A stretch of DNA of 64,000 nt from an uncultured Pelagibacteraceae bacterium (GTDB taxonomy: Bacteria; Pseudomonadota; Alphaproteobacteria; Pelagibacterales; Pelagibacteraceae): positions 1 through 64,000 of the forward strand of contig CACAFC010000002.1 of NCBI GenBank assembly GCA_902531765.1. Reading direction: 5' to 3'. Positions 1-64,000 of the stretch are shown here, in pieces (within the stretch, counting starts at the first letter, position 1; every line of letters begins with the position of its first letter). The translations under genes and the position numbers were made by a program. Under the pieces are notes generated by a model. The model ran no database searches, was not told the DNA's origin, and saw only the letters and a list, made by a program, of their open reading frames with translations.

Positions 1-135
1 GGTAATTTTCAAAAAGAGTTTAAGGTTTATGGTAGAGATAAAAAAAAATGCAAAAGACTTAGTTGTTCGGGAACAATTAATAAAATAACTCAATCAAATA
101 GATCAACATTTTTGTGTGAAATATGTCAAAAATAA
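1..135 (+). CDS. mutM: Formamidopyrimidine-DNA glycosylase, C-terminal fragment
   Basis: Reading frame 1 is open from the window edge to a TAA and gives a 44-residue tail. It contains VYGRDKKKC and a four-cysteine zinc finger ending CEICQK, the usual last feature of Fpg/MutM enzymes, which excise 8-oxoguanine and nick the DNA. NRSTFLC matches the family's QRSTHYC region. The first cysteine pair is spaced C-x4-C instead of the usual C-x2-C. It lies just upstream of rpsT, as in other alphaproteobacteria. The catalytic N-terminus is outside the window, so the identity rests on this tail and on position. Confidence 0.85.
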   Translation, partial: GNFQKEFKVYGRDKKKCKRLSCSGTINKITQSNRSTFLCEICQK

Positions 136-186
136 TAATTATATTATTGACCAGGCCTATTTAAGCGGTTATACCCCTGCAAAATT

Positions 187-447
187 ATGGCTAATACAAG
201 ATCAGCAATTAAAAGAATTAGACGAATATCTAAACAGACTGCGGTTAACAAGGCGAGAAAAAGTAGATACAAAATTGCATTAAAAAAGATGAACGTTCTG
301 ATTGAAAGTAAAAAAAAGTCAGAGGCTTTAAAGTTCTTACCTAAGTTGAATTCCGAGTTAATGAAAATTGCCAAAACTGGAATTATAAAAAAACAAAATG
401 CATCAAGAAATGTATCGAGAATTACAAAAAAAATAAGTTCCTTGTAA
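187..447 (+). CDS. rpsT: 30S ribosomal protein S20
   Basis: This 86-residue, very basic protein starts MANTRSAIKRIRRISKQ, the typical opening of S20, and has the family's usual length. S20 binds 16S rRNA early in small-subunit assembly. The gene lies between mutM and dnaA, which is the common alphaproteobacterial order. The spacing to mutM is about 50 bases, so it may be co-transcribed or have its own promoter. No anomalies are seen. Confidence 0.97.
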   Translation: MANTRSAIKRIRRISKQTAVNKARKSRYKIALKKMNVLIESKKKSEALKFLPKLNSELMKIAKTGIIKKQNASRNVSRITKKISSL

Positions 448-718
448 TTCTCTATACCTCAAGTTGATTCAACTAAAAGAATACACTTCATATATGTAGG
501 GTAGGTATTTGATTACAATATTTAGAATTAGTAAAAAAATATTATATTTAATTCAATCATAAATTTTATTTTTTTTTAATATATGAAAAAAAAAATTGTC
601 AAAGAAATTTTCAAAAAAAATTTTTTACACAATCCCAGATTTAATTTATTTTCAGTTTTGCAAAATTATTTGTTGCAATAACCGCCATTATTGATGTAAC
701 TGGACTCTCTCCATAAGA
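448..718. other. rpsT-dnaA intergenic region, possible origin or dnaA control region
   Basis: These 271 bases carry no convincing gene. They are extremely A+T rich, with long A and T runs around 565-625. I find one degenerate DnaA-box-like word, TTTTACACA (623-631), matching 7 of 9 positions of TTATCCACA, but no cluster of boxes. A short hairpin (AGTTG-ATT-CAACT, about 461-473) follows rpsT but lacks a following T-run. Placement next to dnaA makes an origin or a dnaA promoter possible. The sequence alone does not prove either. Confidence 0.3.
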
Positions 719-2119
719 ATGAACAATACACATACAAATAAAAGTTTTGATAAAATTAATCTTGATTGGAAACTAATTCAATCCGAATTAAAACTTAAAT
801 TGGGAATAGAAGTTTACGATAGTTGGATAAAAAAAATTGATTTACTTGAAGAGTTTAATAATTATATTTTATTAACTGTCCCAACAAGATTTATCCGTGA
901 CTGGATTACATCAAGATATTTAGACCAAATTTTACAAACTATCAAAAAACATAAAAAACAAATTATAAGAATAGAATTTAATATTTTAGAAAAAAAGGAT
1001 GATAATAGAGAAAATTTGAATGATTTTAATCAGATAAACAAAACTCAAAATATCTCTTTTATAAAAGATTCTCATCTCCAATACAGTCGAATAGATCCCA
1101 ATAAAAGATTTGAAAATTTTCTAATCGGCCCAAGTAATAAGATTGCTTTCGAGGCTTCCTTAAAAGTATCAGAGAATATTTCCCATTATAATCCGCTTTA
1201 TATATATGGAGGTGTAGGTCTAGGAAAAACTCATCTTCTAAATTCAATAGGCCATGAAATGAGTAAAAATAAAAGAGTAATGTTTATTTCCGCTGAACGT
1301 TTCATGTATCAATTTGTAAAATCAATTAAATCTAACGATATGGTTAAATTTAAAGAGTATTTTAGAAATACAGATGTTTTATTAATTGACGATATTCAGT
1401 TCATGAATGGTAAAGAAGCTATGCAGGAAGAGTTTTTTCATACCTTTAATGCACTTTTGGATAAAGAATCACAAATAATAGTATCAGCAGACAGACCTCC
1501 TAATAAGTTATCTAGAATTCAAGAAAGAATTAAATCAAGATTCTCTGGAGGCTTAGTAGTGGACATTCAAAAACCTGAGTATGATTTAAGAAGAAAGATT
1601 ATCAATCATAAGATAGATGAATTAACGACGTTATACACTGGTAAATTAAATATTACTGATGAAATTCAAGATTTTATCAGTAGCAAAATTACAACTAATG
1701 TAAGGGAATTAGTAGGAGCAATAAATCGTGTAGTCTCATTTTCGAGGATTTACAACAAATTACCAAGCCTATCTGAGACAAAGATTATTCTGAAAGATTT
1801 ATTAAATCTAGCGGAAAATAATGTGACAATAGATTCAATACAAACCATTGTTTGTAAGTTTTTTAAAATTAGTAAAAATGAAATGCTATCTTCGAGAAGA
1901 TCGAGATATCTAGTTAGACCAAGACAGACAGCTATTTACTTAACTAAAATTTTAACTACAAAATCATTACCAGAAATTGGACGAGAATTTTCAAATAGAG
2001 ATCACACAACTATAATTCATTCTGTGAAAACAATAGAAAAGTTAAAAGAAAAAAATCCAGACATGAATGATAATATAAATAAATTAAAAAATATTATTTT
2101 ATACAATAAAGAAGGATGA
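719..2119 (+). CDS. dnaA: Chromosomal replication initiator protein DnaA
   Basis: This is a 466-residue AAA+ initiator that binds DnaA boxes and melts the replication origin. Walker A is GGVGLGKTHL near residue 165 and Walker B is VLLIDDIQF near 222. The C-terminal domain IV helix-turn-helix carries the DnaA signature FSNRDHTTIIHS. The N-terminal domain I (LDWKLIQSELKLKLG) is present. The length is normal for alphaproteobacteria. The stop overlaps the dnaN start in an ATGA, so dnaA and dnaN are almost certainly co-transcribed and translationally coupled. Confidence 0.98.
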   Translation: MNNTHTNKSFDKINLDWKLIQSELKLKLGIEVYDSWIKKIDLLEEFNNYILLTVPTRFIRDWITSRYLDQILQTIKKHKKQIIRIEFNILEKKDDNRENLNDFNQINKTQNISFIKDSHLQYSRIDPNKRFENFLIGPSNKIAFEASLKVSENISHYNPLYIYGGVGLGKTHLLNSIGHEMSKNKRVMFISAERFMYQFVKSIKSNDMVKFKEYFRNTDVLLIDDIQFMNGKEAMQEEFFHTFNALLDKESQIIVSADRPPNKLSRIQERIKSRFSGGLVVDIQKPEYDLRRKIINHKIDELTTLYTGKLNITDEIQDFISSKITTNVRELVGAINRVVSFSRIYNKLPSLSETKIILKDLLNLAENNVTIDSIQTIVCKFFKISKNEMLSSRRSRYLVRPRQTAIYLTKILTTKSLPEIGREFSNRDHTTIIHSVKTIEKLKEKNPDMNDNINKLKNIILYNKEG

Positions 2120-3228
2120 AATTTAACGTTAATCAAAAAGAGCTTCAGGAAGCCCTAAGTTACTGTCAAGGTGTTATAGAAAAAAGGAGCACATTACAGA
2201 TACTTTCCAACGTTTTACTAAATGCAAGTAATTCAAAATTAACAATTACAGCCACAGATCTTGATTTGATTTTCATTCATCAAATCGAAAATGTCGAAAT
2301 TTTAGAGGAGGGAAATACAACCGTAACTTCCTCAATTATGTTTGATATTGTTAGAAAATTTTCTTCAGACAAAAAATTGAACTTATCCATGAGTAGTGAA
2401 AACAAACTTCAACTAGAATCTGAAAAATCAATATTTAATTTAAACTGTATAAATTCCTCAGAGTTTCCGCTTACTGACGAAAATTTTAATGATAATACTT
2501 TTGTAATAAACTCTAAACATTTTTTAAAATTACTTAATAAGTGCAAGTTTTCAATATCGAATGATGAAACACGCCATTACTTAAGTGGCATATATTTTCA
2601 TCAAACTGAAGTTGAAGATAAAATCTATTTGACTGCTGTCGCAACTGATAGTCATAGGATGTCAATTTCAAAAGTAAGATTAAGTGAAAAAATAAATTTT
2701 GACCCAATTATCCTTCCAAAAAAAACTATTTTTCAGCTTTGCTCTTTATTAGATAATTATGATGGTGATCTAAAGATATCTAACCTAAAATCAAAAATTA
2801 AATTTGAATTAACAAATAGTGTTTTAATTTCTAAATTAATTGATGGAAAATTTCCAAATTATGTACAAGTAATTCCTAAAAATAATCAAAAAAAATTAGA
2901 GACAAATCTTAAATCATTTTTAGGATCTATTGATAGAGTTGCATCAGTATCTCTAGATAAAAAAGATGGAGTTAAGTTTAAATTATCTAAGGATATATTG
3001 AATCTTTCCGTCAATAATACTACTAGTGGTGATGGTAATGAAACTTTAGGTGTTCAATTTGATCATGATTTAGAAATAAGTTTCAATTCAAGATATTTAA
3101 TAGATGTTGCCTCACAGCTTGATGGGGAAAAAATTGAGTTATTTTTAAATGACACAGGATCTCCAGCTTTAATAAAAGATCCGGGTGATTTTGATAGTAT
3201 CTATGTAGTGATGCCCATGAAAGGCTAA
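2116..3228 (+). CDS. dnaN: DNA polymerase III beta subunit (sliding clamp)
   Basis: This 370-residue protein forms the ring-shaped processivity clamp for DNA polymerase III. It starts MKFNVNQKELQEALSYCQGV, as beta clamps do. It contains the middle-domain ATDSHRMS motif and the C-terminal VVMPMKG, close to the canonical MPMR(L) end. The start overlaps the dnaA stop by four bases. Its 3' end overlaps the convergent plsC gene by four bases, leaving no room for a classical intergenic terminator. Confidence 0.98.
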   Translation: MKFNVNQKELQEALSYCQGVIEKRSTLQILSNVLLNASNSKLTITATDLDLIFIHQIENVEILEEGNTTVTSSIMFDIVRKFSSDKKLNLSMSSENKLQLESEKSIFNLNCINSSEFPLTDENFNDNTFVINSKHFLKLLNKCKFSISNDETRHYLSGIYFHQTEVEDKIYLTAVATDSHRMSISKVRLSEKINFDPIILPKKTIFQLCSLLDNYDGDLKISNLKSKIKFELTNSVLISKLIDGKFPNYVQVIPKNNQKKLETNLKSFLGSIDRVASVSLDKKDGVKFKLSKDILNLSVNNTTSGDGNETLGVQFDHDLEISFNSRYLIDVASQLDGEKIELFLNDTGSPALIKDPGDFDSIYVVMPMKG

Positions 3229-3926
3229 TTAATAGAATTTAACTCTGAATAAATTTTATCCTCTAAAGTTTTAAGAAATATCTCTTTTTCTAAATCATTA
3301 TTTATTTTTGGCATTATAGATATAGTAATTGTTTTATTACTAATTTTTCTTCCTGATTTTGGCCACACATATCCAGAATTAATCGCAACTGGTTGACAAG
3401 CAATTTTAAGTTTCTCATAAATTCTAGAGGCTCCCTTTTTAAAAGGCGGTCTTTCATTTGGCAAAACCCTAGTTCCTTGAGGAAAAATAATTAGAGGTCT
3501 ATTTGAACTTGTAATTACACTTGAAATTTCATCATAAAAACTAAGATTATCTTTTGTAACTTGACCTCTTTTAATTGAAATGGACCCAATTTTTTTCAGG
3601 TACCATCCAAATATAGGTATGAGAAGTAATTCTTTTTTAAGAATAAATACCGGTGAGTTAAACAAAGTTTGAAGAAAGAAAGTTTCAAACATTGATTGAT
3701 GAGATGCAGCAATGAAAAATTTTTCATCATTAATAATATTTTCAGTTCCTTTGATTATTATTTTTGTTGAGAGAAAATATTTTAAACAAAAACCAGTCCA
3801 GTAACCCATTAACTTACCACCAACTATTACTACTTGTTTAGGTAAGAAAAATGACGGTAAAAAAATTATTGAAATAATAATAATTCCAGAAAAAAAAAAT
3901 AATGAAAATATGAAGTTTCTTAACAT
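3225..3926 (-). CDS. plsC: 1-acyl-sn-glycerol-3-phosphate acyltransferase
   Basis: This 233-residue membrane-anchored acyltransferase is inferred to make phosphatidic acid from lysophosphatidic acid. It has an N-terminal hydrophobic segment (about residues 5-30). The acyltransferase motif is HQSMFET near residue 75, the H-x4-E variant common in alphaproteobacterial PlsC rather than H-x4-D. A second motif, PQGTR, stands where FPEGTR is usual. It lies downstream of lysA with an 11-base gap, so it is probably the last gene of the argH-lptM-lysA-plsC operon. Confidence 0.88.
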   Translation of the reverse strand: MLRNFIFSLFFFSGIIIISIIFLPSFFLPKQVVIVGGKLMGYWTGFCLKYFLSTKIIIKGTENIINDEKFFIAASHQSMFETFFLQTLFNSPVFILKKELLLIPIFGWYLKKIGSISIKRGQVTKDNLSFYDEISSVITSSNRPLIIFPQGTRVLPNERPPFKKGASRIYEKLKIACQPVAINSGYVWPKSGRKISNKTITISIMPKINNDLEKEIFLKTLEDKIYSELNSIN

Positions 3927-3937
3927 TTTGTTAAAAG

Positions 3938-5152
3938 CTAGATTATTTCAGTGTACTTTTGTCTTTTTCTAATTACGCTAATTTTTGAACCTTTAATTAA
4001 TAATTCTATTGGTTTAGGTCTTAAATTGTAATTAGAGCTTAAAGACATGCCATAAGCACCAACATCGCAAATAGCTATTAAATCTTTTTCTTCTAATTTT
4101 TGAAATTTTTTTAACGTTATAAATTTATCTGTACTTTCACATATGGGACCGACAAATTCGTAAGTTTTATTTAATATTTTATTAGATTTTATTACTGGCA
4201 ATGTTCGATGAGTTGCCCCATAAAGCGCAGGTCTCATAAGATCATTCATGGCAGCATCTAAAATTATAAATTCTTTTCTACCACTATCTTTAATATAAAT
4301 TACTTTACTAATTAATATACCGGTATTACCAATTATAGATCTGCCAGGTTCAAATATAATTTTTACTTTATGTTTTTTAAGAAAATTATTAATTGCAGTA
4401 TTGTACTTTTTATAATTAAGTTTTTTATTTGTTTGAGAATATTTAATTCCCATACCTCCACCTAAATCAATAAATTCGAACTGATGATTAGTTTTTTCTA
4501 GGATATGGCTAACAGCTTTAAGCATCTTTCCATATGGCTTATGGTCTAATATTTGACTACCTATATGAACACTCAAACATTTTAAGTCTATATTTTTTGA
4601 ACTATTGCAAAATTCTACAATTTTATGAAATGTATTTTTATTCACTCCAAATTTATTCTCCTTTTTTCCAGTAGAAATTTGATTAAGTGTTTTTGCATCT
4701 GTGTTGGGATTAAGTCTAACTCCAACTTTAACTTTTTTGTTTTTTAATTTTGCAATCCTGTTTATTTCCATTATCTCACTCAATGACTCAGCATTAATAA
4801 GTAGTATTTTTTTATTTATTGCAAAATTTAATTCGCTAGAAGTTTTTCCGACTCCAGAAAATACTATTTTATTTGGATTTATTCCTGCTTTTAAGGCTAT
4901 CATAAGTTCACCTTTAGAAACCACATCAGCCCCCAAACCAAATTTTTTAATTTCTCTAATTAAATTAACATTGGTATTAGATTTAACTGCAAAACAAATT
5001 AAAGGTGCAAAAGATTTAAAACTTTCTTTAAATTTATTAATATTTTCTTTTAGTTTTGAATATGAATAGCAATAAAAAGGAGTTCCAAACTTTTTAGCTA
5101 TTCTCAGGAAATTAACTTTTTCCACCGTTAGTCTTTTGTTAACGTATCTCAT
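3938..5152 (-). CDS. lysA: Diaminopimelate decarboxylase
   Basis: This 404-residue PLP enzyme catalyses the last lysine step, meso-diaminopimelate to L-lysine plus CO2. The pyridoxal-lysine context FAVKSNTN is near residue 57. The phosphate-binding glycine loop LGGGMGIKY and the EPGRSI motif are present, and the later CESTD motif supplies the active-site cysteine at the dimer interface. The ATG overlaps the stop of the preceding lipoprotein gene as ATGA. Together with dapD/dapE elsewhere in this window it shows a DAP route to lysine. Confidence 0.97.
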   Translation of the reverse strand: MRYVNKRLTVEKVNFLRIAKKFGTPFYCYSYSKLKENINKFKESFKSFAPLICFAVKSNTNVNLIREIKKFGLGADVVSKGELMIALKAGINPNKIVFSGVGKTSSELNFAINKKILLINAESLSEIMEINRIAKLKNKKVKVGVRLNPNTDAKTLNQISTGKKENKFGVNKNTFHKIVEFCNSSKNIDLKCLSVHIGSQILDHKPYGKMLKAVSHILEKTNHQFEFIDLGGGMGIKYSQTNKKLNYKKYNTAINNFLKKHKVKIIFEPGRSIIGNTGILISKVIYIKDSGRKEFIILDAAMNDLMRPALYGATHRTLPVIKSNKILNKTYEFVGPICESTDKFITLKKFQKLEEKDLIAICDVGAYGMSLSSNYNLRPKPIELLIKGSKISVIRKRQKYTEII

Positions 5153-5283
5153 GAAGTTTTGTTAAGTATAATTGTTGGTATTTTAATTTCTTTATTTAAA
5201 GCTTTATATTCAGGATCACCTTTCTTTCCGCAAGAAACTAAAATACAACAAACTAAAATAACAAATGTAATTTTTTTAATCAT
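5149..5283 (-). CDS. lptM: Small lipoprotein, LptM (YifL)-like
   Basis: This 44-residue ORF is absent from the supplied track. It starts MIKKITFVILVCCILVSCGKK, giving a lysine-rich start, a hydrophobic stretch and a lipobox LVSC followed by GKKGDPEYK. The C-G-x-K-G-x after the lipobox cysteine is the hallmark of the LptM/YifL family, which in E. coli assists oxidative maturation of LptD. Its start overlaps the argH stop and its stop overlaps the lysA start, both as ATGA. The argH-lipoprotein-lysA order is widespread in proteobacteria. Family assignment is from motif and position. Confidence 0.8.
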   Translation of the reverse strand: MIKKITFVILVCCILVSCGKKGDPEYKALNKEIKIPTIILNKTS

Positions 5284-6671
5284 TTTAATTTTCTATATTT
5301 TTTTATCATCTTTTTGATATTATCAAAAGATGTTCCACCATAAGATTTTTTGGAATTTACAGAATTCTTTAAATCAAAGACTTTTAGTACATCGTTTGTC
5401 AATGTAGGTTCTATTTTTTTTAAGTCACCCAAGGATAACTCGTTTAGTTTTTTCTTTTTTTTTTCAGCTAAATTCACTAATAAAGCTGTTTTTTGGTAAG
5501 CTTTTCGAAAAGACATTGAATTATTTTTAACAAGATAATCGGCTAAATCTGTTGCAGTGATATATCCTGAGTGTGCTAAATCAAGCATTCTTTTTTTATT
5601 AGGACTTATATTTTTAAGAATTTCATTAAATATCTTTAAACTTTCAAAGAGTACATCATAGGATTTAAAAATAATTTCCTTATCATCCTGAAGGTCCTTG
5701 AAGTACGAAAGAGGCAATCCTTTCAATATTGTGAACATTGAAAATAAATTACCAAAAGTAATTCCTGATTTACCTCTTAAGTATTCTAAAAGATCAGGAT
5801 TCTTTTTTTGTGGCATTATTGAGGAACCAGTTACTATTTTATCTGAAAGATTAATTAGATTAAAACCATCAGAGTTCCAGATAATTAATTCCTCAGCGAT
5901 TCTTGATAAATGCAATGAACAAACAGAAACACTATAAAGAAAATCCAAAACAAAATCTCTGTCCGCTACAGTATCGATTGAATTATTTGTAGGTCTTTCA
6001 AAACCGAGTTTTCTTGTTGTATAATTTCTGTCAATGCTAAATGAAGTTCCAGTTAGTGCTGCAACACCTAATGGATTTTCATTTAAGCTGTTAAGATTAT
6101 TCTTAAACCTGTCCTTGTCTCTTTTAAACATTTCCACGTATGCCATTAGATAGTGTGCAAATGAAACAGCTTGTGCATTTTTTAAGTGAGTAAAACCTGG
6201 CATAATAGTATCTACATTTTTTTCAGCTAAATTAATTGAATTATTAATAACGTTATTTAACAAAATGTTAATTTTATGATTTGCAGATTTAATCCAGATT
6301 TTAAAATCGGTTATTACTTGGTCGTTTCTAGATCTTGCTGTATGAACATACCCAGCTTCTTCACCAATTATTTGAAATAATCTTTTTTCGATATTTATAT
6401 GAATATCCTCATATTTTTTATTAAATTCAAATTTTTTATTAGATATTTCTTTTTCGATCTTATTTAGTCCATAAATAATCTTATTTTTTGTTCTAAAAGA
6501 AATTATTTTTTGTTTAAATAACATTTCTACATGAGCAATAGAACCAATTATATCTTCTTTATAAAGTCTTTTATCTACATCAATAGAGCTACCTATTTTT
6601 TGTGAGAGATTAGACGAATTATTTTTAATTCTTGTATTCCATATTGTCTGGTTGTTTTTATTTTTTACCAT
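5280..6671 (-). CDS. argH: Argininosuccinate lyase
   Basis: This 463-residue enzyme splits argininosuccinate to arginine and fumarate. It has the fumarase/aspartase-superfamily signature GSSIMPQKKNPD near residue 285, with the catalytic serine, and the upstream substrate loop HTARSRNDQV. The length is typical. It is the first gene of a minus-strand argH-lptM-lysA operon. It starts only 24 bases from the divergent tlpA start. A TATAAT on this strand lies eight bases before the ATG, suggesting a leaderless mRNA. Confidence 0.97.
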   Translation of the reverse strand: MVKNKNNQTIWNTRIKNNSSNLSQKIGSSIDVDKRLYKEDIIGSIAHVEMLFKQKIISFRTKNKIIYGLNKIEKEISNKKFEFNKKYEDIHINIEKRLFQIIGEEAGYVHTARSRNDQVITDFKIWIKSANHKINILLNNVINNSINLAEKNVDTIMPGFTHLKNAQAVSFAHYLMAYVEMFKRDKDRFKNNLNSLNENPLGVAALTGTSFSIDRNYTTRKLGFERPTNNSIDTVADRDFVLDFLYSVSVCSLHLSRIAEELIIWNSDGFNLINLSDKIVTGSSIMPQKKNPDLLEYLRGKSGITFGNLFSMFTILKGLPLSYFKDLQDDKEIIFKSYDVLFESLKIFNEILKNISPNKKRMLDLAHSGYITATDLADYLVKNNSMSFRKAYQKTALLVNLAEKKKKKLNELSLGDLKKIEPTLTNDVLKVFDLKNSVNSKKSYGGTSFDNIKKMIKKYRKLK

Positions 6672-6695
6672 GATAATTAATTATACCTATTTAAC
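6672..6695. promoter_or_regulatory. Overlapping divergent -10 elements for argH and tlpA
   Basis: Only 24 bases separate the two start codons. The minus strand reads TATAAT followed by eight bases and the argH ATG. The plus strand reads TATACC followed by eight bases and the tlpA ATG. The two hexamers overlap on a 12-base palindrome, ATAATTAATTAT. No good -35 is obvious, and any -35 would lie inside the opposing gene. Leaderless transcripts in both directions are inferred. Confidence 0.5.
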
Positions 6696-7205
6696 ATGAG
6701 ATTATTAATAATATTTATTTTAATGCTATCAAATTCTATTGCTAGTCAAGCTACTGATATAAACAATTTAGTTATCAATAAAGAGTTAAAAAATTACAGT
6801 GATATAAGGTTTTTAGACATTAAAAATAAAGAATTAAACTTAAATGATTATAAGGGAAATTTAGTTATATTGAACTTTTGGGCAACTTGGTGTGCTCCAT
6901 GTAAAGATGAAATGCCATCTCTGGATTTATTAACTGAAAATCCTAATTTAGATAATCTTAAGATATTTCCTATAAACATTGGTATGGATACTAAAAAAAA
7001 ATCTTTAACTTTTTTTGAAGATTTGAAGATAAAAAATTTAGAAATATATTTTGACTCGCCAAATACACTGGCAAAGAAATTTAAATTAAGAGGTCTTCCC
7101 ACGACTATACTTTTTAATAAAGATGGACTTGAGTTTGCGAGAATAATTGGATCAATCGACTTCGTTGATGAAAAATTTATTAAGTGGTTGAGTAATTTTA
7201 ATTAA
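6696..7205 (+). CDS. TlpA-like periplasmic thiol:disulfide oxidoreductase
   Basis: This 169-residue protein has an N-terminal signal peptide (MRLLIIFILMLSNSIASQA) and a thioredoxin fold with active site W-CAPC at residues 65-69. The cis-proline context GLPTTILF comes later. Proteins of the TlpA/ResA/DsbE group reduce disulfides in the periplasm, often for cytochrome c or cytochrome oxidase maturation. The specific substrate cannot be read from sequence. A convergent HIG1-domain gene, a family linked to cytochrome oxidase, abuts it with a four-base overlap, a loose contextual hint. Confidence 0.85.
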   Translation: MRLLIIFILMLSNSIASQATDINNLVINKELKNYSDIRFLDIKNKELNLNDYKGNLVILNFWATWCAPCKDEMPSLDLLTENPNLDNLKIFPINIGMDTKKKSLTFFEDLKIKNLEIYFDSPNTLAKKFKLRGLPTTILFNKDGLEFARIIGSIDFVDEKFIKWLSNFN

Positions 7206-7405
7206 TTTTTAAAAAAATATGCAAAAGCTACTAAGGCTATAATTGCTATAAATTGTAGCAAGACTCTTAACTGCATTAATTTATTAGAGTATTTCTTACT
7301 TGTTTCTCCACCTTTAAATAAAGTTCCAATACCAAGAATTAGAACTAAACCAACAGCCACTAGTAAGATTATAGATAAAATTTTTACTAATATTCCAGAA
7401 ATCAT
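7202..7405 (-). CDS. HIG1-domain twin-transmembrane protein
   Basis: The ORF track gives 106 residues, but the family start is the internal MISGILVK, leaving 67 residues. The protein has two hydrophobic helices separated by a short polar loop. The loop motif NKLMQLRVLLQF matches the alphaproteobacterial HIG1 pattern (N-x-x-M-x-x-R-V-x-x-Q). HIG1 proteins in mitochondria (Rcf1/HIGD) and alphaproteobacteria associate with cytochrome c oxidase. That role here is inferred. A TATAAT lies three bases before the chosen ATG, so the exact transcript start is uncertain. Confidence 0.75.
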   Translation of the reverse strand: MISGILVKILSIILLVAVGLVLILGIGTLFKGGETSKKYSNKLMQLRVLLQFIAIIALVAFAYFFKN

Positions 7406-7454
7406 AAAATTATAGTAGGTTGTTTTATAGATAAAAAAACATAAATCAATTACT

Positions 7455-8117
7455 ATGACATTTTGCCTTGATACAACCATTATAAAACCAGAAAAAGATG
7501 TAAAAATTGAAAACGCAGTCATTTTACTTCATGGGTACGGAGGTGATGGTAAAGATATAAGTATGCTTTCATTAAATTGGAAAAGACACCTTACAAATAC
7601 AATTTTTCTTTGCCCGAATGGTCATGAACCTTGTCCAATAAATCCATCTGGGTATCAATGGTTTGATCTTACAAAAGATGATCCAAAATATATTTTAAAT
7701 GAGACAATCAAGGCTGAAAAAAAACTCAATCAATTTATAGATGAAGTAAAAATTAGATATAATTTGGAAAACGATAAAATTTGTTTATCTGGTTTTAGTC
7801 AAGGATGTATGATGTCAATTAATTTAGGGCTTACATCTAAAAATAAATTTAGTTGTGTTGTAGGTTTTTCTGGTAAGATTATTAATCAAGAGGACCTCAA
7901 GCAAAGAAAGAGAACATCAACAAATATTCTTTTGATTCATGGTGACTCTGATCAAGTTGTCTCACCCAATTATATGTTAGAGGCAAAAGATTTCTTTATC
8001 AGATCTAATATTGAAATAGAGACCCATTTAATTAAGAATTGCGACCATCATATTCCCATTGAAGCTTCCAGCTTAGCATTAAATTATATTTTAAAAAAAA
8101 ATAAAATGAGCTCTTAA
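7455..8117 (+). CDS. Carboxylesterase/phospholipase-type alpha/beta hydrolase
   Basis: This 220-residue protein has an oxyanion-region LHGYGGDGKD near residue 26, the nucleophile elbow GFSQG near 115, an Asp in HGDSDQVV and a terminal His in CDHHIP. That is a complete Ser-Asp-His triad in the right order for the AB_hydrolase_2 (acyl-protein thioesterase/carboxylesterase) family. The physiological ester is unknown. There is no signal peptide, so it is predicted cytosolic. Its 5' region diverges from the HIG1 gene. Confidence 0.85.
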   Translation: MTFCLDTTIIKPEKDVKIENAVILLHGYGGDGKDISMLSLNWKRHLTNTIFLCPNGHEPCPINPSGYQWFDLTKDDPKYILNETIKAEKKLNQFIDEVKIRYNLENDKICLSGFSQGCMMSINLGLTSKNKFSCVVGFSGKIINQEDLKQRKRTSTNILLIHGDSDQVVSPNYMLEAKDFFIRSNIEIETHLIKNCDHHIPIEASSLALNYILKKNKMSS

Positions 8118-8119
8118 TA

Positions 8120-8154
8120 TTGAAATCATTTTTTATTTAAGTTAAAATTAACTT
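8120..8154 (+). promoter_or_regulatory. Candidate promoter of the HNH gene
   Basis: TTGAAA (8120-8125), a 17-base spacer and TAAAAT (8143-8148) lie six bases before the ATG at 8155. This is a good sigma-70 layout by eye. The short distance implies a leaderless or near-leaderless transcript. Confidence 0.45.
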
Positions 8155-8724
8155 ATGAACAACTTTATTGAACAAGATGTATCATTAGAAAAATGTCCTG
8201 CATTAGTTTTAAATGCTGATTATAGACCTTTAAGCTATTACCCTTTATCATTATGGTCTTGGCAAGATACAGTAAAGTCAGTTTTTTTAGATAGAGTAAT
8301 TATAGTAAGTAGTTATGATAGAATTGTAAGAAGTCCGTCATTCAAAATGCAGCTTCCAAGTGTTATTGCTCTTAAAGATTACATAGTTCCACAATCCAAA
8401 CCAAGTTTCACAAGGTTTAATGTTTTTTTAAGGGACAAATTTTCTTGTCAATATTGTGGAAGTGGAGAGGAGTTAACTTTTGATCATTTGTTACCAAGAT
8501 CAAAAGGTGGGGAAACACACTGGGATAATGTTGTAACAGCATGTTCAGCATGTAATGTCAAAAAAGGTGGAAAATTATTAAAATCTTCAGGAATGAAACT
8601 CAATCAATATCCTTATCAACCATCAACTGAAGATTTACATAGAAATGGAAAGAATTTCCCTCCTAATTATCTACATAAAAGCTGGATGGACTATTTATAT
8701 TGGGATGTTGAGTTAGAAGCTTAA
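8155..8724 (+). CDS. HNH endonuclease family protein
   Basis: This 189-residue protein carries a C-terminal HNH/zinc module. It has CQYCG near residue 98, then FDHLLPRSKGG and HWDNVVTACSACNVKKG, with two C-x2-C zinc pairs framing the D-H...N core. The N-terminal half (LVLNADYRPLSYYPLSLW) is the conserved lead of a chromosomal HNH family common in alphaproteobacteria and cyanobacteria. DNA or RNA nicking is inferred. The biological role is not established. It lacks restriction or phage neighbours, so it is probably a housekeeping nuclease. Confidence 0.9.
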   Translation: MNNFIEQDVSLEKCPALVLNADYRPLSYYPLSLWSWQDTVKSVFLDRVIIVSSYDRIVRSPSFKMQLPSVIALKDYIVPQSKPSFTRFNVFLRDKFSCQYCGSGEELTFDHLLPRSKGGETHWDNVVTACSACNVKKGGKLLKSSGMKLNQYPYQPSTEDLHRNGKNFPPNYLHKSWMDYLYWDVELEA

Positions 8725-8726
8725 AA

Positions 8727-9257
8727 TTAAATTTTCTCAGAAATATTTATTGCTAATTTAGATCCGGTTTTGATAATTCTATCCATTATAGCGTAAAAGC
8801 CTTTTTTTGTTGCACCCTCTTCATAAGCAATATCCTTATGATCTAATTCATCTTGTCTAAATTTTATAATTTTCTTTTTTAATTCTTTCTCCTCAGGACC
8901 AAGCTGATTAATTTGATCTAAATAATGTTTATCAATAACTTCTTCAACGGATGCCGTGCATAACATTGCAGCTTTTTTGCCTAATAATGTAGAGCCAAAA
9001 CCCAATCCAACACCTAATAAATCCCATAAGGGTAAAAATTTTGTTGGTTCTATATTTCTTTTTTTAATTTCTTTTTCAAAAAATTGACAATGTTCTATTT
9101 CGTGTTCTTTCATATCTTCAATTGTTTTTTTTAAACTTTCATTTTTTACAATAGTGTTTAAAGCTAACAATTGACCTTCATAGATTTTAACAGCACCTCT
9201 TTCACCAGCATGATCAACTCTAATAAATTCCTGCACTCTTTTATTTGTTTTTTTCAT
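8727..9257 (-). CDS. coq7: Demethoxyubiquinone hydroxylase, Coq7 family
   Basis: This 176-residue di-iron enzyme hydroxylates demethoxy-ubiquinol late in ubiquinone synthesis. It starts MKKTNKRVQEFIRVDHAGE, as Coq7 proteins do. Ferritin-like iron ligands are visible as E in GERGAVKIYEGQ, E-x2-H in EHEIEH, E in SVEEVIDKHYL and E-x2-H in DELDHKD. This matches the Coq7 type that mitochondria share, rather than the flavin-dependent UbiF. It overlaps dsbB by 17 bases and is the promoter-distal gene of the yqaA-dsbB-coq7 run. Confidence 0.95.
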   Translation of the reverse strand: MKKTNKRVQEFIRVDHAGERGAVKIYEGQLLALNTIVKNESLKKTIEDMKEHEIEHCQFFEKEIKKRNIEPTKFLPLWDLLGVGLGFGSTLLGKKAAMLCTASVEEVIDKHYLDQINQLGPEEKELKKKIIKFRQDELDHKDIAYEEGATKKGFYAIMDRIIKTGSKLAINISEKI

Positions 9258-9726
9258 ATTCTTTAAAAATTTTTAAAAGTGTTATAATAAACAATAAACT
9301 AATTACAATATTAATACTTGTAAGCGATAATCCAAAAATCCTAAATGTCACATCTTTACAGCTTATTGTTTTTTCACTTAATTGTTTAAGCAAATCTTCT
9401 TTGGTGATAATTTCTGTCAAACTCTTTACTCCACAAACAGATGACTCCTGAAAAAAACCTTGCTCAATTCCAAAATGATAAAATGAAATTACAAAAGAGA
9501 ATATAAAAGTAAGAATTAATAACATAACTAAGAATTTCTGATTTTTTTTAATTAAAAAGATCGTAATTATTATCATAATACTTAATATGTAAGGAATTCT
9601 CTCAATTAAACATAAATTACAAGGCTGATGTCCAAGAATATATTCTATAAAAAAAGCAGAAATTAAAGCAATAAAGCTAAACAGAAAAATTACCTTTAAA
9701 TAAAATTCAGCTTTAAAATTAAACAT
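9241..9726 (-). CDS. dsbB: Disulfide bond formation protein DsbB
   Basis: This 161-residue inner-membrane protein has four hydrophobic helices. The first periplasmic redox pair is in HQPCNLCLIERIPY near residue 35. The second loop holds SSVCGVKS and TISCKDV. DsbB passes electrons from the periplasmic oxidase DsbA to quinone. No dsbA lies nearby. Co-location with coq7, a quinone biosynthesis gene, is functionally consistent but may be chance. It overlaps the upstream membrane-protein gene by eight bases. Confidence 0.92.
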   Translation of the reverse strand: MFNFKAEFYLKVIFLFSFIALISAFFIEYILGHQPCNLCLIERIPYILSIMIIITIFLIKKNQKFLVMLLILTFIFSFVISFYHFGIEQGFFQESSVCGVKSLTEIITKEDLLKQLSEKTISCKDVTFRIFGLSLTSINIVISLLFIITLLKIFKEYEKNK

Positions 9727-10324
9727 TATATTTAAAAATTAGATAAACTACCATTCCAACAATAACAATTAATATCCCAATTATCGTAAACCATTTTGAA
9801 CCATGTTTATCCATAAATTCATTAAACAAGTCTCCAAACTTATAAGAGAGATATGATACTAAAAAAAATCTTAACCCTCTAGAAATTAAACTTATTAAAA
9901 CAAATATTAAAAAATTAAATCCTATGAGACCACTTGCAATCGTAAAAACTTTATAAGGAAGAGGGGTAAAACCTGCTAAAAAAAGTATTCCTAGCCAAGC
10001 ATAAAAACCATCATTTTTTATCAAGCTTTCTTTTAAATTATATAGTTTATCCTCATAACTATAAAAATTCATGATATGTGCTCCAAACTCGAAAAAAAAT
10101 GCTCCAATTACATAGCCGAACATACCACCTAAAACTGAAAATATTGTTGTTATAAAAAAAATTTTTTTAAAATCCGCTTTTTTGGATATTACCATCGGAA
10201 CAACCATAACGTCAGGAGGAATAGGAAAAATAGAACTTTCAACAAATGACACAATGGCTAAATAATATTTAGAACTTTTGTGACCCGCTAAATCTAAACA
10301 TTTTTTGTAAAGATTTTTAAACAT
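9719..10324 (-). CDS. YqaA/DedA-family membrane protein (VTT domain)
   Basis: This 201-residue multi-helix membrane protein contains SSIFPIPPDVMVVPMV near the start and AGFTPLPYKVFTIASG near residue 120. These are the paired re-entrant motifs of the SNARE-associated/VTT domain seen in YqaA and DedA. Such proteins are linked to membrane homeostasis and lipid scrambling or undecaprenyl-phosphate recycling. Which of these applies is not readable here. It is the first gene of a minus-strand trio with dsbB and coq7. Confidence 0.88.
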   Translation of the reverse strand: MFKNLYKKCLDLAGHKSSKYYLAIVSFVESSIFPIPPDVMVVPMVISKKADFKKIFFITTIFSVLGGMFGYVIGAFFFEFGAHIMNFYSYEDKLYNLKESLIKNDGFYAWLGILFLAGFTPLPYKVFTIASGLIGFNFLIFVLISLISRGLRFFLVSYLSYKFGDLFNEFMDKHGSKWFTIIGILIVIVGMVVYLIFKYNV

Positions 10325-10382
10325 TTTTTGGTTTTAATATAATTTTAGTTCTTATACTATTTAATAAATTATTAAACAATCG

Positions 10383-10467
10383 GGGCGAATGGCGGAACTG
10401 GTAGACGCGCACGACTCAAAATCGTGTTTCGCAAGAAGTGAGAGTTCGATTCTCTCTTCGCCCACCA
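10383..10467 (+). tRNA. tRNA-Leu (anticodon CAA)
   Basis: This has a 7-bp acceptor stem (GGGCGAA with TTCGCCC), a long class-II variable arm and the T-arm motif GAGTTCGATTCTC. The anticodon stem CACGA/TCGTG closes a CTCAAAA loop whose positions 34-36 read CAA. The ACCA end is encoded. Only four bases separate the CCA from the ATG of the following acyl-CoA synthetase, so the two are probably on one transcript. Confidence 0.97.
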
Positions 10468-10471
10468 AATT

Positions 10472-12172
10472 ATGCAATTAAGTAGAATAAACAGTTTAGT
10501 AGAACTTTTTTTTTCCAAGTATAAAGAAATAAACTCAGTTGCCGATAAGCCATTTTTAAAATCGTTAAAAGACAATGAAAAAGATTTTTTAACTTGGCAA
10601 CAGGTTGCATTAAAAATTCAAATTTTATCTGAATACCTAAGAACAAATTTAGCTGATGGAGACCGATGTATACTATTATCTGAAAATCGACCTGAATGGC
10701 TTATCTCTGATATATCAATAATGAATGCAGGCGGTGTCACAGTACCATTATTTACAACTTATTCAGAGAAAGATTATGAATACATCATTAATGATTGTAA
10801 GCCAAAAATTTGTATTGTCTCTAATGAAATCCAATTAAAAAAAATTGAAAAATTTATTTCAGAAGAGATTAAAGTTTTATCTATTGAAAATATAAATGAA
10901 AGAGTTGAAAACATAGAAAATATATTCGATGCATATTTAGAAAAAAAGAAATCAGATGCTCATATAAGTTTTAATCAAAATCTTGAAAGGAAAGATCTTG
11001 CTTGTATAATTTATACATCTGGAACGACTGGTAATCCTAAAGGGGTAATGCTTAGTCATGGAGGAATTTTATCAAATTGTGAAGGAGCTCAAGAAATATT
11101 AAATCAATTAGTTCAAAATAGTGAACCTACTTTTTTGACATGGTTACCGTTATCTCATTCGTATGAGCATGCAGTTCAATTTGTTCAAATCTCGCTTGGT
11201 GCAAAAATTTATTATGCTGAAAGCCTGGAGAAGTTGTTATCCAACATGTCTATTGCAAAACCCACAATTATGACAGCTGTCCCAAGATTTTACCAAAATT
11301 TGTACAGCAAAATTTCAATTAATTTTTCAAAGCAGAAAGGTTTAAAGAAAAAATTGATTTCATCCACGATTTCACTTGGAATTAAAAAACTTAATAATGA
11401 AAATTTTACACTTAGGGAAGAATTGATTAATTTCTTTTGTGAAAAACTAGTAAGAAAAAAGATCAAAAATCAGTTTGGTGCAAAACTAAAGGCCTTTGTA
11501 TCTGGGGGTGGTGCCTTAGACCAAAAAATTGGAGAATTTTTAAACGCTATAGGATTACCTACTCTTCAAGGTTACGGTCTTACCGAGGCCTCACCTGTTG
11601 TGAGCTGTAATATTCCTGGAAAAATCAGAATCGACACAGTTGGGCCCCCTTTTAAAACAAACCAGGTAAATATAGCTGAAGATGGTGAAATTTTAGTAAA
11701 AGGTGAAAATGTCATGCTTGGTTATTGGAATATGAAAAAAGAGACAGCTGATGTCATAAGGAATGGCTGGTTGCATACCGGTGACATTGGAGAGATCACT
11801 GAAGATGGAAATTTAAAAATCACCGATAGAAAAAAAGAAATAATCGTTAGTCTTGGTGGAGATAACATTTCACCATCTAAAATTGAAAATTTGTTATGTT
11901 TAAATGAAAAAATTAAACAAAGTTTTATTTATGGAGACAAAAAAACTTATTTAGTTGCATTAATTGTCTCTGAGAGTGATGAAAATAGGAAAGAAATTGA
12001 GTTTTTTTTAGAAAATTTAAATAAAACTTTATCTTTAGTCGAAAAAGTTAAAAAATTTAAATTAATTAAAGAAGAATTTTCAATTGAAAATGGAATGTTA
12101 ACACCAACATTAAAACTAAAAAGAAAAAAAATTTTAGAAAAATATAAAGATGATTTAGAAAAACTTTATTAA
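10472..12172 (+). CDS. Long-chain acyl-CoA synthetase (AMP-forming)
   Basis: This 566-residue adenylate-forming enzyme activates a carboxylic acid with ATP and CoA. The P-loop-like AMP motif is IIYTSGTTGNPKG near residue 180. GYGLTEASPVVS is near 370. GWLHTGDIG and TDRKKEIIV follow near 430-450. The mix is typical of FadD15-like long-chain ligases. The exact chain length is unknown. The ATG lies four bases after the CCA of tRNA-Leu. RNase processing of the tRNA would leave an almost leaderless mRNA. Confidence 0.9.
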   Translation: MQLSRINSLVELFFSKYKEINSVADKPFLKSLKDNEKDFLTWQQVALKIQILSEYLRTNLADGDRCILLSENRPEWLISDISIMNAGGVTVPLFTTYSEKDYEYIINDCKPKICIVSNEIQLKKIEKFISEEIKVLSIENINERVENIENIFDAYLEKKKSDAHISFNQNLERKDLACIIYTSGTTGNPKGVMLSHGGILSNCEGAQEILNQLVQNSEPTFLTWLPLSHSYEHAVQFVQISLGAKIYYAESLEKLLSNMSIAKPTIMTAVPRFYQNLYSKISINFSKQKGLKKKLISSTISLGIKKLNNENFTLREELINFFCEKLVRKKIKNQFGAKLKAFVSGGGALDQKIGEFLNAIGLPTLQGYGLTEASPVVSCNIPGKIRIDTVGPPFKTNQVNIAEDGEILVKGENVMLGYWNMKKETADVIRNGWLHTGDIGEITEDGNLKITDRKKEIIVSLGGDNISPSKIENLLCLNEKIKQSFIYGDKKTYLVALIVSESDENRKEIEFFLENLNKTLSLVEKVKKFKLIKEEFSIENGMLTPTLKLKRKKILEKYKDDLEKLY

Positions 12173-12290
12173 TTCATTAAAAATATATGATTATAAAGCG
12201 CATAAACATTAACTTTTTTACATATCTAAAAATATAAAAATAATATTTTGATTAAATTTTTTTTCAAAATTTTTTACTTTAATTAAAGAA

Positions 12291-12347
12291 TTGACATAAC
12301 GTGTATAAAAAAATAAAAATAAGTTAATCGCGAATCAATTTGATTCG
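12291..12347 (+). promoter_or_regulatory. Candidate promoter and 5' UTR hairpin of the 25-aa basic peptide gene
   Basis: TTGACA (12291-12296) is a perfect -35. An A/T-rich -10 such as TAAAAA or AAAAAT lies 17-18 bases on. Downstream, CGAATCA-ATT-TGATTCG (12331-12347) is a perfect 7-bp hairpin in the predicted leader. The ribosome site GGGAGC comes before the ATG at 12371. The region 12173-12290 holds nothing I can name. Confidence 0.5.
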
Positions 12348-12370
12348 TTTAACTAAAAAGGGAGCTAAAG

Positions 12371-12448
12371 ATGCCTAAGAGAAGAAAAAAAGCAAAGAAG
12401 GCTAAGAAAAAAGCTAAGAAAAAAGCTAAAAAAAGAAGAAGAAGATAA
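12371..12448 (+). CDS. 25-residue Lys/Arg-rich peptide
   Basis: This ORF is too short for the track. Its product is 25 residues: MPKRR followed by K/A repeats (KKAKKAKKKAKKKAKK) and four arginines. Apart from Met, Pro and four Ala it is entirely Lys or Arg. Support for a real gene comes from a TTGACA promoter-like site, a leader hairpin, the GGGAGC ribosome site and a strong terminator 20 bases later. The composition resembles a histone H1 tail or basic ribosomal tail, so nucleic-acid binding is inferred. I do not recognise a named family. Single-exon A-rich sequence could by chance encode lysines, but the flanking signals argue against chance. Confidence 0.7.
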   Translation: MPKRRKKAKKAKKKAKKKAKKRRRR

Positions 12449-12466
12449 TAACTTAGTATTCTTTAC

Positions 12467-12510
12467 AAAAAACGCTTCTCATAACTTTTTGTGTGAGAGG
12501 CGTTTTTTTT
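12467..12510. terminator. Bidirectional rho-independent terminator
   Basis: CGCTTCTCA (12473-12481) pairs with TGAGAGGCG (12494-12502) with one G-T wobble around a 12-base loop. Eight T follow on the plus strand and six A precede it. It can stop the 25-aa peptide gene on the plus strand and carD, which ends at 12515, on the minus strand. Confidence 0.88.
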
Positions 12511-12514
12511 ACTC

Positions 12515-13372
12515 CTATATTTGTTCATCATCCTCTGAGATTGGCTCTTCAACAGTTAATTCACTTGTGCTTGAGGAAGAACCTGGTGTCTTAGCACCTT
12601 TATCTTCTTCCTTTACTTCCTTATTAAGATTTCTTTTAAGTGCTTTATCAAGTTTTTTTTGCGTATCTTCTCTTGAAACATTTAAAACAATTTGGAATTC
12701 AGAAAGAATCCGATCATAGGCTTTCTCAAACAGTTGTCTTTCACTATAAGATTGATCAATCATTAAATCATCACCTTTATTTAGATCTCTTACTACCTCG
12801 GTTAATTCATAAATTTTACCAGAAGAAATTTTTGACTCATATTCTTGAGCTCTTCTACTCCACATGGATCTTTTAATTTTTGGTTTGCTTTTTAAAATCG
12901 AAATACTTTTATTAACTTGATTAATTGTTGAAAGTGGACGTAAATGAGATTGTTTATTGACTGGCACCATACCGTTAGCTTTGTCTTTTTCAAACTTTAT
13001 AATATAGGTTTCAACATCAATACCACCAATATTAATTTTCTTAAATTCTGTAATTTGACCTACACCATGTTTAGGGTACACAACATAATCTTTAATTTTA
13101 TATTCTCTCTTTTCAGTATTTTGTTTTTTTACTTTTTTGATTTCAGGTTTAATTTCATTGCTCTTGGGAATTCTTAGATTCTCATTTGGAACTTCTGTTT
13201 TCTGTTTATTCTTTTTTCCAACTTTTTTTGGAATCTTTGAAATTTTCTTTACTTTTTTTAGGTTGATAGTTTTTGATTTTTTAACTTTTTTAGTTGTTTT
13301 TTTTTTGACTTTTGATTTGGTTTTTTTTTTAAAGGTTTTCTTTAAAATATTTTTCAAACTTATTTGGCTCAT
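12515..13372 (-). CDS. carD: CarD-family transcription regulator with Lys-rich N-terminal tail
   Basis: This 285-residue protein has three parts. Residues 1-90 are lysine-dominated (for example [18 protein letters not shown]). About 92-255 is a CarD/CdnL domain ([18 protein letters not shown], then GMVPVNK). The tail is acidic and serine-rich. CarD proteins bind RNA polymerase beta and stabilise the open promoter complex. The basic tail resembles histone H1 and could bind DNA. The start codon lies inside fdxA, a 44-base overlap. There is no alternative ATG before the CarD domain, so the overlap seems real unless a non-ATG start is used. Confidence 0.88.
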
Positions 13373-13655
13373 TTTTATATTTTTCGTGATCCGAAGGTGG
13401 ATCTTTTTTCTCGCTTATGTTGGGCCAGATCTCAGAGTACTGTTTATTGATTTCTAACCATTTTTCGCTACCTGGCTCTATATCAGCTTTTATTGCATCA
13501 ACAGGACATTCAGGCTCGCAAACGCCACAATCTATACACTCATCAGGTTTAATTACAAGCATATTTTTTCCTTCATAGAAACAATCTACAGGACAAACTT
13601 CAACGCAGTCCATTAATTTACATTTAATACATTTATCATTTACAATGTAAGTCAT
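13329..13655 (-). CDS. fdxA: 7Fe ferredoxin (FdxA type)
   Basis: This 108-residue electron carrier starts [17 protein letters not shown]. One cluster motif is C-x2-C-x4-C-x3-CP, followed by CFYEG. The second is [12 protein letters not shown]. This arrangement gives one 3Fe-4S and one 4Fe-4S cluster, as in FdxA of other proteobacteria. A C-terminal extension of about 50 residues follows and is normal for the family. Its 3' end overlaps carD. The fdxA-carD order is common in alphaproteobacteria. Confidence 0.94.
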
Positions 13656-13657
13656 GA

Positions 13658-14062
13658 TCAGATTTTATTTTTAATTCTTTCTTTAATATCGCCCATTAAT
13701 TTACTGTCAATATAAAGTAGTCCGCCTAGTCTTCTCATTAAACTTGTTTCATAAATATCTGCTTCATTATTCGAGTAAATTATTCTCCAAAGTGTCTCAA
13801 CTATTTTTATTTTATCATTTTCTTCCATGTTTTTTACTTCTTTTGTAAATTCTAGAATTTGATTTGAGTTTTCTTCAATTTTTTTTCCATCTAAAAATAT
13901 TTTTTCTAAATTTTCATTCTTTACACCTATTTGTAAAAGAGCTTGTTTTATAATCGTTTCCTCACTTTTTGAAAAGTTTTCGTCAATTTTAGCTGCGTGA
14001 ATTAAAAGTGCAGCGACTTTGGAGAAATCATTATTTTCATTCTTATCCTTTTTAAAAAACAT
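13658..14062 (-). CDS. TerB-like protein
   Basis: This 134-residue helical protein contains [20 protein letters not shown] near residue 15, the acidic helix-loop of the TerB/tellurite-resistance domain family, and a second half with [11 protein letters not shown]. TerB-like domains bind metal or act as small adaptors. Their role in most bacteria is unknown, and tellurite resistance should not be assumed. It sits between the SUV3-like helicase and fdxA on the same strand with gaps of a few bases, indicating one operon. Confidence 0.75.
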
Positions 14063-14066
14063 ACTT

Positions 14067-16544
14067 TTAATTAAGATTTAAATTTTTCAGAACACCAAAA
14101 GGATTTTCTTTGACATTCTCTTTATTTTGAAATTTTACCCTCTTTTTTGGATTATATTTAAAGAAAACTTCGTTATCTTTTTCCAAAATCTTATAACTCA
14201 TAGCCCTAAGTAGTTGCTTAAAGTCATCTTTTTTACATCCCAATAAATTTAACATCTCGGGTATCATTTTTATTTCCTTCATATCTTTTGTATCTGAATT
14301 TATAATTTGCACAAATAATCTCTCTAAAATGTCTATTCTAATATAGAAATTATTAAATTTTTCAAATCCACAAAGTAACATAAAATTTTTATTTTGAAAT
14401 TTATCATCATTCAGAAAATTTAAACCGAAAGTTGGGGGCTGTAAATTAAAGTATTTTTGATTATAATTTTTCCACAAAAGAGTTCTTAATGAAACTGGCT
14501 CTGGTTTTATCAATTTAAACAAAAAGACATGGTATCTTCCAAATTTTACGCCAAGGTCTCTTAAAATTTTTCTATCATTTTGATCTAACTTCTTTAAATA
14601 CTCAGACACCTTATCTCTTTTAAGAACACCATTATTTTCATAAAGCTGATAAGCTAAAGCTTTTATCGATGAGTTCTTATCTTTTATATCTTTTAAATCA
14701 TACAAACTTTTTAAAACTGACGTAATTTTATTTTTTAACCATTTTTCTAAAAAATTAATTAATTTACTTTTTTGATTTTGCTCTAACATATCATCTACTA
14801 ATAATTCTATGTTAGGACTCAAATAATCTTTACCAGGAATCAATTTACCAATTGTTGCATTATTCCAATATATCTGAGAGTCATTTTTTAACTCAATTAG
14901 ACCTGTATCAATTAAAATTTGGATTCTCTTTTCTAGTTCCGGCCCTATCGTCTTTCTTGCAGCTTTTTTTAGAGATTTAATATCAGTCTCTAAGGCACCT
15001 TTTTTAAGATCAAGTTCTAATTTAAGTCCATTTATTTTACCTATAAATTGATCATCGATCATAACATTATTGTTTTCTAAAATTTTAGTATCAAATTCCA
15101 TATCTTGTTTTAAACCTCTAGCAAGTACACTTGCTCTTTTATCGATGAATGTTTTTGTGAGTTCTTCATGAAGTCTATCTGAAAGTTTATCCTCTAGGAA
15201 TTTAGTTTTTTCAATCCAATAATTTTGATTTTCAATCCAATTGTTTTTATTTGAAACATATGACCAAGTTCTAACATTTGCAATTCTATTTGCTAAAGAA
15301 TCTACATTTCCCTCCAATTTATTAAGTTTCATGAGCTGTAAATGCATAAAATTATCTGTTATTTTTCCCTTATCACTATTTAAAAAATTGAATACCTTTT
15401 CTACAACATCAATGTGATTTCCATAAGTTTTCTTAACAAAATCAGGAATTTGACAGCATTCCCATAATAATGTCAGTGTTTCTTTTGCATTCGGTAAATT
15501 ATATAAGTCCAATTTTTTTAAAAAATACTTTAAAACTTTCTCATCTTCACACTCATGAATTTTTCTAAGCCAATCTTTATTTGGCTTTTCTTCAAGTGAT
15601 TTTAATAATGAAGCAGGGTTATTAAAATTTAAATCTGAATTTCTCCAAAATAATGTTCTAATATTTTCAAATGCATGATTTTCTAAAAGTTCAACCTCTT
15701 CAGCTGTAATTTCTTTACAATCGCCTGTGATACCAAAATTACCATCATTAAGATATCTACCTGCTCTTCCTGCAATTTGGCCTATCTCAGATAAATTTAG
15801 TTTCCTTAATTTTTTTCCATCAAACTTTTTTAGGTTTGAAAAATAAACTTGATCTAAATCCATATTTATACCCATTCCAATTGCATCAGTTGCCACTAAA
15901 AAATCAACATCACCTGATTGGTATAATTCTACTTGTGCATTCCTTGTTTTTGGACTTAGAGAACCCATAACAATTGCAGCTCCACCTTTTTGTCTTCTTA
16001 TTAACTCCGCTATTGCATAAACTTCTTCAGTTGAAAAAGCTATAATTGCTGTTTTTCTATTTATACGTGAAATTTTTTTGTGACCTGAGTAAGTAAGTTT
16101 AGATAATCTTTTTCTATCAATGAATTCTATATCGTCATTTAATTTTGAAACTATTCCTTTAATTGTGTTTGAACCCATAAACATTGTAAGTTTACTTCCT
16201 CTCATATTAAGTAATCTGTCTGTAAAAATATGTCCTCGTTCATGATCTGCGCACATTTGAATTTCATCAACACCTACAAATTCTAAATCTTTGTCTATTG
16301 GCATAGACTCTACTGTACATAAAAAATATTTTGCATTTGAAGGTATAATTTTTTCTTCACCAGTTATTAAAGCAACTTCATCGTATCTAGTTTTTTTAAT
16401 AACTTTGTCATAGACTTCCCTAGCTAAAAGTCTTAATGGAAAACCGATCATTCCAGTATCAAAAGAGAGCATCGTTTCTATTGCTAAATGGGTTTTGCCA
16501 GTATTTGTTGGACCAAGCACTGCTGTAATTTTATTTTTATTCAT
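14067..16544 (-). CDS. SUV3-like DExH RNA helicase
   Basis: This 825-residue superfamily-2 helicase has the Walker A GPTNTGKTHLAIE at residues 11-23, the unusual Walker B VDEIQMCAD near 92 (DEIQ rather than DEAD/DEAH) and C-terminal helicase motifs ATDAIGMGINMD and QIAGRAGR. This set is characteristic of mitochondrial SUV3 and its alphaproteobacterial relatives, which take part in RNA turnover in mitochondria. A long C-terminal half of unknown fold follows. The bacterial substrate is unproven. Confidence 0.88.
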   Translation of the reverse strand: MNKNKITAVLGPTNTGKTHLAIETMLSFDTGMIGFPLRLLAREVYDKVIKKTRYDEVALITGEEKIIPSNAKYFLCTVESMPIDKDLEFVGVDEIQMCADHERGHIFTDRLLNMRGSKLTMFMGSNTIKGIVSKLNDDIEFIDRKRLSKLTYSGHKKISRINRKTAIIAFSTEEVYAIAELIRRQKGGAAIVMGSLSPKTRNAQVELYQSGDVDFLVATDAIGMGINMDLDQVYFSNLKKFDGKKLRKLNLSEIGQIAGRAGRYLNDGNFGITGDCKEITAEEVELLENHAFENIRTLFWRNSDLNFNNPASLLKSLEEKPNKDWLRKIHECEDEKVLKYFLKKLDLYNLPNAKETLTLLWECCQIPDFVKKTYGNHIDVVEKVFNFLNSDKGKITDNFMHLQLMKLNKLEGNVDSLANRIANVRTWSYVSNKNNWIENQNYWIEKTKFLEDKLSDRLHEELTKTFIDKRASVLARGLKQDMEFDTKILENNNVMIDDQFIGKINGLKLELDLKKGALETDIKSLKKAARKTIGPELEKRIQILIDTGLIELKNDSQIYWNNATIGKLIPGKDYLSPNIELLVDDMLEQNQKSKLINFLEKWLKNKITSVLKSLYDLKDIKDKNSSIKALAYQLYENNGVLKRDKVSEYLKKLDQNDRKILRDLGVKFGRYHVFLFKLIKPEPVSLRTLLWKNYNQKYFNLQPPTFGLNFLNDDKFQNKNFMLLCGFEKFNNFYIRIDILERLFVQIINSDTKDMKEIKMIPEMLNLLGCKKDDFKQLLRAMSYKILEKDNEVFFKYNPKKRVKFQNKENVKENPFGVLKNLNLN

Positions 16545-16717
16545 TTCTATTTTTGGTATGTTTAATATTTAACCTACAAGATGTAGTTGCTCGTAAAGAA
16601 CAAAAATAGACTAAAACATGACCGAATCGTTTCAAAAAAAGTTCTCATTTTGGGTTCTTAAAAGTGAAGTCTAACATAATAAGATTTTTTGTCCAAATTA
16701 CTATTAAGCACAAAGTT

Positions 16718-17122
16718 TTAGGATTTTATTTTAAGAATTTTCCAAACTCCAGATGCAGAAGTAATAATTTTACTATTACATTTCAATTCACAAAATAAAA
16801 ATACTAAAGTTTTCGTTTTTTTTAGAATTTTTACATTCCCAATAATCTCATCACCAATTTTTGAAGCACCGATATATTTAAGATCTAATGAAATTGTTAC
16901 ACATGGAGCATTTTGAGCACTACGGTGTGCTGCCGTTCCTGCTCCGGCATCTATCAATGCTGCCAAGTATCCGCCATGGGTTATGCCTGCTGCGTTCAAA
17001 TGATTTTCATTAATAACCGATTTGAATTCATATTCATTTTCAGAAATACTTCTAAACATAACACCACCATTATGTTTCATAAAACCAGGCTTTAAGCTTA
17101 TTTGTTCAAATGAATTAGACAT
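16718..17122 (-). CDS. PaaI-family hotdog thioesterase
   Basis: This 134-residue hotdog-fold protein has HGGYLAALIDAGAGTAAHRS near residue 49, the PaaI/YdiI-type motif with the catalytic acid on the central helix. It likely hydrolyses an acyl-CoA or aryl-CoA thioester. The substrate is not readable. It lies downstream of tRNA-Arg and a small membrane ORF on the same strand. The 173-base gap between it and the helicase start (16545-16717) holds only short ORFs that I could not support. Confidence 0.85.
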   Translation of the reverse strand: MSNSFEQISLKPGFMKHNGGVMFRSISENEYEFKSVINENHLNAAGITHGGYLAALIDAGAGTAAHRSAQNAPCVTISLDLKYIGASKIGDEIIGNVKILKKTKTLVFLFCELKCNSKIITSASGVWKILKIKS

Positions 17123-17128
17123 TATTTT

Positions 17129-17227
17129 TCATAGTATAAATGTTAAAATTAATAAAATTATAAATATAATTATAAAAAAATAAATAACTGACATCTGAAG
17201 AGAGGATTTAGTCAGCCATTTCATCAT
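17129..17227 (-). CDS. Putative 32-residue single-pass membrane peptide
   Basis: This short ORF starts with two ATGs and reads MMKWLTKSSLQMSVIYFF before a run of Ile/Leu/Phe that ends at a TGA. It therefore has a short basic head and one predicted transmembrane helix. It starts 15 bases after tRNA-Arg and stops six bases before the thioesterase ATG, a layout that fits a translated operon member. No family is recognised and the ribosome site is weak. A/T-rich DNA can give hydrophobic ORFs by chance. Confidence 0.35.
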   Translation of the reverse strand: MMKWLTKSSLQMSVIYFFIIIFIILLILTFIL

Positions 17228-17242
17228 AATTTATCTTACCAA

Positions 17243-17319
17243 TGGTGCGCCTGCTAGGAGTCGAACCCAGAACCTCCTGGTCCGTAGCCAAGCGCTCTAT
17301 CCAGTTGAGCTACAGGCGC
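17243..17319 (-). tRNA. tRNA-Arg (anticodon ACG)
   Basis: Read on the minus strand, the acceptor GCGCCTG pairs with CAGGCGC. The D-arm is TAGCTCAACTGGATAGAG and the T-arm GGGTTCGACTCC. The anticodon loop CTACGGA gives ACG, expected to be edited to ICG. The 3' ACCA is encoded. The length is 77 bases. Confidence 0.97.
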
Positions 17320-17391
17320 ATTTTTAAATTTTATTTATTATTCTATATCATTTTTTAGTGTATTTTAACGTTAAGACAAATTTAAATTATT

Positions 17392-18567
17392 ATGAATAAT
17401 TCAATAAATGAAGTTGTAATTATAGAGGCTATTAGAACTCCAATTGGAGCTTATAAAGGCTCTCTTAAAGAATTAAGTGCTGATAAATTAGGATCAATTG
17501 TTATTAGGGAAATTTTAAGAAAAAGTAAATTTGATAAAGATGATATTGATGAGGTAATTATGGGCCAAGTGCTTACAGCTGGCGGAGGCCAAAATCCTGC
17601 AAGACAAGCTGCAATAAATGCAGGTATAAATATTTCCAAACCAGCCCACATAGTAAATCAAGTTTGTGGCTCTGGACTTAGAGCTGTAATCTCTGGTTAT
17701 CAATCAATCAAATTAGGAGAGGCAAAAAATATTATTTCAGGCGGCCAAGAAAACATGTCATTAGCTCCGCATTCAATCTTTTATCGAGATAGTAAGAAAA
17801 TTTCAGAGAAACATTTGATAGATACAATGATAAATGATGGATTGATAGACGCATTTAATAATTATCATATGGGCGTAACTGCTGAAAATGTTGCAAAAAA
17901 ATTTAATATTTCAAGGATTGATCAAGATAATTTTGCTTTAAATTCTCAAAAAAAAACAGAAATTGCAATTAACACTAATAGATTTGATAAAGAAATTATT
18001 AAAATTAACGAACCTGGTATCAATCTTGATATAGACGAACATCCAAGAAAAAAACTTACTAAATTAGATTTAGAAAAGTTAAAAGCAGTATTTCTTAAAG
18101 ATGGAACCGTGACACCTGGAAACTCATCAGGAATTAATGATGGTGCTGCCGTTTTACTATTAACAAGCTTAGATGAAGCTAAAAAAAAATCAATCCAACC
18201 GTTAGTAAAAATAATTTCATGGGCTTCAGTTGGAGTTGACCCAACCTTAATGGGTCTAGGGCCAATTGAGGCTGTGCGTGAAGCAGCTAAAAAAGCAAAA
18301 TGGAACTTGAATGACATAGATCTTTTTGAAATTAATGAAGCTTTTGCCGCTCAAAGCATTGCAGTAATACGTGAGTTAAATATTGATGAGAATAAAGTTA
18401 ATGTTAATGGAGGAGCCATAGCTTTAGGCCATCCCATAGGAGCATCAGGTGCCAGAATATTAGTTACGCTTATTCATGAAATGATAAAACAGAAAAAGAA
18501 TAAAGGTTGTGCTACACTATGCATAGGAGGTGGAATGGGCATAGCCATATGTGTTGAGAGAATTTAA
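17392..18567 (+). CDS. Acetyl-CoA C-acetyltransferase (thiolase II)
   Basis: This 391-residue thiolase condenses or cleaves acetoacetyl-CoA. The acyl-accepting Cys lies in NQVCGSGLRA near residue 88. The NEAFAAQ motif is near 318. GGAIALGHPIGASGARI and the C-terminal CIGGGMGIA supply the second catalytic Cys/His. The length and motifs are standard for AtoB/PhaA types. No other PHB or beta-oxidation gene adjoins it, so direction and pathway are unclear. Confidence 0.95.
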   Translation: MNNSINEVVIIEAIRTPIGAYKGSLKELSADKLGSIVIREILRKSKFDKDDIDEVIMGQVLTAGGGQNPARQAAINAGINISKPAHIVNQVCGSGLRAVISGYQSIKLGEAKNIISGGQENMSLAPHSIFYRDSKKISEKHLIDTMINDGLIDAFNNYHMGVTAENVAKKFNISRIDQDNFALNSQKKTEIAINTNRFDKEIIKINEPGINLDIDEHPRKKLTKLDLEKLKAVFLKDGTVTPGNSSGINDGAAVLLLTSLDEAKKKSIQPLVKIISWASVGVDPTLMGLGPIEAVREAAKKAKWNLNDIDLFEINEAFAAQSIAVIRELNIDENKVNVNGGAIALGHPIGASGARILVTLIHEMIKQKKNKGCATLCIGGGMGIAICVERI

Positions 18568-18695
18568 GAATTAATTTTTTTAAATTTCTCTTCAAGTAGA
18601 ATTTTTTGTATCCAAATTTTAGCATCAATATAAGTGCTTTCTTTTGGTTGTAAGAGTGTATTTAATAACTTTTTAATCATTTTTGATAGATACAT
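18564..18695 (-). CDS. Putative 43-residue protein
   Basis: This ORF lies on the minus strand in the gap between the thiolase and aceE and is not in the track. It reads MYLSKMIKKLLNTLLQPKES and ends EEKFKKINS. It is amphipathic and basic with no recognised domain. The fifth codon after the first start is another ATG (MIKKLL), a possible true start. It converges on the thiolase gene with a four-base overlap, as genuine neighbours do here. Existence is plausible, not proven. Confidence 0.35.
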   Translation of the reverse strand: MYLSKMIKKLLNTLLQPKESTYIDAKIWIQKILLEEKFKKINS

Positions 18696-18779
18696 CAGAA
18701 GAGTGTCAAAAAATTGAGCAGAATGTGTTAAAATTAGCAATTAAGTAAAATTATATAGTGTATAAGATCTAAATATTAA

Positions 18780-21700
18780 ATGAGCGATAAACTATTAGTC
18801 CCTGATATAGGTGACTTCGAAAATGTAGAGGTCATTGAATTACTTGTCAAAGAAGGCCAAAAAATTGCCAAGAACGATCCAGTAGTTACTATTGAAAGTG
18901 ATAAATCGAGTGTTGAAATACCCTCAACGTTATCAGGTATAATTGAAACAATTAAAGTTAAAGTAGGTGACAAAGTTTCAAAAGGTGATTTAATTCTGAA
19001 TATTTTAGGGTCAAATGAAGAACTTTCTACAACAAAAGCTATTCCAAAAGACACTGAAAATCTGATTAAAGAGGCAGAAAAATCATTAGAAAAAAAACAA
19101 GAGCAAATTATCCATACAAATAATATTGAGAGAAAAAATTCAGAAATAATTCAAGTAGTTAATGACGGCGATATCGATCCATTAGAAACTAATGAGTGGT
19201 TAGAGTCACTCACTGCAGTAATTGAAAAAGATGGAAATCAAAGAGCCCATTATTTAATAAAGGAATTAATAAATAAAGCTTATATGGAGGGTGCAAATAT
19301 TCCCTACACGCAAAATACACCCTATATAAACACAATTCCAGTAAATGAAGAGAAAAAATCAAACGGTGATCAAAATATTGAGAGAAGAATTCGGTCATTG
19401 ATAAGATGGAATTCCGCAGCAATGGTTGTTCGTGCAAATAAAAAATTTCCTGAACTTGGAGGACATATTGGAACATTTGCATCAGCAGCTACACTTTATG
19501 ATGTAGGAATGAATCATTTTTGGAGAGCAAAAAATAATAAATTTGGTGGAGATTTAATTTATTTTCAAGGACATAGCGCTCCAGGTATGTACGCAAGAGC
19601 ATTTCTTGAAGGAAGACTTAATGAAAAACAATTAGATAGTTTTAGACAAGAAGTTAATCCAGGGGGTTTATCATCTTATCCACATCCTTGGTTGATGCCA
19701 AACTTTTGGCAATTTCCTACGGTCTCAATGGGTTTAGGACCGATGTTAGCTATCTATCAAGCAAGATATATGAAATACTTGATTAACAGGGGGCTCATCA
19801 AAGATGAGGGACGAAAAGTTTGGGCTTTTTTAGGAGATGGTGAAATGGATGAACCAGAGTCTTTAGGAGCAATTGGTTTAGCAGCAAGAGAAAAATTGGA
19901 TAACCTAATATTTGTGATCAATTGTAACCTTCAAAGATTGGACGGACCTGTGAGGGGTAATGGAAAAATCATACAAGAATTAGAGGGTATCTTTAGAGGA
20001 GCTGGATGGAATGTTATCAAAGTAATTTGGGGTTCTTATTGGGATCCGTTATTAGCTAACGATAAAACTGGTCATTTAATTAAAGCTATGAATGAAACTG
20101 TCGATGGCGAATATCAAGCAATGAAAGCAAGAGATGGAGCTTATGTGCGAGAAAAGTTTTTTGGTAAGTATCCTGAAACTAAAGAGTTAATCTCAAGCCT
20201 TTCAGACAAAGATATATGGAGATTGAATAGAGGTGGACATGATCCTCACAAAGTTTTTGCAGCTTATGATAAAGCCTCAAAAAATATCGGAAGCCCAACA
20301 GTTGTGATTGCTAAGACTATAAAGGGTTATGGAATGGGCAAAAGTGGAGAGAGTGTAAATACAACACATCAAACTAAAAAATTAGATATTGACGATTTGA
20401 TGTATTACAGAGATAGGTTTGATGTTCCTCTAACTGATAAACAGGTGCAAAATATTGAATATTATAAGCCAGACCAAAACTCACCTGAAATAAAATATAT
20501 CAAAGAAAGAAGACTTCAATTAGGAGGATTTATCCCAGAGAGAACTACTTATGCAAAACCCATTAAAGCTCCTCCAAAAAATATTTTTGATAATATGAAA
20601 GAGTCTACAGGAGATAAAGAGATGTCTACAACTATGGCATTAGTCAGAATGTTAACAAACCTTTTAAGGGATAAAAATGTTGCCCCAAGATTAGTACCAA
20701 TCATTCCTGATGAGGCGAGAACATTTGGTATGGAGGGTTTTTTTCAAAAAATTGGTATTTATGCTCACGAGGGACAAAAATATGAACCTGAGGACTCAGC
20801 ACAATTAAGTTCATATCGAGAAGAAAAAAGCGGACAAGTTTTGGAGGAAGGAATTAATGAGGCAGGTGCAATGTCTTCATGGATTGCTGCAGGCACTTCA
20901 TACACAAATCATGATATTGAAATGATCCCTATCTATCTTTTTTACTCAATGTTTGGTTTTCAAAGAATAGGTGATTTTGCTTGGGCAGGAGCAGACAGTC
21001 AATCAAGAGGGTTTTTAATTGGTGCTACTGCTGGGAGAACAACATTAGCGGGAGAAGGTTTACAGCACCAAGATGGACATAGTCATTTAATGGCATCAAC
21101 TATTCCAAACTGTAAGTCTTATGATCCAACATTTCATTATGAACTAGCAACAATCTTTAGAGAAGGATTGAAAAGAATGCATGAGAAGAAAGAAAATATT
21201 TTTTATTATATTACGACAATGAATGAAAATTATCCTCATCCTGCTATACCAACTGAAAAATCATGTGAAGAAGGCATTTTAAAAGGAATGTATAAAATTA
21301 AAGAATTTAACAAATATAAAAAAACCAAAATTCAATTTCTAGGATCAGGCACAATTTTAAGAGAAATGATAGCTGGTGCTGAGATTCTACAAAAGGAATA
21401 TCAAATTGATAGTGAAGTTTGGAGTGTAACTAGTTTTAATGAATTAAGAAGAGATGGCTTAGAGGTTGAAAGGTATAATTTATTAAATCCTGAAAAAGAA
21501 CCAAAAAAATCATATGTTGAAAGCTGTTTAGACAAAACTGAAGGTCCAATTTTGGCTGCATCAGATTATATGAGGATGAATTCAGACCAAATTAGACCTT
21601 ATATTAACAAGAGCTTTTATTCGTTAGGAACAGATGGATTTGGTAGAAGTGATACCAGAAAAAATTTGAGGAAGTTCTTTGAGGTTGATAAAGAACATGT

Positions 21701-21818
21701 TGTTGCATATGGACTTAGTGTTTTAGCTAAAGAACAATTAATTGCATCTAAATATGCTCAAGAGGCAATAAAAAAATATAAAATTGATAAAGAAAAACCA
21801 ATGCCAACAAAATTATAA
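18780..21818 (+). CDS. aceE: Pyruvate dehydrogenase E1 (homodimeric) with fused N-terminal lipoyl domain
   Basis: This 1012-residue enzyme decarboxylates pyruvate with thiamine diphosphate and acetylates lipoyl groups. Residues 1-80 form a complete lipoyl domain with the lysine in ESDKSSVEIPS (Lys42). A charged linker runs to about 128. The E1p core then starts at DIDPLETNEWLESL. The ThDP motif is GDGEMDEPE...NCNLQRLDGP. E. coli AceE is about 887 residues with no lipoyl domain. The added domain is closely similar to that of the adjacent E2, suggesting duplication. The stop overlaps aceF as TAATG. Confidence 0.95.
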   Translation: MSDKLLVPDIGDFENVEVIELLVKEGQKIAKNDPVVTIESDKSSVEIPSTLSGIIETIKVKVGDKVSKGDLILNILGSNEELSTTKAIPKDTENLIKEAEKSLEKKQEQIIHTNNIERKNSEIIQVVNDGDIDPLETNEWLESLTAVIEKDGNQRAHYLIKELINKAYMEGANIPYTQNTPYINTIPVNEEKKSNGDQNIERRIRSLIRWNSAAMVVRANKKFPELGGHIGTFASAATLYDVGMNHFWRAKNNKFGGDLIYFQGHSAPGMYARAFLEGRLNEKQLDSFRQEVNPGGLSSYPHPWLMPNFWQFPTVSMGLGPMLAIYQARYMKYLINRGLIKDEGRKVWAFLGDGEMDEPESLGAIGLAAREKLDNLIFVINCNLQRLDGPVRGNGKIIQELEGIFRGAGWNVIKVIWGSYWDPLLANDKTGHLIKAMNETVDGEYQAMKARDGAYVREKFFGKYPETKELISSLSDKDIWRLNRGGHDPHKVFAAYDKASKNIGSPTVVIAKTIKGYGMGKSGESVNTTHQTKKLDIDDLMYYRDRFDVPLTDKQVQNIEYYKPDQNSPEIKYIKERRLQLGGFIPERTTYAKPIKAPPKNIFDNMKESTGDKEMSTTMALVRMLTNLLRDKNVAPRLVPIIPDEARTFGMEGFFQKIGIYAHEGQKYEPEDSAQLSSYREEKSGQVLEEGINEAGAMSSWIAAGTSYTNHDIEMIPIYLFYSMFGFQRIGDFAWAGADSQSRGFLIGATAGRTTLAGEGLQHQDGHSHLMASTIPNCKSYDPTFHYELATIFREGLKRMHEKKENIFYYITTMNENYPHPAIPTEKSCEEGILKGMYKIKEFNKYKKTKIQFLGSGTILREMIAGAEILQKEYQIDSEVWSVTSFNELRRDGLEVERYNLLNPEKEPKKSYVESCLDKTEGPILAASDYMRMNSDQIRPYINKSFYSLGTDGFGRSDTRKNLRKFFEVDKEHVVAYGLSVLAKEQLIASKYAQEAIKKYKIDKEKPMPTKL

Positions 21819-23083
21819 TGTCCAAGAAAGATATAAAAGTTCCAAATATTGGTGAATTCAAAGATGTGGAAGTCATCGAAGTTTTAATTAAAAAAGGTCA
21901 AAAAATAAAAAAGAATGATCCACTTATAACTATAGAAAGTGATAAATCAAGTGTGGAAATACCATCTTCTGATGATGGAACCATAATTTCTTTGAATGTT
22001 AAAATTGGAGACAAGGTATCGGAAGGTGATAAAATTATTGAAATTGAAAGTGAGAAAGAAATAAAAGAAACAAGTGCTCAAGAATTACCAAAAAGTCAAT
22101 TACCAAAAGAAATAAAAAAAAATGATGTAAAAAAAACCAATAAGTCTGAAAATATAATAGTTAAAGATTTTTCTACAAAAGCTTCTGCTTCACCAAAAGT
22201 TAGAAAATTTGCGAGAGAACTTGGAGTTAATATCAACAAAGTCCCAGGTAGTGAAAGACATGGTAGAGTTACCGAGAGTGATGTAAAGTTATTTGTTGCA
22301 ACTAAATCTGATAAAAGTTTCAAAGATCAAAATACAACTGAACAAAAAATTGAACTAGAGTATTCCCATTCAGATTTTGGAGAAGTAGATATTAAAGACA
22401 TTCCCAGAGTGAAAAAGTTGTCATCTAAATATTTAATGAACTCTTGGACAAAAATTCCTCACGTAACCAATCATGATGAAGCTGATATAACCGAATTAGA
22501 GGAATTTAGAACCTCTCTTACGGACGTATATTCTGGTGAAAAAAAAAAAATTACACCATTAGCTTTCATCGTAAAAGCATTAACAACATCATTAAAAAAA
22601 TTTCCAAATTTTAATACCTCAATCGATCAAATTGAAAACGGTAAAATGACTGTTAAAAAGTATTATCATGTTGGCATAGCAGTGGATACACCACATGGTC
22701 TGATGGTTCCTAAATTAAGAAATGCAGATAATAAAAATATTTCTTTAATAAGTAAAGAATTAAAAAAAATCAGTCAGCAATGTAGAGATCTTAAAATTGA
22801 TAAAAAAGAGTTATTCGGAGGTTCTATGACGATAACAAGCCTAGGGGGAATCGGGGGATCTTTTTTTACCCCAATTATAAATTATCCTGAAGTTGCTATT
22901 TTAGGAGTAGGAAGAGCAGAAAAAAAACAAGTATTCATGGATGGAAAATTTGTAACGCGCACTATGTTGCCACTTTCACTATCTTATGATCATAGAATTA
23001 TTGATGGTGCGGAGGCAGCTCGATTTAATAATGATTTAAAAGAAAATCTTGGTAAAAATTTTGCTTATAAGTTAGCCGTTTGA
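21818..23083 (+). CDS. aceF: Pyruvate dehydrogenase E2 (dihydrolipoamide acetyltransferase)
   Basis: This 421-residue core subunit moves acetyl from lipoamide to CoA. Domains in order are one lipoyl domain (residues 1-78, Lys43 in ESDKSSVEIPS), a Lys-rich linker, a peripheral-subunit-binding domain (SPKVRKFARELGVNINKV, near 128-165) and a catalytic domain ending SLSYDHRIIDGAEAARF with the HxxxD motif. It begins inside the aceE stop codon. No E3 (lpd) gene follows, so E3 must be encoded elsewhere. Confidence 0.97.
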   Translation: MSKKDIKVPNIGEFKDVEVIEVLIKKGQKIKKNDPLITIESDKSSVEIPSSDDGTIISLNVKIGDKVSEGDKIIEIESEKEIKETSAQELPKSQLPKEIKKNDVKKTNKSENIIVKDFSTKASASPKVRKFARELGVNINKVPGSERHGRVTESDVKLFVATKSDKSFKDQNTTEQKIELEYSHSDFGEVDIKDIPRVKKLSSKYLMNSWTKIPHVTNHDEADITELEEFRTSLTDVYSGEKKKITPLAFIVKALTTSLKKFPNFNTSIDQIENGKMTVKKYYHVGIAVDTPHGLMVPKLRNADNKNISLISKELKKISQQCRDLKIDKKELFGGSMTITSLGGIGGSFFTPIINYPEVAILGVGRAEKKQVFMDGKFVTRTMLPLSLSYDHRIIDGAEAARFNNDLKENLGKNFAYKLAV

Positions 23084-23091
23084 TAAAAATT

Positions 23092-23988
23092 ATGTCTAAA
23101 AGCGTTTCATTGTTAAGTGCTTTGCTGTGTACATTTATTTGGGGAACTACATTTATTGCTCAAGACACTGGCATGGATGATATTGGTCCGTTTACATTTA
23201 ATGCAGTAAGATTTTTTGTAGGTTTTTTGGCAATTCTACCTTTAGCATTATTATTTGAGACTAAAAAATTTAAATTAGAATTTAAAACTGGTTTTAGATA
23301 TTTTGCTATTCTATCTTTTTTAATAGGGTTATCATTATTTTTAGGATCAGCATTGCAGCAAGTAGCTCTGCTTTACACAGATGTAGCTAATGCTGCTTTC
23401 TTTACGATTTTTTATGTTCCGATGGTGCCAATTATTATTTTTATATTTAAGAGAGACTCATTGCATTGGAGTGTATGGCCTTCAGTTATTTTATGTTTAA
23501 TTGGCGGATATCTTTTAACCAATTTTTATGATGCTACAGTTAGACTTGGAGACACATTGGTCATTCTTGGAGCATTATTCTGGAGCACTCACATAATATT
23601 TACCGGAATGATTGTTAAAACATATAACTTACCTTTAACATTAGGTGCAATCCAAACTTTATTAGTGGCTTTGTTTTCTTTTATTATTGGTTTGATTTAT
23701 GAAGAATTTGTAATTGAAAATATTCTCAACGAGATAGACTCTATACTCTATGCAGGAATTTTATCAGGTGGTTTTGCGTTCGTTTTACAAATTTACGCTC
23801 AAAAAAACATAACACCTGCACCAGCAGCCATAATTTTTTCATTAGAAGGTGTATTTGCAACTATCGCAGCATGGGTTTTATTAAGTCAAATTTTAGATTT
23901 TAATAATATATTAGGGTGCTTGTTCATATTGTGTGGTGTTTTAATTTCTCAATTATTACCCTTGATGAGGAAAATAAATTATCAATAA
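23092..23988 (+). CDS. EamA/DMT-superfamily permease
   Basis: This protein of about 298 residues has ten hydrophobic helices in two EamA repeats. The first opens with CTFIWGTTFIAQDTGM and the second with LGALFWSTHIIFTGMIV. Such transporters move metabolites such as amino acids or nucleosides. The substrate is not readable. The track begins at a TTG (23080) inside the aceF stop region. I prefer the ATG at 23092. The end overlaps the convergent uppP gene by 33 bases. Confidence 0.88.
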   Translation: MSKSVSLLSALLCTFIWGTTFIAQDTGMDDIGPFTFNAVRFFVGFLAILPLALLFETKKFKLEFKTGFRYFAILSFLIGLSLFLGSALQQVALLYTDVANAAFFTIFYVPMVPIIIFIFKRDSLHWSVWPSVILCLIGGYLLTNFYDATVRLGDTLVILGALFWSTHIIFTGMIVKTYNLPLTLGAIQTLLVALFSFIIGLIYEEFVIENILNEIDSILYAGILSGGFAFVLQIYAQKNITPAPAAIIFSLEGVFATIAAWVLLSQILDFNNILGCLFILCGVLISQLLPLMRKINYQ

Positions 23989-24735
23989 TAAAACTAAAGC
24001 AATAATAATTCTATAAATTACGAATACTGTTAAAGAAAAATTTCTTACATATCTTATAAAATATTTAACTGTGATAAATGAGAAGATAAAAGAAAGAGTA
24101 ACTGCAATTAATAATAAATAATTAAATTCAGTAGACTGTTGTACAGCATCTTGAAGACCTAAAAAACTTGCCCCTGCTAACGCGGGTATAGATAATAAAA
24201 AGGCGATTTTGCTTGAGTCAACTCTATTAAATTTTAGAAATCGAGCTGCTGTTAAAGTTATCCCTGCTCTACTCACACCAGGTATGAGTGCTAAAATTTG
24301 AAATAAACCTATGAATAATATTGATTTTATATTTAAGTTGGTTGATATATTTTGATCAGTATCTCTTTTATCTGATAAAAATAGGACTAAACCAAAAAAT
24401 AGAGTTGCCCATGCAATAATTTCTATATTTCTTAAAAGATTTATTATTTCGATCGAATATATTATATATCCAAAAATTATAAGAGGTATTGATCCAACTA
24501 AAATCAAAATCAATAGTTTTTGATTGTTTCTTAAATTTAGTAAATCTTTTTTAAAGTAATAGATTATTGCAAATAAAGAACCCAAGTGCAGACCAATATC
24601 AATGAATAAAGAGCTTGAGCTGAAATCATAAAAGCTTGATACTAAGATTAGATGAGCCGAAGAACTAATAGGTAAAAATTCAGAAATCCCCTGTATTGCA
24701 GAAAGAATTAGTATTTCTATAAAATCTTGAAGCAT
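23956..24735 (-). CDS. uppP: Undecaprenyl-diphosphatase
   Basis: This integral membrane phosphatase regenerates undecaprenyl phosphate, the carrier for peptidoglycan and surface polysaccharides. It has the signature AIQGISEFLPISSSAHLIL near the start and the second motif PGVSRAGITLTAARFLKF near residue 165. The family start is MLQDFIEIL, so I place the start 18 bases inside the track's ORF (about 259 residues). It faces away from gltD across about 180 bases. Confidence 0.94.
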   Translation of the reverse strand: MLQDFIEILILSAIQGISEFLPISSSAHLILVSSFYDFSSSSLFIDIGLHLGSLFAIIYYFKKDLLNLRNNQKLLILILVGSIPLIIFGYIIYSIEIINLLRNIEIIAWATLFFGLVLFLSDKRDTDQNISTNLNIKSILFIGLFQILALIPGVSRAGITLTAARFLKFNRVDSSKIAFLLSIPALAGASFLGLQDAVQQSTEFNYLLLIAVTLSFIFSFITVKYFIRYVRNFSLTVFVIYRIIIALVLLLIIYFPHQG

Positions 24736-24918
24736 ACAGATGTCGTAACTCAAAAAATATTCATTTTAAACAATTCGATTTAATCATAATAGGTATGCAA
24801 AAAATAAATTTCACATATTCTATGCTAAATAATGCAAATAATAGGTTATAATTACTGACCTAAATAATACTTTTATTAGTAAAAACTATGTATAACTTGC
24901 CTAAAATTTAAAGATTCT
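24736..24918. other. uppP-gltD divergent intergenic region
   Basis: These 183 bases between two divergent starts should hold both promoters. TATAAC (24891-24896) and TAAAAT (24902-24907) are possible gltD -10 elements. A 5-bp stem TAGGT/ACCTA surrounds 24842-24862. I see no recognisable riboswitch or clear operator. Confidence 0.3.
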
Positions 24919-26358
24919 ATGACTGATAAAATGTTAAAATTTGTAAAAATAGGTCAACAAACTCCACCTAAAAGAGAGACCGCCACTAGAAAAGAAGATT
25001 TTAATGAAATCTATGACGAATTTGTAAAGAAAAAAGCTGAGGAACAGTCGAGCAGATGTTCTCAGTGTGGGGTTCCATTCTGCCAAGTTCATTGCCCCTT
25101 AAGCAATAATATTCCGGATTGGTTAAAACTTACTGCTGAAGGGAGATTAAAAGAAGCCTATGAATTATCTCAAAGTACTAACAATATGCCAGAAGTATGC
25201 GGAAGGATTTGTCCTCAGGATAGATTATGTGAAGGTAACTGTGTTATTGAACAATCAGGTCATGGAACAGTAACTATTGGTTCAGTTGAGAAATATATTA
25301 ATGATACAGCGTGGGAACAAGGTTGGGTTAAGCCAATTTCTTTAAAACACGAAAAAAATCAAAGTGTTGGAATTATTGGTGCTGGGCCCGCAGGTTTAGC
25401 AGCAGCCGAACAGTTAAGAAAAAATGGATATAAAATTACCGTTTATGATCGATATGACCGTGCGGGTGGATTGTTGATTTATGGTATCCCCAATTTCAAA
25501 CTTGAAAAACATGTAGTTGAACGAAGAACAAAGTTATTAAAAGATGGTGGTATAGAATTTGTTCAAAATTTCGAAGTTGGTAAAGATGCAACCCTAGAAC
25601 AGTTACGAAAAAAACATGATGCAATTTTGATAGCGACGGGTGTATATAAACCAAGAGAAGTCGAATTACCTGGTAATGATTTAGGTAATATTTTCCCTGC
25701 AATGGAGTTTTTGACAGCATCAAATAAAAAGGGCCTTGGTGATAAAGTAGAATTATTTGACAAAGGAACTTTAAACGCAGAGGGAAAAGATGTTGTGGTA
25801 ATAGGTGGTGGTGACACAGCAATGGATTGTGTAAGAACTTCAGTAAGACAAAAAGCAAAGTCAGTAAAATGTTTGTACAGAAGAGATAAAGAAAATATGC
25901 CTGGATCTGCTAGAGAAGTTGCAAATGCTGAGGAGGAAGGTGTAGAATTTGTTTGGCTTTCTAGCCCAAAAGAATTTAAAGGAAAAAATAAAATTGAAAA
26001 TTTAGTTGTAAATCAAATTGAATTAGGTGAACCAGATGAATCAGGAAGACGAAAACCAGAAATTAAACAAGGTTCAGAATTTACAGTAAAAGCTGATATG
26101 GTAATCAAAGCTCTTGGATTTGATCCAGAAAATTTACCATTATTATTTGATGCACCAGAGTTACAAGTAACAAGATGGGGAACAATTAAAACTGACTTTG
26201 ATACGATGGAAACAAATCTAAAAGGCGTTTTTGCTGCAGGAGATATTGTAAGAGGAGCTTCGTTAGTAGTTTGGGCAATCAAAGATGGAAGAGATGCAGC
26301 TTCTTCTATGAAAGCCTATTTGGAAAATATTCAACTAAAAAAAACAAAAGTAGCATAA
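24919..26358 (+). CDS. gltD: Glutamate synthase small (beta) subunit
   Basis: This 479-residue NADPH-dependent flavoprotein feeds electrons to GltB. The N-terminal iron-sulfur region has CSQCGVPFCQVHCP and CGRICPQDRLCEGNC. The FAD fold has GIIGAGPAGLAAAE near residue 152. The NADPH fold has VVIGGGDTAMDC near 295. Length and motif order are standard. It overlaps gltB in a TAATG, so the two are translationally coupled. The order gltD then gltB is the reverse of the E. coli arrangement. Confidence 0.97.
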   Translation: MTDKMLKFVKIGQQTPPKRETATRKEDFNEIYDEFVKKKAEEQSSRCSQCGVPFCQVHCPLSNNIPDWLKLTAEGRLKEAYELSQSTNNMPEVCGRICPQDRLCEGNCVIEQSGHGTVTIGSVEKYINDTAWEQGWVKPISLKHEKNQSVGIIGAGPAGLAAAEQLRKNGYKITVYDRYDRAGGLLIYGIPNFKLEKHVVERRTKLLKDGGIEFVQNFEVGKDATLEQLRKKHDAILIATGVYKPREVELPGNDLGNIFPAMEFLTASNKKGLGDKVELFDKGTLNAEGKDVVVIGGGDTAMDCVRTSVRQKAKSVKCLYRRDKENMPGSAREVANAEEEGVEFVWLSSPKEFKGKNKIENLVVNQIELGEPDESGRRKPEIKQGSEFTVKADMVIKALGFDPENLPLLFDAPELQVTRWGTIKTDFDTMETNLKGVFAAGDIVRGASLVVWAIKDGRDAASSMKAYLENIQLKKTKVA

Positions 26359-29300
26359 TGAAAAATTATAAAAAAAATTTAGAGTTACTTACAAAAAATC
26401 ATGTTTATTCAAAAGAGATGGAACATGATGCTTGTGGAGTTGGTTTAATCGCATCTACAGAAGGAAAAAAATCTAGGGCTATAGTTGAGTATGGAATTGA
26501 GGCATTAAAAGCAGTTTGGCACAGGGGTGCTGTTGATGCAGATGGAAAAACGGGTGATGGAGCTGGAATACATGTCGAAATTCCGAAAGATTTTTTTATA
26601 GAAAAAATACAAGTTACCGGACACGATTATGATAATTCTGAAATCTGTGTAGGAATGATTTTTTTACCTAGAAATGACTATTCAGCTCAAGAGAGTTGCA
26701 AAACAATAGTTGAGAGTGAACTAACCAAGAATAATTTTAGTATATATGGTTGGCGACAAGTGCCAGTAAATTCAAAAGTTTTAGGAGAAAAAGCTCTTCG
26801 AACTATGCCAGAAATCATACAAGTTCTCTTTAAACCCAATGATCCAAATTTATTAGATAAAAATTTAGAGAGAAGAATTTATGAAACAAGAAAGAGAATT
26901 GAAAATAAAGCTTTTGATGCTTCACTAAATAATTTTTACATTTGTTCAATTAGTTCAAAATCTATAATTTATAAAGGGCTTTATTTAGCAGAGGCATTAT
27001 CTGATTTTTATTTAGATCTTAAAGACTCAAGATTTATTTCGAGATATGCAATTTTTCATCAAAGATTTTCAACAAACACTGCACCAAGTTGGAGCTTAGC
27101 TCAACCATTTAGGGCCATAGCGCACAATGGTGAGATAAATACTTATAAAGGAAATAAAAACTGGATGAAAGTCCACGAACAAGAAATGAGCAGCCCACTT
27201 TTCGAAGATATAGAAAATTTAAAACCAGTAATCCAAAAGGGTGTCTCTGACTCTGCAGCTTTAGATAATGTATTTGAATTATTAAATAAGTCAGGCCAAT
27301 CAGCGCCATTAGCTAAATTGATGCTAGTACCAGATGCATGGTCAAAGAAAAATAAAACGTTATCAAAAAGTCATCAGCAATTGTTCAATTTTTTAAATAG
27401 CACAATGGAACCTTGGGATGGACCTGCTGCTATTGCAGCTACTGACAATGAATGGGTTATAGCTGCTAATGATAGAAATGGTCTTAGACCTTTGAGATAT
27501 GCAATTACAAAAGACAAAATGATCTTTGCAGGCTCAGAAACAGGGATGATTGATTTAAATGAAAAAAAAATTTTAACCAAGGGAAGACTTGGTCCCGGTG
27601 AAATTATTGGGGTCAGAATTGAAAAAGGTAAAGTTTTTTCTAATAGTCAAATAAAAGATTATTTAGCTAAAGAATTTAAACATTTTAACTCTCAAATAAT
27701 TGATCTGGATGAAAAATTATCAATCTCCAATGAAAAACATAATTTTGATGGCGAAAGCTTAAGGAGAAGACAATATACTTTCGGGATAAGTTTAGAGGAT
27801 CTAGAACTTATCTTACATCCAATGGCAGAAGATGCGAAAGAAGCAACAGGTTCAATGGGTGATGATACCCCTTTAGCAGTGTTGTCTGATAAGTATAGAC
27901 CACTTTACCATTTTTTCAGACAAAATTTTAGCCAAGTAACTAATCCACCAATTGATTCTTTGAGAGAAAATAAAGTGATGAGTTTAAAAACTAGATTTGG
28001 AAATTTAGGTAATATTCTTGATTTTGATACTTTAACCAAAGAGAATATTTATGTTTTAAATAGCCCTATTCTATCAAATTCACAATTTAATAAGTTCACC
28101 AATTTTTTTGGTAAAAATTCAGTAATTATTGATTGCTCATTTTCACAAAATGACAATTTAGAAAATTCTATTAACAGAATCCAAAAGGAATCTGAAATTG
28201 CAGTAAGACAAGGTATTACTCAATTGGTTTTAAGTGATAAAAACCTTTCATCAGAAAGATTACCAATGCCAATGTTATTGTGTGTTGGAGCCATAAACAC
28301 ATTTTTAATACAAAAAAAATTAAGAGGTTATGTTTCTATCAATGTTCAGTCTGGAGAGGCTATAGATACTCATTCGTTTGCAACATTAATTGGAGTTGGA
28401 GCAACTACGGTAAATCCATATCTGGCTTTTGATAGTTTATATCAAAGATATGAAAAAAAACTTTTTGGCCAATTTAGTTTTGATGAGTGTGTACAACGCT
28501 ACATTAATTCAGTTAATGCAGGTTTACTAAAGATAATGTCAAAAATGGGGATTTCTGTTTTGAGTTCTTATAGAGGAGGATGTAATTTTGAAACTGTTGG
28601 ATTAAGCAGAACAGTTGTAGATGATTATTTTCCTGGAGTTACATCAAAAATTTCAGGTATTGGTTTGGTTGGAATTGAAAAAAAAATAAGACAAATTCAC
28701 AAAGAAGCATTTGAAAGCACAGAAACTGTATTACCGATTGGAGGTATTTATAGATATAGAAAAAATGGAGAGACACACCAATATCAAGGGAGGCTAATTC
28801 ATCTATTGCAGAGTGCAGTAGGTTCAAATTCATATGACAAATATAAAAAATATGTCGAGGGAATTTATAATTTACCTCCGATTAACTTGAGAGATTTAGT
28901 TGATTTTAGAAAAAAGAAACTAGGTCCCTCAATAGATATATCTGAAGTTGAGCCAATAGAAAAAATATTAAAAAGATTTGGTAGTGGAAGTATGTCTCAT
29001 GGTGCTTTATCTAAAGAAGCACACGAAACACTTGCTATTGGAATGAATAGAATTAAAGGAGCCTCTTGCAGTGGTGAGGGAGGAGAAGATGCAGAAAGAT
29101 TCAAGGTGATGGATAGTGGTGATAGTGCGAATTCTAGAGTTAAACAAATTGCATCAGCTAGATTTGGTGTGACTGTAAATTACCTAAATAATTGCAATGA
29201 AATAGAAATTAAAATGGCCCAAGGTGCTAAACCAGGGGAAGGTGGACAGTTACCTGGTTTTAAAGTAACAGAGGAAATTGCGAGACTTCGACATTCCACA

Positions 29301-30863
29301 CCAGGAGTAACATTAATTTCTCCACCTCCACATCATGATATTTATTCGATAGAAGATTTGGCACAACTGATTTACGATTTAAAGCAAACAAATCCAAAAG
29401 CACGAGTTGGTGTTAAGTTAGTTGCATCATCTGGAATTGGAACCATTGCTGCAGGTGTAGCTAAAGCAAAAGCAGATATTATTTTAATTTCAGGCCATAA
29501 TGGAGGAACGGGAGCAACTCCTCAAACAAGTGTCAAATATGTTGGAATACCATGGGAGATGGGTTTAACTGAGGCAAATCAAGTTTTAACACTAAATAAT
29601 TTAAGACACAAAGTTACATTGAGAACTGATGGTGGTATTAAAACTGGAAGAGATGTTGTTATGGCTGCAATGATGGGAGCAGAAGAATATGGAGTTGCTA
29701 CAACGGCTCTAGTGGCAATGGGATGTATAATGGTTAGACAGTGCCACTCAAATACTTGTCCAGTAGGTGTTTGTACACAAGATGAAAAATTAAGAGAAAA
29801 ATTCACTGGCACCCCAGACAAGGTTGTTAATTTATTCACCTTTATTGCCTCCGAAGTAAGAGAAATTTTAGCTGGACTAGGCTTTAAATCACTGGACGAT
29901 ATTATTGGAAGAACTGATTTGCTAATGCAAGTTAATAAAGCATCACCAAATTTAGATGACTTAGACCTAAACCCATTGTTTGTTCAGGCAGACCCAGGAA
30001 ATAATAAAAGATATTGTGAGTCTTTAGAGATAAATAAAGTACCTGAAACATTAGATCAAGAAATTTGGCCTGAAATTGAAAAGTCTTTGGATAATTCGCA
30101 AAAGATTGAGAAAGAATTCATTATCAAAAATACAAACAGAGCAGTCGGTACAAGAATTTCACACCATCTTTACAAAAAGTATGGTTATGAAAAACTAGAT
30201 GAAAATTATTTAACACTAAATTTTAAAGGCTCCGCAGGTCAGTCTTTTGGAGCTTTTTCATCGAAAGGATTAAGATTAAATCTTAAAGGTGATGCAAATG
30301 ATTATGTTGGTAAAGGATTGTCAGGTGCTACAATCTCAATAAAACTTTCGGATGAAAGTAATTTAGTTTCTAATGAAAATACAATCATTGGAAACACAGT
30401 ACTTTATGGAGCTACATCAGGTAAACTTTTTGCTGCAGGTCAAGCAGGCGATAGATTTGCCGTGAGAAATTCTGGTGCAACTACAGTTATTGAGGGATGT
30501 GACTCAAATGGTTGTGAATATATGACCGGGGGAACGGTGGTTATTTTGGGAGATGTTGGAGATAATTTTGCAGCCGGTATGACTGGTGGTATGGCATTTA
30601 TTTACGATAAATCTAATGAGTTTGAAAAAAAAGTAAATCCAGACTCAGTTATCTGGCAAAATGTTGAGACAGATTATTGGATCAGTTATTTAAAGGAATT
30701 AATTTCGGAACATTCAAAAGAAACAGATTCTTTGATATCAAAAAATATTTTTGAAAACTTTAAAGTTGAAATTAAAAATTTTGTTCAAGTTTGTCCAAAA
30801 GAGATGATCAATAAACTTAAAAATCCTATTACATTAAAGTCCAAGATAAAAGAAGTTAGCTAA
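26358..30863 (+). CDS. gltB: Glutamate synthase large (alpha) subunit
   Basis: This enzyme of about 1501 residues makes glutamate from glutamine and 2-oxoglutarate. The start I use is MKNYKKNLELL, whose ATG overlaps the gltD stop. The track's extra 29 residues come from reading back into gltD. The N-terminal nucleophile Cys lies in EMEHDACGVGLIA, so a short propeptide is removed. The 3Fe-4S motif CHSNTCPVGVC is near residue 1135, and FMN/synthase motifs precede it. The C-terminal glycine-rich beta-helix (NGCEYMTGGTVVILG) is intact. Confidence 0.97.
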   Translation: MKNYKKNLELLTKNHVYSKEMEHDACGVGLIASTEGKKSRAIVEYGIEALKAVWHRGAVDADGKTGDGAGIHVEIPKDFFIEKIQVTGHDYDNSEICVGMIFLPRNDYSAQESCKTIVESELTKNNFSIYGWRQVPVNSKVLGEKALRTMPEIIQVLFKPNDPNLLDKNLERRIYETRKRIENKAFDASLNNFYICSISSKSIIYKGLYLAEALSDFYLDLKDSRFISRYAIFHQRFSTNTAPSWSLAQPFRAIAHNGEINTYKGNKNWMKVHEQEMSSPLFEDIENLKPVIQKGVSDSAALDNVFELLNKSGQSAPLAKLMLVPDAWSKKNKTLSKSHQQLFNFLNSTMEPWDGPAAIAATDNEWVIAANDRNGLRPLRYAITKDKMIFAGSETGMIDLNEKKILTKGRLGPGEIIGVRIEKGKVFSNSQIKDYLAKEFKHFNSQIIDLDEKLSISNEKHNFDGESLRRRQYTFGISLEDLELILHPMAEDAKEATGSMGDDTPLAVLSDKYRPLYHFFRQNFSQVTNPPIDSLRENKVMSLKTRFGNLGNILDFDTLTKENIYVLNSPILSNSQFNKFTNFFGKNSVIIDCSFSQNDNLENSINRIQKESEIAVRQGITQLVLSDKNLSSERLPMPMLLCVGAINTFLIQKKLRGYVSINVQSGEAIDTHSFATLIGVGATTVNPYLAFDSLYQRYEKKLFGQFSFDECVQRYINSVNAGLLKIMSKMGISVLSSYRGGCNFETVGLSRTVVDDYFPGVTSKISGIGLVGIEKKIRQIHKEAFESTETVLPIGGIYRYRKNGETHQYQGRLIHLLQSAVGSNSYDKYKKYVEGIYNLPPINLRDLVDFRKKKLGPSIDISEVEPIEKILKRFGSGSMSHGALSKEAHETLAIGMNRIKGASCSGEGGEDAERFKVMDSGDSANSRVKQIASARFGVTVNYLNNCNEIEIKMAQGAKPGEGGQLPGFKVTEEIARLRHSTPGVTLISPPPHHDIYSIEDLAQLIYDLKQTNPKARVGVKLVASSGIGTIAAGVAKAKADIILISGHNGGTGATPQTSVKYVGIPWEMGLTEANQVLTLNNLRHKVTLRTDGGIKTGRDVVMAAMMGAEEYGVATTALVAMGCIMVRQCHSNTCPVGVCTQDEKLREKFTGTPDKVVNLFTFIASEVREILAGLGFKSLDDIIGRTDLLMQVNKASPNLDDLDLNPLFVQADPGNNKRYCESLEINKVPETLDQEIWPEIEKSLDNSQKIEKEFIIKNTNRAVGTRISHHLYKKYGYEKLDENYLTLNFKGSAGQSFGAFSSKGLRLNLKGDANDYVGKGLSGATISIKLSDESNLVSNENTIIGNTVLYGATSGKLFAAGQAGDRFAVRNSGATTVIEGCDSNGCEYMTGGTVVILGDVGDNFAAGMTGGMAFIYDKSNEFEKKVNPDSVIWQNVETDYWISYLKELISEHSKETDSLISKNIFENFKVEIKNFVQVCPKEMINKLKNPITLKSKIKEVS

Positions 30864-31602
30864 TAATTATTTTTAACTCTTTTTTTAAAATATTTAAACA
30901 TTTTGGAGAAGATAGGCTGTGATCACCATTTTTAACTATAACTAGTTTTTTTTCAGAATTTACGAAAATTTTTAAAACTTTTTTTGAATAACTGATAGGA
31001 ACAGACTCATCCTTTTCCCCATGAACCATGGTAACTTTTAATTTGTCATAAATTTTTTTATTTAATACTTTATTTTTTTGGCCATCTTTAATTAATTGTA
31101 GAGAAATTGGATATTCATAATTGCCATGTTTTAAATAAATTATTTTATTTTGTGTTATTTCTTTTTTCATTTTTTTCGAAAATTTATTCCACATTAACCC
31201 GTCTAAAAATTGAGGTGCAGAACCTATTCCTAAAAACCCTACGATTTGTTTTTTAAAAAATTTAAATTGATTCAAAGAAATCCAAGATCCCATACTTGAA
31301 CCAACTAATATTATTCTATTTTCTTTAACAACTTTTTTAATTAATATAGTTGTTTCTCTAGTCCATTTTGTGATGTTCCCATCAGTAAATTTACCAGATG
31401 ATTTGCCGTGACCAGAGTATTCTAGTCCAAGAAAACCAAGTTTATTTTTTTTTGCAAAATTTAAAAATGCTTTAGGTTTTTTTCCCTCTAAATCAGACAT
31501 AAATCCATGTAAAAAAACAATGTAAGTTGCATTTTTTTGGTTGTATTTTGAGTATCTGATTTTTTTAAATTTATTTATTTTAAGGTAACTGAATTTGTTC
31601 AT
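30856..31602 (-). CDS. Alpha/beta hydrolase
   Basis: This 248-residue hydrolase has LHGFMSDLEGKK near residue 30, the nucleophile elbow GSSMGSW near 97, MVHGEKDESVP near 195 (Asp) and NGDHSLS (His) near the end, a complete triad. It resembles serine-aminopeptidase/palmitoyl-thioesterase-like (ABHD10-type) proteins. The substrate is unknown. It converges on gltB with an eight-base overlap and is divergent from the glycosyltransferase, 42 bases away. Confidence 0.82.
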   Translation of the reverse strand: MNKFSYLKINKFKKIRYSKYNQKNATYIVFLHGFMSDLEGKKPKAFLNFAKKNKLGFLGLEYSGHGKSSGKFTDGNITKWTRETTILIKKVVKENRIILVGSSMGSWISLNQFKFFKKQIVGFLGIGSAPQFLDGLMWNKFSKKMKKEITQNKIIYLKHGNYEYPISLQLIKDGQKNKVLNKKIYDKLKVTMVHGEKDESVPISYSKKVLKIFVNSEKKLVIVKNGDHSLSSPKCLNILKKELKIIIS

Positions 31603-31630
31603 AAAAGTTTATTAGTTAACTCTATTATTA

Positions 31631-31644
31631 TATAATCTTTTCAT
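31631..31644 (+). promoter_or_regulatory. Candidate -10 for the glycosyltransferase gene
   Basis: A perfect TATAAT (31631-31636) lies exactly eight bases before the ATG at 31645, the same spacing as at argH and bolA. No clear -35 is visible. A leaderless transcript is inferred. Confidence 0.45.
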
Positions 31645-32800
31645 ATGTCATCTAATATTAAAGTCTTACAAGTGATACCAAAATTAGGTTATGGAGGTGC
31701 AGAAACTGGCTGCTATGATATTGCTCATTATTTGCCAGAAAATGGGTGTGAATCTTTTATAGTAACAAGTGGTGGTGAACTAACTAAATTTGTTGATAAA
31801 AAAAAAGTAAAATTAATTAAACTTCCAGTACACAGCAAAAATCCTTTATTGATTTTAATTAATGCAATTTTATTGATTGGAATAATTTTATTTTTTAAAA
31901 TCTCAATTGTACATGCAAGAAGTAGAGCACCGGCCTGGTCTTGTTTGTTTGCAACAAAGCTAACAAATAGAAAGTTTGTTACCACATTTCACGGCACTTA
32001 TAATTTTAGTGGCAAGCTTAAAAAATTTTATAATTCAGTAATGGTAAGATCTGATTTAATAATTGCAGGATCAAATTTTATTTTTTCTCATATCAAAGAA
32101 AATTACTCTGAGTTTTTGTCAAATCAAAAAAAAATTTTTAGTTATTTTTAGGGGAATAAATGTTGATTATTATGACCCTTCTACAAAATTAGAAAATCAT
32201 GAAAAAAATTTGCTTCAAAAATGGAATATCAATGATGAAAAAAAAATAATTCTATTACCAGGTAGGCTTACTTCATGGAAAGGACAAGAATTATTTATTG
32301 AGGCGATTAATCTAGTTAAAATTGAATTAGGTTATGAAGCTTTCCATGCAGTTATACTTGGAAATGATCAAGGCAGAGATCTATATAAAAAAAAATTGAT
32401 ACGTCTCACAGAGCAATATCGTTTAACAAACCAAATCAAATTCATAGATCACTGTGAAGACATGGCCTTAGCCTATAAAGTTTCAGATATAATTGTATCA
32501 GCTTCAATAGAACCAGAAGCTTTTGGAAGAGTAGCAGTAGAGGCACAATCTATGGAAAAATTAATTATAGCTAGTAATATTGGAGGATCTAACGAGACAA
32601 TTAATGATGAAAAAACAGGCTTTCTATTTAAATCAGGAGACGTAGAATCTTTAAGTAAAAAAATAATTCGTGGATTAACAATGGACGAAACATCAATAAA
32701 TCTTATGGGCAAAGAAGGAAGAAGCAATATAATAAAAAAATTTAATGTTGAAAAAATGTGTTTTTCTACATATTCAGAGTATAAAAGATTATTAAACTAA
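31645..32800 (+). pseudogene. GT4-family glycosyltransferase, split by a frameshift in an A9 run
   Basis: The 5' part (31645 to TAG near 32151) begins with KVLQVIPKLGYGGAETG and holds the N-terminal Rossmann half. The 3' part, in the +1 frame, carries RGINVDYYDP, LLPGRLTSWKGQELFI and the EPEAFGRVAVEAQ donor-binding motif. Deleting one A from the nine-A run at 32126-32134 rejoins them as one protein of about 385 residues. Both halves lack other damage, so this may be a sequencing error, a recent mutation or a slippage switch. Glycan target unknown. It abuts thrS with no gap. Confidence 0.82.
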
Positions 32801-34720
32801 ATGCCAATAATTACATTACCTGATGGAAAAGATATTGAATTTTCAAAAGAGGTTACAGGGTTAGATATTGCAGAAAAAATAAGTAAGTCATTATTAAAAC
32901 AAGCATTAATTATGAGTGTTGATGGCGAACTAAAAGATTTATATTTTTCAATTAAAAAAAATTGTTCGGTAAAAATTTTTACCTCAAAAGACCCTGAGGG
33001 ACTTGAAGTTATTAGACATGATACAGCTCACATCATGGCGATGGCTGTTCAAGAATTATACCCCGGCACACAAGTAACTATTGGACCAGTAATTGAAAAT
33101 GGTTTTTACTATGATTTTGCTCGTAAAGAACCCTTCACAGAGAATGATTTAGAAAAAATAGAAAAAAGAATGTCAGAAATAATTGACAAAGATTTAAAAA
33201 CAAAAAGAGAGGTTTGGAAAAGAGATAAAGCAATAAGTCATTTTAAAAAAATTGGTGAAAAATATAAAGCAGAGATAATAGAAAGTATTCCAGAAAATGA
33301 AGAACTAACTGTTTATCATCACGGTGACACTTGGCATGACCTGTGTAGAGGTCCACACCTAGTTTCTTCTGGGAAAATTGGTAAGGCTTTCAAGCTCACA
33401 AAAGTTGCCGGAGCATATTGGCGTGGAGACTCAAAAAATGAAATGCTGCAAAGAATTTATGGGACTGGTTGGGCATCTCAAAAAGATTTAGATAATTATT
33501 TAAAAAGAATTGAGGAAGCTGAGAAAAGAGATCATAGGAAACTTGGTAAAGAAATGGATTTATTTCATTTTAGAGAAGAGAGCCCAGGATCTGTTTTCTG
33601 GCATGAAAAAGGTTGGGCATTATTTCAAAAATTAATTAATTACATGCGGGCACGTCAAGATGCAGCAGGATACAAAGAGGTAAATACTCCAGAGGTATTA
33701 GATAGATTATTATGGGAAAAATCAGGACATTGGGAAAAATATGGAGAAAACATGTATACGTCTGAGACTCCTGATGAAAAAGTCTTTGCTATAAAACCTA
33801 TGAATTGTCCAGGTCATATACAAGTTTTTAATCAAGGTTTAAAAAGTTATAGAGACTTACCATTAAGAATAACAGAATTTGGTAAAGTACATAGATATGA
33901 ACCCTCAGGTGCTTTGCATGGACTTCTAAGAGTTAGGGCTTTTACACAAGATGACGCTCATATTTTTTGTTCGGAAGATCAAATCACTAGTGAGTGTTTA
34001 AATGTAACTAATTTAATTTTGGATATTTATAAAGATTTAGGTTTTGAAAAAGTGGTATTAAAATATGCTGATAGGCCAGAAGTAAGAGTGGGTGAAGATA
34101 AAGTCTGGGATAAAGCTGAGGCATCATTATTAGAAGCAGTCAAAGCAACAAAATTAGAGTACAGTATAAATAAAGGAGAAGGTGCTTTTTATGGTCCCAA
34201 AATAGAATTTGTATTAAGAGATGCAATTGGTAGAGATTGGCAATGTGGAACAGTACAAGTTGATTTAAACTTACCTGGAAGGTTAGACGCTACTTATGTT
34301 GACAAAGATGGAACAAAAAAAGTTCCTGTGATGTTACACAGGGCATTGTTTGGATCGCTTGAAAGATTTATTGGAATTCTAATTGAGAATTATGCTGGTA
34401 AGTTTCCATTTTGGATATCTCCACTACAAACAGTAGTAATTCCAATCTCAGAAGATTTTGAGGAATATGCTAGTAAAGTTTCAAAGAAAATAAAAGAAGC
34501 TGGAATGAGCTCAATAGTGGATTTAAAAAATCATAATTTAAATTATAAAATAAGAGAACATTCTCTTGCAAAAGTCCCTATTTTATTAATTTGTGGTAAA
34601 AAAGAAGTTGACAGTAACTCCGTAACCATTAGAAGATTGGATTCTAATAAACAAGAAAATATGGAATTAAATAAATTTTTAAAAACATTTTCTGCTTTAA
34701 ATAAAGCGTCTTCAATTTAA
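32801..34720 (+). CDS. thrS: Threonyl-tRNA synthetase
   Basis: This 639-residue class-II synthetase charges tRNA-Thr. Domains in order are TGS (residues 1-60), an editing domain with HDTAHIMAMAVQELYP near 73, the catalytic core with MNCPGHIQVF near 335 and RVRAFTQDDAHIFC near 370, and a C-terminal anticodon domain ending near 639. The ATG immediately follows the glycosyltransferase stop. It leads the thrS-infC-rpmI-rplT-pheS-pheT translation block. Confidence 0.98.
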   Translation: MPIITLPDGKDIEFSKEVTGLDIAEKISKSLLKQALIMSVDGELKDLYFSIKKNCSVKIFTSKDPEGLEVIRHDTAHIMAMAVQELYPGTQVTIGPVIENGFYYDFARKEPFTENDLEKIEKRMSEIIDKDLKTKREVWKRDKAISHFKKIGEKYKAEIIESIPENEELTVYHHGDTWHDLCRGPHLVSSGKIGKAFKLTKVAGAYWRGDSKNEMLQRIYGTGWASQKDLDNYLKRIEEAEKRDHRKLGKEMDLFHFREESPGSVFWHEKGWALFQKLINYMRARQDAAGYKEVNTPEVLDRLLWEKSGHWEKYGENMYTSETPDEKVFAIKPMNCPGHIQVFNQGLKSYRDLPLRITEFGKVHRYEPSGALHGLLRVRAFTQDDAHIFCSEDQITSECLNVTNLILDIYKDLGFEKVVLKYADRPEVRVGEDKVWDKAEASLLEAVKATKLEYSINKGEGAFYGPKIEFVLRDAIGRDWQCGTVQVDLNLPGRLDATYVDKDGTKKVPVMLHRALFGSLERFIGILIENYAGKFPFWISPLQTVVIPISEDFEEYASKVSKKIKEAGMSSIVDLKNHNLNYKIREHSLAKVPILLICGKKEVDSNSVTIRRLDSNKQENMELNKFLKTFSALNKASSI

Positions 34721-35266
34721 GTGGCAGATTTTAAGCAAAACTATTTTCAGAGAAGAACTAAAGATCGAGGCCCGAGATCAAATAATAGAATTTCATCACC
34801 AGAAGTTCAAGTTATAGGTAATGATGGAGAAAATCTCGGTGTCATTAGCACAAACGAGGCAATATCGATGGCAAGGAATCAAGGTTTAGATTTAATTGAG
34901 ATTGCTCCGAATGCCAAACCACCAGTTTGCAAAATCATGGATATGGGAAAATATAAATATGATGCACAAAAAAAAGCAAATCTTGCCAAAAAAAAACAAA
35001 AAATTATCGCATTAAAAGAAATTAAAATGAGACCTGTTACTGAAACACATGATTATGAGTTTAAGGTAAAAAATGCAAAAAAATTTATTGCCAAAGGTGA
35101 TAAAGTAAAATTTACAATAAGATTCAAAGGTCGAGAACTTCAGCACTCACATTTAGGTAATGAGTTAATGACTAAAATTAAGGAAGATATGAAGGAAATT
35201 GGCAAGGTAGAACTTCACCCAAAGTTTGATGGAAAACAAATGATAATGGTAATTCAGCCTTTATAA
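34721..35266 (+). CDS. infC: Translation initiation factor IF-3
   Basis: This 181-residue factor prevents premature subunit joining and checks start-codon choice. It contains the signature region LDLIEIAPNAKPPVCKIMDMGKY near residue 60 and the C-terminal domain RFKGRELQHSHLG. The start codon is GTG, directly after the thrS stop. Many bacteria use AUU or another rare start here for autoregulation. GTG is milder but still non-ATG, so IF3 feedback on its own start is possible but not shown. Confidence 0.97.
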   Translation: MADFKQNYFQRRTKDRGPRSNNRISSPEVQVIGNDGENLGVISTNEAISMARNQGLDLIEIAPNAKPPVCKIMDMGKYKYDAQKKANLAKKKQKIIALKEIKMRPVTETHDYEFKVKNAKKFIAKGDKVKFTIRFKGRELQHSHLGNELMTKIKEDMKEIGKVELHPKFDGKQMIMVIQPL

Positions 35267-35319
35267 GCTTTAATAGTAGTTGTAAATTAACAACATTCTT
35301 TGTATAAACTCGCAAAATT

Positions 35320-35526
35320 ATGCCAAAACTAAAAACAAAAAGCTCTGCAAAAAAAAGATTCAAAATATCTGCAAAAGGTAAAGTTATAATGGCCCAAGCC
35401 GGTAAAAGACATGGCATGATAAAACGAACAAATTCTCAAATAAGAAAATTAAGAGGCACAACAACAATGTCGAAACAAGACGGCAAGATTGTTAAGTCGT
35501 ATATGCCTTACAGTTTAAGAGGTTAA
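35320..35526 (+). CDS. rpmI: 50S ribosomal protein L35
   Basis: This 68-residue basic protein starts [20 protein letters not shown], the standard L35 opening, with the central GKRHGMIKR. It has the usual length. It sits between infC and rplT, the universally common order. The 53-base gap before it contains a short GTTGT/ACAAC stem of unknown importance. Confidence 0.97.
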
Positions 35527-35527
35527 T

Positions 35528-35884
35528 ATGGCAAGGGTTAAAAGAGGCGTAACTAGTAGAGCAAAACATAAAAAAGTTTTAAAAGCTGTTAAAGGTCAAT
35601 GGGGCAGAAGAAAGAATACTATCAGAGTTGCAAAGCAAGCTATGGAAAAAGCTATGCAATATGCCTACAGAGATCGTAGAAATAAGAAAAGAGATTTTAA
35701 ATCATTGTGGATACAAAGAATAAATGCTGGGGTAAGAGCAGAAGGTTTGACATATTCTAAGTTTATAAATGGATTAAATAAATGTGGAATAAAAATTGAT
35801 AGAAAAATTCTAGCTGAGATAGCGTATGATAGTCCAGAAGCCTTTAAAACTATTGTTCAAAAAGCTCAATCTGCTTTAAATTAA
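35528..35884 (+). CDS. rplT: 50S ribosomal protein L20
   Basis: This 118-residue protein starts [19 protein letters not shown], typical of L20, and contains the conserved [21 protein letters not shown]20 binds 23S rRNA early in assembly and in several bacteria represses its own operon. Only one base separates it from rpmI. I saw no clear mimic of its rRNA site in the leader. Confidence 0.98.
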
Positions 35885-35927
35885 TCTTCACTATTGTTTT
35901 ATTTCTCTGAAGAAATAATCTGTAAAA

Positions 35928-36995
35928 ATGTCAGATCTTAAAAAAATAAAAGATGAATTTCTTTCAAAGCTTAAGGGAAAATTAAATATTGCAGAAATTA
36001 ACCAAATTAAATCTGATCTATTTGGTAAAAGTGGATTGATTTCAACTCAATTTAAAAAGATAGCAACAATAGCAGAGTCTGAAAGAAAAAAATTTGCCTC
36101 TGACTTAAACATTGTAAAAGATGAGCTCCAGGATTTAATAAGCTCAAAAATAAATGAAATTGAAAGTAATGAAATTAATAAGAAATTAGAAAAAGAAAAA
36201 ATTGACATCACATTACCTGAAAGACCATTCGTTCGAGGAAAAATTCATCCGGTTTCACAAACGATCGATGAAATATCATCAATTTTTTCTGAAATAGGTT
36301 TTAGCGTTGAGGAGGGGCCAGACGTAGAGAATGAGTATAATAATTTTACAGCACTAAATACACCAGAAAATCACCCAGCTAGAGATATGCATGATACTTT
36401 TTATCTAGATGAAAAAAAACAGAAACTATTACGAACACATACTTCCCCGGTTCAGATAAGAACTATGTTGAAAGGTAAACCACCATTTAAAATCATTGCA
36501 CCTGGAAGAACTTACAGATCAGATAGTGACCAAACTCACTCACCCATGTTTCATCAAGTTGAAGGATTGCATATTGATAAAAATATAAACATGGGTCATT
36601 TAAAGGGATGTTTAAATCATTTTATTAAAGAGTTTTTTGAAGTAGATAAAATTAAGATGAGATTTAGACCAAGCCATTTTCCTTTTACAGAACCATCTGC
36701 TGAAGTTGATATCGGATATGAGATGAAAGACGGAAAAATTATAATAGGGGAGGGAAATCAATGGTTAGAGATTTTAGGGTGTGGAATGGTTCATCCGAAT
36801 GTTTTAAAAAATGTAAAAGTAGATTCATCAAAGTTTCAGGGATACGCATTTGGCATTGGGATTGATAGACTTGCCATGCTGAAATATGGAATAAATGACC
36901 TGAGAGCTTTTTTTGATTGTGATTATAGATGGTTAAATCATTTTGGATTTGATCCATTGGATGTACCTTCGAATTATAGAGGCCTTAGTCGATGA
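35928..36995 (+). CDS. pheS: Phenylalanyl-tRNA synthetase alpha subunit
   Basis: This 355-residue catalytic subunit has an N-terminal coiled-coil for tRNA binding and class-II motifs. Motif 2 is [21 protein letters not shown] near residue 190 and motif 3 is [17 protein letters not shown] near 305. The stop overlaps the pheT start by four bases. A small stem (ATTTCT/AGAAAT, 35901-35916) precedes it but lacks a T-run, so it is not called a terminator or attenuator. Confidence 0.98.
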
Positions 36996-39397
36996 TAATA
37001 ACATTTGATTGGTTAAAAGATCATCTTAAGACGAATCTGAAAGAAAAAAATCTTTTAGAACAACTTACCAACATAGGTCTAGAGGTAGAAAGTGTAGAGA
37101 GTATTTCTGCTAATAATGAGTTATTTAAAGTAGCTGAAATCATAAAAATTGAAAAACATCCAAATGCAGATCGACTAAAAGTTTGCGATGTAAATATCGG
37201 AGAAAATGAAATTAAAAAAGTTGTATGTGGTGCAGAAAATGCAAAAGAAGGATTGCTTACTATATATGCTCCCCCAGGTGCAATTATCCCAAAAACCAAG
37301 ACAAAATTAGTAGTCGCTAAAATAAGGGGTGTTACTTCTTATGGAATGCTTTGTTCTGAGTCTGAATTAAATTTATCTAATGAAAGCGATGGAATTACTG
37401 AATTAACCATGGAATTTAGAAAAAGCATTGGTAAAAGTTATTTTTCAAAATCAAAATCAAATCTTATTGATCTATCTATAACACCTAATAGACCAGATTG
37501 TCTTGGAATTAGAGGAATTGCTAGAGATCTGGCTGCATCAGGTTTTGGAAAGTTAGTAGATTTAGAAGAAAAAAAAATTCATTCAAAAAATAAACACACC
37601 TTAAGAGTAAAAATTAATAAGGAAAAAGGACAAGGATGTAATGTGTTTGGAAGCTGTTTAATAACAAATGTAAAAAATTGTGAAAGCCCTAAATGGCTTA
37701 AAGATAAATTAATTTCAATTGGTCAAAAACCCATCTCAGCAATAGTTGATATTACAAATTATGTTATGCTTGATATTAATCGTCCATTACATGCTTATGA
37801 CGCTGATAAAATTGAAAAAGGTATAATTGTTCGAAACTCTAAGTCTGGAGAAGAGTTTACAGCACTTGATAATAAAAATTATAAATTGGAGAATGGCATG
37901 TGTGTTATTAGCGATAATAAAGGTGTTTTAGGACTTGGAGGAATTATTGGTGGAACAAGATCTGGTACAGAATTTGATACAAAAAATATATTACTTGAGT
38001 CAGCTTATTTTGAACCAGGATCGATTAGAAATACAGCAAAAAAATTGAATCTTGATACTGATGCAAAGTTTAGATTTGAAAGAGGTATAGATCCGCTGTC
38101 AATTGAAGATGGTTTAAATAAAGCTGCAAAATTAATAAAAGAGATTTGTGGTGGTGCAATTAGCAAAATTGATATTCAAAAAATAGAAACTTACAAAACA
38201 AAAAAAATTATATTTGACACAAATATTTTTGAAAAAATATCTGGTTTTAAAATTTCTTTAAAAGAAATGATTAAAATTTTAGAGGATCTTGGTTTTGAAG
38301 TAAAAAAGGATAAGAAAAGACTCAAATTAGTTGTTCCTTCATGGAGACCCGATATTTCACAGGAAGTAGATATCGTTGAGGAGCTAGTAAGAATAAGTGG
38401 TTATGAAAAGATAAAGTACATAGAGCCAATTAAACAAAGAAAAAAATCTACTTTAAACAAATATCAGAAATTATTTCATTTTTTACAAAGATCAGTTGCT
38501 TCCAAAGGTTATATGGAGGCAATCACTTGGTCATTCACCGACAAACGTTATAATGATTATTTTAGGGATACAAAAAAAGAGATAAAAATTATTAATCCTA
38601 TTAGCTCAGAATTAGGAGTTTTAAGGAATTCAATTTTTTCAAATTTAATATTGTATATTAATAAAAACCTCGACAGAGGTTTTAAAGATTTATCAATATT
38701 TGAAATAGGTCCTGTTTTTGATGATTCTAATCCTGGTGAACAAAATACGGTAGTTTGTGGTTTGTCAGCAGGTAAAAAATCTAGATTATCTTGGATTGAA
38801 AAAGATAGAAATGTAGATGTATTTGATGTGAAAAGAGATGTTCTTCAAACTTTAGTTGAAGCAGGTTATGACTCTGAAAAATTTTTTGTCGATAGTGAAA
38901 CCCCCAGTTATTACCATCCTGGTAAATCAGGAAGATTATTTTTAAATAACAAAAAAAATCAAATTGCTGCATATTTTGGAGAAATTCACCCTAATATTTT
39001 AAAACAGATTGATATTAAAACAGAGGCTTTGGTTGGTTTTGAGATTTTTATGGAAAATTTAGAATTACCCAAAAAAACCCAAAAAGATCTAAAAGTAAAA
39101 TTTTCATTTTCAGATTATCAAAAATCTGAAAGAGATTTTGCATTTATCGTAAACAAAGAAGTGAAAGCCCAAGATTTAATTAATACTATTTCAAATGTAG
39201 ACAAAAGTTTAATAAAAAAAGTGAGAGTTTTTGACGTTTATGAGGGTGATAATATTCCTGAAAATCAAAAATCGATCGCAATCAGCGTAACAATACAATC
39301 ATCTGAAAGAACTTTAAATGATAATGATTTAGAGAAAATTAATAATTTGATAATCAAGACTGTTGAAAATAAAACTGGCGCAAAAATTCGATCTTAA
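36992..39397 (+). CDS. pheT: Phenylalanyl-tRNA synthetase beta subunit
   Basis: This 801-residue subunit partners PheS and edits mischarged Tyr. Domains in order are a tRNA-binding OB fold ([19 protein letters not shown] near 70), B3/B4 editing ([16 protein letters not shown] near 165), the B5 domain near 410-490 (the [19 protein letters not shown] region), and the C-terminal FDX-ACB anticodon domain ([15 protein letters not shown]). The length is normal and the gene is intact. Confidence 0.98.
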
Positions 39398-39405
39398 ATA
39401 TTCAA

Positions 39406-41211
39406 ATGAACACTATCGACAATATAAGAAATTTTTCAATAATTGCGCACATTGATCATGGTAAATCAACAATTGCAGATAGGATAATTCACAAATGTGG
39501 TGGTTTAACAGAAAGAGAAATGAAAGCTCAAGTTTTAGACTCTATGGATATTGAAAGAGAGAGAGGAATAACAATTAAAGCCCAAACAGTTAAGCTTAAC
39601 TACAAAGCCAAAAATGGAAAAGAATACATATTAAATATAATAGATACCCCAGGACATGTTGATTTTAGCTATGAAGTCAGCAGATCTCTTTATGCATGTG
39701 AGGGCTCCATACTTATTGTTGACAGTACCCAAGGTGTTGAAGCACAAACATTAGCTAATGTTTATCAAGCACTAGATACTAATCATGAAATAATTCCTGT
39801 TTTAAATAAGATTGATTTACCAGCATCAGATTTAGAGAGAACCAGTAAACAAATTGAAGATGTAATTGGTATTGATACAGAAAATGCCATTCCTTGTTCT
39901 GGAAAAACTGGTGAAGGTATCGATGAGATATTAGAACAAATAATAAATCAATTACCAGGACCAAAAGGTGATTTAGAGCAAAATTTAAAATGTTTATTAG
40001 TAGATAGCTGGTACGACACATACCTAGGAGTAGTTATATTAGTTAGAGTGATAAATGGAAAAATAACTAAAAATATGAAAATAAAGATGCTTTCAACAAA
40101 TCAAGATTATGTTGTTGAAAAAGTTGGTGTGTTTACACCCAAACCAAAAGATATAAATAAATTAAATGCTGGTGAGATTGGTTTCATAACAACGGGAATA
40201 AAGGTTTTATCTGACACAAAAGTTGGAGATACGATTTGTGATGCATCTAAGCCATTAGTAAATCCATTACCTGGCTTTAAACCAAGTAAGCCCGTTGTCT
40301 TTTGCGGTTTATTCCCAGTTGATAGTTCAGAATATCAAAAATTAAAAGATGGATTAGCAAAACTTCAATTAAATGATGCGAGTTTTTCATTTGAAGCTGA
40401 GTCATCATCTGCTCTAGGTTTGGGTTTTAGATGTGGCTTTTTAGGACTACTTCATCTAGAAATCATTACAGAGAGATTAGAGAGAGAGTTTGATGTAAAT
40501 TTACTTACTACAACTCCAGGTGTTGTTTATAAAGTGAATTTGAACAAAGGAAATACGATTGATTTACAAAACCCATCAAGTTTACCTGACCCTACATTGA
40601 TTAAGTCTATTGAAGAGCCTTGGATAAAAGCTACTATTATAACACCAGATCAATATTTAGGTTCAATAATAAAATTATGCCAAGATAAAAGAGGCATTCA
40701 AACTAATTTAACTTATTCGGGCAATAGGGCAGTTTTAAGTTATGAACTTCCTTTAAACGAAGTAGTATTTGACTTTAATGATAGAATAAAATCAATGACA
40801 AGCGGATATGCGAGCTTTGATTATGAAATAATTGAACATCGAGAGGGTAATTTAGTAAAACTAGGAATTCTAGTAAATGCCGAGCCAGTTGATGCTTTAG
40901 CCATGATGATTCATAAAGATTTTGCACAACGAACAGGGAGAGAAGTTTGTGAAAAATTAAAAGATTTAATTCCAAGGCATAACTTCATGATACCAGTTCA
41001 AGCTGCGATTGGAGGTAAAATTATCGCAAGAGAAACAATTAAAGGTTTCAAAAAAGACGTTTTGACAAAAATTCATGGAGGTGGAGCGACTGATAGGAAA
41101 AGAAAACTCCTTGAAAAACAAAAAAAAGGTAAAGCAAGATCTAAGCAGTTTGGGAGAGTCGAGATACCACAAGAAGCATTTATTGGTGTCCTCAAAATTC
41201 AAAAAGAATGA
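39406..41211 (+). CDS. lepA: Elongation factor 4 (LepA GTPase)
   Basis: This 601-residue ribosomal GTPase starts with [19 protein letters not shown] (G1), followed by G2 near [17 protein letters not shown] (G3) and NKIDLP (G4). The C-terminal LepA-specific tail has [22 protein letters not shown]4 is membrane-associated and acts on stalled or assembling ribosomes. It follows pheT by eight bases and is the last core gene before the glycan segment. Confidence 0.98.
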
Positions 41212-41214
41212 TTT

Positions 41215-42252
41215 ATGAAAAAAATTAATTGGGGAATTATTGGTTTAGGAAATATTGCTCATGAATTTTCGAAAGCTTTTGCTGAAACAAATAATGCAAA
41301 ATTATTAGCAATATCAAGCAAAGATGAAAATAAACTAAAAAAATTTAAACTACTATATAATATTGAATCAAAATTTTCTTTCAAAAATTATCAAGATCTA
41401 ATCAATTGTGATGAAGTAGATATTGTTTATATAGCTTTACCAAACTCTCTTCATAAACAATGGATATTGAATGCAATTAATAATAAGAAACACATCTTAG
41501 TTGAAAAACCTGCAACAATTAATTTTTCTGAGGCTAACGAAATAAAAGATCATTTAAAAAAAACCAATATTTTTTTTAGTGAAGCTTTTATGTATAGATA
41601 TCATCCTCAAATACGATCGTTAATAAAAATAATAATGGATAATAAAATCGGAAATTTATTATCAATGGAATCTTCATTTGGAGAAGATATTCTCACAAAA
41701 AATAAATTATTTTTTTTTTTAAAAAAAAAAAAAATCGATCCAAAATCTAGAAAATTTGACAAAACTCTTGGTGGTGGATGCATTCTAGATCTTGGATGTT
41801 ACCCCTCTTCTTTCAGCTTATTAATTAGTTCATTAAAAAATAAATTAAATATGAATAGTTTTGAAATTAAAAATGTTTTGATAGAGAAAGGGGACACAGG
41901 GGTAGACATTGATTCTAGAGCAGAATTATTTTTTCAAGATGGTTTCAAATCAAAAATACATGCTTCATTCAAAAAAAATCTAGGCAGTAAAAGTTTAATT
42001 TATGGCGAAAAAGGGACAATACTTCTGGATAAAAGCTGGTCAGGTGGAAACATCATTATTCATTCAAAAACTAATTCTGAGCAAAAATTAAGTTTTGCAC
42101 ATAATAGAAATATTTATGGTTATCAAATTGAGGAAATAAGTAAAAATTTGATTGAGGGGTCAAATAAAATCAATTTTCCAATAATGACTTTAGAGGAAAC
42201 TTTTTTAAATATGAAAATAATAGATAATTGGTTAAATTATTGTGAAAAGTAA
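41215..42252 (+). CDS. Gfo/Idh/MocA-family oxidoreductase
   Basis: This 345-residue NAD(P)-dependent enzyme has a Rossmann start WGIIGLGNIAHEFSKAFAE and the EKPATINFSEA motif near residue 97, where the lysine is catalytic in the family. GGGCILDLGCYP follows near 182. In glycan clusters such enzymes oxidise or reduce sugars. The exact sugar is unknown. The coding sequence contains an unbroken T11A14 tract (41710-41734), encoding FFFLKKKKK. This is slippage-prone and could switch the gene off. Confidence 0.87.
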   Translation: MKKINWGIIGLGNIAHEFSKAFAETNNAKLLAISSKDENKLKKFKLLYNIESKFSFKNYQDLINCDEVDIVYIALPNSLHKQWILNAINNKKHILVEKPATINFSEANEIKDHLKKTNIFFSEAFMYRYHPQIRSLIKIIMDNKIGNLLSMESSFGEDILTKNKLFFFLKKKKIDPKSRKFDKTLGGGCILDLGCYPSSFSLLISSLKNKLNMNSFEIKNVLIEKGDTGVDIDSRAELFFQDGFKSKIHASFKKNLGSKSLIYGEKGTILLDKSWSGGNIIIHSKTNSEQKLSFAHNRNIYGYQIEEISKNLIEGSNKINFPIMTLEETFLNMKIIDNWLNYCEK

Positions 42253-43042
42253 ATTAATAGATTGCATAACTTTTTTCCAAGAAAATTTTATTTTCAACTT
42301 AAGATATAAAATTTTAAAAGATTTAATTAATGAATTTATAGTATGTGAATCTATTTATGATCATAGAGGAAGAAAAAAAAAATTAAATTTTGATAAAAGA
42401 TTTATAAAGAAAAAAAAAATTAGATATCTAATTTATAAAAAAAAATTTCCTTTAGGAAATTCACCATGGCAAAACCAGGCTTTGCAAAGAGAGTTTATTT
42501 TAAAAAACTTGAGTCATTTAAGTGATGAAGATTATATTTTTTTTTCTGATCCTGATGAAATTCCCAATCCTGAAAAGCTTAAAAATATTAATTTGAAACG
42601 CAAATATGGAATATTTCTTCAAAAAAGCTTTAGTTATAAATTTAACTTATATAATAAATATGAAAGTCCATGGGAAGGTACGCGGGTATCAAAAAAAAGG
42701 AATTTGAAATCTATTGATTATTTGAGACAAAAAATCTTAGTCAAAAATCTAAAATATTCCTTTTGGAGAATAGATAAAGAAAAAGATATTGAAATTATTA
42801 ATAATGGGGGGTGGCATTTTAATAATATTTTATCACCAAAAAAAATTTCCCTTAAATTAAAATCTTTTGCACACACTGAGTTTTCTCATAAAAAATTTTC
42901 TAGCCTCAAAGTTATAAAATATAAAATTAAAAAAAGGTTTGATTTATTTAATAGAGGACATACTTTTAAAAAGATTAAATTAAATGTGTTTCCAAATATT
43001 ATTTTAAAAGAGATAAAAAATTATAAAAAATTTTTGTTATAA
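42242..43042 (+). CDS. GT17-like glycosyltransferase
   Basis: This 266-residue protein begins at a GTG that overlaps the previous gene by 11 bases (MKSKLIDCITFFQENFIFNLR). It shows the glycosyltransferase-17 pattern: DCITFF-x-EN, a family position for FIVCESIYDHRGRKK, W-x-N/Q-x-A...QRE (PWQNQALQREFI) and LSDEDYIFFSDPDEIPNP with a metal-binding D-x-D/E. Eukaryotic GT17 adds bisecting GlcNAc. Bacterial members transfer unknown sugars. Composition is extremely Lys/Asn/Ile rich. Confidence 0.82.
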   Translation: MKSKLIDCITFFQENFIFNLRYKILKDLINEFIVCESIYDHRGRKKKLNFDKRFIKKKKIRYLIYKKKFPLGNSPWQNQALQREFILKNLSHLSDEDYIFFSDPDEIPNPEKLKNINLKRKYGIFLQKSFSYKFNLYNKYESPWEGTRVSKKRNLKSIDYLRQKILVKNLKYSFWRIDKEKDIEIINNGGWHFNNILSPKKISLKLKSFAHTEFSHKKFSSLKVIKYKIKKRFDLFNRGHTFKKIKLNVFPNIILKEIKNYKKFLL

Positions 43043-43091
43043 TTCAATTATATTTTATTTAACCCACTTATGATCTATATTAATCGTTAAA

Positions 43092-43973
43092 CTAATTTTT
43101 TGTTTTTTTCAGAAAACTATTGTACTTAAAAATTGCAGTGTATCTCGCAAAATAATATATAACTTTTTTAAATCTCATTGTAATTAAAGAAAAAAATATT
43201 TTTATTAAATAATTATTTTTTTTATTAATGACGTGATTCATCTTATTTTTATGTTTATCTGATTTACGGAAATAATGTAATTTATCTAATAAAAAATAAT
43301 GTTCTTTTAAATAAATTTTTTCGAGAACATTTTTAATTTTGCTTATGCCATGAGAATGAATACATTTGGACTCAAATACCTGAATTATATATTTATTTTT
43401 TTTTTTTATTTCTCTACACAAATCATCATCAGAAAAAAAAATGAAAAAAACTTCGTCAAATAAACCTATTTCAATAAAATCTTTCTTTCTTAAAAACATG
43501 CACGATCCTAATGTATTTTCGACACAAATATCCCCCTCAAGTTTAATAGGAAAATCTTTTTCCCCATTCTCAGGCAATAAGCCTCCTGCATATGTCAATT
43601 CATTATTTTCATTATAAGATGTAGATGTGGTTAAAAAGCAATTTTCATTGAGTGTTAGCGTCTCGTATAATTTTATGACACTTTTATTATCAACAATACA
43701 GTCTGGATTTAAAATCAATAAAAAATCTGTTTCACATAATTCAACACCCTGATTGTATCCGGCAGAGAAGCCAATATTTTTTTTATTCAATATATATTTC
43801 TCAATTTCAAAATTTGCTTTTATCTTATTTTTGAGCTCTAAATTATTTGAATTATCAATAATTATTTTTTTAAAGTCTCTTATTTTATCTAAAGTTTTAT
43901 AAAGAATGTTATAATCTTCACGATATAAAACTATTATTATTGTAATTTTATTTTTTAAATTATCTTGTTCCAT
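43092..43973 (-). CDS. GT2-family glycosyltransferase
   Basis: This 293-residue enzyme has the GT-A fold start ITIIIVLYREDYN and NIGFSAGYNQGVELCETDFLLILNPDC near residues 62-90, containing the nucleotide-sugar D-x-D-like NPDC. FDEVFFIFFSDDDLCRE comes later. This is the rhamnosyltransferase-like (WbbL) subgroup of GT2. The substrate is inferred only as a surface polysaccharide. It is transcribed opposite to its left neighbour and with the GT61-like gene upstream. Confidence 0.88.
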   Translation of the reverse strand: MEQDNLKNKITIIIVLYREDYNILYKTLDKIRDFKKIIIDNSNNLELKNKIKANFEIEKYILNKKNIGFSAGYNQGVELCETDFLLILNPDCIVDNKSVIKLYETLTLNENCFLTTSTSYNENNELTYAGGLLPENGEKDFPIKLEGDICVENTLGSCMFLRKKDFIEIGLFDEVFFIFFSDDDLCREIKKKNKYIIQVFESKCIHSHGISKIKNVLEKIYLKEHYFLLDKLHYFRKSDKHKNKMNHVINKKNNYLIKIFFSLITMRFKKVIYYFARYTAIFKYNSFLKKTKN

Positions 43974-44036
43974 GAATTTTTTATACCATTTAATAAAACA
44001 ATTAGAATTATCAAAAAATTTGATAAATACATTAAT

Positions 44037-45134
44037 TTACAGAAAATTTTTTAAAACTGCTGTATCTAAAAAAATATCACCTTTTTCATCCTTATTTTTA
44101 AGCTCATCGGTTTCAATTAAATTAAAATCTAATTCTTTTAATTTTGAAATATGTTGATCAACAAAGTTTGGATGTTTTTTTGGCTTAATTTCTAAAATTT
44201 TTGTATTTTTTTTGCAAAATGCTAAATTAGCAAATGCTGCTCCTTGAGCGCCTATGATTATTTTTGCATTACTAAAAAGATATATTTGTTCTTGGAATGA
44301 TAGCTGTCCAATTTTATAACTTGTAAAACCTTCACTTTCTAAAAAATTTGTAATTTCTTTATTATTTACAAATTGACAATGAGAAAAAGCTGACTCACTT
44401 CTATCAATAAATATTTTTTCATTACAATCAAATTCTTTTGCGTGATTTATAAATGAGTCGCCAATCCAATTTATAATCCAAGAAGGTAATCTATTGGCCT
44501 CTTCCAATATAAAACCGTTTTTATACCAAGGGTGCTCTGAACAAATAATTTCATCTGCTTGTATATGTCTATCTTTGTTTGAATCAATTATTTTTAAATC
44601 ACCATAACCTAATATTTGAAGAGTTGACTTTTGATATTCTTCAAGTTTCGATACGTAAAAATAATCTATTTCTTTTAAGTCATAATTTTTGGAACAAATA
44701 TTAATTTTTGGCAAAATATCATATAGCCAGTGAAAATAATTTTTATGACCACTAGCTCCTTGAGTTAAAGATAATACTCTTCCATTAATTTTTTTTTTAA
44801 GATAAGGCGTTCCTCTGTAAAGGACTGAGTTATGATTTGCATCTTTTAATTCGCCATTTACTTGTTGATAAGAAATTTTATCAATAATTTTATTTCCAGA
44901 AATTATTGCAACATTTTCTACGAAATCAGTGAATATTTTTCCGTTTTTAATTTTATATATTGAGTAACTAAAATTATCTGGATCTTTAAGATTTTTATCT
45001 TTTATTTTCTCAATTGTAACATTTTTATCTTTTTCAGGATTTTGGCAAAAAATTATTCTGCCGTATAGAATTATGAATAATGATCTAATTAAACTTTTGT
45101 ATATAAAACTGAGTTTTTTTTTAATCTTATTCAT
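44037..45134 (-). CDS. GT61-like glycosyltransferase (DUF563)
   Basis: This 365-residue protein contains the DUF563/GT61 core: FIDRSESAFSHCQFVNN near residue 240, LSFQEQIYLFSNAKIIIGAQGAAFANLAFC near 290 and EIKPKKHPNF. The GAQGA-x-x-N motif is diagnostic. There is a hydrophobic segment near the N-terminus (LFIILYGRIIFC). Bacterial members build capsule or lipopolysaccharide. It precedes the GT2 gene on the same strand with a 63-base gap. Confidence 0.82.
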   Translation of the reverse strand: MNKIKKKLSFIYKSLIRSLFIILYGRIIFCQNPEKDKNVTIEKIKDKNLKDPDNFSYSIYKIKNGKIFTDFVENVAIISGNKIIDKISYQQVNGELKDANHNSVLYRGTPYLKKKINGRVLSLTQGASGHKNYFHWLYDILPKINICSKNYDLKEIDYFYVSKLEEYQKSTLQILGYGDLKIIDSNKDRHIQADEIICSEHPWYKNGFILEEANRLPSWIINWIGDSFINHAKEFDCNEKIFIDRSESAFSHCQFVNNKEITNFLESEGFTSYKIGQLSFQEQIYLFSNAKIIIGAQGAAFANLAFCKKNTKILEIKPKKHPNFVDQHISKLKELDFNLIETDELKNKDEKGDIFLDTAVLKNFL

Positions 45135-45183
45135 TTATTAGCATTTAAATTATTTAAATAATTACTTTGCTAAACATTTAGAA

Positions 45184-45198
45184 TATAAATCAAATAAT
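45184..45198 (+). promoter_or_regulatory. Candidate -10 for the methyltransferase gene
   Basis: TATAAA (45184-45189) lies nine bases before the ATG at 45199, the same close spacing seen at other single-gene starts in this window. No firm -35 is visible. Confidence 0.35.
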
Positions 45199-46053
45199 AT
45201 GAAATTACGAACGTTTTATAAGATTTACTATAAGCATAGATTAGAAAAAGCGAATCATATTTTAAAATTTTATATTTTACTTGTTATCCCATTTAAATAT
45301 TTGATTAATTTACTTTACTTACCAAAAATTATTAATCTAGATGAATTTGATGATAGATTCGGTTTAAATGAAACAAAAGATTTAAGTAAATTATTTGATT
45401 TTTTTAATAGCGATAAAGGTAATAAATTTGAAAACCAATATACACATCCCTCTAAAAGAACTTCTACAAAAATAAAAGGGCATGGTTATAGTAATTTTTA
45501 TCAAAAACATTTTGAAAATTTAAAATTAAATAATTTGAATATACTAGAAATAGGATCATACCACGGTAATGCTTCAGCCGCTTTATTTTTTTATTTTAAA
45601 AACTCAAAATTTTTTGCTGCAGATATTTATCCCGATTTATTTAGATATAAATCAAATAGAATTAAAAATTTTTACGTTAATTCATCTGATGAAAACTCAA
45701 TCCAAGAAAATATCATCGATAAATTTTCAAATAATTTTGATATTATAATTGAGGATGCAGGACATTCTTTAAAAGATCAAATCATAAGCTTATTTATGCT
45801 TTTTAAAAAATTAAATAGAAAAGGTTTATTTATTATAGAAGAACTTGATTTTCCAGATACTAGAGATGATATGAATCTAAATAAGGAAAAGCCAACACTA
45901 AGAGAAATATTACTTAACTTCAAAAAAAATAAGACTTTATTAAATTCTGTGTATATTAAAAAAAATGATGGAAATAATTTTTTAAATGATGTAGCGGGTA
46001 TTGAAATTTACAAAGGTAATTTTAACGAAATAGCAATAATCAAAAAAAAATGA
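45199..46053 (+). CDS. Class I SAM-dependent methyltransferase (MycE-like)
   Basis: This 284-residue protein has FFNSDKGNKFENQYTHPSKR near residue 73 and HGYSNFYQKHFE near 95, the SDK-G...HGY-x-x-x-Y lead of macrolide sugar O-methyltransferase-like enzymes. LNILEIGSYHGNASA near 115 is the SAM-binding loop, and IIEDAGHSLKDQ near 180 is the metal/SAM acidic pair. In a polysaccharide cluster it would methylate a sugar, which is inference. It overlaps the next gene by four bases. Confidence 0.8.
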   Translation: MKLRTFYKIYYKHRLEKANHILKFYILLVIPFKYLINLLYLPKIINLDEFDDRFGLNETKDLSKLFDFFNSDKGNKFENQYTHPSKRTSTKIKGHGYSNFYQKHFENLKLNNLNILEIGSYHGNASAALFFYFKNSKFFAADIYPDLFRYKSNRIKNFYVNSSDENSIQENIIDKFSNNFDIIIEDAGHSLKDQIISLFMLFKKLNRKGLFIIEELDFPDTRDDMNLNKEKPTLREILLNFKKNKTLLNSVYIKKNDGNNFLNDVAGIEIYKGNFNEIAIIKKK

Positions 46054-46766
46054 AAAAAAAAATAGTCGTTACTGGTGGATCAGGAAGATTCGGCCAATGT
46101 CTTAAAAACTATAAATCTGATCACAAAATGTTATTTCCTACAAAAAAAGAATTAGATATCTTAAACCTAAAAAAAATAGAGAAATATTTAAAAAAAAACA
46201 AAACTGATATCCTTATTCATTTAGCAGGCTTATCTAGACCAATGAAAATTCATGAAAATAATATTTCACAAAGCATAAATTTAAATATTATTGGAACAGC
46301 TAACATAACAAACGTATGCTCAAAATTGGGGATAAAACTAATTTATTTTTCTTCAAACTATGTTTACCCAGGAACAAAGGGAAATTACAAAGAAACTGAC
46401 CCATTATTACCAGTTAATAATTATGCATGGTCAAAGTTAGGAGGAGAGTCTTCTGTTCAGCTTTATAAAAATTCACTTATATTAAGAATATCAATGACTG
46501 AAAAACCTTTTATCCATAAAAAAGCATTTGCAAATGTAAAAAGTAGCTTTATTTACCATGAGGATGTCATTGAATATTTATTTAAAGTGATAAATAAGAA
46601 AGGAGTCTTAAATGTAGGAGGAAAAGCACAATTTATTTATGATTTTGCAAAAAAGAATAACAAAAAAGTTGTAAAGGATTATTTAAAAAAAAATTCAAAT
46701 CACAATATACCATTTGACTCTTCTTTAAATATTTCGAATTTAAAAAAGATTATAAAAAATAAATAG
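46050..46766 (+). CDS. NAD-dependent sugar-nucleotide reductase/epimerase (RmlD-like)
   Basis: This 238-residue short-chain enzyme has the Rossmann glycine motif VTGGSGRFGQCLKNY, LIHLAGLSRP near residue 55, FSSNYVYPGTKGNYKE near 92 and the catalytic Y-x3-K in YAWSKLGGE near 127. It is similar to dTDP-4-dehydrorhamnose reductase/extended SDRs but shorter, lacking much of the C-terminal substrate domain. It probably makes or reduces an activated deoxysugar. It is co-transcribed with the methyltransferase. Confidence 0.82.
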   Translation: MKKKIVVTGGSGRFGQCLKNYKSDHKMLFPTKKELDILNLKKIEKYLKKNKTDILIHLAGLSRPMKIHENNISQSINLNIIGTANITNVCSKLGIKLIYFSSNYVYPGTKGNYKETDPLLPVNNYAWSKLGGESSVQLYKNSLILRISMTEKPFIHKKAFANVKSSFIYHEDVIEYLFKVINKKGVLNVGGKAQFIYDFAKKNNKKVVKDYLKKNSNHNIPFDSSLNISNLKKIIKNK

Positions 46767-46781
46767 TGTTTATCTAAAATT

Positions 46782-47582
46782 TTGATGAAAAAACTAAAAA
46801 TATTTTGTGTAACAAATGAGGAAATAAAACATTTAGAAAACTTGAATCTCACTTTAGTAGGAGTTGGAAAAAAAAGATTCAAAAAAAATTATATCACATG
46901 TTTTAATGGCAAAAATATTCAAGAAAAAGAAAAACATTACTCTGAGCTTACTTTTCATTATTGGTTTTGGAAAAACAAATTAAAAAATTTCAATGATGAT
47001 ACCTGGATTGGTTTTTGCCAAAAAAGAAGGTTTTGGGTTAAATCTGATGAAGAAATTAAAGATTTAAATGATTTAAAAAAAAATTTATTAAACACACCAC
47101 ATGCAAGTTGGAAAGATTATGAAAGTATTATTTGTACACCAATTAGATTAGACAATCCAAAAAAAATGAAACTAATTAAAAGAGGTCTGAAAAATATTCT
47201 CAAAGATCCTACAATTTTTTTTCTCAAAAAAAAACAAAATATCAAGCTTCATTTTGATATGCATCATGGTTATGGGATATTAGATAGATCTATAAAATAT
47301 CTTGAAAAAAAAGATAGAGAAGATTTTCAAAAATTCATTGAAGATAATTATAGTTTTAATCCACATATAATGTTTATTGCAAAAAAGAAAATTCTTAACA
47401 AATGGTTCAAAAGCCTTTTTCGGTGGCTTTTCAAATGTGAAAAAGAGTTCGGCTTTGTCAAATTAAAAGGTTATGATCAGCAAAGATTATACGCATATCT
47501 TGCTGAAAGATACTTATCTTATTGGTTTAAAAAAAATACTAGATATTTAGAGTGGCATTGGAGCTTTTTTGAGTTAAAGTAA
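46782..47582 (+). CDS. DUF4422-like putative glycosyltransferase
   Basis: This 266-residue protein is not annotated by a standard enzyme name. It has KHYSELTFHYWFWKN near residue 48, WIGFCQKRRFWV near 72 and, near the end, PHIMFIAKKKILNKWFKSLF and LAERYLSYWF. These match the DUF4422 pattern (Y-x-E-L-T-x-x-Y-W-x-W-K-N, Y-x-G-L-C-x-x-R-R, M-F-I-x-K). DUF4422 proteins occur with glycosyltransferases in capsule clusters and are presumed transferases. It is the last gene of the glycan segment, before tRNA-Ser. Confidence 0.75.
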   Translation: MMKKLKIFCVTNEEIKHLENLNLTLVGVGKKRFKKNYITCFNGKNIQEKEKHYSELTFHYWFWKNKLKNFNDDTWIGFCQKRRFWVKSDEEIKDLNDLKKNLLNTPHASWKDYESIICTPIRLDNPKKMKLIKRGLKNILKDPTIFFLKKKQNIKLHFDMHHGYGILDRSIKYLEKKDREDFQKFIEDNYSFNPHIMFIAKKKILNKWFKSLFRWLFKCEKEFGFVKLKGYDQQRLYAYLAERYLSYWFKKNTRYLEWHWSFFELK

Positions 47583-47606
47583 AAATACTTAAGCACATAA
47601 TTAATT

Positions 47607-47696
47607 GGAGAGGTGGCCGAGTGGTTGAAGGCGCACGCTTGGAAAGCGTGTAAAGGGGAAGCTCTTTCATGGGTTCGAATCCCATTCTCTCCGCCA
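47607..47696 (+). tRNA. tRNA-Ser (anticodon GGA)
   Basis: The acceptor GGAGAGG pairs with TCTCTCC (one G-T wobble). The anticodon stem CACGC/GCGTG closes TTGGAAA, giving GGA. A long class-II variable arm follows and the T-arm reads GGGTTCGAATCCC. The G73-CCA is encoded. The length is 90 bases. It is the boundary between the glycan genes and gyrB. Confidence 0.97.
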
Positions 47697-47698
47697 TC

Positions 47699-47735
47699 AA
47701 ATAAGCCTTGATATATCTATCTTATTTAAGATTTT
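47699..47735 (+). terminator. Weak terminator candidate after tRNA-Ser
   Basis: AAATAAG (47699-47705) and CTTATTT (47721-47727) form a perfect 7-bp inverted repeat around a 15-base loop, soon followed by ATTTTTATT. The stem is A/T rich and the loop long, so it is only a candidate. Confidence 0.3.
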
Positions 47736-47757
47736 TATTGGATATTTGTAATTATAA

Positions 47758-47788
47758 TTGAGCAATTTTTATCAAAAAATGTTATAAT
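47758..47788 (+). promoter_or_regulatory. Candidate gyrB promoter
   Basis: TTGAGC (47758-47763) and TATAAT (47783-47788) are separated by 19 bases, a somewhat long spacer. The -10 lies 22 bases before the gyrB ATG, so this gene would have a short leader, unlike the TATAAT-N8-ATG genes. Confidence 0.4.
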
Positions 47789-47807
47789 TTTTTTTTCCTT
47801 AATTTAA

Positions 47808-49868
<2,061 letters not shown>

Positions 49869-49871
49869 ATT

Positions 49872-51152
49872 ATGAAGTTTTTTGAAACTTCTAAATTTCA
49901 TACTTTAAAAAAATCTACTTATATTTCTTTAAGATGGATCGGTATAATAGGCCAATTAATTTCAGTTTACATTGTTTATTTTTTTCTAAATTTTGATTTT
50001 AATTTTATTTTATCAAATATAATTATCTTTATTGGAATTTTAAGTAATTTTTATTTGATTTTCATTTACAATAAAACGCAACTTTCTGATAGATCAGCAC
50101 TAATTTTTCTGATGATTGATATATTTCAATTAGGTTCTTTAATATATCTAACAGGAGGTATCGTAAATCCTTTTGTAATTTTTTTATTAATTCCTAGCGT
50201 GTTTGCGTCATCAAATTTAGGCATTAGAACTAATTTATTTCTCGTTATTACAACAATATTAATGATTATATTTCTGACATTTTATTCAGAGGATTTACCT
50301 GCGCCTTTAAACAACCACTTTCATGTTGATCCTTATTATTATTATTCAATTCCAATCGCTTTTATAATTGCTCTTATCTTTTTGAATTATTTTGCGATAG
50401 TATTTGGTTCAGAGTCTAGAAAAAGAAAAGAAGCTTTAAGTAAAATGGAGGAAATTATGGCTCAAGAACATGAGATGCTATCTTTAGGAGGTCAAGCAGC
50501 AGCAGCAGCCCATTCTCTTGGAACTCCTTTATCCACGATTAAAATTATTTCACAAGAGTTAAAACAACAGTTAAAGGACCATAAAGAACTGACTTCGGAC
50601 ATAGAATTATTATCAAGTCAAGTTGAAAGATGTAATCAAATTTTGAAAAGGTTGTCTCTAAATCCTATTGAAGAAGATGATTTTATAGATGAGGACTTAA
50701 ATTTTAAGAAATATATAAATCAAATTGTTAACTCATTTGAACAAACAAGTAATAAAAAATTTATCTTAAATTTTGACCAAGATTCGAGTCCTAGAAAAAT
50801 TCCAAAATCAATAGAGATTATTTATGGTTTAAGAAATTTTATTGGAAATGCAAATAAATTTGCTAAAGAAAAAATATTTATAACCCTTAAGAGTAACAAT
50901 GAATATACTGAAATTACTATCGAAGATGATGGTGAAGGATATCCTGGAGAGATATTGTCGAAAATAGGTGAACCTTATTTAAGATCACTTAAGAATCAAG
51001 ATAAAAGTCAATCGGGTTTGGGTCTAGGAATATTTATAGGTAAAAACTTACTTGAAAAAAATTTTGCGTCTTTAAATTGTGAAAATTCTAAAACAAGAAC
51101 TGGGGCTGAAGTGAATATAAGATGGAAAAATCAAGATTTAAAAAAAATTTAA
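49872..51152 (+). CDS. regB: RegB/PrrB/ActS-type redox sensor histidine kinase
   Basis: This 426-residue membrane kinase has six N-terminal hydrophobic helices containing GGIVNPF (residues 95-101), the ubiquinone-binding GG-x-x-NPF motif of RegB. The phosphoacceptor H-box is [14 protein letters not shown] (His214). QVERCNQIL further on probably holds the redox-active cysteine of RegB proteins. The C-terminal ATPase has NANKFAKE and GLGLGIF. Its usual response regulator RegA/ActR is not adjacent. It starts four bases after gyrB and overlaps convergent cobT. Confidence 0.9.
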
Positions 51153-52948
51153 TGTAATTTTGCTTTTTTATCAAATAATGAGCTTAATTGGGAAATCATT
51201 ACATCACCAAGCTCATTTACATCAGTGATCTTAATTGCTCTTTTATAATATCTAGAAACATCATGACCAATCCCTATAGCTAAAATTTCTATTTCAGATT
51301 TATCCTCTATAAACTTAACCATTTTTTTCAAATGTTTCTCTAAAAAATCTCCTGAATTTACTGATAAGGTTGAGTCATCAACTGGCGCGCCATCTGAAAT
51401 TACCATTAAAATTTTTCTTTCCTCTTTTCTTTTCTTTATTCTATTGAAAGCCCATGTTATAGCCTCTCCATCTATATTTTCTTTTAGTAAACCTTCTTTC
51501 AACATTAGCCCAAGGTTATCTTTTGCCTGCCTCCAATGAGTATCAGCCCCTTTATAAATAATATGTCTTAAATCATTCAATCTTCCAGGTATCTTTGGTT
51601 TATTATTTTTATTCCATAACTCTCTACTTTGGCCACCTTTCCAATTTTTAGTTGTGAACCCTAATATTTCTACTTTCACCGAACAACGTTCTAAAGTTCT
51701 AGAGAGAATATCAGCGCAAATAGCTGCAATTGTAATTGGTCTACCTCTCATTGAGCCTGAGTTATCAATTAGGAGTGTTACTACAGTGTCCTTGAAGTCT
51801 AAATCTTTTTCCTTCTTAAAAGATAATGAATTATATGGATCCATTATAATTCTTGGTAACTTTGAACTATCAAGTAATCCTTCTTCTAAATCAAACTCCC
51901 AAGCTCTGTTCTGTTTTGCCAACAATTGTCTTTGAAGTTTATTAGCAAGTTTAGTTATAACATCTTGAAAACCAATTAATTGTTGATCTAAAGTTTTTCG
52001 AAGCTTATTTGCTTCATCTGCATTTTCAAGATTTTCAGCTTTCGTAATTTCATCAAATTGTGTGGTAAAAATTTTATAATCTACATTAATATCATTTAAG
52101 TTTTTCTTTTGAAGAACTTGCTCAGAGTTTTGCTCGTCTGATTCTGTATCTACAAGTTGTTCATCCAATTTATATTCATCAATGTTATAATCTGAATCTA
52201 AACTTGCTTCTGCTTCATCTTGCTTATCAGGATCTTTTTTGTCCTCATCCTCACTAACATCATTTTCACTTGACTGATTTTCTTGATTATCCTCTGGGTT
52301 TTCATCCTTTTTTTCCTCATTTTCCTCTGATTGAAAAATGTCCATTTCTTGTAATATCTGTGAGAACTTAGAACTATAAACATTTTGATCCTCTAAATTT
52401 TGTTTAAAAAATTCTATATGTTCAAAAATTGATTTATCAAAATCTTTCTCCCAGAAGTTTAACATTTTTGATGTTAAAGCATTGAGTTTGATATTGTGGA
52501 AGTTTTTCAGCATATATAATTCAAAAGCCTCAACTACAGGCACATCATCTTTGGATTTAATTTGATCTTTTCTTTTGTAATTAATTAATTGAGTATAGTT
52601 ATCTCTTAAATTTTTATCTATTCCTTTTAACATTTTTGACCCCAATTTTTCGTATCTTATTTTCTCTGTAATTGTATAAAGTGATTTACATGATGAGCTT
52701 GACGGTAAATTTTTCTTAAATATTGACTCATTAGAAAATTTTTTTTTAAGAGCTCTCGAATCTGTTTCCGCTCTAGCTTTTATAAAATCGTTTTTCGAAT
52801 TTAAATTCTCTAGTTCAATTAAATCTTGTTTTTCAGAACTTTTAATATTTTTTTTAGGATTGATACCCAAATCATCTGATATTACTCGTGCTGTAGAAGA
52901 TAGAGCTTGTCTAAGCTTTTCCTTTAAACTCTCAGTTTTGTTATTCAT
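51149..52948 (-). CDS. cobT: CobT-like cobaltochelatase subunit (von Willebrand A domain)
   Basis: This 599-residue protein is the VWA partner of the CobS AAA+ ATPase. It has an N-terminal helical domain, a strongly acidic linker (residues 205-265, rich in Glu, Asp and Asn) and a C-terminal VWA domain with the metal-dependent-adhesion motif [10 protein letters not shown] near residue 395 and [10 protein letters not shown] near 515. In aerobic B12 synthesis CobN-CobS-CobT inserts cobalt. No cobN or other cob gene is in the window. It overlaps the cobS stop by one base. Confidence 0.9.
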
Positions 52949-53922
52949 TAAATTTGAATATTTAACAAGGACTCTGGTAATTCCTCACCAAAACATCTTT
53001 GGTAATACTCTGCAATTATATTTTTTTCAATTTCATCACACTTATTTAAAAAAGTCACTCTAAAAGCATAACCTGTATCTTTAAAAATTTCTGCATTTTC
53101 AGCCCAGTGTAAAACTGTTCGTGGACTCATCACTGTAGATATATCCCCAGCTATAAATCCCTTTCTAGTTAATGATGCAACTTTAATCATATTTGAAACT
53201 TTTTCTTTGCCTTTTGCATTATCTAAACTTTTATTTTTTGCTAGGATAATTTCCATTTCTTTATCAAGGCTAAGATAATTTAAAGTTGTAACAATATTCC
53301 ATCTATCCATTTGTCCTTGATTTATTTGTTGCGTCCCATGGTAAAGTCCTGTTGTATCTCCTAAACCAACAGTGTTAGAGGTTGCAAATAATCTAAAAAA
53401 TTTATTTTGTTTAATTACTTTATTTTTATCTAAAAGAGTAAAATTACCTTCTGCTTCAAGTACTCTCTGGATAACAAACATTACATCAGGTCTTCCGGCA
53501 TCATACTCATCAAACACTAAAGCCACAGGGTTTTGTATTGACCAAGGTAAAATCCCTTCATTAAATTGTGTAACTTGTTTACCATTTTCTAAAACAATCG
53601 CATCCTTACCTATCAAATCTATACGACTTATGTGACTGTCTAAATTTACTCTGATGCATGGCCAATTTAACCTTGCAGCAATTTGTTCTATGTGAGTAGA
53701 TTTTCCTGTTCCATGATAACCTTGAACCAGAACCCTTTTGTTAAAAGCAAAACCTGAAATAATTGCCAAGGTAGTATCACGATCAAATTTATAATTTTTA
53801 TCAATTTCTGGCACATATTCACTTTTTTTTGAAAATGCATCCACCTCCATATTAGAATCTATCCCAAAAGTCTGTTTTATTGAGAGTTTTATGTCAGGTT
53901 GGTTGTTTATATTTGGTGTCAA
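52948..53922 (-). CDS. cobS: CobS-like AAA+ ATPase of cobaltochelatase
   Basis: This 324-residue AAA+ protein has Walker [10 protein letters not shown] near residue 68, Walker [12 protein letters not shown] near 130 and the sensor [11 protein letters not shown] near 180, then [11 protein letters not shown] and a MoxR-like lid. It matches CobS in length and order. It probably remodels a partner through CobT. The stop of the upstream dnaJ-like gene overlaps its ATG by four bases. See the finding on whether it still serves cobalamin. Confidence 0.92.
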
Positions 53923-54440
53923 TTTTTTTCTCTATAAGTATTTTTTAACTGGGTGTAAGCCAAAGTTATTGATTTAAGTTTTTCTTCAAATTTTTTGTTA
54001 CCAGAATTCATATCAGGGTGAAATTTTTTAACAAGTATTTTAAATTTATCATAAATTTTTTCCCATTTAGACCCTACTGAAATACCTAATATTTCAAAAG
54101 CTTTGATGTCTTTGTGATTATATATAAATTGTCCCATGTGATTAAAATCATTTTTTAACTTTTCTTTATCAAGGTCATCTCTCAAAGTATTGTTCCACAA
54201 GACTTTAAAAAAGTTATCTGAAGAACTAAAACTTTGCGTAGGTTTATGCCAAACCATATCTGATTTTAAAAAGTCAATTACTTGATCATCATTCATGCCT
54301 GAAAAATAATTCCAATTCTTATTGAATTCTTTGACATGATTTAAACATAACAATCTAAATTTTTTACTATTATCTTTTTCAACTGGTGCTTTATATTCAC
54401 CAATTTCATTGCAATTATCCCAGTCACAGATATTTTTCAT
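53919..54440 (-). CDS. J-domain protein
   Basis: This 173-residue protein has an N-terminal zinc-ribbon-like region ([15 protein letters not shown], later [11 protein letters not shown]) and a C-terminal J domain ([20 protein letters not shown]...[11 protein letters not shown]). The HPD tripeptide needed to stimulate Hsp70 ATPase is present. This gene type lies next to cobS-cobT and bolA in many alphaproteobacteria. The client is unknown. A TAAAAT lies six bases before its ATG on this strand. Confidence 0.9.
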
Positions 54441-54456
54441 GATATAATTTTATCAA
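54441..54456. promoter_or_regulatory. 16-base divergent start region for dnaJ-like and bolA
   Basis: Only 16 bases separate the two ATGs. On the plus strand TATAAT (54443-54448) is followed by eight bases and the bolA ATG at 54457. On the minus strand TAAAAT (54452-54447) is followed by six bases and the dnaJ-like ATG at 54440. Each -10 overlaps the other, so upstream promoter parts must lie in coding sequence. Confidence 0.5.
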
Positions 54457-54717
54457 ATGAATATAGATGAATTAATCACAAACGTAAAAAAAAAAATAGA
54501 AAAAAATATTATTATTGAAAATATTTTAATTGAAGACAAAACATTTTTACATAAAAATCATCCAGGACATGAAAGTAATAAATTTCATTTAAAAATAACT
54601 ATCAAGTCTGAAGAGCTAAAGAAATTAAATAAAATTGAAAGTAACAAAAAAATTTATAAAATATTAGAAAGGGAATTAAAAAATCATATTCACTCTTTAC
54701 AAATTTTAATTAATTAA
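54457..54717 (+). CDS. bolA: BolA-family protein
   Basis: This 86-residue protein has the BolA pattern: NILIEDKTFLHKNHPGHESN near residue 24 (with the conserved H-x-x-H-x-x-H-like spacing), then the FHLKITIKSEEL beta strands and HIHSLQILI at the end. BolA proteins bind monothiol glutaredoxins and act in iron-sulfur trafficking or transcription. A grxD partner is not adjacent. It overlaps aroB convergently by 12 bases. Confidence 0.86.
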   Translation: MNIDELITNVKKKIEKNIIIENILIEDKTFLHKNHPGHESNKFHLKITIKSEELKKLNKIESNKKIYKILERELKNHIHSLQILIN

Positions 54718-55812
54718 TCTTTTTTTCAAAAAAAGTTTTATAGTGGCATGAGAAAATTCCTTTTCAATTATTGGACCACCAATTTTTCTTATAAGCATAA
54801 GCTTGATATTTTTTGAATTATTTTTTTTGTCCCTGATCATAAAAGATATGATCTGATTAATTTTTTTTATAGTAAAATAATTTTGAATAGAATCTGGAAA
54901 ATGAGAATTATTGAGATGTTTAATCGCAGAATTAAATTCTTTATAGGTAATCAACTTTTTATTATGACTAAATTCAAACGCTGATTTCATACCTAGAATT
55001 ACTGCCTCTCCATGATTTAATCTTTTAGAAAAATTTAAACTTGCCTCGTATGCATGAGCAAAAGTATGACCAAAATTTAAAATTTTTCTAAGATTTTTTT
55101 CTTTCTCATCCTTTTCAACTATTGATTTTTTGACTTTACAGCTTTCATGAATAGATTTTTCAATAGTTGGAGACTTAAGTTTAAGTATTTCATTAATATT
55201 TTTATCCAAGAAATTATAAAATTTTTTATTTGCAATTAATGCATGCTTTACTATTTCCGCGTAACCACAAACTATTTCTCTCAAAGGAAGACTTTTCAAA
55301 AAGTCTACATCACTGATAACAATTTTAGGTTGATAAAAAGTTCCAATTAAATTCTTACCTTGAGATGTGTTAATACCTGTTTTACCACCAACAGATGAGT
55401 CTACTTGCGATAGCAATGTTGTTGGAATATTTACAAACTTTAAACCTCTTTTGAATAAACTCGCAGCAAAACCTGCCACATCACCAGTAATTCCTCCTCC
55501 AATAGATATTAAACAGTCATCTCTTGAAAAATTTTTCTTAAGTAAAAGATCTAAAATTTTACTAACATTTTTCTGATTTTTATTTTTCTCATTGGCATTA
55601 TAAATAAATTTGTAAAGCTCATATTTCTTAAGGGAGTTTACAATTTGTTTGATATATCTATTTGGAATATTTTTATCTAAAACTAAAAAACATTTTTTAA
55701 AGTCTATAGAATTTTTTTTTAATATATGTGATAAATTAGAAATTAAATTTCTACCGATTATAATTGGATATTTCTCAGAATTAGTTTTAACTATCAGTTT
55801 AATTGGCCTCAT
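54706..55812 (-). CDS. aroB: 3-dehydroquinate synthase
   Basis: This 368-residue enzyme closes DAHP to 3-dehydroquinate in the shikimate pathway. It has the glycine-rich NAD loop SIGGGITGDVAGFAASLFKRG near residue 105, PTTLLSQVDSSVGGKTGIN near 132 and the metal site LNFGHTFAHAYE near 247 with catalytic histidines. The length is typical. It overlaps the aroK stop by 14 bases, forming an aroK-aroB operon. Confidence 0.97.
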   Translation of the reverse strand: MRPIKLIVKTNSEKYPIIIGRNLISNLSHILKKNSIDFKKCFLVLDKNIPNRYIKQIVNSLKKYELYKFIYNANEKNKNQKNVSKILDLLLKKNFSRDDCLISIGGGITGDVAGFAASLFKRGLKFVNIPTTLLSQVDSSVGGKTGINTSQGKNLIGTFYQPKIVISDVDFLKSLPLREIVCGYAEIVKHALIANKKFYNFLDKNINEILKLKSPTIEKSIHESCKVKKSIVEKDEKEKNLRKILNFGHTFAHAYEASLNFSKRLNHGEAVILGMKSAFEFSHNKKLITYKEFNSAIKHLNNSHFPDSIQNYFTIKKINQIISFMIRDKKNNSKNIKLMLIRKIGGPIIEKEFSHATIKLFLKKRLIN

Positions 55813-56311
55813 AAATATCTATTATTTTTTTTGCGATTTGTTTTTTTGTAAAATTCTCACAATCTATTTTATACAGTGCTTTAGAATAAATAACTGAACG
55901 TTTTTTTATGATTTCTATTAGTTCATTTTTAGTGGAATTAACCGCTAATGGTCTTTTTTTGCTGTTTTTAATCCTTTTTACCAATGTATCGATATTCCAA
56001 TTAAGCCAAAATGATAAATGACTTTCTAGAACCTCATTTTTAATTTCTCTAGTTATAAACGCTCCTCCGCCAAGTGCAATTACACCCTTTTTACTTTTTA
56101 AAATATTAAGAGTTGTCTTTTTTTCAATATCCCGAAAAGCGACTTCTCCTTTTATTTCAAAGATTTTTGATATTTTCATTTTTTGATCATTTTCAATTAA
56201 TTGATCGATATCAAAAAAGTTAAGATTTAGTTTTTTTGAAACTATAGAGCCAATAGAGCTCTTTCCAGAACCCATCATTCCAATAAAAACTAAATTTTTC
56301 TTAGATTTCAT
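55799..56311 (-). CDS. aroK: Shikimate kinase
   Basis: This enzyme phosphorylates shikimate. The track's ORF starts 63 bases earlier, but the family start is MKSKKNLVFIGMMGSGKSS, giving 170 residues. The P-loop GMMGSGKSS is near residue 11, the DIDQLIE shikimate-binding region near 34, and GGGAFI near 80. The RPLAVNST lid segment is present. It is the first gene of the aroK-aroB operon. Confidence 0.95.
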   Translation of the reverse strand: MKSKKNLVFIGMMGSGKSSIGSIVSKKLNLNFFDIDQLIENDQKMKISKIFEIKGEVAFRDIEKKTTLNILKSKKGVIALGGGAFITREIKNEVLESHLSFWLNWNIDTLVKRIKNSKKRPLAVNSTKNELIEIIKKRSVIYSKALYKIDCENFTKKQIAKKIIDIYEAN

Positions 56312-56368
56312 AAGTTTCTTTATTGAAAAAACACAAATATGTCTTAATTTGAAATTAATTAAACCTAT

Positions 56369-56548
56369 ATGCAATTTACAAGAAAAACAAGTTATAGCAA
56401 AAGTATAATTGGATTATTGATAAAGTTATTTATAATCACAATTGTATTTATTGGAGTAGTTATTCTTTTAAATAAATTAGACTTCCCGGCACCAAAAAAA
56501 TCAATTGAAAAAATAATCCCTAATGAAAATTTTAAGATTGTTAAATAA
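56369..56548 (+). CDS. 59-residue single-pass membrane protein
   Basis: This small ORF is absent from the track. It reads MQFTRKTSYSKSIIGLLIKL, continues with one hydrophobic helix (about residues 13-34) and ends with a hydrophilic tail containing FPAPKKSIEKIIPN. The basic head and the helix suggest an inner-membrane anchor with a periplasmic or cytosolic tail. Its end overlaps the start of the 590-aa gene by 26 bases, which supports both as an operon. I do not recognise a named family. Confidence 0.6.
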   Translation: MQFTRKTSYSKSIIGLLIKLFIITIVFIGVVILLNKLDFPAPKKSIEKIIPNENFKIVK

Positions 56549-58295
56549 AATTTATTTATCAATTCTGATTATTTTTTTCCTTTCAATAGTCAATTCTTTT
56601 TCACAAGATGAGCCTGTAGATATATGGAATATCGATAAAGAGCAAATACAAGAAAATTCTGAAAATAAGGAATTAATTTCAACTTTAGAAAGTGAACTTG
56701 AAACTGAAAAAATTGATGTTTTTAATATGCAAACTAAAGATAGATCTGATTCAATTAAAGTTGATGAAACTCTAAATTCGAAAGAAATTAAAATAATAGG
56801 TCTCTACGATCCAGAAGATTTTGGATTAAAAATTGATATGTGGTCGAATTCTAATGGTGATCAATTAAAATACCTTTTCTCTAATTTAGCTAAAATAAAC
56901 TTATCACGAGATGCTTCAGAACTTATGAATATTGTTTTATTAACTAATGCTTATTATCCCAAAAAAAATATTAGTGAAAAAGATTTTTTAAGAATCAAAT
57001 CAGATTGGTTGATAAAACATAATGACTTAGAGCTGATAGAGGAGTATTTAATCAAGAATGATATTTTAAACTTCCACCCTAAACTAAGTAAATATCTAGT
57101 TGATAAGTATTTATCCGAATCTAAGCTTGATAAAGCTTGTAAAATCTTTTTAAATAATTCAGAACCAATTAAAAATAATTATTTGTCAAAGTTTAATATC
57201 TATTGTTTGATAAACAATGGAAAAAAAGATGAAGCACAATTAATTTTCGATTTAAAAAAAGAATTTGGTTTTAATGATCAGTATTTTGAAAATAAACTAA
57301 ATTATCTTTTTGGATATACAAATGAAATTGATAAAACTATTTCTGAAAAAAGTATTCTAGAGTTTCATTTGGCCCATAAAACAAACCCAGAATTTTCCTT
57401 TGAACCAAAAGAAAATACTAATCCATTAATATGGAAATATCTAGCTGCTTCAAATTTATTATACCAGACTAATGAAATTGACTTGGATGAATTAGAAAAG
57501 ATTGAATTAATTGAGTATGCCACACATAACAAGAATTATCTTGAAGATGATTTATTTCAAATTTATAAAAGATTTCAGTTTACGATTGATCAATTTTTAA
57601 ATGTTAAAACAGTATTCAAATCCTTAACTAATGTTGAGAGTAGGGCACTTTTATACCAAAGTGTATTACTAGAATCTGACATAAATAGAAAAATAGAGTT
57701 AATGAAACTTTTAAAAGAAGTATTCATCAAGGATAAAATTGGTAATGCTTTTGAGGAAAAACTAAAAGATCTGTTACAAGATATTGAATTAGATCAAATT
57801 TCATCAAAGCATACCAGTTTCTATCTAGAAAATATTAATACTGACGAAAAAAAACAAACCAAAATAAAGTATAATGATGATCTTTTGCATCAATCAAAAC
57901 TTATAAAATATTTTAATGGAGATTATAATCAGACAAAAATAGAAAAAGATCTCAACAATTTTCTTAAAAAAATAAAAAAAGATAAAAAGTATTCAATTTC
58001 AAAAAAGGATATCATTTTAATCGAGTCATTAAAATCAGATGGTATAAAAATTGATAAAAAATATGACAATTTATACAAAATTCTAGAATCTGAAATGCCA
58101 ACAGATATTCAAGTCATGATCAATAATAATGAGTCAGCTTCAACAATTCTTAGAATTATAGAGGTTATTGGTCAAGATGAGCTGAGTACTTTAGATGAGG
58201 ATACCTTATTTTTTATAATAAGTGCACTTAATCAATTAAACATAGACTCTTTACGAAATAAAATTCTATTAAAAGTTCTTCCTTTAAAAGTTTAA
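56523..58295 (+). CDS. 590-residue exported helical protein of unknown function
   Basis: I do not recognise this protein. It has a signal peptide (ILRLLNKIYLSILIIFFLSIVNSFS) followed by an acidic, low-complexity region (about residues 30-85), then a long largely helical body with repeated Leu/Lys/Asp heptad-like segments (for example HNDLELIEEYLIKNDILNFHP). This resembles TPR/HEAT-type solenoids. No catalytic motif is visible. Position between aroK and def in an alphaproteobacterial core block, and the overlapping 59-aa membrane gene, suggest a conserved envelope role. That is inference. Confidence 0.7.
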   Translation: MKILRLLNKIYLSILIIFFLSIVNSFSQDEPVDIWNIDKEQIQENSENKELISTLESELETEKIDVFNMQTKDRSDSIKVDETLNSKEIKIIGLYDPEDFGLKIDMWSNSNGDQLKYLFSNLAKINLSRDASELMNIVLLTNAYYPKKNISEKDFLRIKSDWLIKHNDLELIEEYLIKNDILNFHPKLSKYLVDKYLSESKLDKACKIFLNNSEPIKNNYLSKFNIYCLINNGKKDEAQLIFDLKKEFGFNDQYFENKLNYLFGYTNEIDKTISEKSILEFHLAHKTNPEFSFEPKENTNPLIWKYLAASNLLYQTNEIDLDELEKIELIEYATHNKNYLEDDLFQIYKRFQFTIDQFLNVKTVFKSLTNVESRALLYQSVLLESDINRKIELMKLLKEVFIKDKIGNAFEEKLKDLLQDIELDQISSKHTSFYLENINTDEKKQTKIKYNDDLLHQSKLIKYFNGDYNQTKIEKDLNNFLKKIKKDKKYSISKKDIILIESLKSDGIKIDKKYDNLYKILESEMPTDIQVMINNNESASTILRIIEVIGQDELSTLDEDTLFFIISALNQLNIDSLRNKILLKVLPLKV

Positions 58296-58318
58296 AAATT
58301 AGTTTATTTATTTATCTA

Positions 58319-58843
58319 ATGAGCATTAAAGACATAATTACGGTTCCTGATGAAACCTTAAAAAAAATCTCAGAACCGTTAGAAAAAGTTAGCACTAACG
58401 AAAAAAAACTTATTAATGATTTATTTGACACAATGTACGCTTCGAAAGGCATCGGATTAGCTGCAGTACAAATAGGTATCCTGAAAAGAATTTTAGTAAT
58501 TGATGTATCTACTAAAGATGAAAAGAGGGAGCCTTTAAGTTTCATAAATCCTATTATTAAAAAAGTTAGTAATGAAACCTCAATTTATGAAGAGGGTTGT
58601 TTATCAATTCCAGATACATTTATAGAGATTGAAAGGCCAAAAATTTGTGAAGTGGAATATATTAATATAAATGGAGAAAAAAAAAATTTAAAATGTGATG
58701 GTCTTTTATCAACTTGTTTACAACATGAAATAAATCATTTAGATGGAAAATTAATAATTGATCATTTATCAAAATTAAAAAGAGATATCATCATTAAAAA
58801 AATTTCAAAAACAAAAAAAAATCCTGACAGAATATTAGTTTAG
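58319..58843 (+). CDS. def: Peptide deformylase
   Basis: This 174-residue metalloenzyme removes the N-formyl group from nascent proteins. All three family motifs are present: GIGLAAVQIG near residue 42, EEGCLSIP near 92 (metal Cys) and QHEINHLDGKL near 133 (metal His pair and catalytic Glu). It is a type I enzyme in length. It is followed three bases later by fmt, the usual functional pair. Confidence 0.97.
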   Translation: MSIKDIITVPDETLKKISEPLEKVSTNEKKLINDLFDTMYASKGIGLAAVQIGILKRILVIDVSTKDEKREPLSFINPIIKKVSNETSIYEEGCLSIPDTFIEIERPKICEVEYININGEKKNLKCDGLLSTCLQHEINHLDGKLIIDHLSKLKRDIIIKKISKTKKNPDRILV

Positions 58844-58845
58844 AA

Positions 58846-59778
58846 ATGCCTAAAAAAATCATTTTTATGGGTACACCCATGTTTGCAGTTCCAATATTGA
58901 AATCACTCTATCAAAATGGTTTTCCAATAAATTTGGTTTATACACGACCACCCCAAAAATCTCAACGAGGTCAGAGGATAAATAAATCACCAGTCCAAGG
59001 TATATCGGAAACTTTAAATATAGAATTCAGATCTCCACAGAACTTGAAAAACAACACTGAGGAATATGAGTTTTTAAAAAAAATGGAGGCTGATCTTGCA
59101 ATTGTTGTAGCCTATGGACAAATAATTCCTAAGGAATTCTTAAGTTTAACAAAAAAAGGTTTTATAAATGTTCATGCATCTATACTCCCAAAATGGAGAG
59201 GCGCTGCACCTATCCAGAGAGCTATAATGAATTTAGACACAGAAACAGGGATTAGTATAATGAAAATTAATGAAGAATTGGATAGTGGACCTGTCAGTAA
59301 CACTTATAAAATAAAACTTGATCAAAGTCTTAATGCAAAAGAGGTCTCAGAAAAACTTGCTTTAATAGCAGCGGATAAAATTTTAGATGTTGTAGATGAA
59401 ATTTTTGAGGGTAAATCAAATTTTGTTGATCAAGATAATTCTAAAGCCACTTATGCAAAAAAAATTACCAAAAATGAAGGGCAAATAGATTGGAAAAGCG
59501 ATGCTTTAGAAATAATTGGAAAAATTAATGGCTTATATCCCTCGCCGGGGGCTTTTTTTAATTTTAACGGACAAAGATATAAAATTTTAAAAGCAGAAAT
59601 TGGAAATGGGATTGGTAAAAATGGTGAGGTTATATCAGACAATCTTGAAATAGCGTGTGGAGGTGAAAAATCTATTAAAGTTGTTGAAATACAGAGAGAG
59701 GGGAAAAAGGTTCAAAAAATTGGAGAGTTTATGCTTGGATCTCAAATCAGAAAAGGCTCAATTATATCTAATGTTTAG
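58846..59778 (+). CDS. fmt: Methionyl-tRNA formyltransferase
   Basis: This 310-residue enzyme formylates initiator Met-tRNA. It starts KKIIFMGTPMFAVPILKSL, has the catalytic region VNVHASILPKWRGAAPIQRAI near residue 107 and the C-terminal OB-fold tRNA-binding domain from about 205. It overlaps truA by eight bases. The set def-fmt-truA is a common alphaproteobacterial operon. Confidence 0.97.
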   Translation: MPKKIIFMGTPMFAVPILKSLYQNGFPINLVYTRPPQKSQRGQRINKSPVQGISETLNIEFRSPQNLKNNTEEYEFLKKMEADLAIVVAYGQIIPKEFLSLTKKGFINVHASILPKWRGAAPIQRAIMNLDTETGISIMKINEELDSGPVSNTYKIKLDQSLNAKEVSEKLALIAADKILDVVDEIFEGKSNFVDQDNSKATYAKKITKNEGQIDWKSDALEIIGKINGLYPSPGAFFNFNGQRYKILKAEIGNGIGKNGEVISDNLEIACGGEKSIKVVEIQREGKKVQKIGEFMLGSQIRKGSIISNV

Positions 59779-60511
59779 ATATCAAATATTGATAGAGTAT
59801 GTAGGCACCAATTTTAGAGGTTGGCAAATTCAAACAAAAGGCAAAACTATACAAGGATTTATCCAAGAGAGAATTTGTAAATTATTAAAAGAAAAAATTA
59901 TTTTGTTTGGTGCAGGTAGATTAGACAAAGGAGTGCACGCACTTGAACAATCTGCTCATTTCGAGTGTAAAAAAAAAATTGAAAATTCGAACAAGTTTGT
60001 CAAATCTTTAAATCATTTTTTAAATAAGGAAATGATTTCAATCATTAAAATCAAGAAAAGGGGTAATGATTTTCATGCGAGATTTTCTGCAAGAATGAGA
60101 ATATATAAGTATATAATCATTAATCGTCCTAGTAGACCGGTAATAGATGAAAATAGAGGATGGCACATTATTAATAAACTTGATTTAAAAGTAATGAAAA
60201 AAGCTGCAAAAAAATTAGTCGGTACTAAAGATTTTTCTACCTTCAGAGCTTCAAGCTGTAGAGCCAAAAGTCCAATCAAAACTATGAGATCCGTTAAAAT
60301 AAAATCTAGAAATAATAAAATAGAAATAGAATTTCAATCTCAATCTTTTCTACAACAACAGGTTCGTTCAATGGTTGGTAGTTTAAAATATGTAGGTGAA
60401 AAAAAATGGTCTTTAAAAAAATTCAATTTTATTATGAACTCAAAAAAACGGATTTTGTGTGCACCCCCAGCACCACCTGAAGGACTTTATTTAGCAAGAG
60501 TTATTTATTAA
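59771..60511 (+). CDS. truA: tRNA pseudouridine(38-40) synthase
   Basis: This 246-residue enzyme isomerises uridines 38-40 of the tRNA anticodon arm. The start I use is MFRYQILIEYVGTNFRGWQ; the track's earlier start comes from reading into fmt. The catalytic aspartate is in GAGRLDKGVHALEQSAHF near residue 52. The family has GRTD, so the Thr next to the aspartate is Leu here. The C-terminal FLQQQVRSMVG is intact. Its end overlaps the convergent SET gene by 21 bases. Confidence 0.94.
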   Translation: MFRYQILIEYVGTNFRGWQIQTKGKTIQGFIQERICKLLKEKIILFGAGRLDKGVHALEQSAHFECKKKIENSNKFVKSLNHFLNKEMISIIKIKKRGNDFHARFSARMRIYKYIIINRPSRPVIDENRGWHIINKLDLKVMKKAAKKLVGTKDFSTFRASSCRAKSPIKTMRSVKIKSRNNKIEIEFQSQSFLQQQVRSMVGSLKYVGEKKWSLKKFNFIMNSKKRILCAPPAPPEGLYLARVIY

Positions 60512-60982
60512 TTTTTTCTTGTTACTCATTGCAAATTTTTTATTTATTCTCCATCTAGATTCTGCTCTCACAATATAACCACAGCAATTTTTTGAACCAC
60601 ATTTGCAAGGAAATTGTTTATAATCTTCATCATAACCAAATCCATAATCACACGTAAACTCCTCTCCTTTTTTAATATCACGAATTGCAGTAATCCATAC
60701 TTTTAGACCTTTGCCATTATAATCGCAGTTATTATTACAACTATGATTTATTAGACCTGCGATATTCCATGAAAAATCTCCATCGAGAGTATATTTTTGA
60801 TTTAATGTGAATAAGTATATAGGTTTTTTATTATCAAACTTAGTTGACTCGTCTACCTGTTTATTTGTAATAATTTTGCCAACGTAATTTATTATTTTTG
60901 TTCCCTCTTTAATATCACGCGCAGCATAAAGACCTCGTCCTTTCTTATCAATTTTAGATCTTTTAATTCTATAAAGTTTCAT
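60491..60982 (-). CDS. SET-domain protein lysine methyltransferase
   Basis: This 163-residue protein is essentially a lone SET domain. It has GRGLYAARDIKEGTKIINYVG near residue 16, NHSCNNNCDYNG near 92 (the pseudoknot N-H-S-C), GEEFTCDYGF near 117 and a cysteine-rich post-SET tail CKCGSKNCCGYI near 130. It would transfer methyl from SAM to a protein lysine. The bacterial target is unknown. It follows the HDAC-like gene by 30 bases on the same strand. Confidence 0.9.
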   Translation of the reverse strand: MKLYRIKRSKIDKKGRGLYAARDIKEGTKIINYVGKIITNKQVDESTKFDNKKPIYLFTLNQKYTLDGDFSWNIAGLINHSCNNNCDYNGKGLKVWITAIRDIKKGEEFTCDYGFGYDEDYKQFPCKCGSKNCCGYIVRAESRWRINKKFAMSNKKKLINNSC

Positions 60983-61012
60983 GTGAGAGATTTATTATTT
61001 ATTTAGTTTAAA

Positions 61013-61936
61013 TTAATTGAATTCTACAAGTGCGTTAACATGTTCATTAGCACTTTCAGATAACGCATTTAAATCATAACCACCTTCAAGAATAGAAATA
61101 GCTTTCCCTTTAGTAAACTCGTTAGTAGCAGCTAAAGTTCTTTTGGTAATTTCGTAGAAATCTTTTGATTTTAATTTAAATTGAGCTAAAGGATCATCTT
61201 TATGTGCATCAAAACCTGCTGAGAATATAAGAAAATCAGGTTTATAATTGACTAATCTATCTAAAACTCTATCGAATGCATTAAAGTATTCTTCAGAGTT
61301 TGTGCCTGCTGGTAAAGGTATATTTAAAGAATTATTAAAGTCACCCTTATCTTTGTCCGTGCCTCCTCCGGGATAAAAAGGATACTGATGTGTTGAAATA
61401 TATAGCGAATTTTTGTTATTACGCATGACATCATAATTTCCATTTCCCCAATGCACATCAAAATCTACACATACGACTCTTTTATATTTATAATTTTTAA
61501 TCAAATAATTAGTGGCTACCCCAGCATTTGATATACAACAAAATCCCATTGCCTTATCTTTTTCTGCATGATGTCCAGGAGGTCTTGCTAAACAAAACCC
61601 GTTCTTAAACTCTTTATTTTCTATTCCGTCAATGGCCCTAATTGTTGAGCCAGCTGCATCAAATACTGCTTTTTTACTGTCTGGTGATATTACAGTATCT
61701 CCATCTAAAAATTTTAGACCTTGTTGAGGAAAGGAACTATTTAAGTTATTGATATATTCTTTTGAATGTGTCATTGCCAATATATCATCTGGCACATTAC
61801 CTGGTTTTTTCCAAATCAGATCACTTCTTTTTTTTAATTTTTCTTTTATGGCAATTACTCTTTTAGGCTGTTCAGGATGGCCGTTACCAGTGTCATGTTT
61901 TTCATAAGAGTCAGAATTTATAATCGCTGTATTCAT
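61013..61936 (-). CDS. Histone deacetylase-family hydrolase
   Basis: This 307-residue zinc hydrolase has the arginase/HDAC fold motifs PGHHAEKDKAMGFC near residue 117 (tandem catalytic His), VDFDVHWGNG near 156 (zinc Asp/His) and SAGFDAHKDDPL near 244 (zinc Asp). These match class II HDAC/acetylpolyamine amidohydrolase-like bacterial proteins. The substrate could be acetyl-lysine on proteins or acetylpolyamines. Its ATG overlaps the dapE stop by four bases, so it belongs to the dapD-dapE-HDAC-SET operon. Confidence 0.9.
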   Translation of the reverse strand: MNTAIINSDSYEKHDTGNGHPEQPKRVIAIKEKLKKRSDLIWKKPGNVPDDILAMTHSKEYINNLNSSFPQQGLKFLDGDTVISPDSKKAVFDAAGSTIRAIDGIENKEFKNGFCLARPPGHHAEKDKAMGFCCISNAGVATNYLIKNYKYKRVVCVDFDVHWGNGNYDVMRNNKNSLYISTHQYPFYPGGGTDKDKGDFNNSLNIPLPAGTNSEEYFNAFDRVLDRLVNYKPDFLIFSAGFDAHKDDPLAQFKLKSKDFYEITKRTLAATNEFTKGKAISILEGGYDLNALSESANEHVNALVEFN

Positions 61937-63090
61937 TTGAAATAATTTTTTAAAATACTTTCATAAATTTTAGTTAAATTTTTTAAATCTTTTAAAGATA
62001 CTGCCTCATCAACTTTGTGCATAGTTTTTCCAACTAAACCAAATTCAAGACCAGGACATATTGTTCTTATAAATCTCAAGTCTGAAGTTCCACCTGTTGT
62101 AGATAATTTTGGCTTTAACTTAGTGATCTTTTTAATGACATTTTGTATCATAAATGTTGTTTTATTTGGTTTTGTTAAAAAAGCTTCACCAGAAACTCTA
62201 TACTCAATTTTAAATTTTGATTTATGCTTTTTGGTTATTTTTCTGAAAATCTGATTAAGTTTTTTTTTTAGAGAATTAGAGGAATGTTTGTTGTTAAATC
62301 TTATATTAAATGTTGCTTCAGCTGTTGCTGGAATAACATTATCTGCATTATTATTTATGTTAATCTTAGTAACTTCCAAGTTTGTAGGCTGAAAATCTTT
62401 AGTTCCTTTATCAAACTTAATTTCTTTTAATTCTTTTAGAATATTAACAATTATGGTTGAAGGATTATTTGCTCTAGAAGGATATGCAACATGACCTTGG
62501 TGGCCGATTATATTTAATTTCCCAGTCAAACTTCCCCTACGCCCGATTTTAATCATTTCACCTAATTTATTTGGATTAGTTGGCTCACCAACTAGACAAA
62601 AATTTATCTTCTCTCTCTTTTTTTTTAAATATTCTACAACTTTTTTGGTACCATTTATTGCATCACCTTCTTCATCTCCAGTAATCAATAAACTAATTGA
62701 TCCATTAAATTTTTTATTTTTTGATAAAAAAGTGCTTACAGCAGAAACAAAAGCTGCAACAGAACTTTTCATATCATTTGCACCTCTTCCAATTAAATGA
62801 TTATTTTTTACAGAGGGTTTAAATGGATTTATCGTCCAATCTTTTATATTACCTGGGGGAACAACATCTAGATGACCCGCATAACAAAAATTAGGTCCTT
62901 TTGTTCCCAACCTTGCATATAAATTTTTTACTGGTTTGAAATCTTTTTGTTTAAATTCAAGCAATTTTGTTTTGAAACCAATTTTTTTTAATTTTTTTTC
63001 TAAAAATTTCATCACCCCAGCGTCTGTTGGAGTAACAGTTGGAAACCTAATTAGCTCTTTAGCTAATTGTAACTCATTAATTTTTTGCAT
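61933..63090 (-). CDS. dapE: Succinyl-diaminopimelate desuccinylase
   Basis: This 385-residue M20-family metallohydrolase releases succinate from N-succinyl-LL-DAP. It has CYAGHLDVVPPGN near residue 70 (zinc His and Asp), GRGANDMKSSVAAF near 100 (bridging Asp), ITGDEEGDAINGT near 135 (catalytic Glu) and the late ligand GTSDLRFI. Its neighbour dapD is the previous enzyme class in the same pathway, and lysA lies at 3.9 kb. Confidence 0.96.
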   Translation of the reverse strand: MQKINELQLAKELIRFPTVTPTDAGVMKFLEKKLKKIGFKTKLLEFKQKDFKPVKNLYARLGTKGPNFCYAGHLDVVPPGNIKDWTINPFKPSVKNNHLIGRGANDMKSSVAAFVSAVSTFLSKNKKFNGSISLLITGDEEGDAINGTKKVVEYLKKKREKINFCLVGEPTNPNKLGEMIKIGRRGSLTGKLNIIGHQGHVAYPSRANNPSTIIVNILKELKEIKFDKGTKDFQPTNLEVTKININNNADNVIPATAEATFNIRFNNKHSSNSLKKKLNQIFRKITKKHKSKFKIEYRVSGEAFLTKPNKTTFMIQNVIKKITKLKPKLSTTGGTSDLRFIRTICPGLEFGLVGKTMHKVDEAVSLKDLKNLTKIYESILKNYFK

Positions 63091-63093
63091 GTT

Positions 63094-63921
63094 TTAATCT
63101 CTCAAAAGATCATTAATTGATGTCTTTGATCTAGTCTTTTCGTCTACTTGCTTGATTATTACTGCACAGCTTAGTGATGGAGCAGATGGATTTTTTTTAT
63201 CTGGAAGAGATCCTGGTACAACAACTGAGTATGGAGGAATTTTTCCATACGTGATCTCACCAGTTGATCTATTTACAATTTTTGTAGATTGTGTAATCAG
63301 CATTCCCATGCTTAATACAGAACCTTCTCCAACAATCACTCCTTCAACTACCTCAGACATCGCTCCTAAAAATACATTATCTTCTATTATTGTAGGTAAT
63401 GCTTGAGCAGGTTCTAGCACCCCCCCAACTCCTGACCCAGCAGATATGTGGCAATTCTTCCCAATTTGGCAACAACTACCAGCACGACTGAATGTATCCA
63501 TCATCGTTTTAGCCCCGATGTAAGCACCAATGTTTACATAACATGGCATAAGAACAGCATCTTTACCTACGAATGATCCTTTTCTAACAGGTGAGTTTGG
63601 AACCATTCTAAAACCCGCTCTCTCATGATCCTCCTTTGTCCAGCCAGCTGTTTTTCCTTTTAACAAGTGTGCCTTATCATACCAACTGGAATAAGGTCCA
63701 TTTAAATTTTCCATTGGATAAATTCTAAAGCTTAGCATGATTGCTTTCTTTAAGTGTTGATGAGTTACCCATTCTCCATTTATTTTTTCAGCAACTCTTA
63801 ATTTACCACTATCCAAGTCACTTATTACTTGATTGATTGTATCCTTTAAAGATTGATCCGAATTTGGATTTACTTGATCTTTGTTTTCCCAAGCATCATT
63901 TATAATTTTTTCTATAGACAT
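63094..63921 (-). CDS. dapD: Tetrahydrodipicolinate N-succinyltransferase
   Basis: This 275-residue enzyme succinylates tetrahydrodipicolinate. An N-terminal helical domain (SIEKIINDAWENKDQVNP) is followed by a left-handed beta-helix made of hexapeptide repeats from about residue 105 (for example MPCYVNIGAYIGAKTMMDTF and GSGVGGVLEPAQ). Length and sequence are typical of DapD. It is three bases from dapE and is the first gene of the operon that ends with HDAC and SET. Confidence 0.97.
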   Translation of the reverse strand: MSIEKIINDAWENKDQVNPNSDQSLKDTINQVISDLDSGKLRVAEKINGEWVTHQHLKKAIMLSFRIYPMENLNGPYSSWYDKAHLLKGKTAGWTKEDHERAGFRMVPNSPVRKGSFVGKDAVLMPCYVNIGAYIGAKTMMDTFSRAGSCCQIGKNCHISAGSGVGGVLEPAQALPTIIEDNVFLGAMSEVVEGVIVGEGSVLSMGMLITQSTKIVNRSTGEITYGKIPPYSVVVPGSLPDKKNPSAPSLSCAVIIKQVDEKTRSKTSINDLLRD

Positions 63922-63924
63922 AAT

Positions 63925-64000
63925 TTATTGAGTTTTTAATAACCTTATTTCCTTAAGAAATAAAGACAGATTTTCAATTTTATGAGAAATATAATCTTTA
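63925..64000 (-). CDS. C-terminal end of a probable HAD-family phosphatase (partial)
   Basis: On the minus strand a frame is open from the window edge to a stop at 63927-63925. It gives 24 residues, DYISHKIENLSLFLKEIRLL and a short tail. In alphaproteobacteria a pyrimidine 5'-nucleotidase-like HAD gene commonly precedes dapD, and such proteins end with a similar DL-x-x-FL segment. The fragment is too short to prove this. Position three bases upstream of dapD supports an operon. Confidence 0.45.
   Translation of the reverse strand, partial: KDYISHKIENLSLFLKEIRLLKTQ

What the first reader, a model, noticed from the sequence alone, without database searches (positions are those of the whole stretch)
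12291..12510. 25-residue Lys/Arg-only-like peptide with its own promoter, leader hairpin and terminator
The ORF encodes MPKRR, K/A repeats and RRRR, with 20 of 25 residues basic. A TTGACA -35, a perfect 7-bp leader hairpin, a GGGAGC ribosome site and a strong bidirectional terminator surround it. Such investment in a genome with tiny intergenic spaces suggests a highly expressed, functional micro-protein, perhaps a nucleoid- or ribosome-binding polycation, or an RNA with a coding function.
Basis: partly seen in the sequence, partly recalled or inferred. Interest (0 to 1): 0.75.

Follow-up and report, generated by a model that had tools for sequence, protein, structure and literature searches.

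The report
SAR11 mini histone-tail-like basic peptide gene
Nearly every SAR11 ocean bacterium examined carries, next to the transcription gene carD, a tiny and strictly maintained gene for a 20-38 residue peptide made almost only of lysine and arginine; it looks like a shrunken version of a longer histone-H1-tail-like protein in the sister family, and most likely coats DNA or RNA.

Summary
The ORF (12371-12448 +) is a real gene. I recovered the carD-flanking region from 173 SAR11-order (Pelagibacterales) genomes. Of these, 171 carry a homologous basic ORF in the same convergent position; the other two stop at contig ends. Changes are mostly synonymous or K/R swaps (58 synonymous, 19 K/R, 8 other). 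Synonymous codon choice breaks up poly-A runs, and length varies only by whole codons. Promoter, 5' stem-loop, SD and terminator are conserved with it. The -35 to CGAATCA spacing stays at 39-42 nt across two families, and CGAATCA is kept even where its pairing partner changes. In the sister family the same locus encodes a 76-99 aa protein of AAPKKK/KPAKK repeats, like a histone H1 tail. The family-1 genes (20-58 aa) read as miniaturised versions. No Pfam, NCBIfam or PDB relative was found, and none in phage contigs. Best explanation: a monocistronic mRNA encoding a minimal H1-tail-like polycation that binds nucleic acid electrostatically, most likely the nucleoid. Expression and binding are untested. 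It may be one of the unnamed SAR11 sORFs of a 2019 survey; I could not open that table.

The parts
12291..12296 (+). -35-like element TTGACA
   Evidence: TTGAC found in 169 of 171 loci, the two exceptions being leaders cut by contig ends
12314..12320 (+). weak -10-like element (TAAAAAT), conserved A/T-rich stretch
   Evidence: the TSS would fall near 12326-12328 (inference)
12331..12347 (+). 5' stem-loop CGAATCA-ATT-TGATTCG; 5' arm invariant across the order
   Evidence: TTGAC-to-CGAATCA spacing 39-42 nt across two families
12360..12365 (+). Shine-Dalgarno GGGAGC
   Evidence: GGAG in 170 of 171 loci
12371..12448 (+). 25-codon ORF MPKRRKKAKKAKKKAKKKAKKRRRR (19/25 K+R), stop TAATAA
12473..12510 (+). 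bidirectional intrinsic terminator shared with convergent carD
   Evidence: terminator-like stem plus T-run in 166 of 171 loci
12515..13372 (-). carD/cdnL (CarD_TRCF_RID + CarD_C) with a Lys-rich N-terminal extension; conserved convergent neighbour

Best explanation
The locus is a monocistronic gene for a minimal, intrinsically disordered polycation: a miniaturised form of a histone-H1-tail-like lysine-rich protein that Pelagibacterales encode convergently with carD. A dedicated promoter starts the mRNA a few nucleotides before a 5' stem-loop, which probably protects the 5' end or is read by a regulator. A strong SD drives translation, and a bidirectional terminator ends the transcript. The peptide, with charge about +19, binds DNA (and probably RNA) electrostatically, neutralising phosphate charge in the small AT-rich nucleoid. 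Shown here: the gene's reality, its frame conservation, its cis-elements and the long H1-like counterpart. Inferred: expression level, TSS, DNA binding, nucleoid role and direction of size change.
For: 171 of 173 carD-flanking loci hold a homologous basic ORF, the two misses being truncated contigs. Along minimum-spanning trees of equal-length ORFs there are 58 synonymous, 19 K/R and 8 other replacement changes; 68% synonymous against 21-30% expected. AAG is 27% of Lys codons against 13% in the window's long ORFs, and the longest A-run averages 7.2 against 10.5 expected from codon usage, as if faithful reading of the frame were selected. Promoter, stem-loop, SD and terminator are conserved with the ORF. 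The sister family has 76-99 aa MEELKVIFAKARKKAKKKAAPKKK...KPAKKKAAPKKK at the same place behind the same TTGAC-N-CGAATCA leader. Within family f1, the earlier-splitting genera g6 and g7 (31-58 aa) tend to be longer than g1, g8 and g9 (20-35 aa) on the CarD tree. KPAA-repeat H1-like tails bind DNA in vitro (AlgP, PMC9239181).
Against: No transcript, ribosome footprint or peptide data were available. No Pfam, NCBIfam or PDB family matches, so 'H1-like' rests on composition, repeats and synteny. The 25-mer has only one proline and no KPAA motif. Electrostatic binders could equally target rRNA, polyphosphate or membranes. Shrinkage rather than growth is not proven: the tree root is only a midpoint.
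Confidence: 0.55

Rival explanations
1. It is a small ribosome- or RNA-binding polycation: an unrecognised accessory ribosomal protein comparable in size and charge to bTHX, bS22 or eL41, binding rRNA.
For: Same size class and charge as known 24-33 aa ribosomal polycations (own knowledge); strong SD and terminator suit high expression.
Against: No match to any Pfam, NCBIfam or PDB family. Length varies fivefold (20-99 aa) by repeat number, unlike a snugly docked ribosomal protein. The long forms are AAPKKK/KPAKK repeats, as in H1 tails.
Confidence: 0.2
2. It works with CarD/CdnL: the peptide is a free-standing counterpart of the basic DNA-binding tail of CarD-type regulators and assists CarD at promoters.
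For: 171 of 173 loci are convergent neighbours of carD (loci were collected through carD, so this shows constancy of the pair, not exclusivity). SAR11 CarD itself has a Lys-rich N-terminal extension (40% K+R over 85 residues; AAPKK repeats in family f2) that most other alphaproteobacterial matches lack. [quoted passage not shown]
Against: Convergent genes in a streamlined genome can stay adjacent without a functional link. The two are transcribed separately and share only a terminator.
Confidence: 0.15
3. The conserved entity is an RNA (leader stem-loop plus terminator) and the ORF is incidental or only sets translation status.
For: CGAATCA is invariant even where its pairing partner changes. 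The stem of 6-9 bp is kept in 105 of 106 distinct leaders, against P about 0.04 per leader when the 3' side is shuffled.
Against: The coding signature is strong: synonymous excess, frame kept in all 171 ORF-bearing loci, A-run avoidance. No Rfam family matches above its gathering score.
Confidence: 0.05
4. It is a polyphosphate- or other polyanion-binding peptide (AlgP/PhaF-like role in granule organisation), not mainly a DNA binder.
For: AlgP, an H1-like Lys-rich protein, acts on polyphosphate granules (PMC9239181).
Against: AlgP has a separate helical domain that the SAR11 peptide lacks; nothing in the locus points to polyphosphate.
Confidence: 0.05

Closest known systems
Bacterial histone H1-like Lys-rich proteins (AlgP/PhaF C-terminal KPAA repeats; chlamydial Hc1/Hc2; Bordetella BpH1)
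   Same: Low-complexity K/A(/P) repeats, expected disorder, variable repeat number, very high positive charge; the family-f2 version closely resembles these tails.
   Different: 20-38 aa in most SAR11 against roughly 100-350 aa; stand-alone tail without a folded domain; almost no proline in the SAR11 genus of the window; no Pfam Hc1/Hc2 match; conserved dedicated leader.
CarD of myxobacteria (RNAP-binding domain plus HMGA- or H1-like basic tail)
   Same: Basic disordered DNA-binding tail genetically linked to a CarD domain.
   Different: Here the polycation is a separate, convergently transcribed gene, in addition to a Lys-rich N-terminal extension on CarD.
Tiny ribosomal polycations (bTHX, bS22, eL41)
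   Same: About 25 residues, mostly K/R.
   Different: No family match; length and repeat number vary widely between genera.
Unnamed SAR11 sORFs of Stav et al. 2019 (HIMB5 intergenic survey, PMC6429828)
   Same: At least three conserved SAR11 sORFs of unknown function reported from intergenic regions.

Membership tests
Histone H1-like Lys-rich bacterial proteins | K/A/P-rich repetitive, low-complexity basic domain | tested here: met
   Met clearly for family f2 (AAPKKK/KPAKK, 76-99 aa) and g7; only in K/A composition for the window's 25-mer
Histone H1-like Lys-rich bacterial proteins | Match to a curated Hc1/Hc2 or H1 family model | tested here: not met
   No Pfam or NCBIfam H1-type hit for the short or long forms at E<=10
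Histone H1-like Lys-rich bacterial proteins | Binds and compacts DNA | not testable with these tools
   No binding data
CarD with HMGA/H1-like tail | Basic disordered domain fused to the CarD RNAP-binding domain | tested here: not met
   The peptide is a separate gene; only the neighbouring CarD has a Lys-rich N-terminal extension
Tiny ribosomal proteins (bTHX, bS22, eL41) | Sequence family match | tested here: not met
   No Pfam, NCBIfam or PDB hits at E<=10; the sensitivity of these searches for such short biased peptides is low
Tiny ribosomal proteins (bTHX, bS22, eL41) | Present in the ribosome | not testable with these tools
   No SAR11 ribosome data
Known structured RNA families (Rfam) | Covariance-model match above gathering score | tested here: not met
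   Best in this interval: rhtB, 25.6 bits against a cut-off of 55, on the minus strand
Protein-coding gene (as opposed to chance ORF) | Frame kept and synonymous excess in homologues | tested here: met
   171 of 173 loci; 58 synonymous against 27 replacement changes, 19 of them K/R

The most novel reading that the evidence does not exclude
SAR11 bacteria have reduced an H1-tail-like nucleoid protein to the smallest free-standing chromatin polycation known in a free-living bacterium (20-38 aa). Its expression is set by a unique 5'-terminal element, the (A/G)CGAATCA stem-loop, that is read sequence-specifically, for example through CcrM methylation of its GANTC sites or by the peptide itself as autoregulation.
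Probability: 0.25. Interest if true: 0.8.

Novelty: new variant of a known kind. Interest (0 to 1): 0.6.

Why it matters
SAR11 is among the most abundant cell types in the sea and has one of the most compact genomes of free-living cells, yet how its nucleoid is organised is little described in the papers searched here. A gene kept in essentially every genome examined, missed by the family libraries searched and unable to give informative tryptic peptides, is a candidate major nucleic-acid-coating peptide. It also offers a clean natural series, from about 99 to 20 residues at one locus, for asking how little of an H1-like tail is enough. The invariant leader makes its regulation testable.

Tried and rejected
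Direct homology searches with the 25-mer found it in only 10 of 61 relatives because of low complexity, so I switched to synteny with carD. Pfam, NCBIfam and PDB searches gave nothing useful. The Rfam hits (rhtB, ctRNA_pT181) are below cut-off and contextually wrong; the rhtB motif of PMC2704228 sits elsewhere. A phage origin was considered: no match in viral contigs for the SD-to-ORF pattern. The hairpin as a dispersed repeat was rejected: the hairpin pattern and TTGAC-N-CGAATCA are essentially unique to this locus per genome. The 142-genome alphaproteobacterial sample gave no convincing relative outside the order. Genomes without a carD hit were checked for the leader: 17 of the 18 f1 genomes had none and G195 had only chance-like matches, so the locus as a whole is probably missing from those assemblies. 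The pattern was too strict to count presence. The second match in the own genome is a Lys-rich N-terminus of an aldehyde dehydrogenase, not a paralogue. Literature searches for SAR11 H1-like, Lys-rich or nucleoid proteins gave nothing on this gene.

Full report
WHAT IS THERE. The window comes from a SAR11 genome: contigs carrying the same SD-to-ORF pattern are titled Pelagibacteraceae, Pelagibacterales or Pelagibacter. Between an AMP-binding acyl-CoA ligase gene (10472-12172 +) and carD (12515-13372 -) lies a self-contained transcription unit: TTGACA (12291-12296), a weak -10, the hairpin CGAATCA-ATT-TGATTCG (12331-12347), GGGAGC (12360-12365), the ORF (12371-12448), and a strong stem with A-run before and T8 after it (12473-12510), which can serve carD too. 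The peptide MPKRRKKAKKAKKKAKKKAKKRRRR has 13 K, 6 R and 4 A: 19/25 basic, not 20. It is the only such ORF in the window, and simulations give none.

IS IT A GENE? The 25-mer is too short and low in complexity for ordinary homology search (10 of 61 relatives), so I used synteny. CarD was found in 216 of 247 genomes of the order. I read the flank of 173 of them. In 171 a basic ORF lies in the same convergent position; the other two stretches end at contig ends. 157 belong to the window's family (20-58 aa, most 21-35) and 14 to the sister family (76-99 aa). Along minimum-spanning trees of equal-length ORFs, 58 codon changes are synonymous, 19 swap K and R, and 8 are other replacements. The synonymous share is 68% against 21-30% expected for these codons under transition biases of 1-8 (changes were treated as independent, and loci were chosen for having a basic ORF, so the p-values of 1e-12 or less are optimistic). 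Length differences are whole codons. Lys is coded by AAG twice as often as in the window's long ORFs (27% against 13%), Arg almost only by AGA, and the longest A-run averages 7.2 against 10.5 expected. This is what selection for faithful decoding, or against slippage, in this frame would give.

THE CIS-ELEMENTS. TTGAC is present wherever the leader is complete (169 of 171), CGAATCA in 169 (one true variant, CGAATCG in L077; one truncated contig), and SD GGAG in 170. The offset from TTGAC to CGAATCA is 39-42 nt in both families, while CGAATCA to ATG ranges from 36 to 63 nt. So the motif is fixed to the promoter, and a normal promoter geometry would put it within a few nucleotides of the transcript's 5' end (inference). 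A stem of at least 6 bp including this arm exists in 105 of 106 distinct leaders; the exception folds with a bulged stem. The 3' arm takes several forms (GATTCG, GATTTG...TTTAAGTGA...TTATGTGA), so structure is kept by different sequences while the 5' arm stays invariant. Sequence-specific recognition is therefore likely, but by what is unknown. The motif holds GANTC sites, and six of seven SAR11 genomes tested have a RAMA-domain (CcrM-type) methyltransferase match; GANTC methylation in Pelagibacter has been reported (PMC13076061). This is a lead only. In genera g5 and g7 a CUCC upstream pairs with the SD (pairing probability 0.96-0.99), a hint of translational control that is lacking in the window's genus. 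The TTGAC-N-CGAATCA combination is essentially a single-locus element in each genome.

WHAT IT IS RELATED TO. In the sister family the same place, behind the same leader, encodes MEELKVIFAKARKKAKKKAAPKKKRKAAKRKPAKKKAAPKKK..., an H1-tail-like repeat protein. On a CarD tree the families separate cleanly. Within the window's family, g6 and g7 (31-58 aa) split off before the g1/g8/g9 group (20-35 aa). Reduction from a longer H1-like ancestor is the simplest reading; the root is not independently fixed, so expansion in the sister family is not excluded. No curated family matches, no convincing relative was seen in 142 genomes across the class, and the pattern is absent from viral contigs.

HOW IT PROBABLY WORKS. 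A +19 disordered peptide will bind nucleic acid (general knowledge of polycations). Resemblance of the long form to H1 tails such as AlgP/PhaF (KPAA peptides bind DNA; PMC9239181) makes nucleoid coating the best guess (0.55). Ribosome binding (0.2) and a role with CarD (0.15) remain open. The CarD link is suggestive because SAR11 CarD carries its own Lys-rich N-terminal extension, and in Myxococcus basic disordered domains are interchangeable as CarD's DNA-binding tail (PMC4374960). The 5' stem-loop is most simply an mRNA-stabilising element of a highly expressed transcript, but its invariant sequence asks for more. Expression, translation and binding are not shown here. Tryptic proteomics cannot see the peptide because nothing longer than MPK remains.

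NOVELTY. I found no paper describing it. I file it as a new variant of a known kind: an H1-tail-like polycation cut down to about 25 residues.

Noticed in passing
window 12515-13372 (-): CarD/CdnL of Pelagibacterales has a Lys-rich N-terminal extension (40% K+R over 85 residues; AAPKKVVKKK repeats in some sister-family genomes) that most other alphaproteobacterial CarD matches lack.
   Followed up: partly
L002 (own genome contig C6, 53461-55575): An aldehyde dehydrogenase gene begins with a roughly 65-residue Lys/Arg-rich, H1-tail-like N-terminus (MATKRKKKAKPKTNKRKTK...), odd for a metabolic enzyme.
   Followed up: no
window 12331-12347 and homologous leaders: CGAATCA is invariant in 169 of 171 loci although the pairing 3' arm changes; it contains GANTC, and CcrM-type RAMA-domain proteins occur in most of the genomes checked.
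   Followed up: partly
L049, L053, L055 (genera g5, g7): A CUCC upstream pairs with the SD of the peptide gene (pairing probability 0.96-0.99), suggesting translational control absent from the window's genus.
   Followed up: partly
L059-L072 (sister family): Two terminators in tandem between the H1-like gene and carD in most family-f2 genomes, instead of one shared bidirectional terminator.
   Followed up: no
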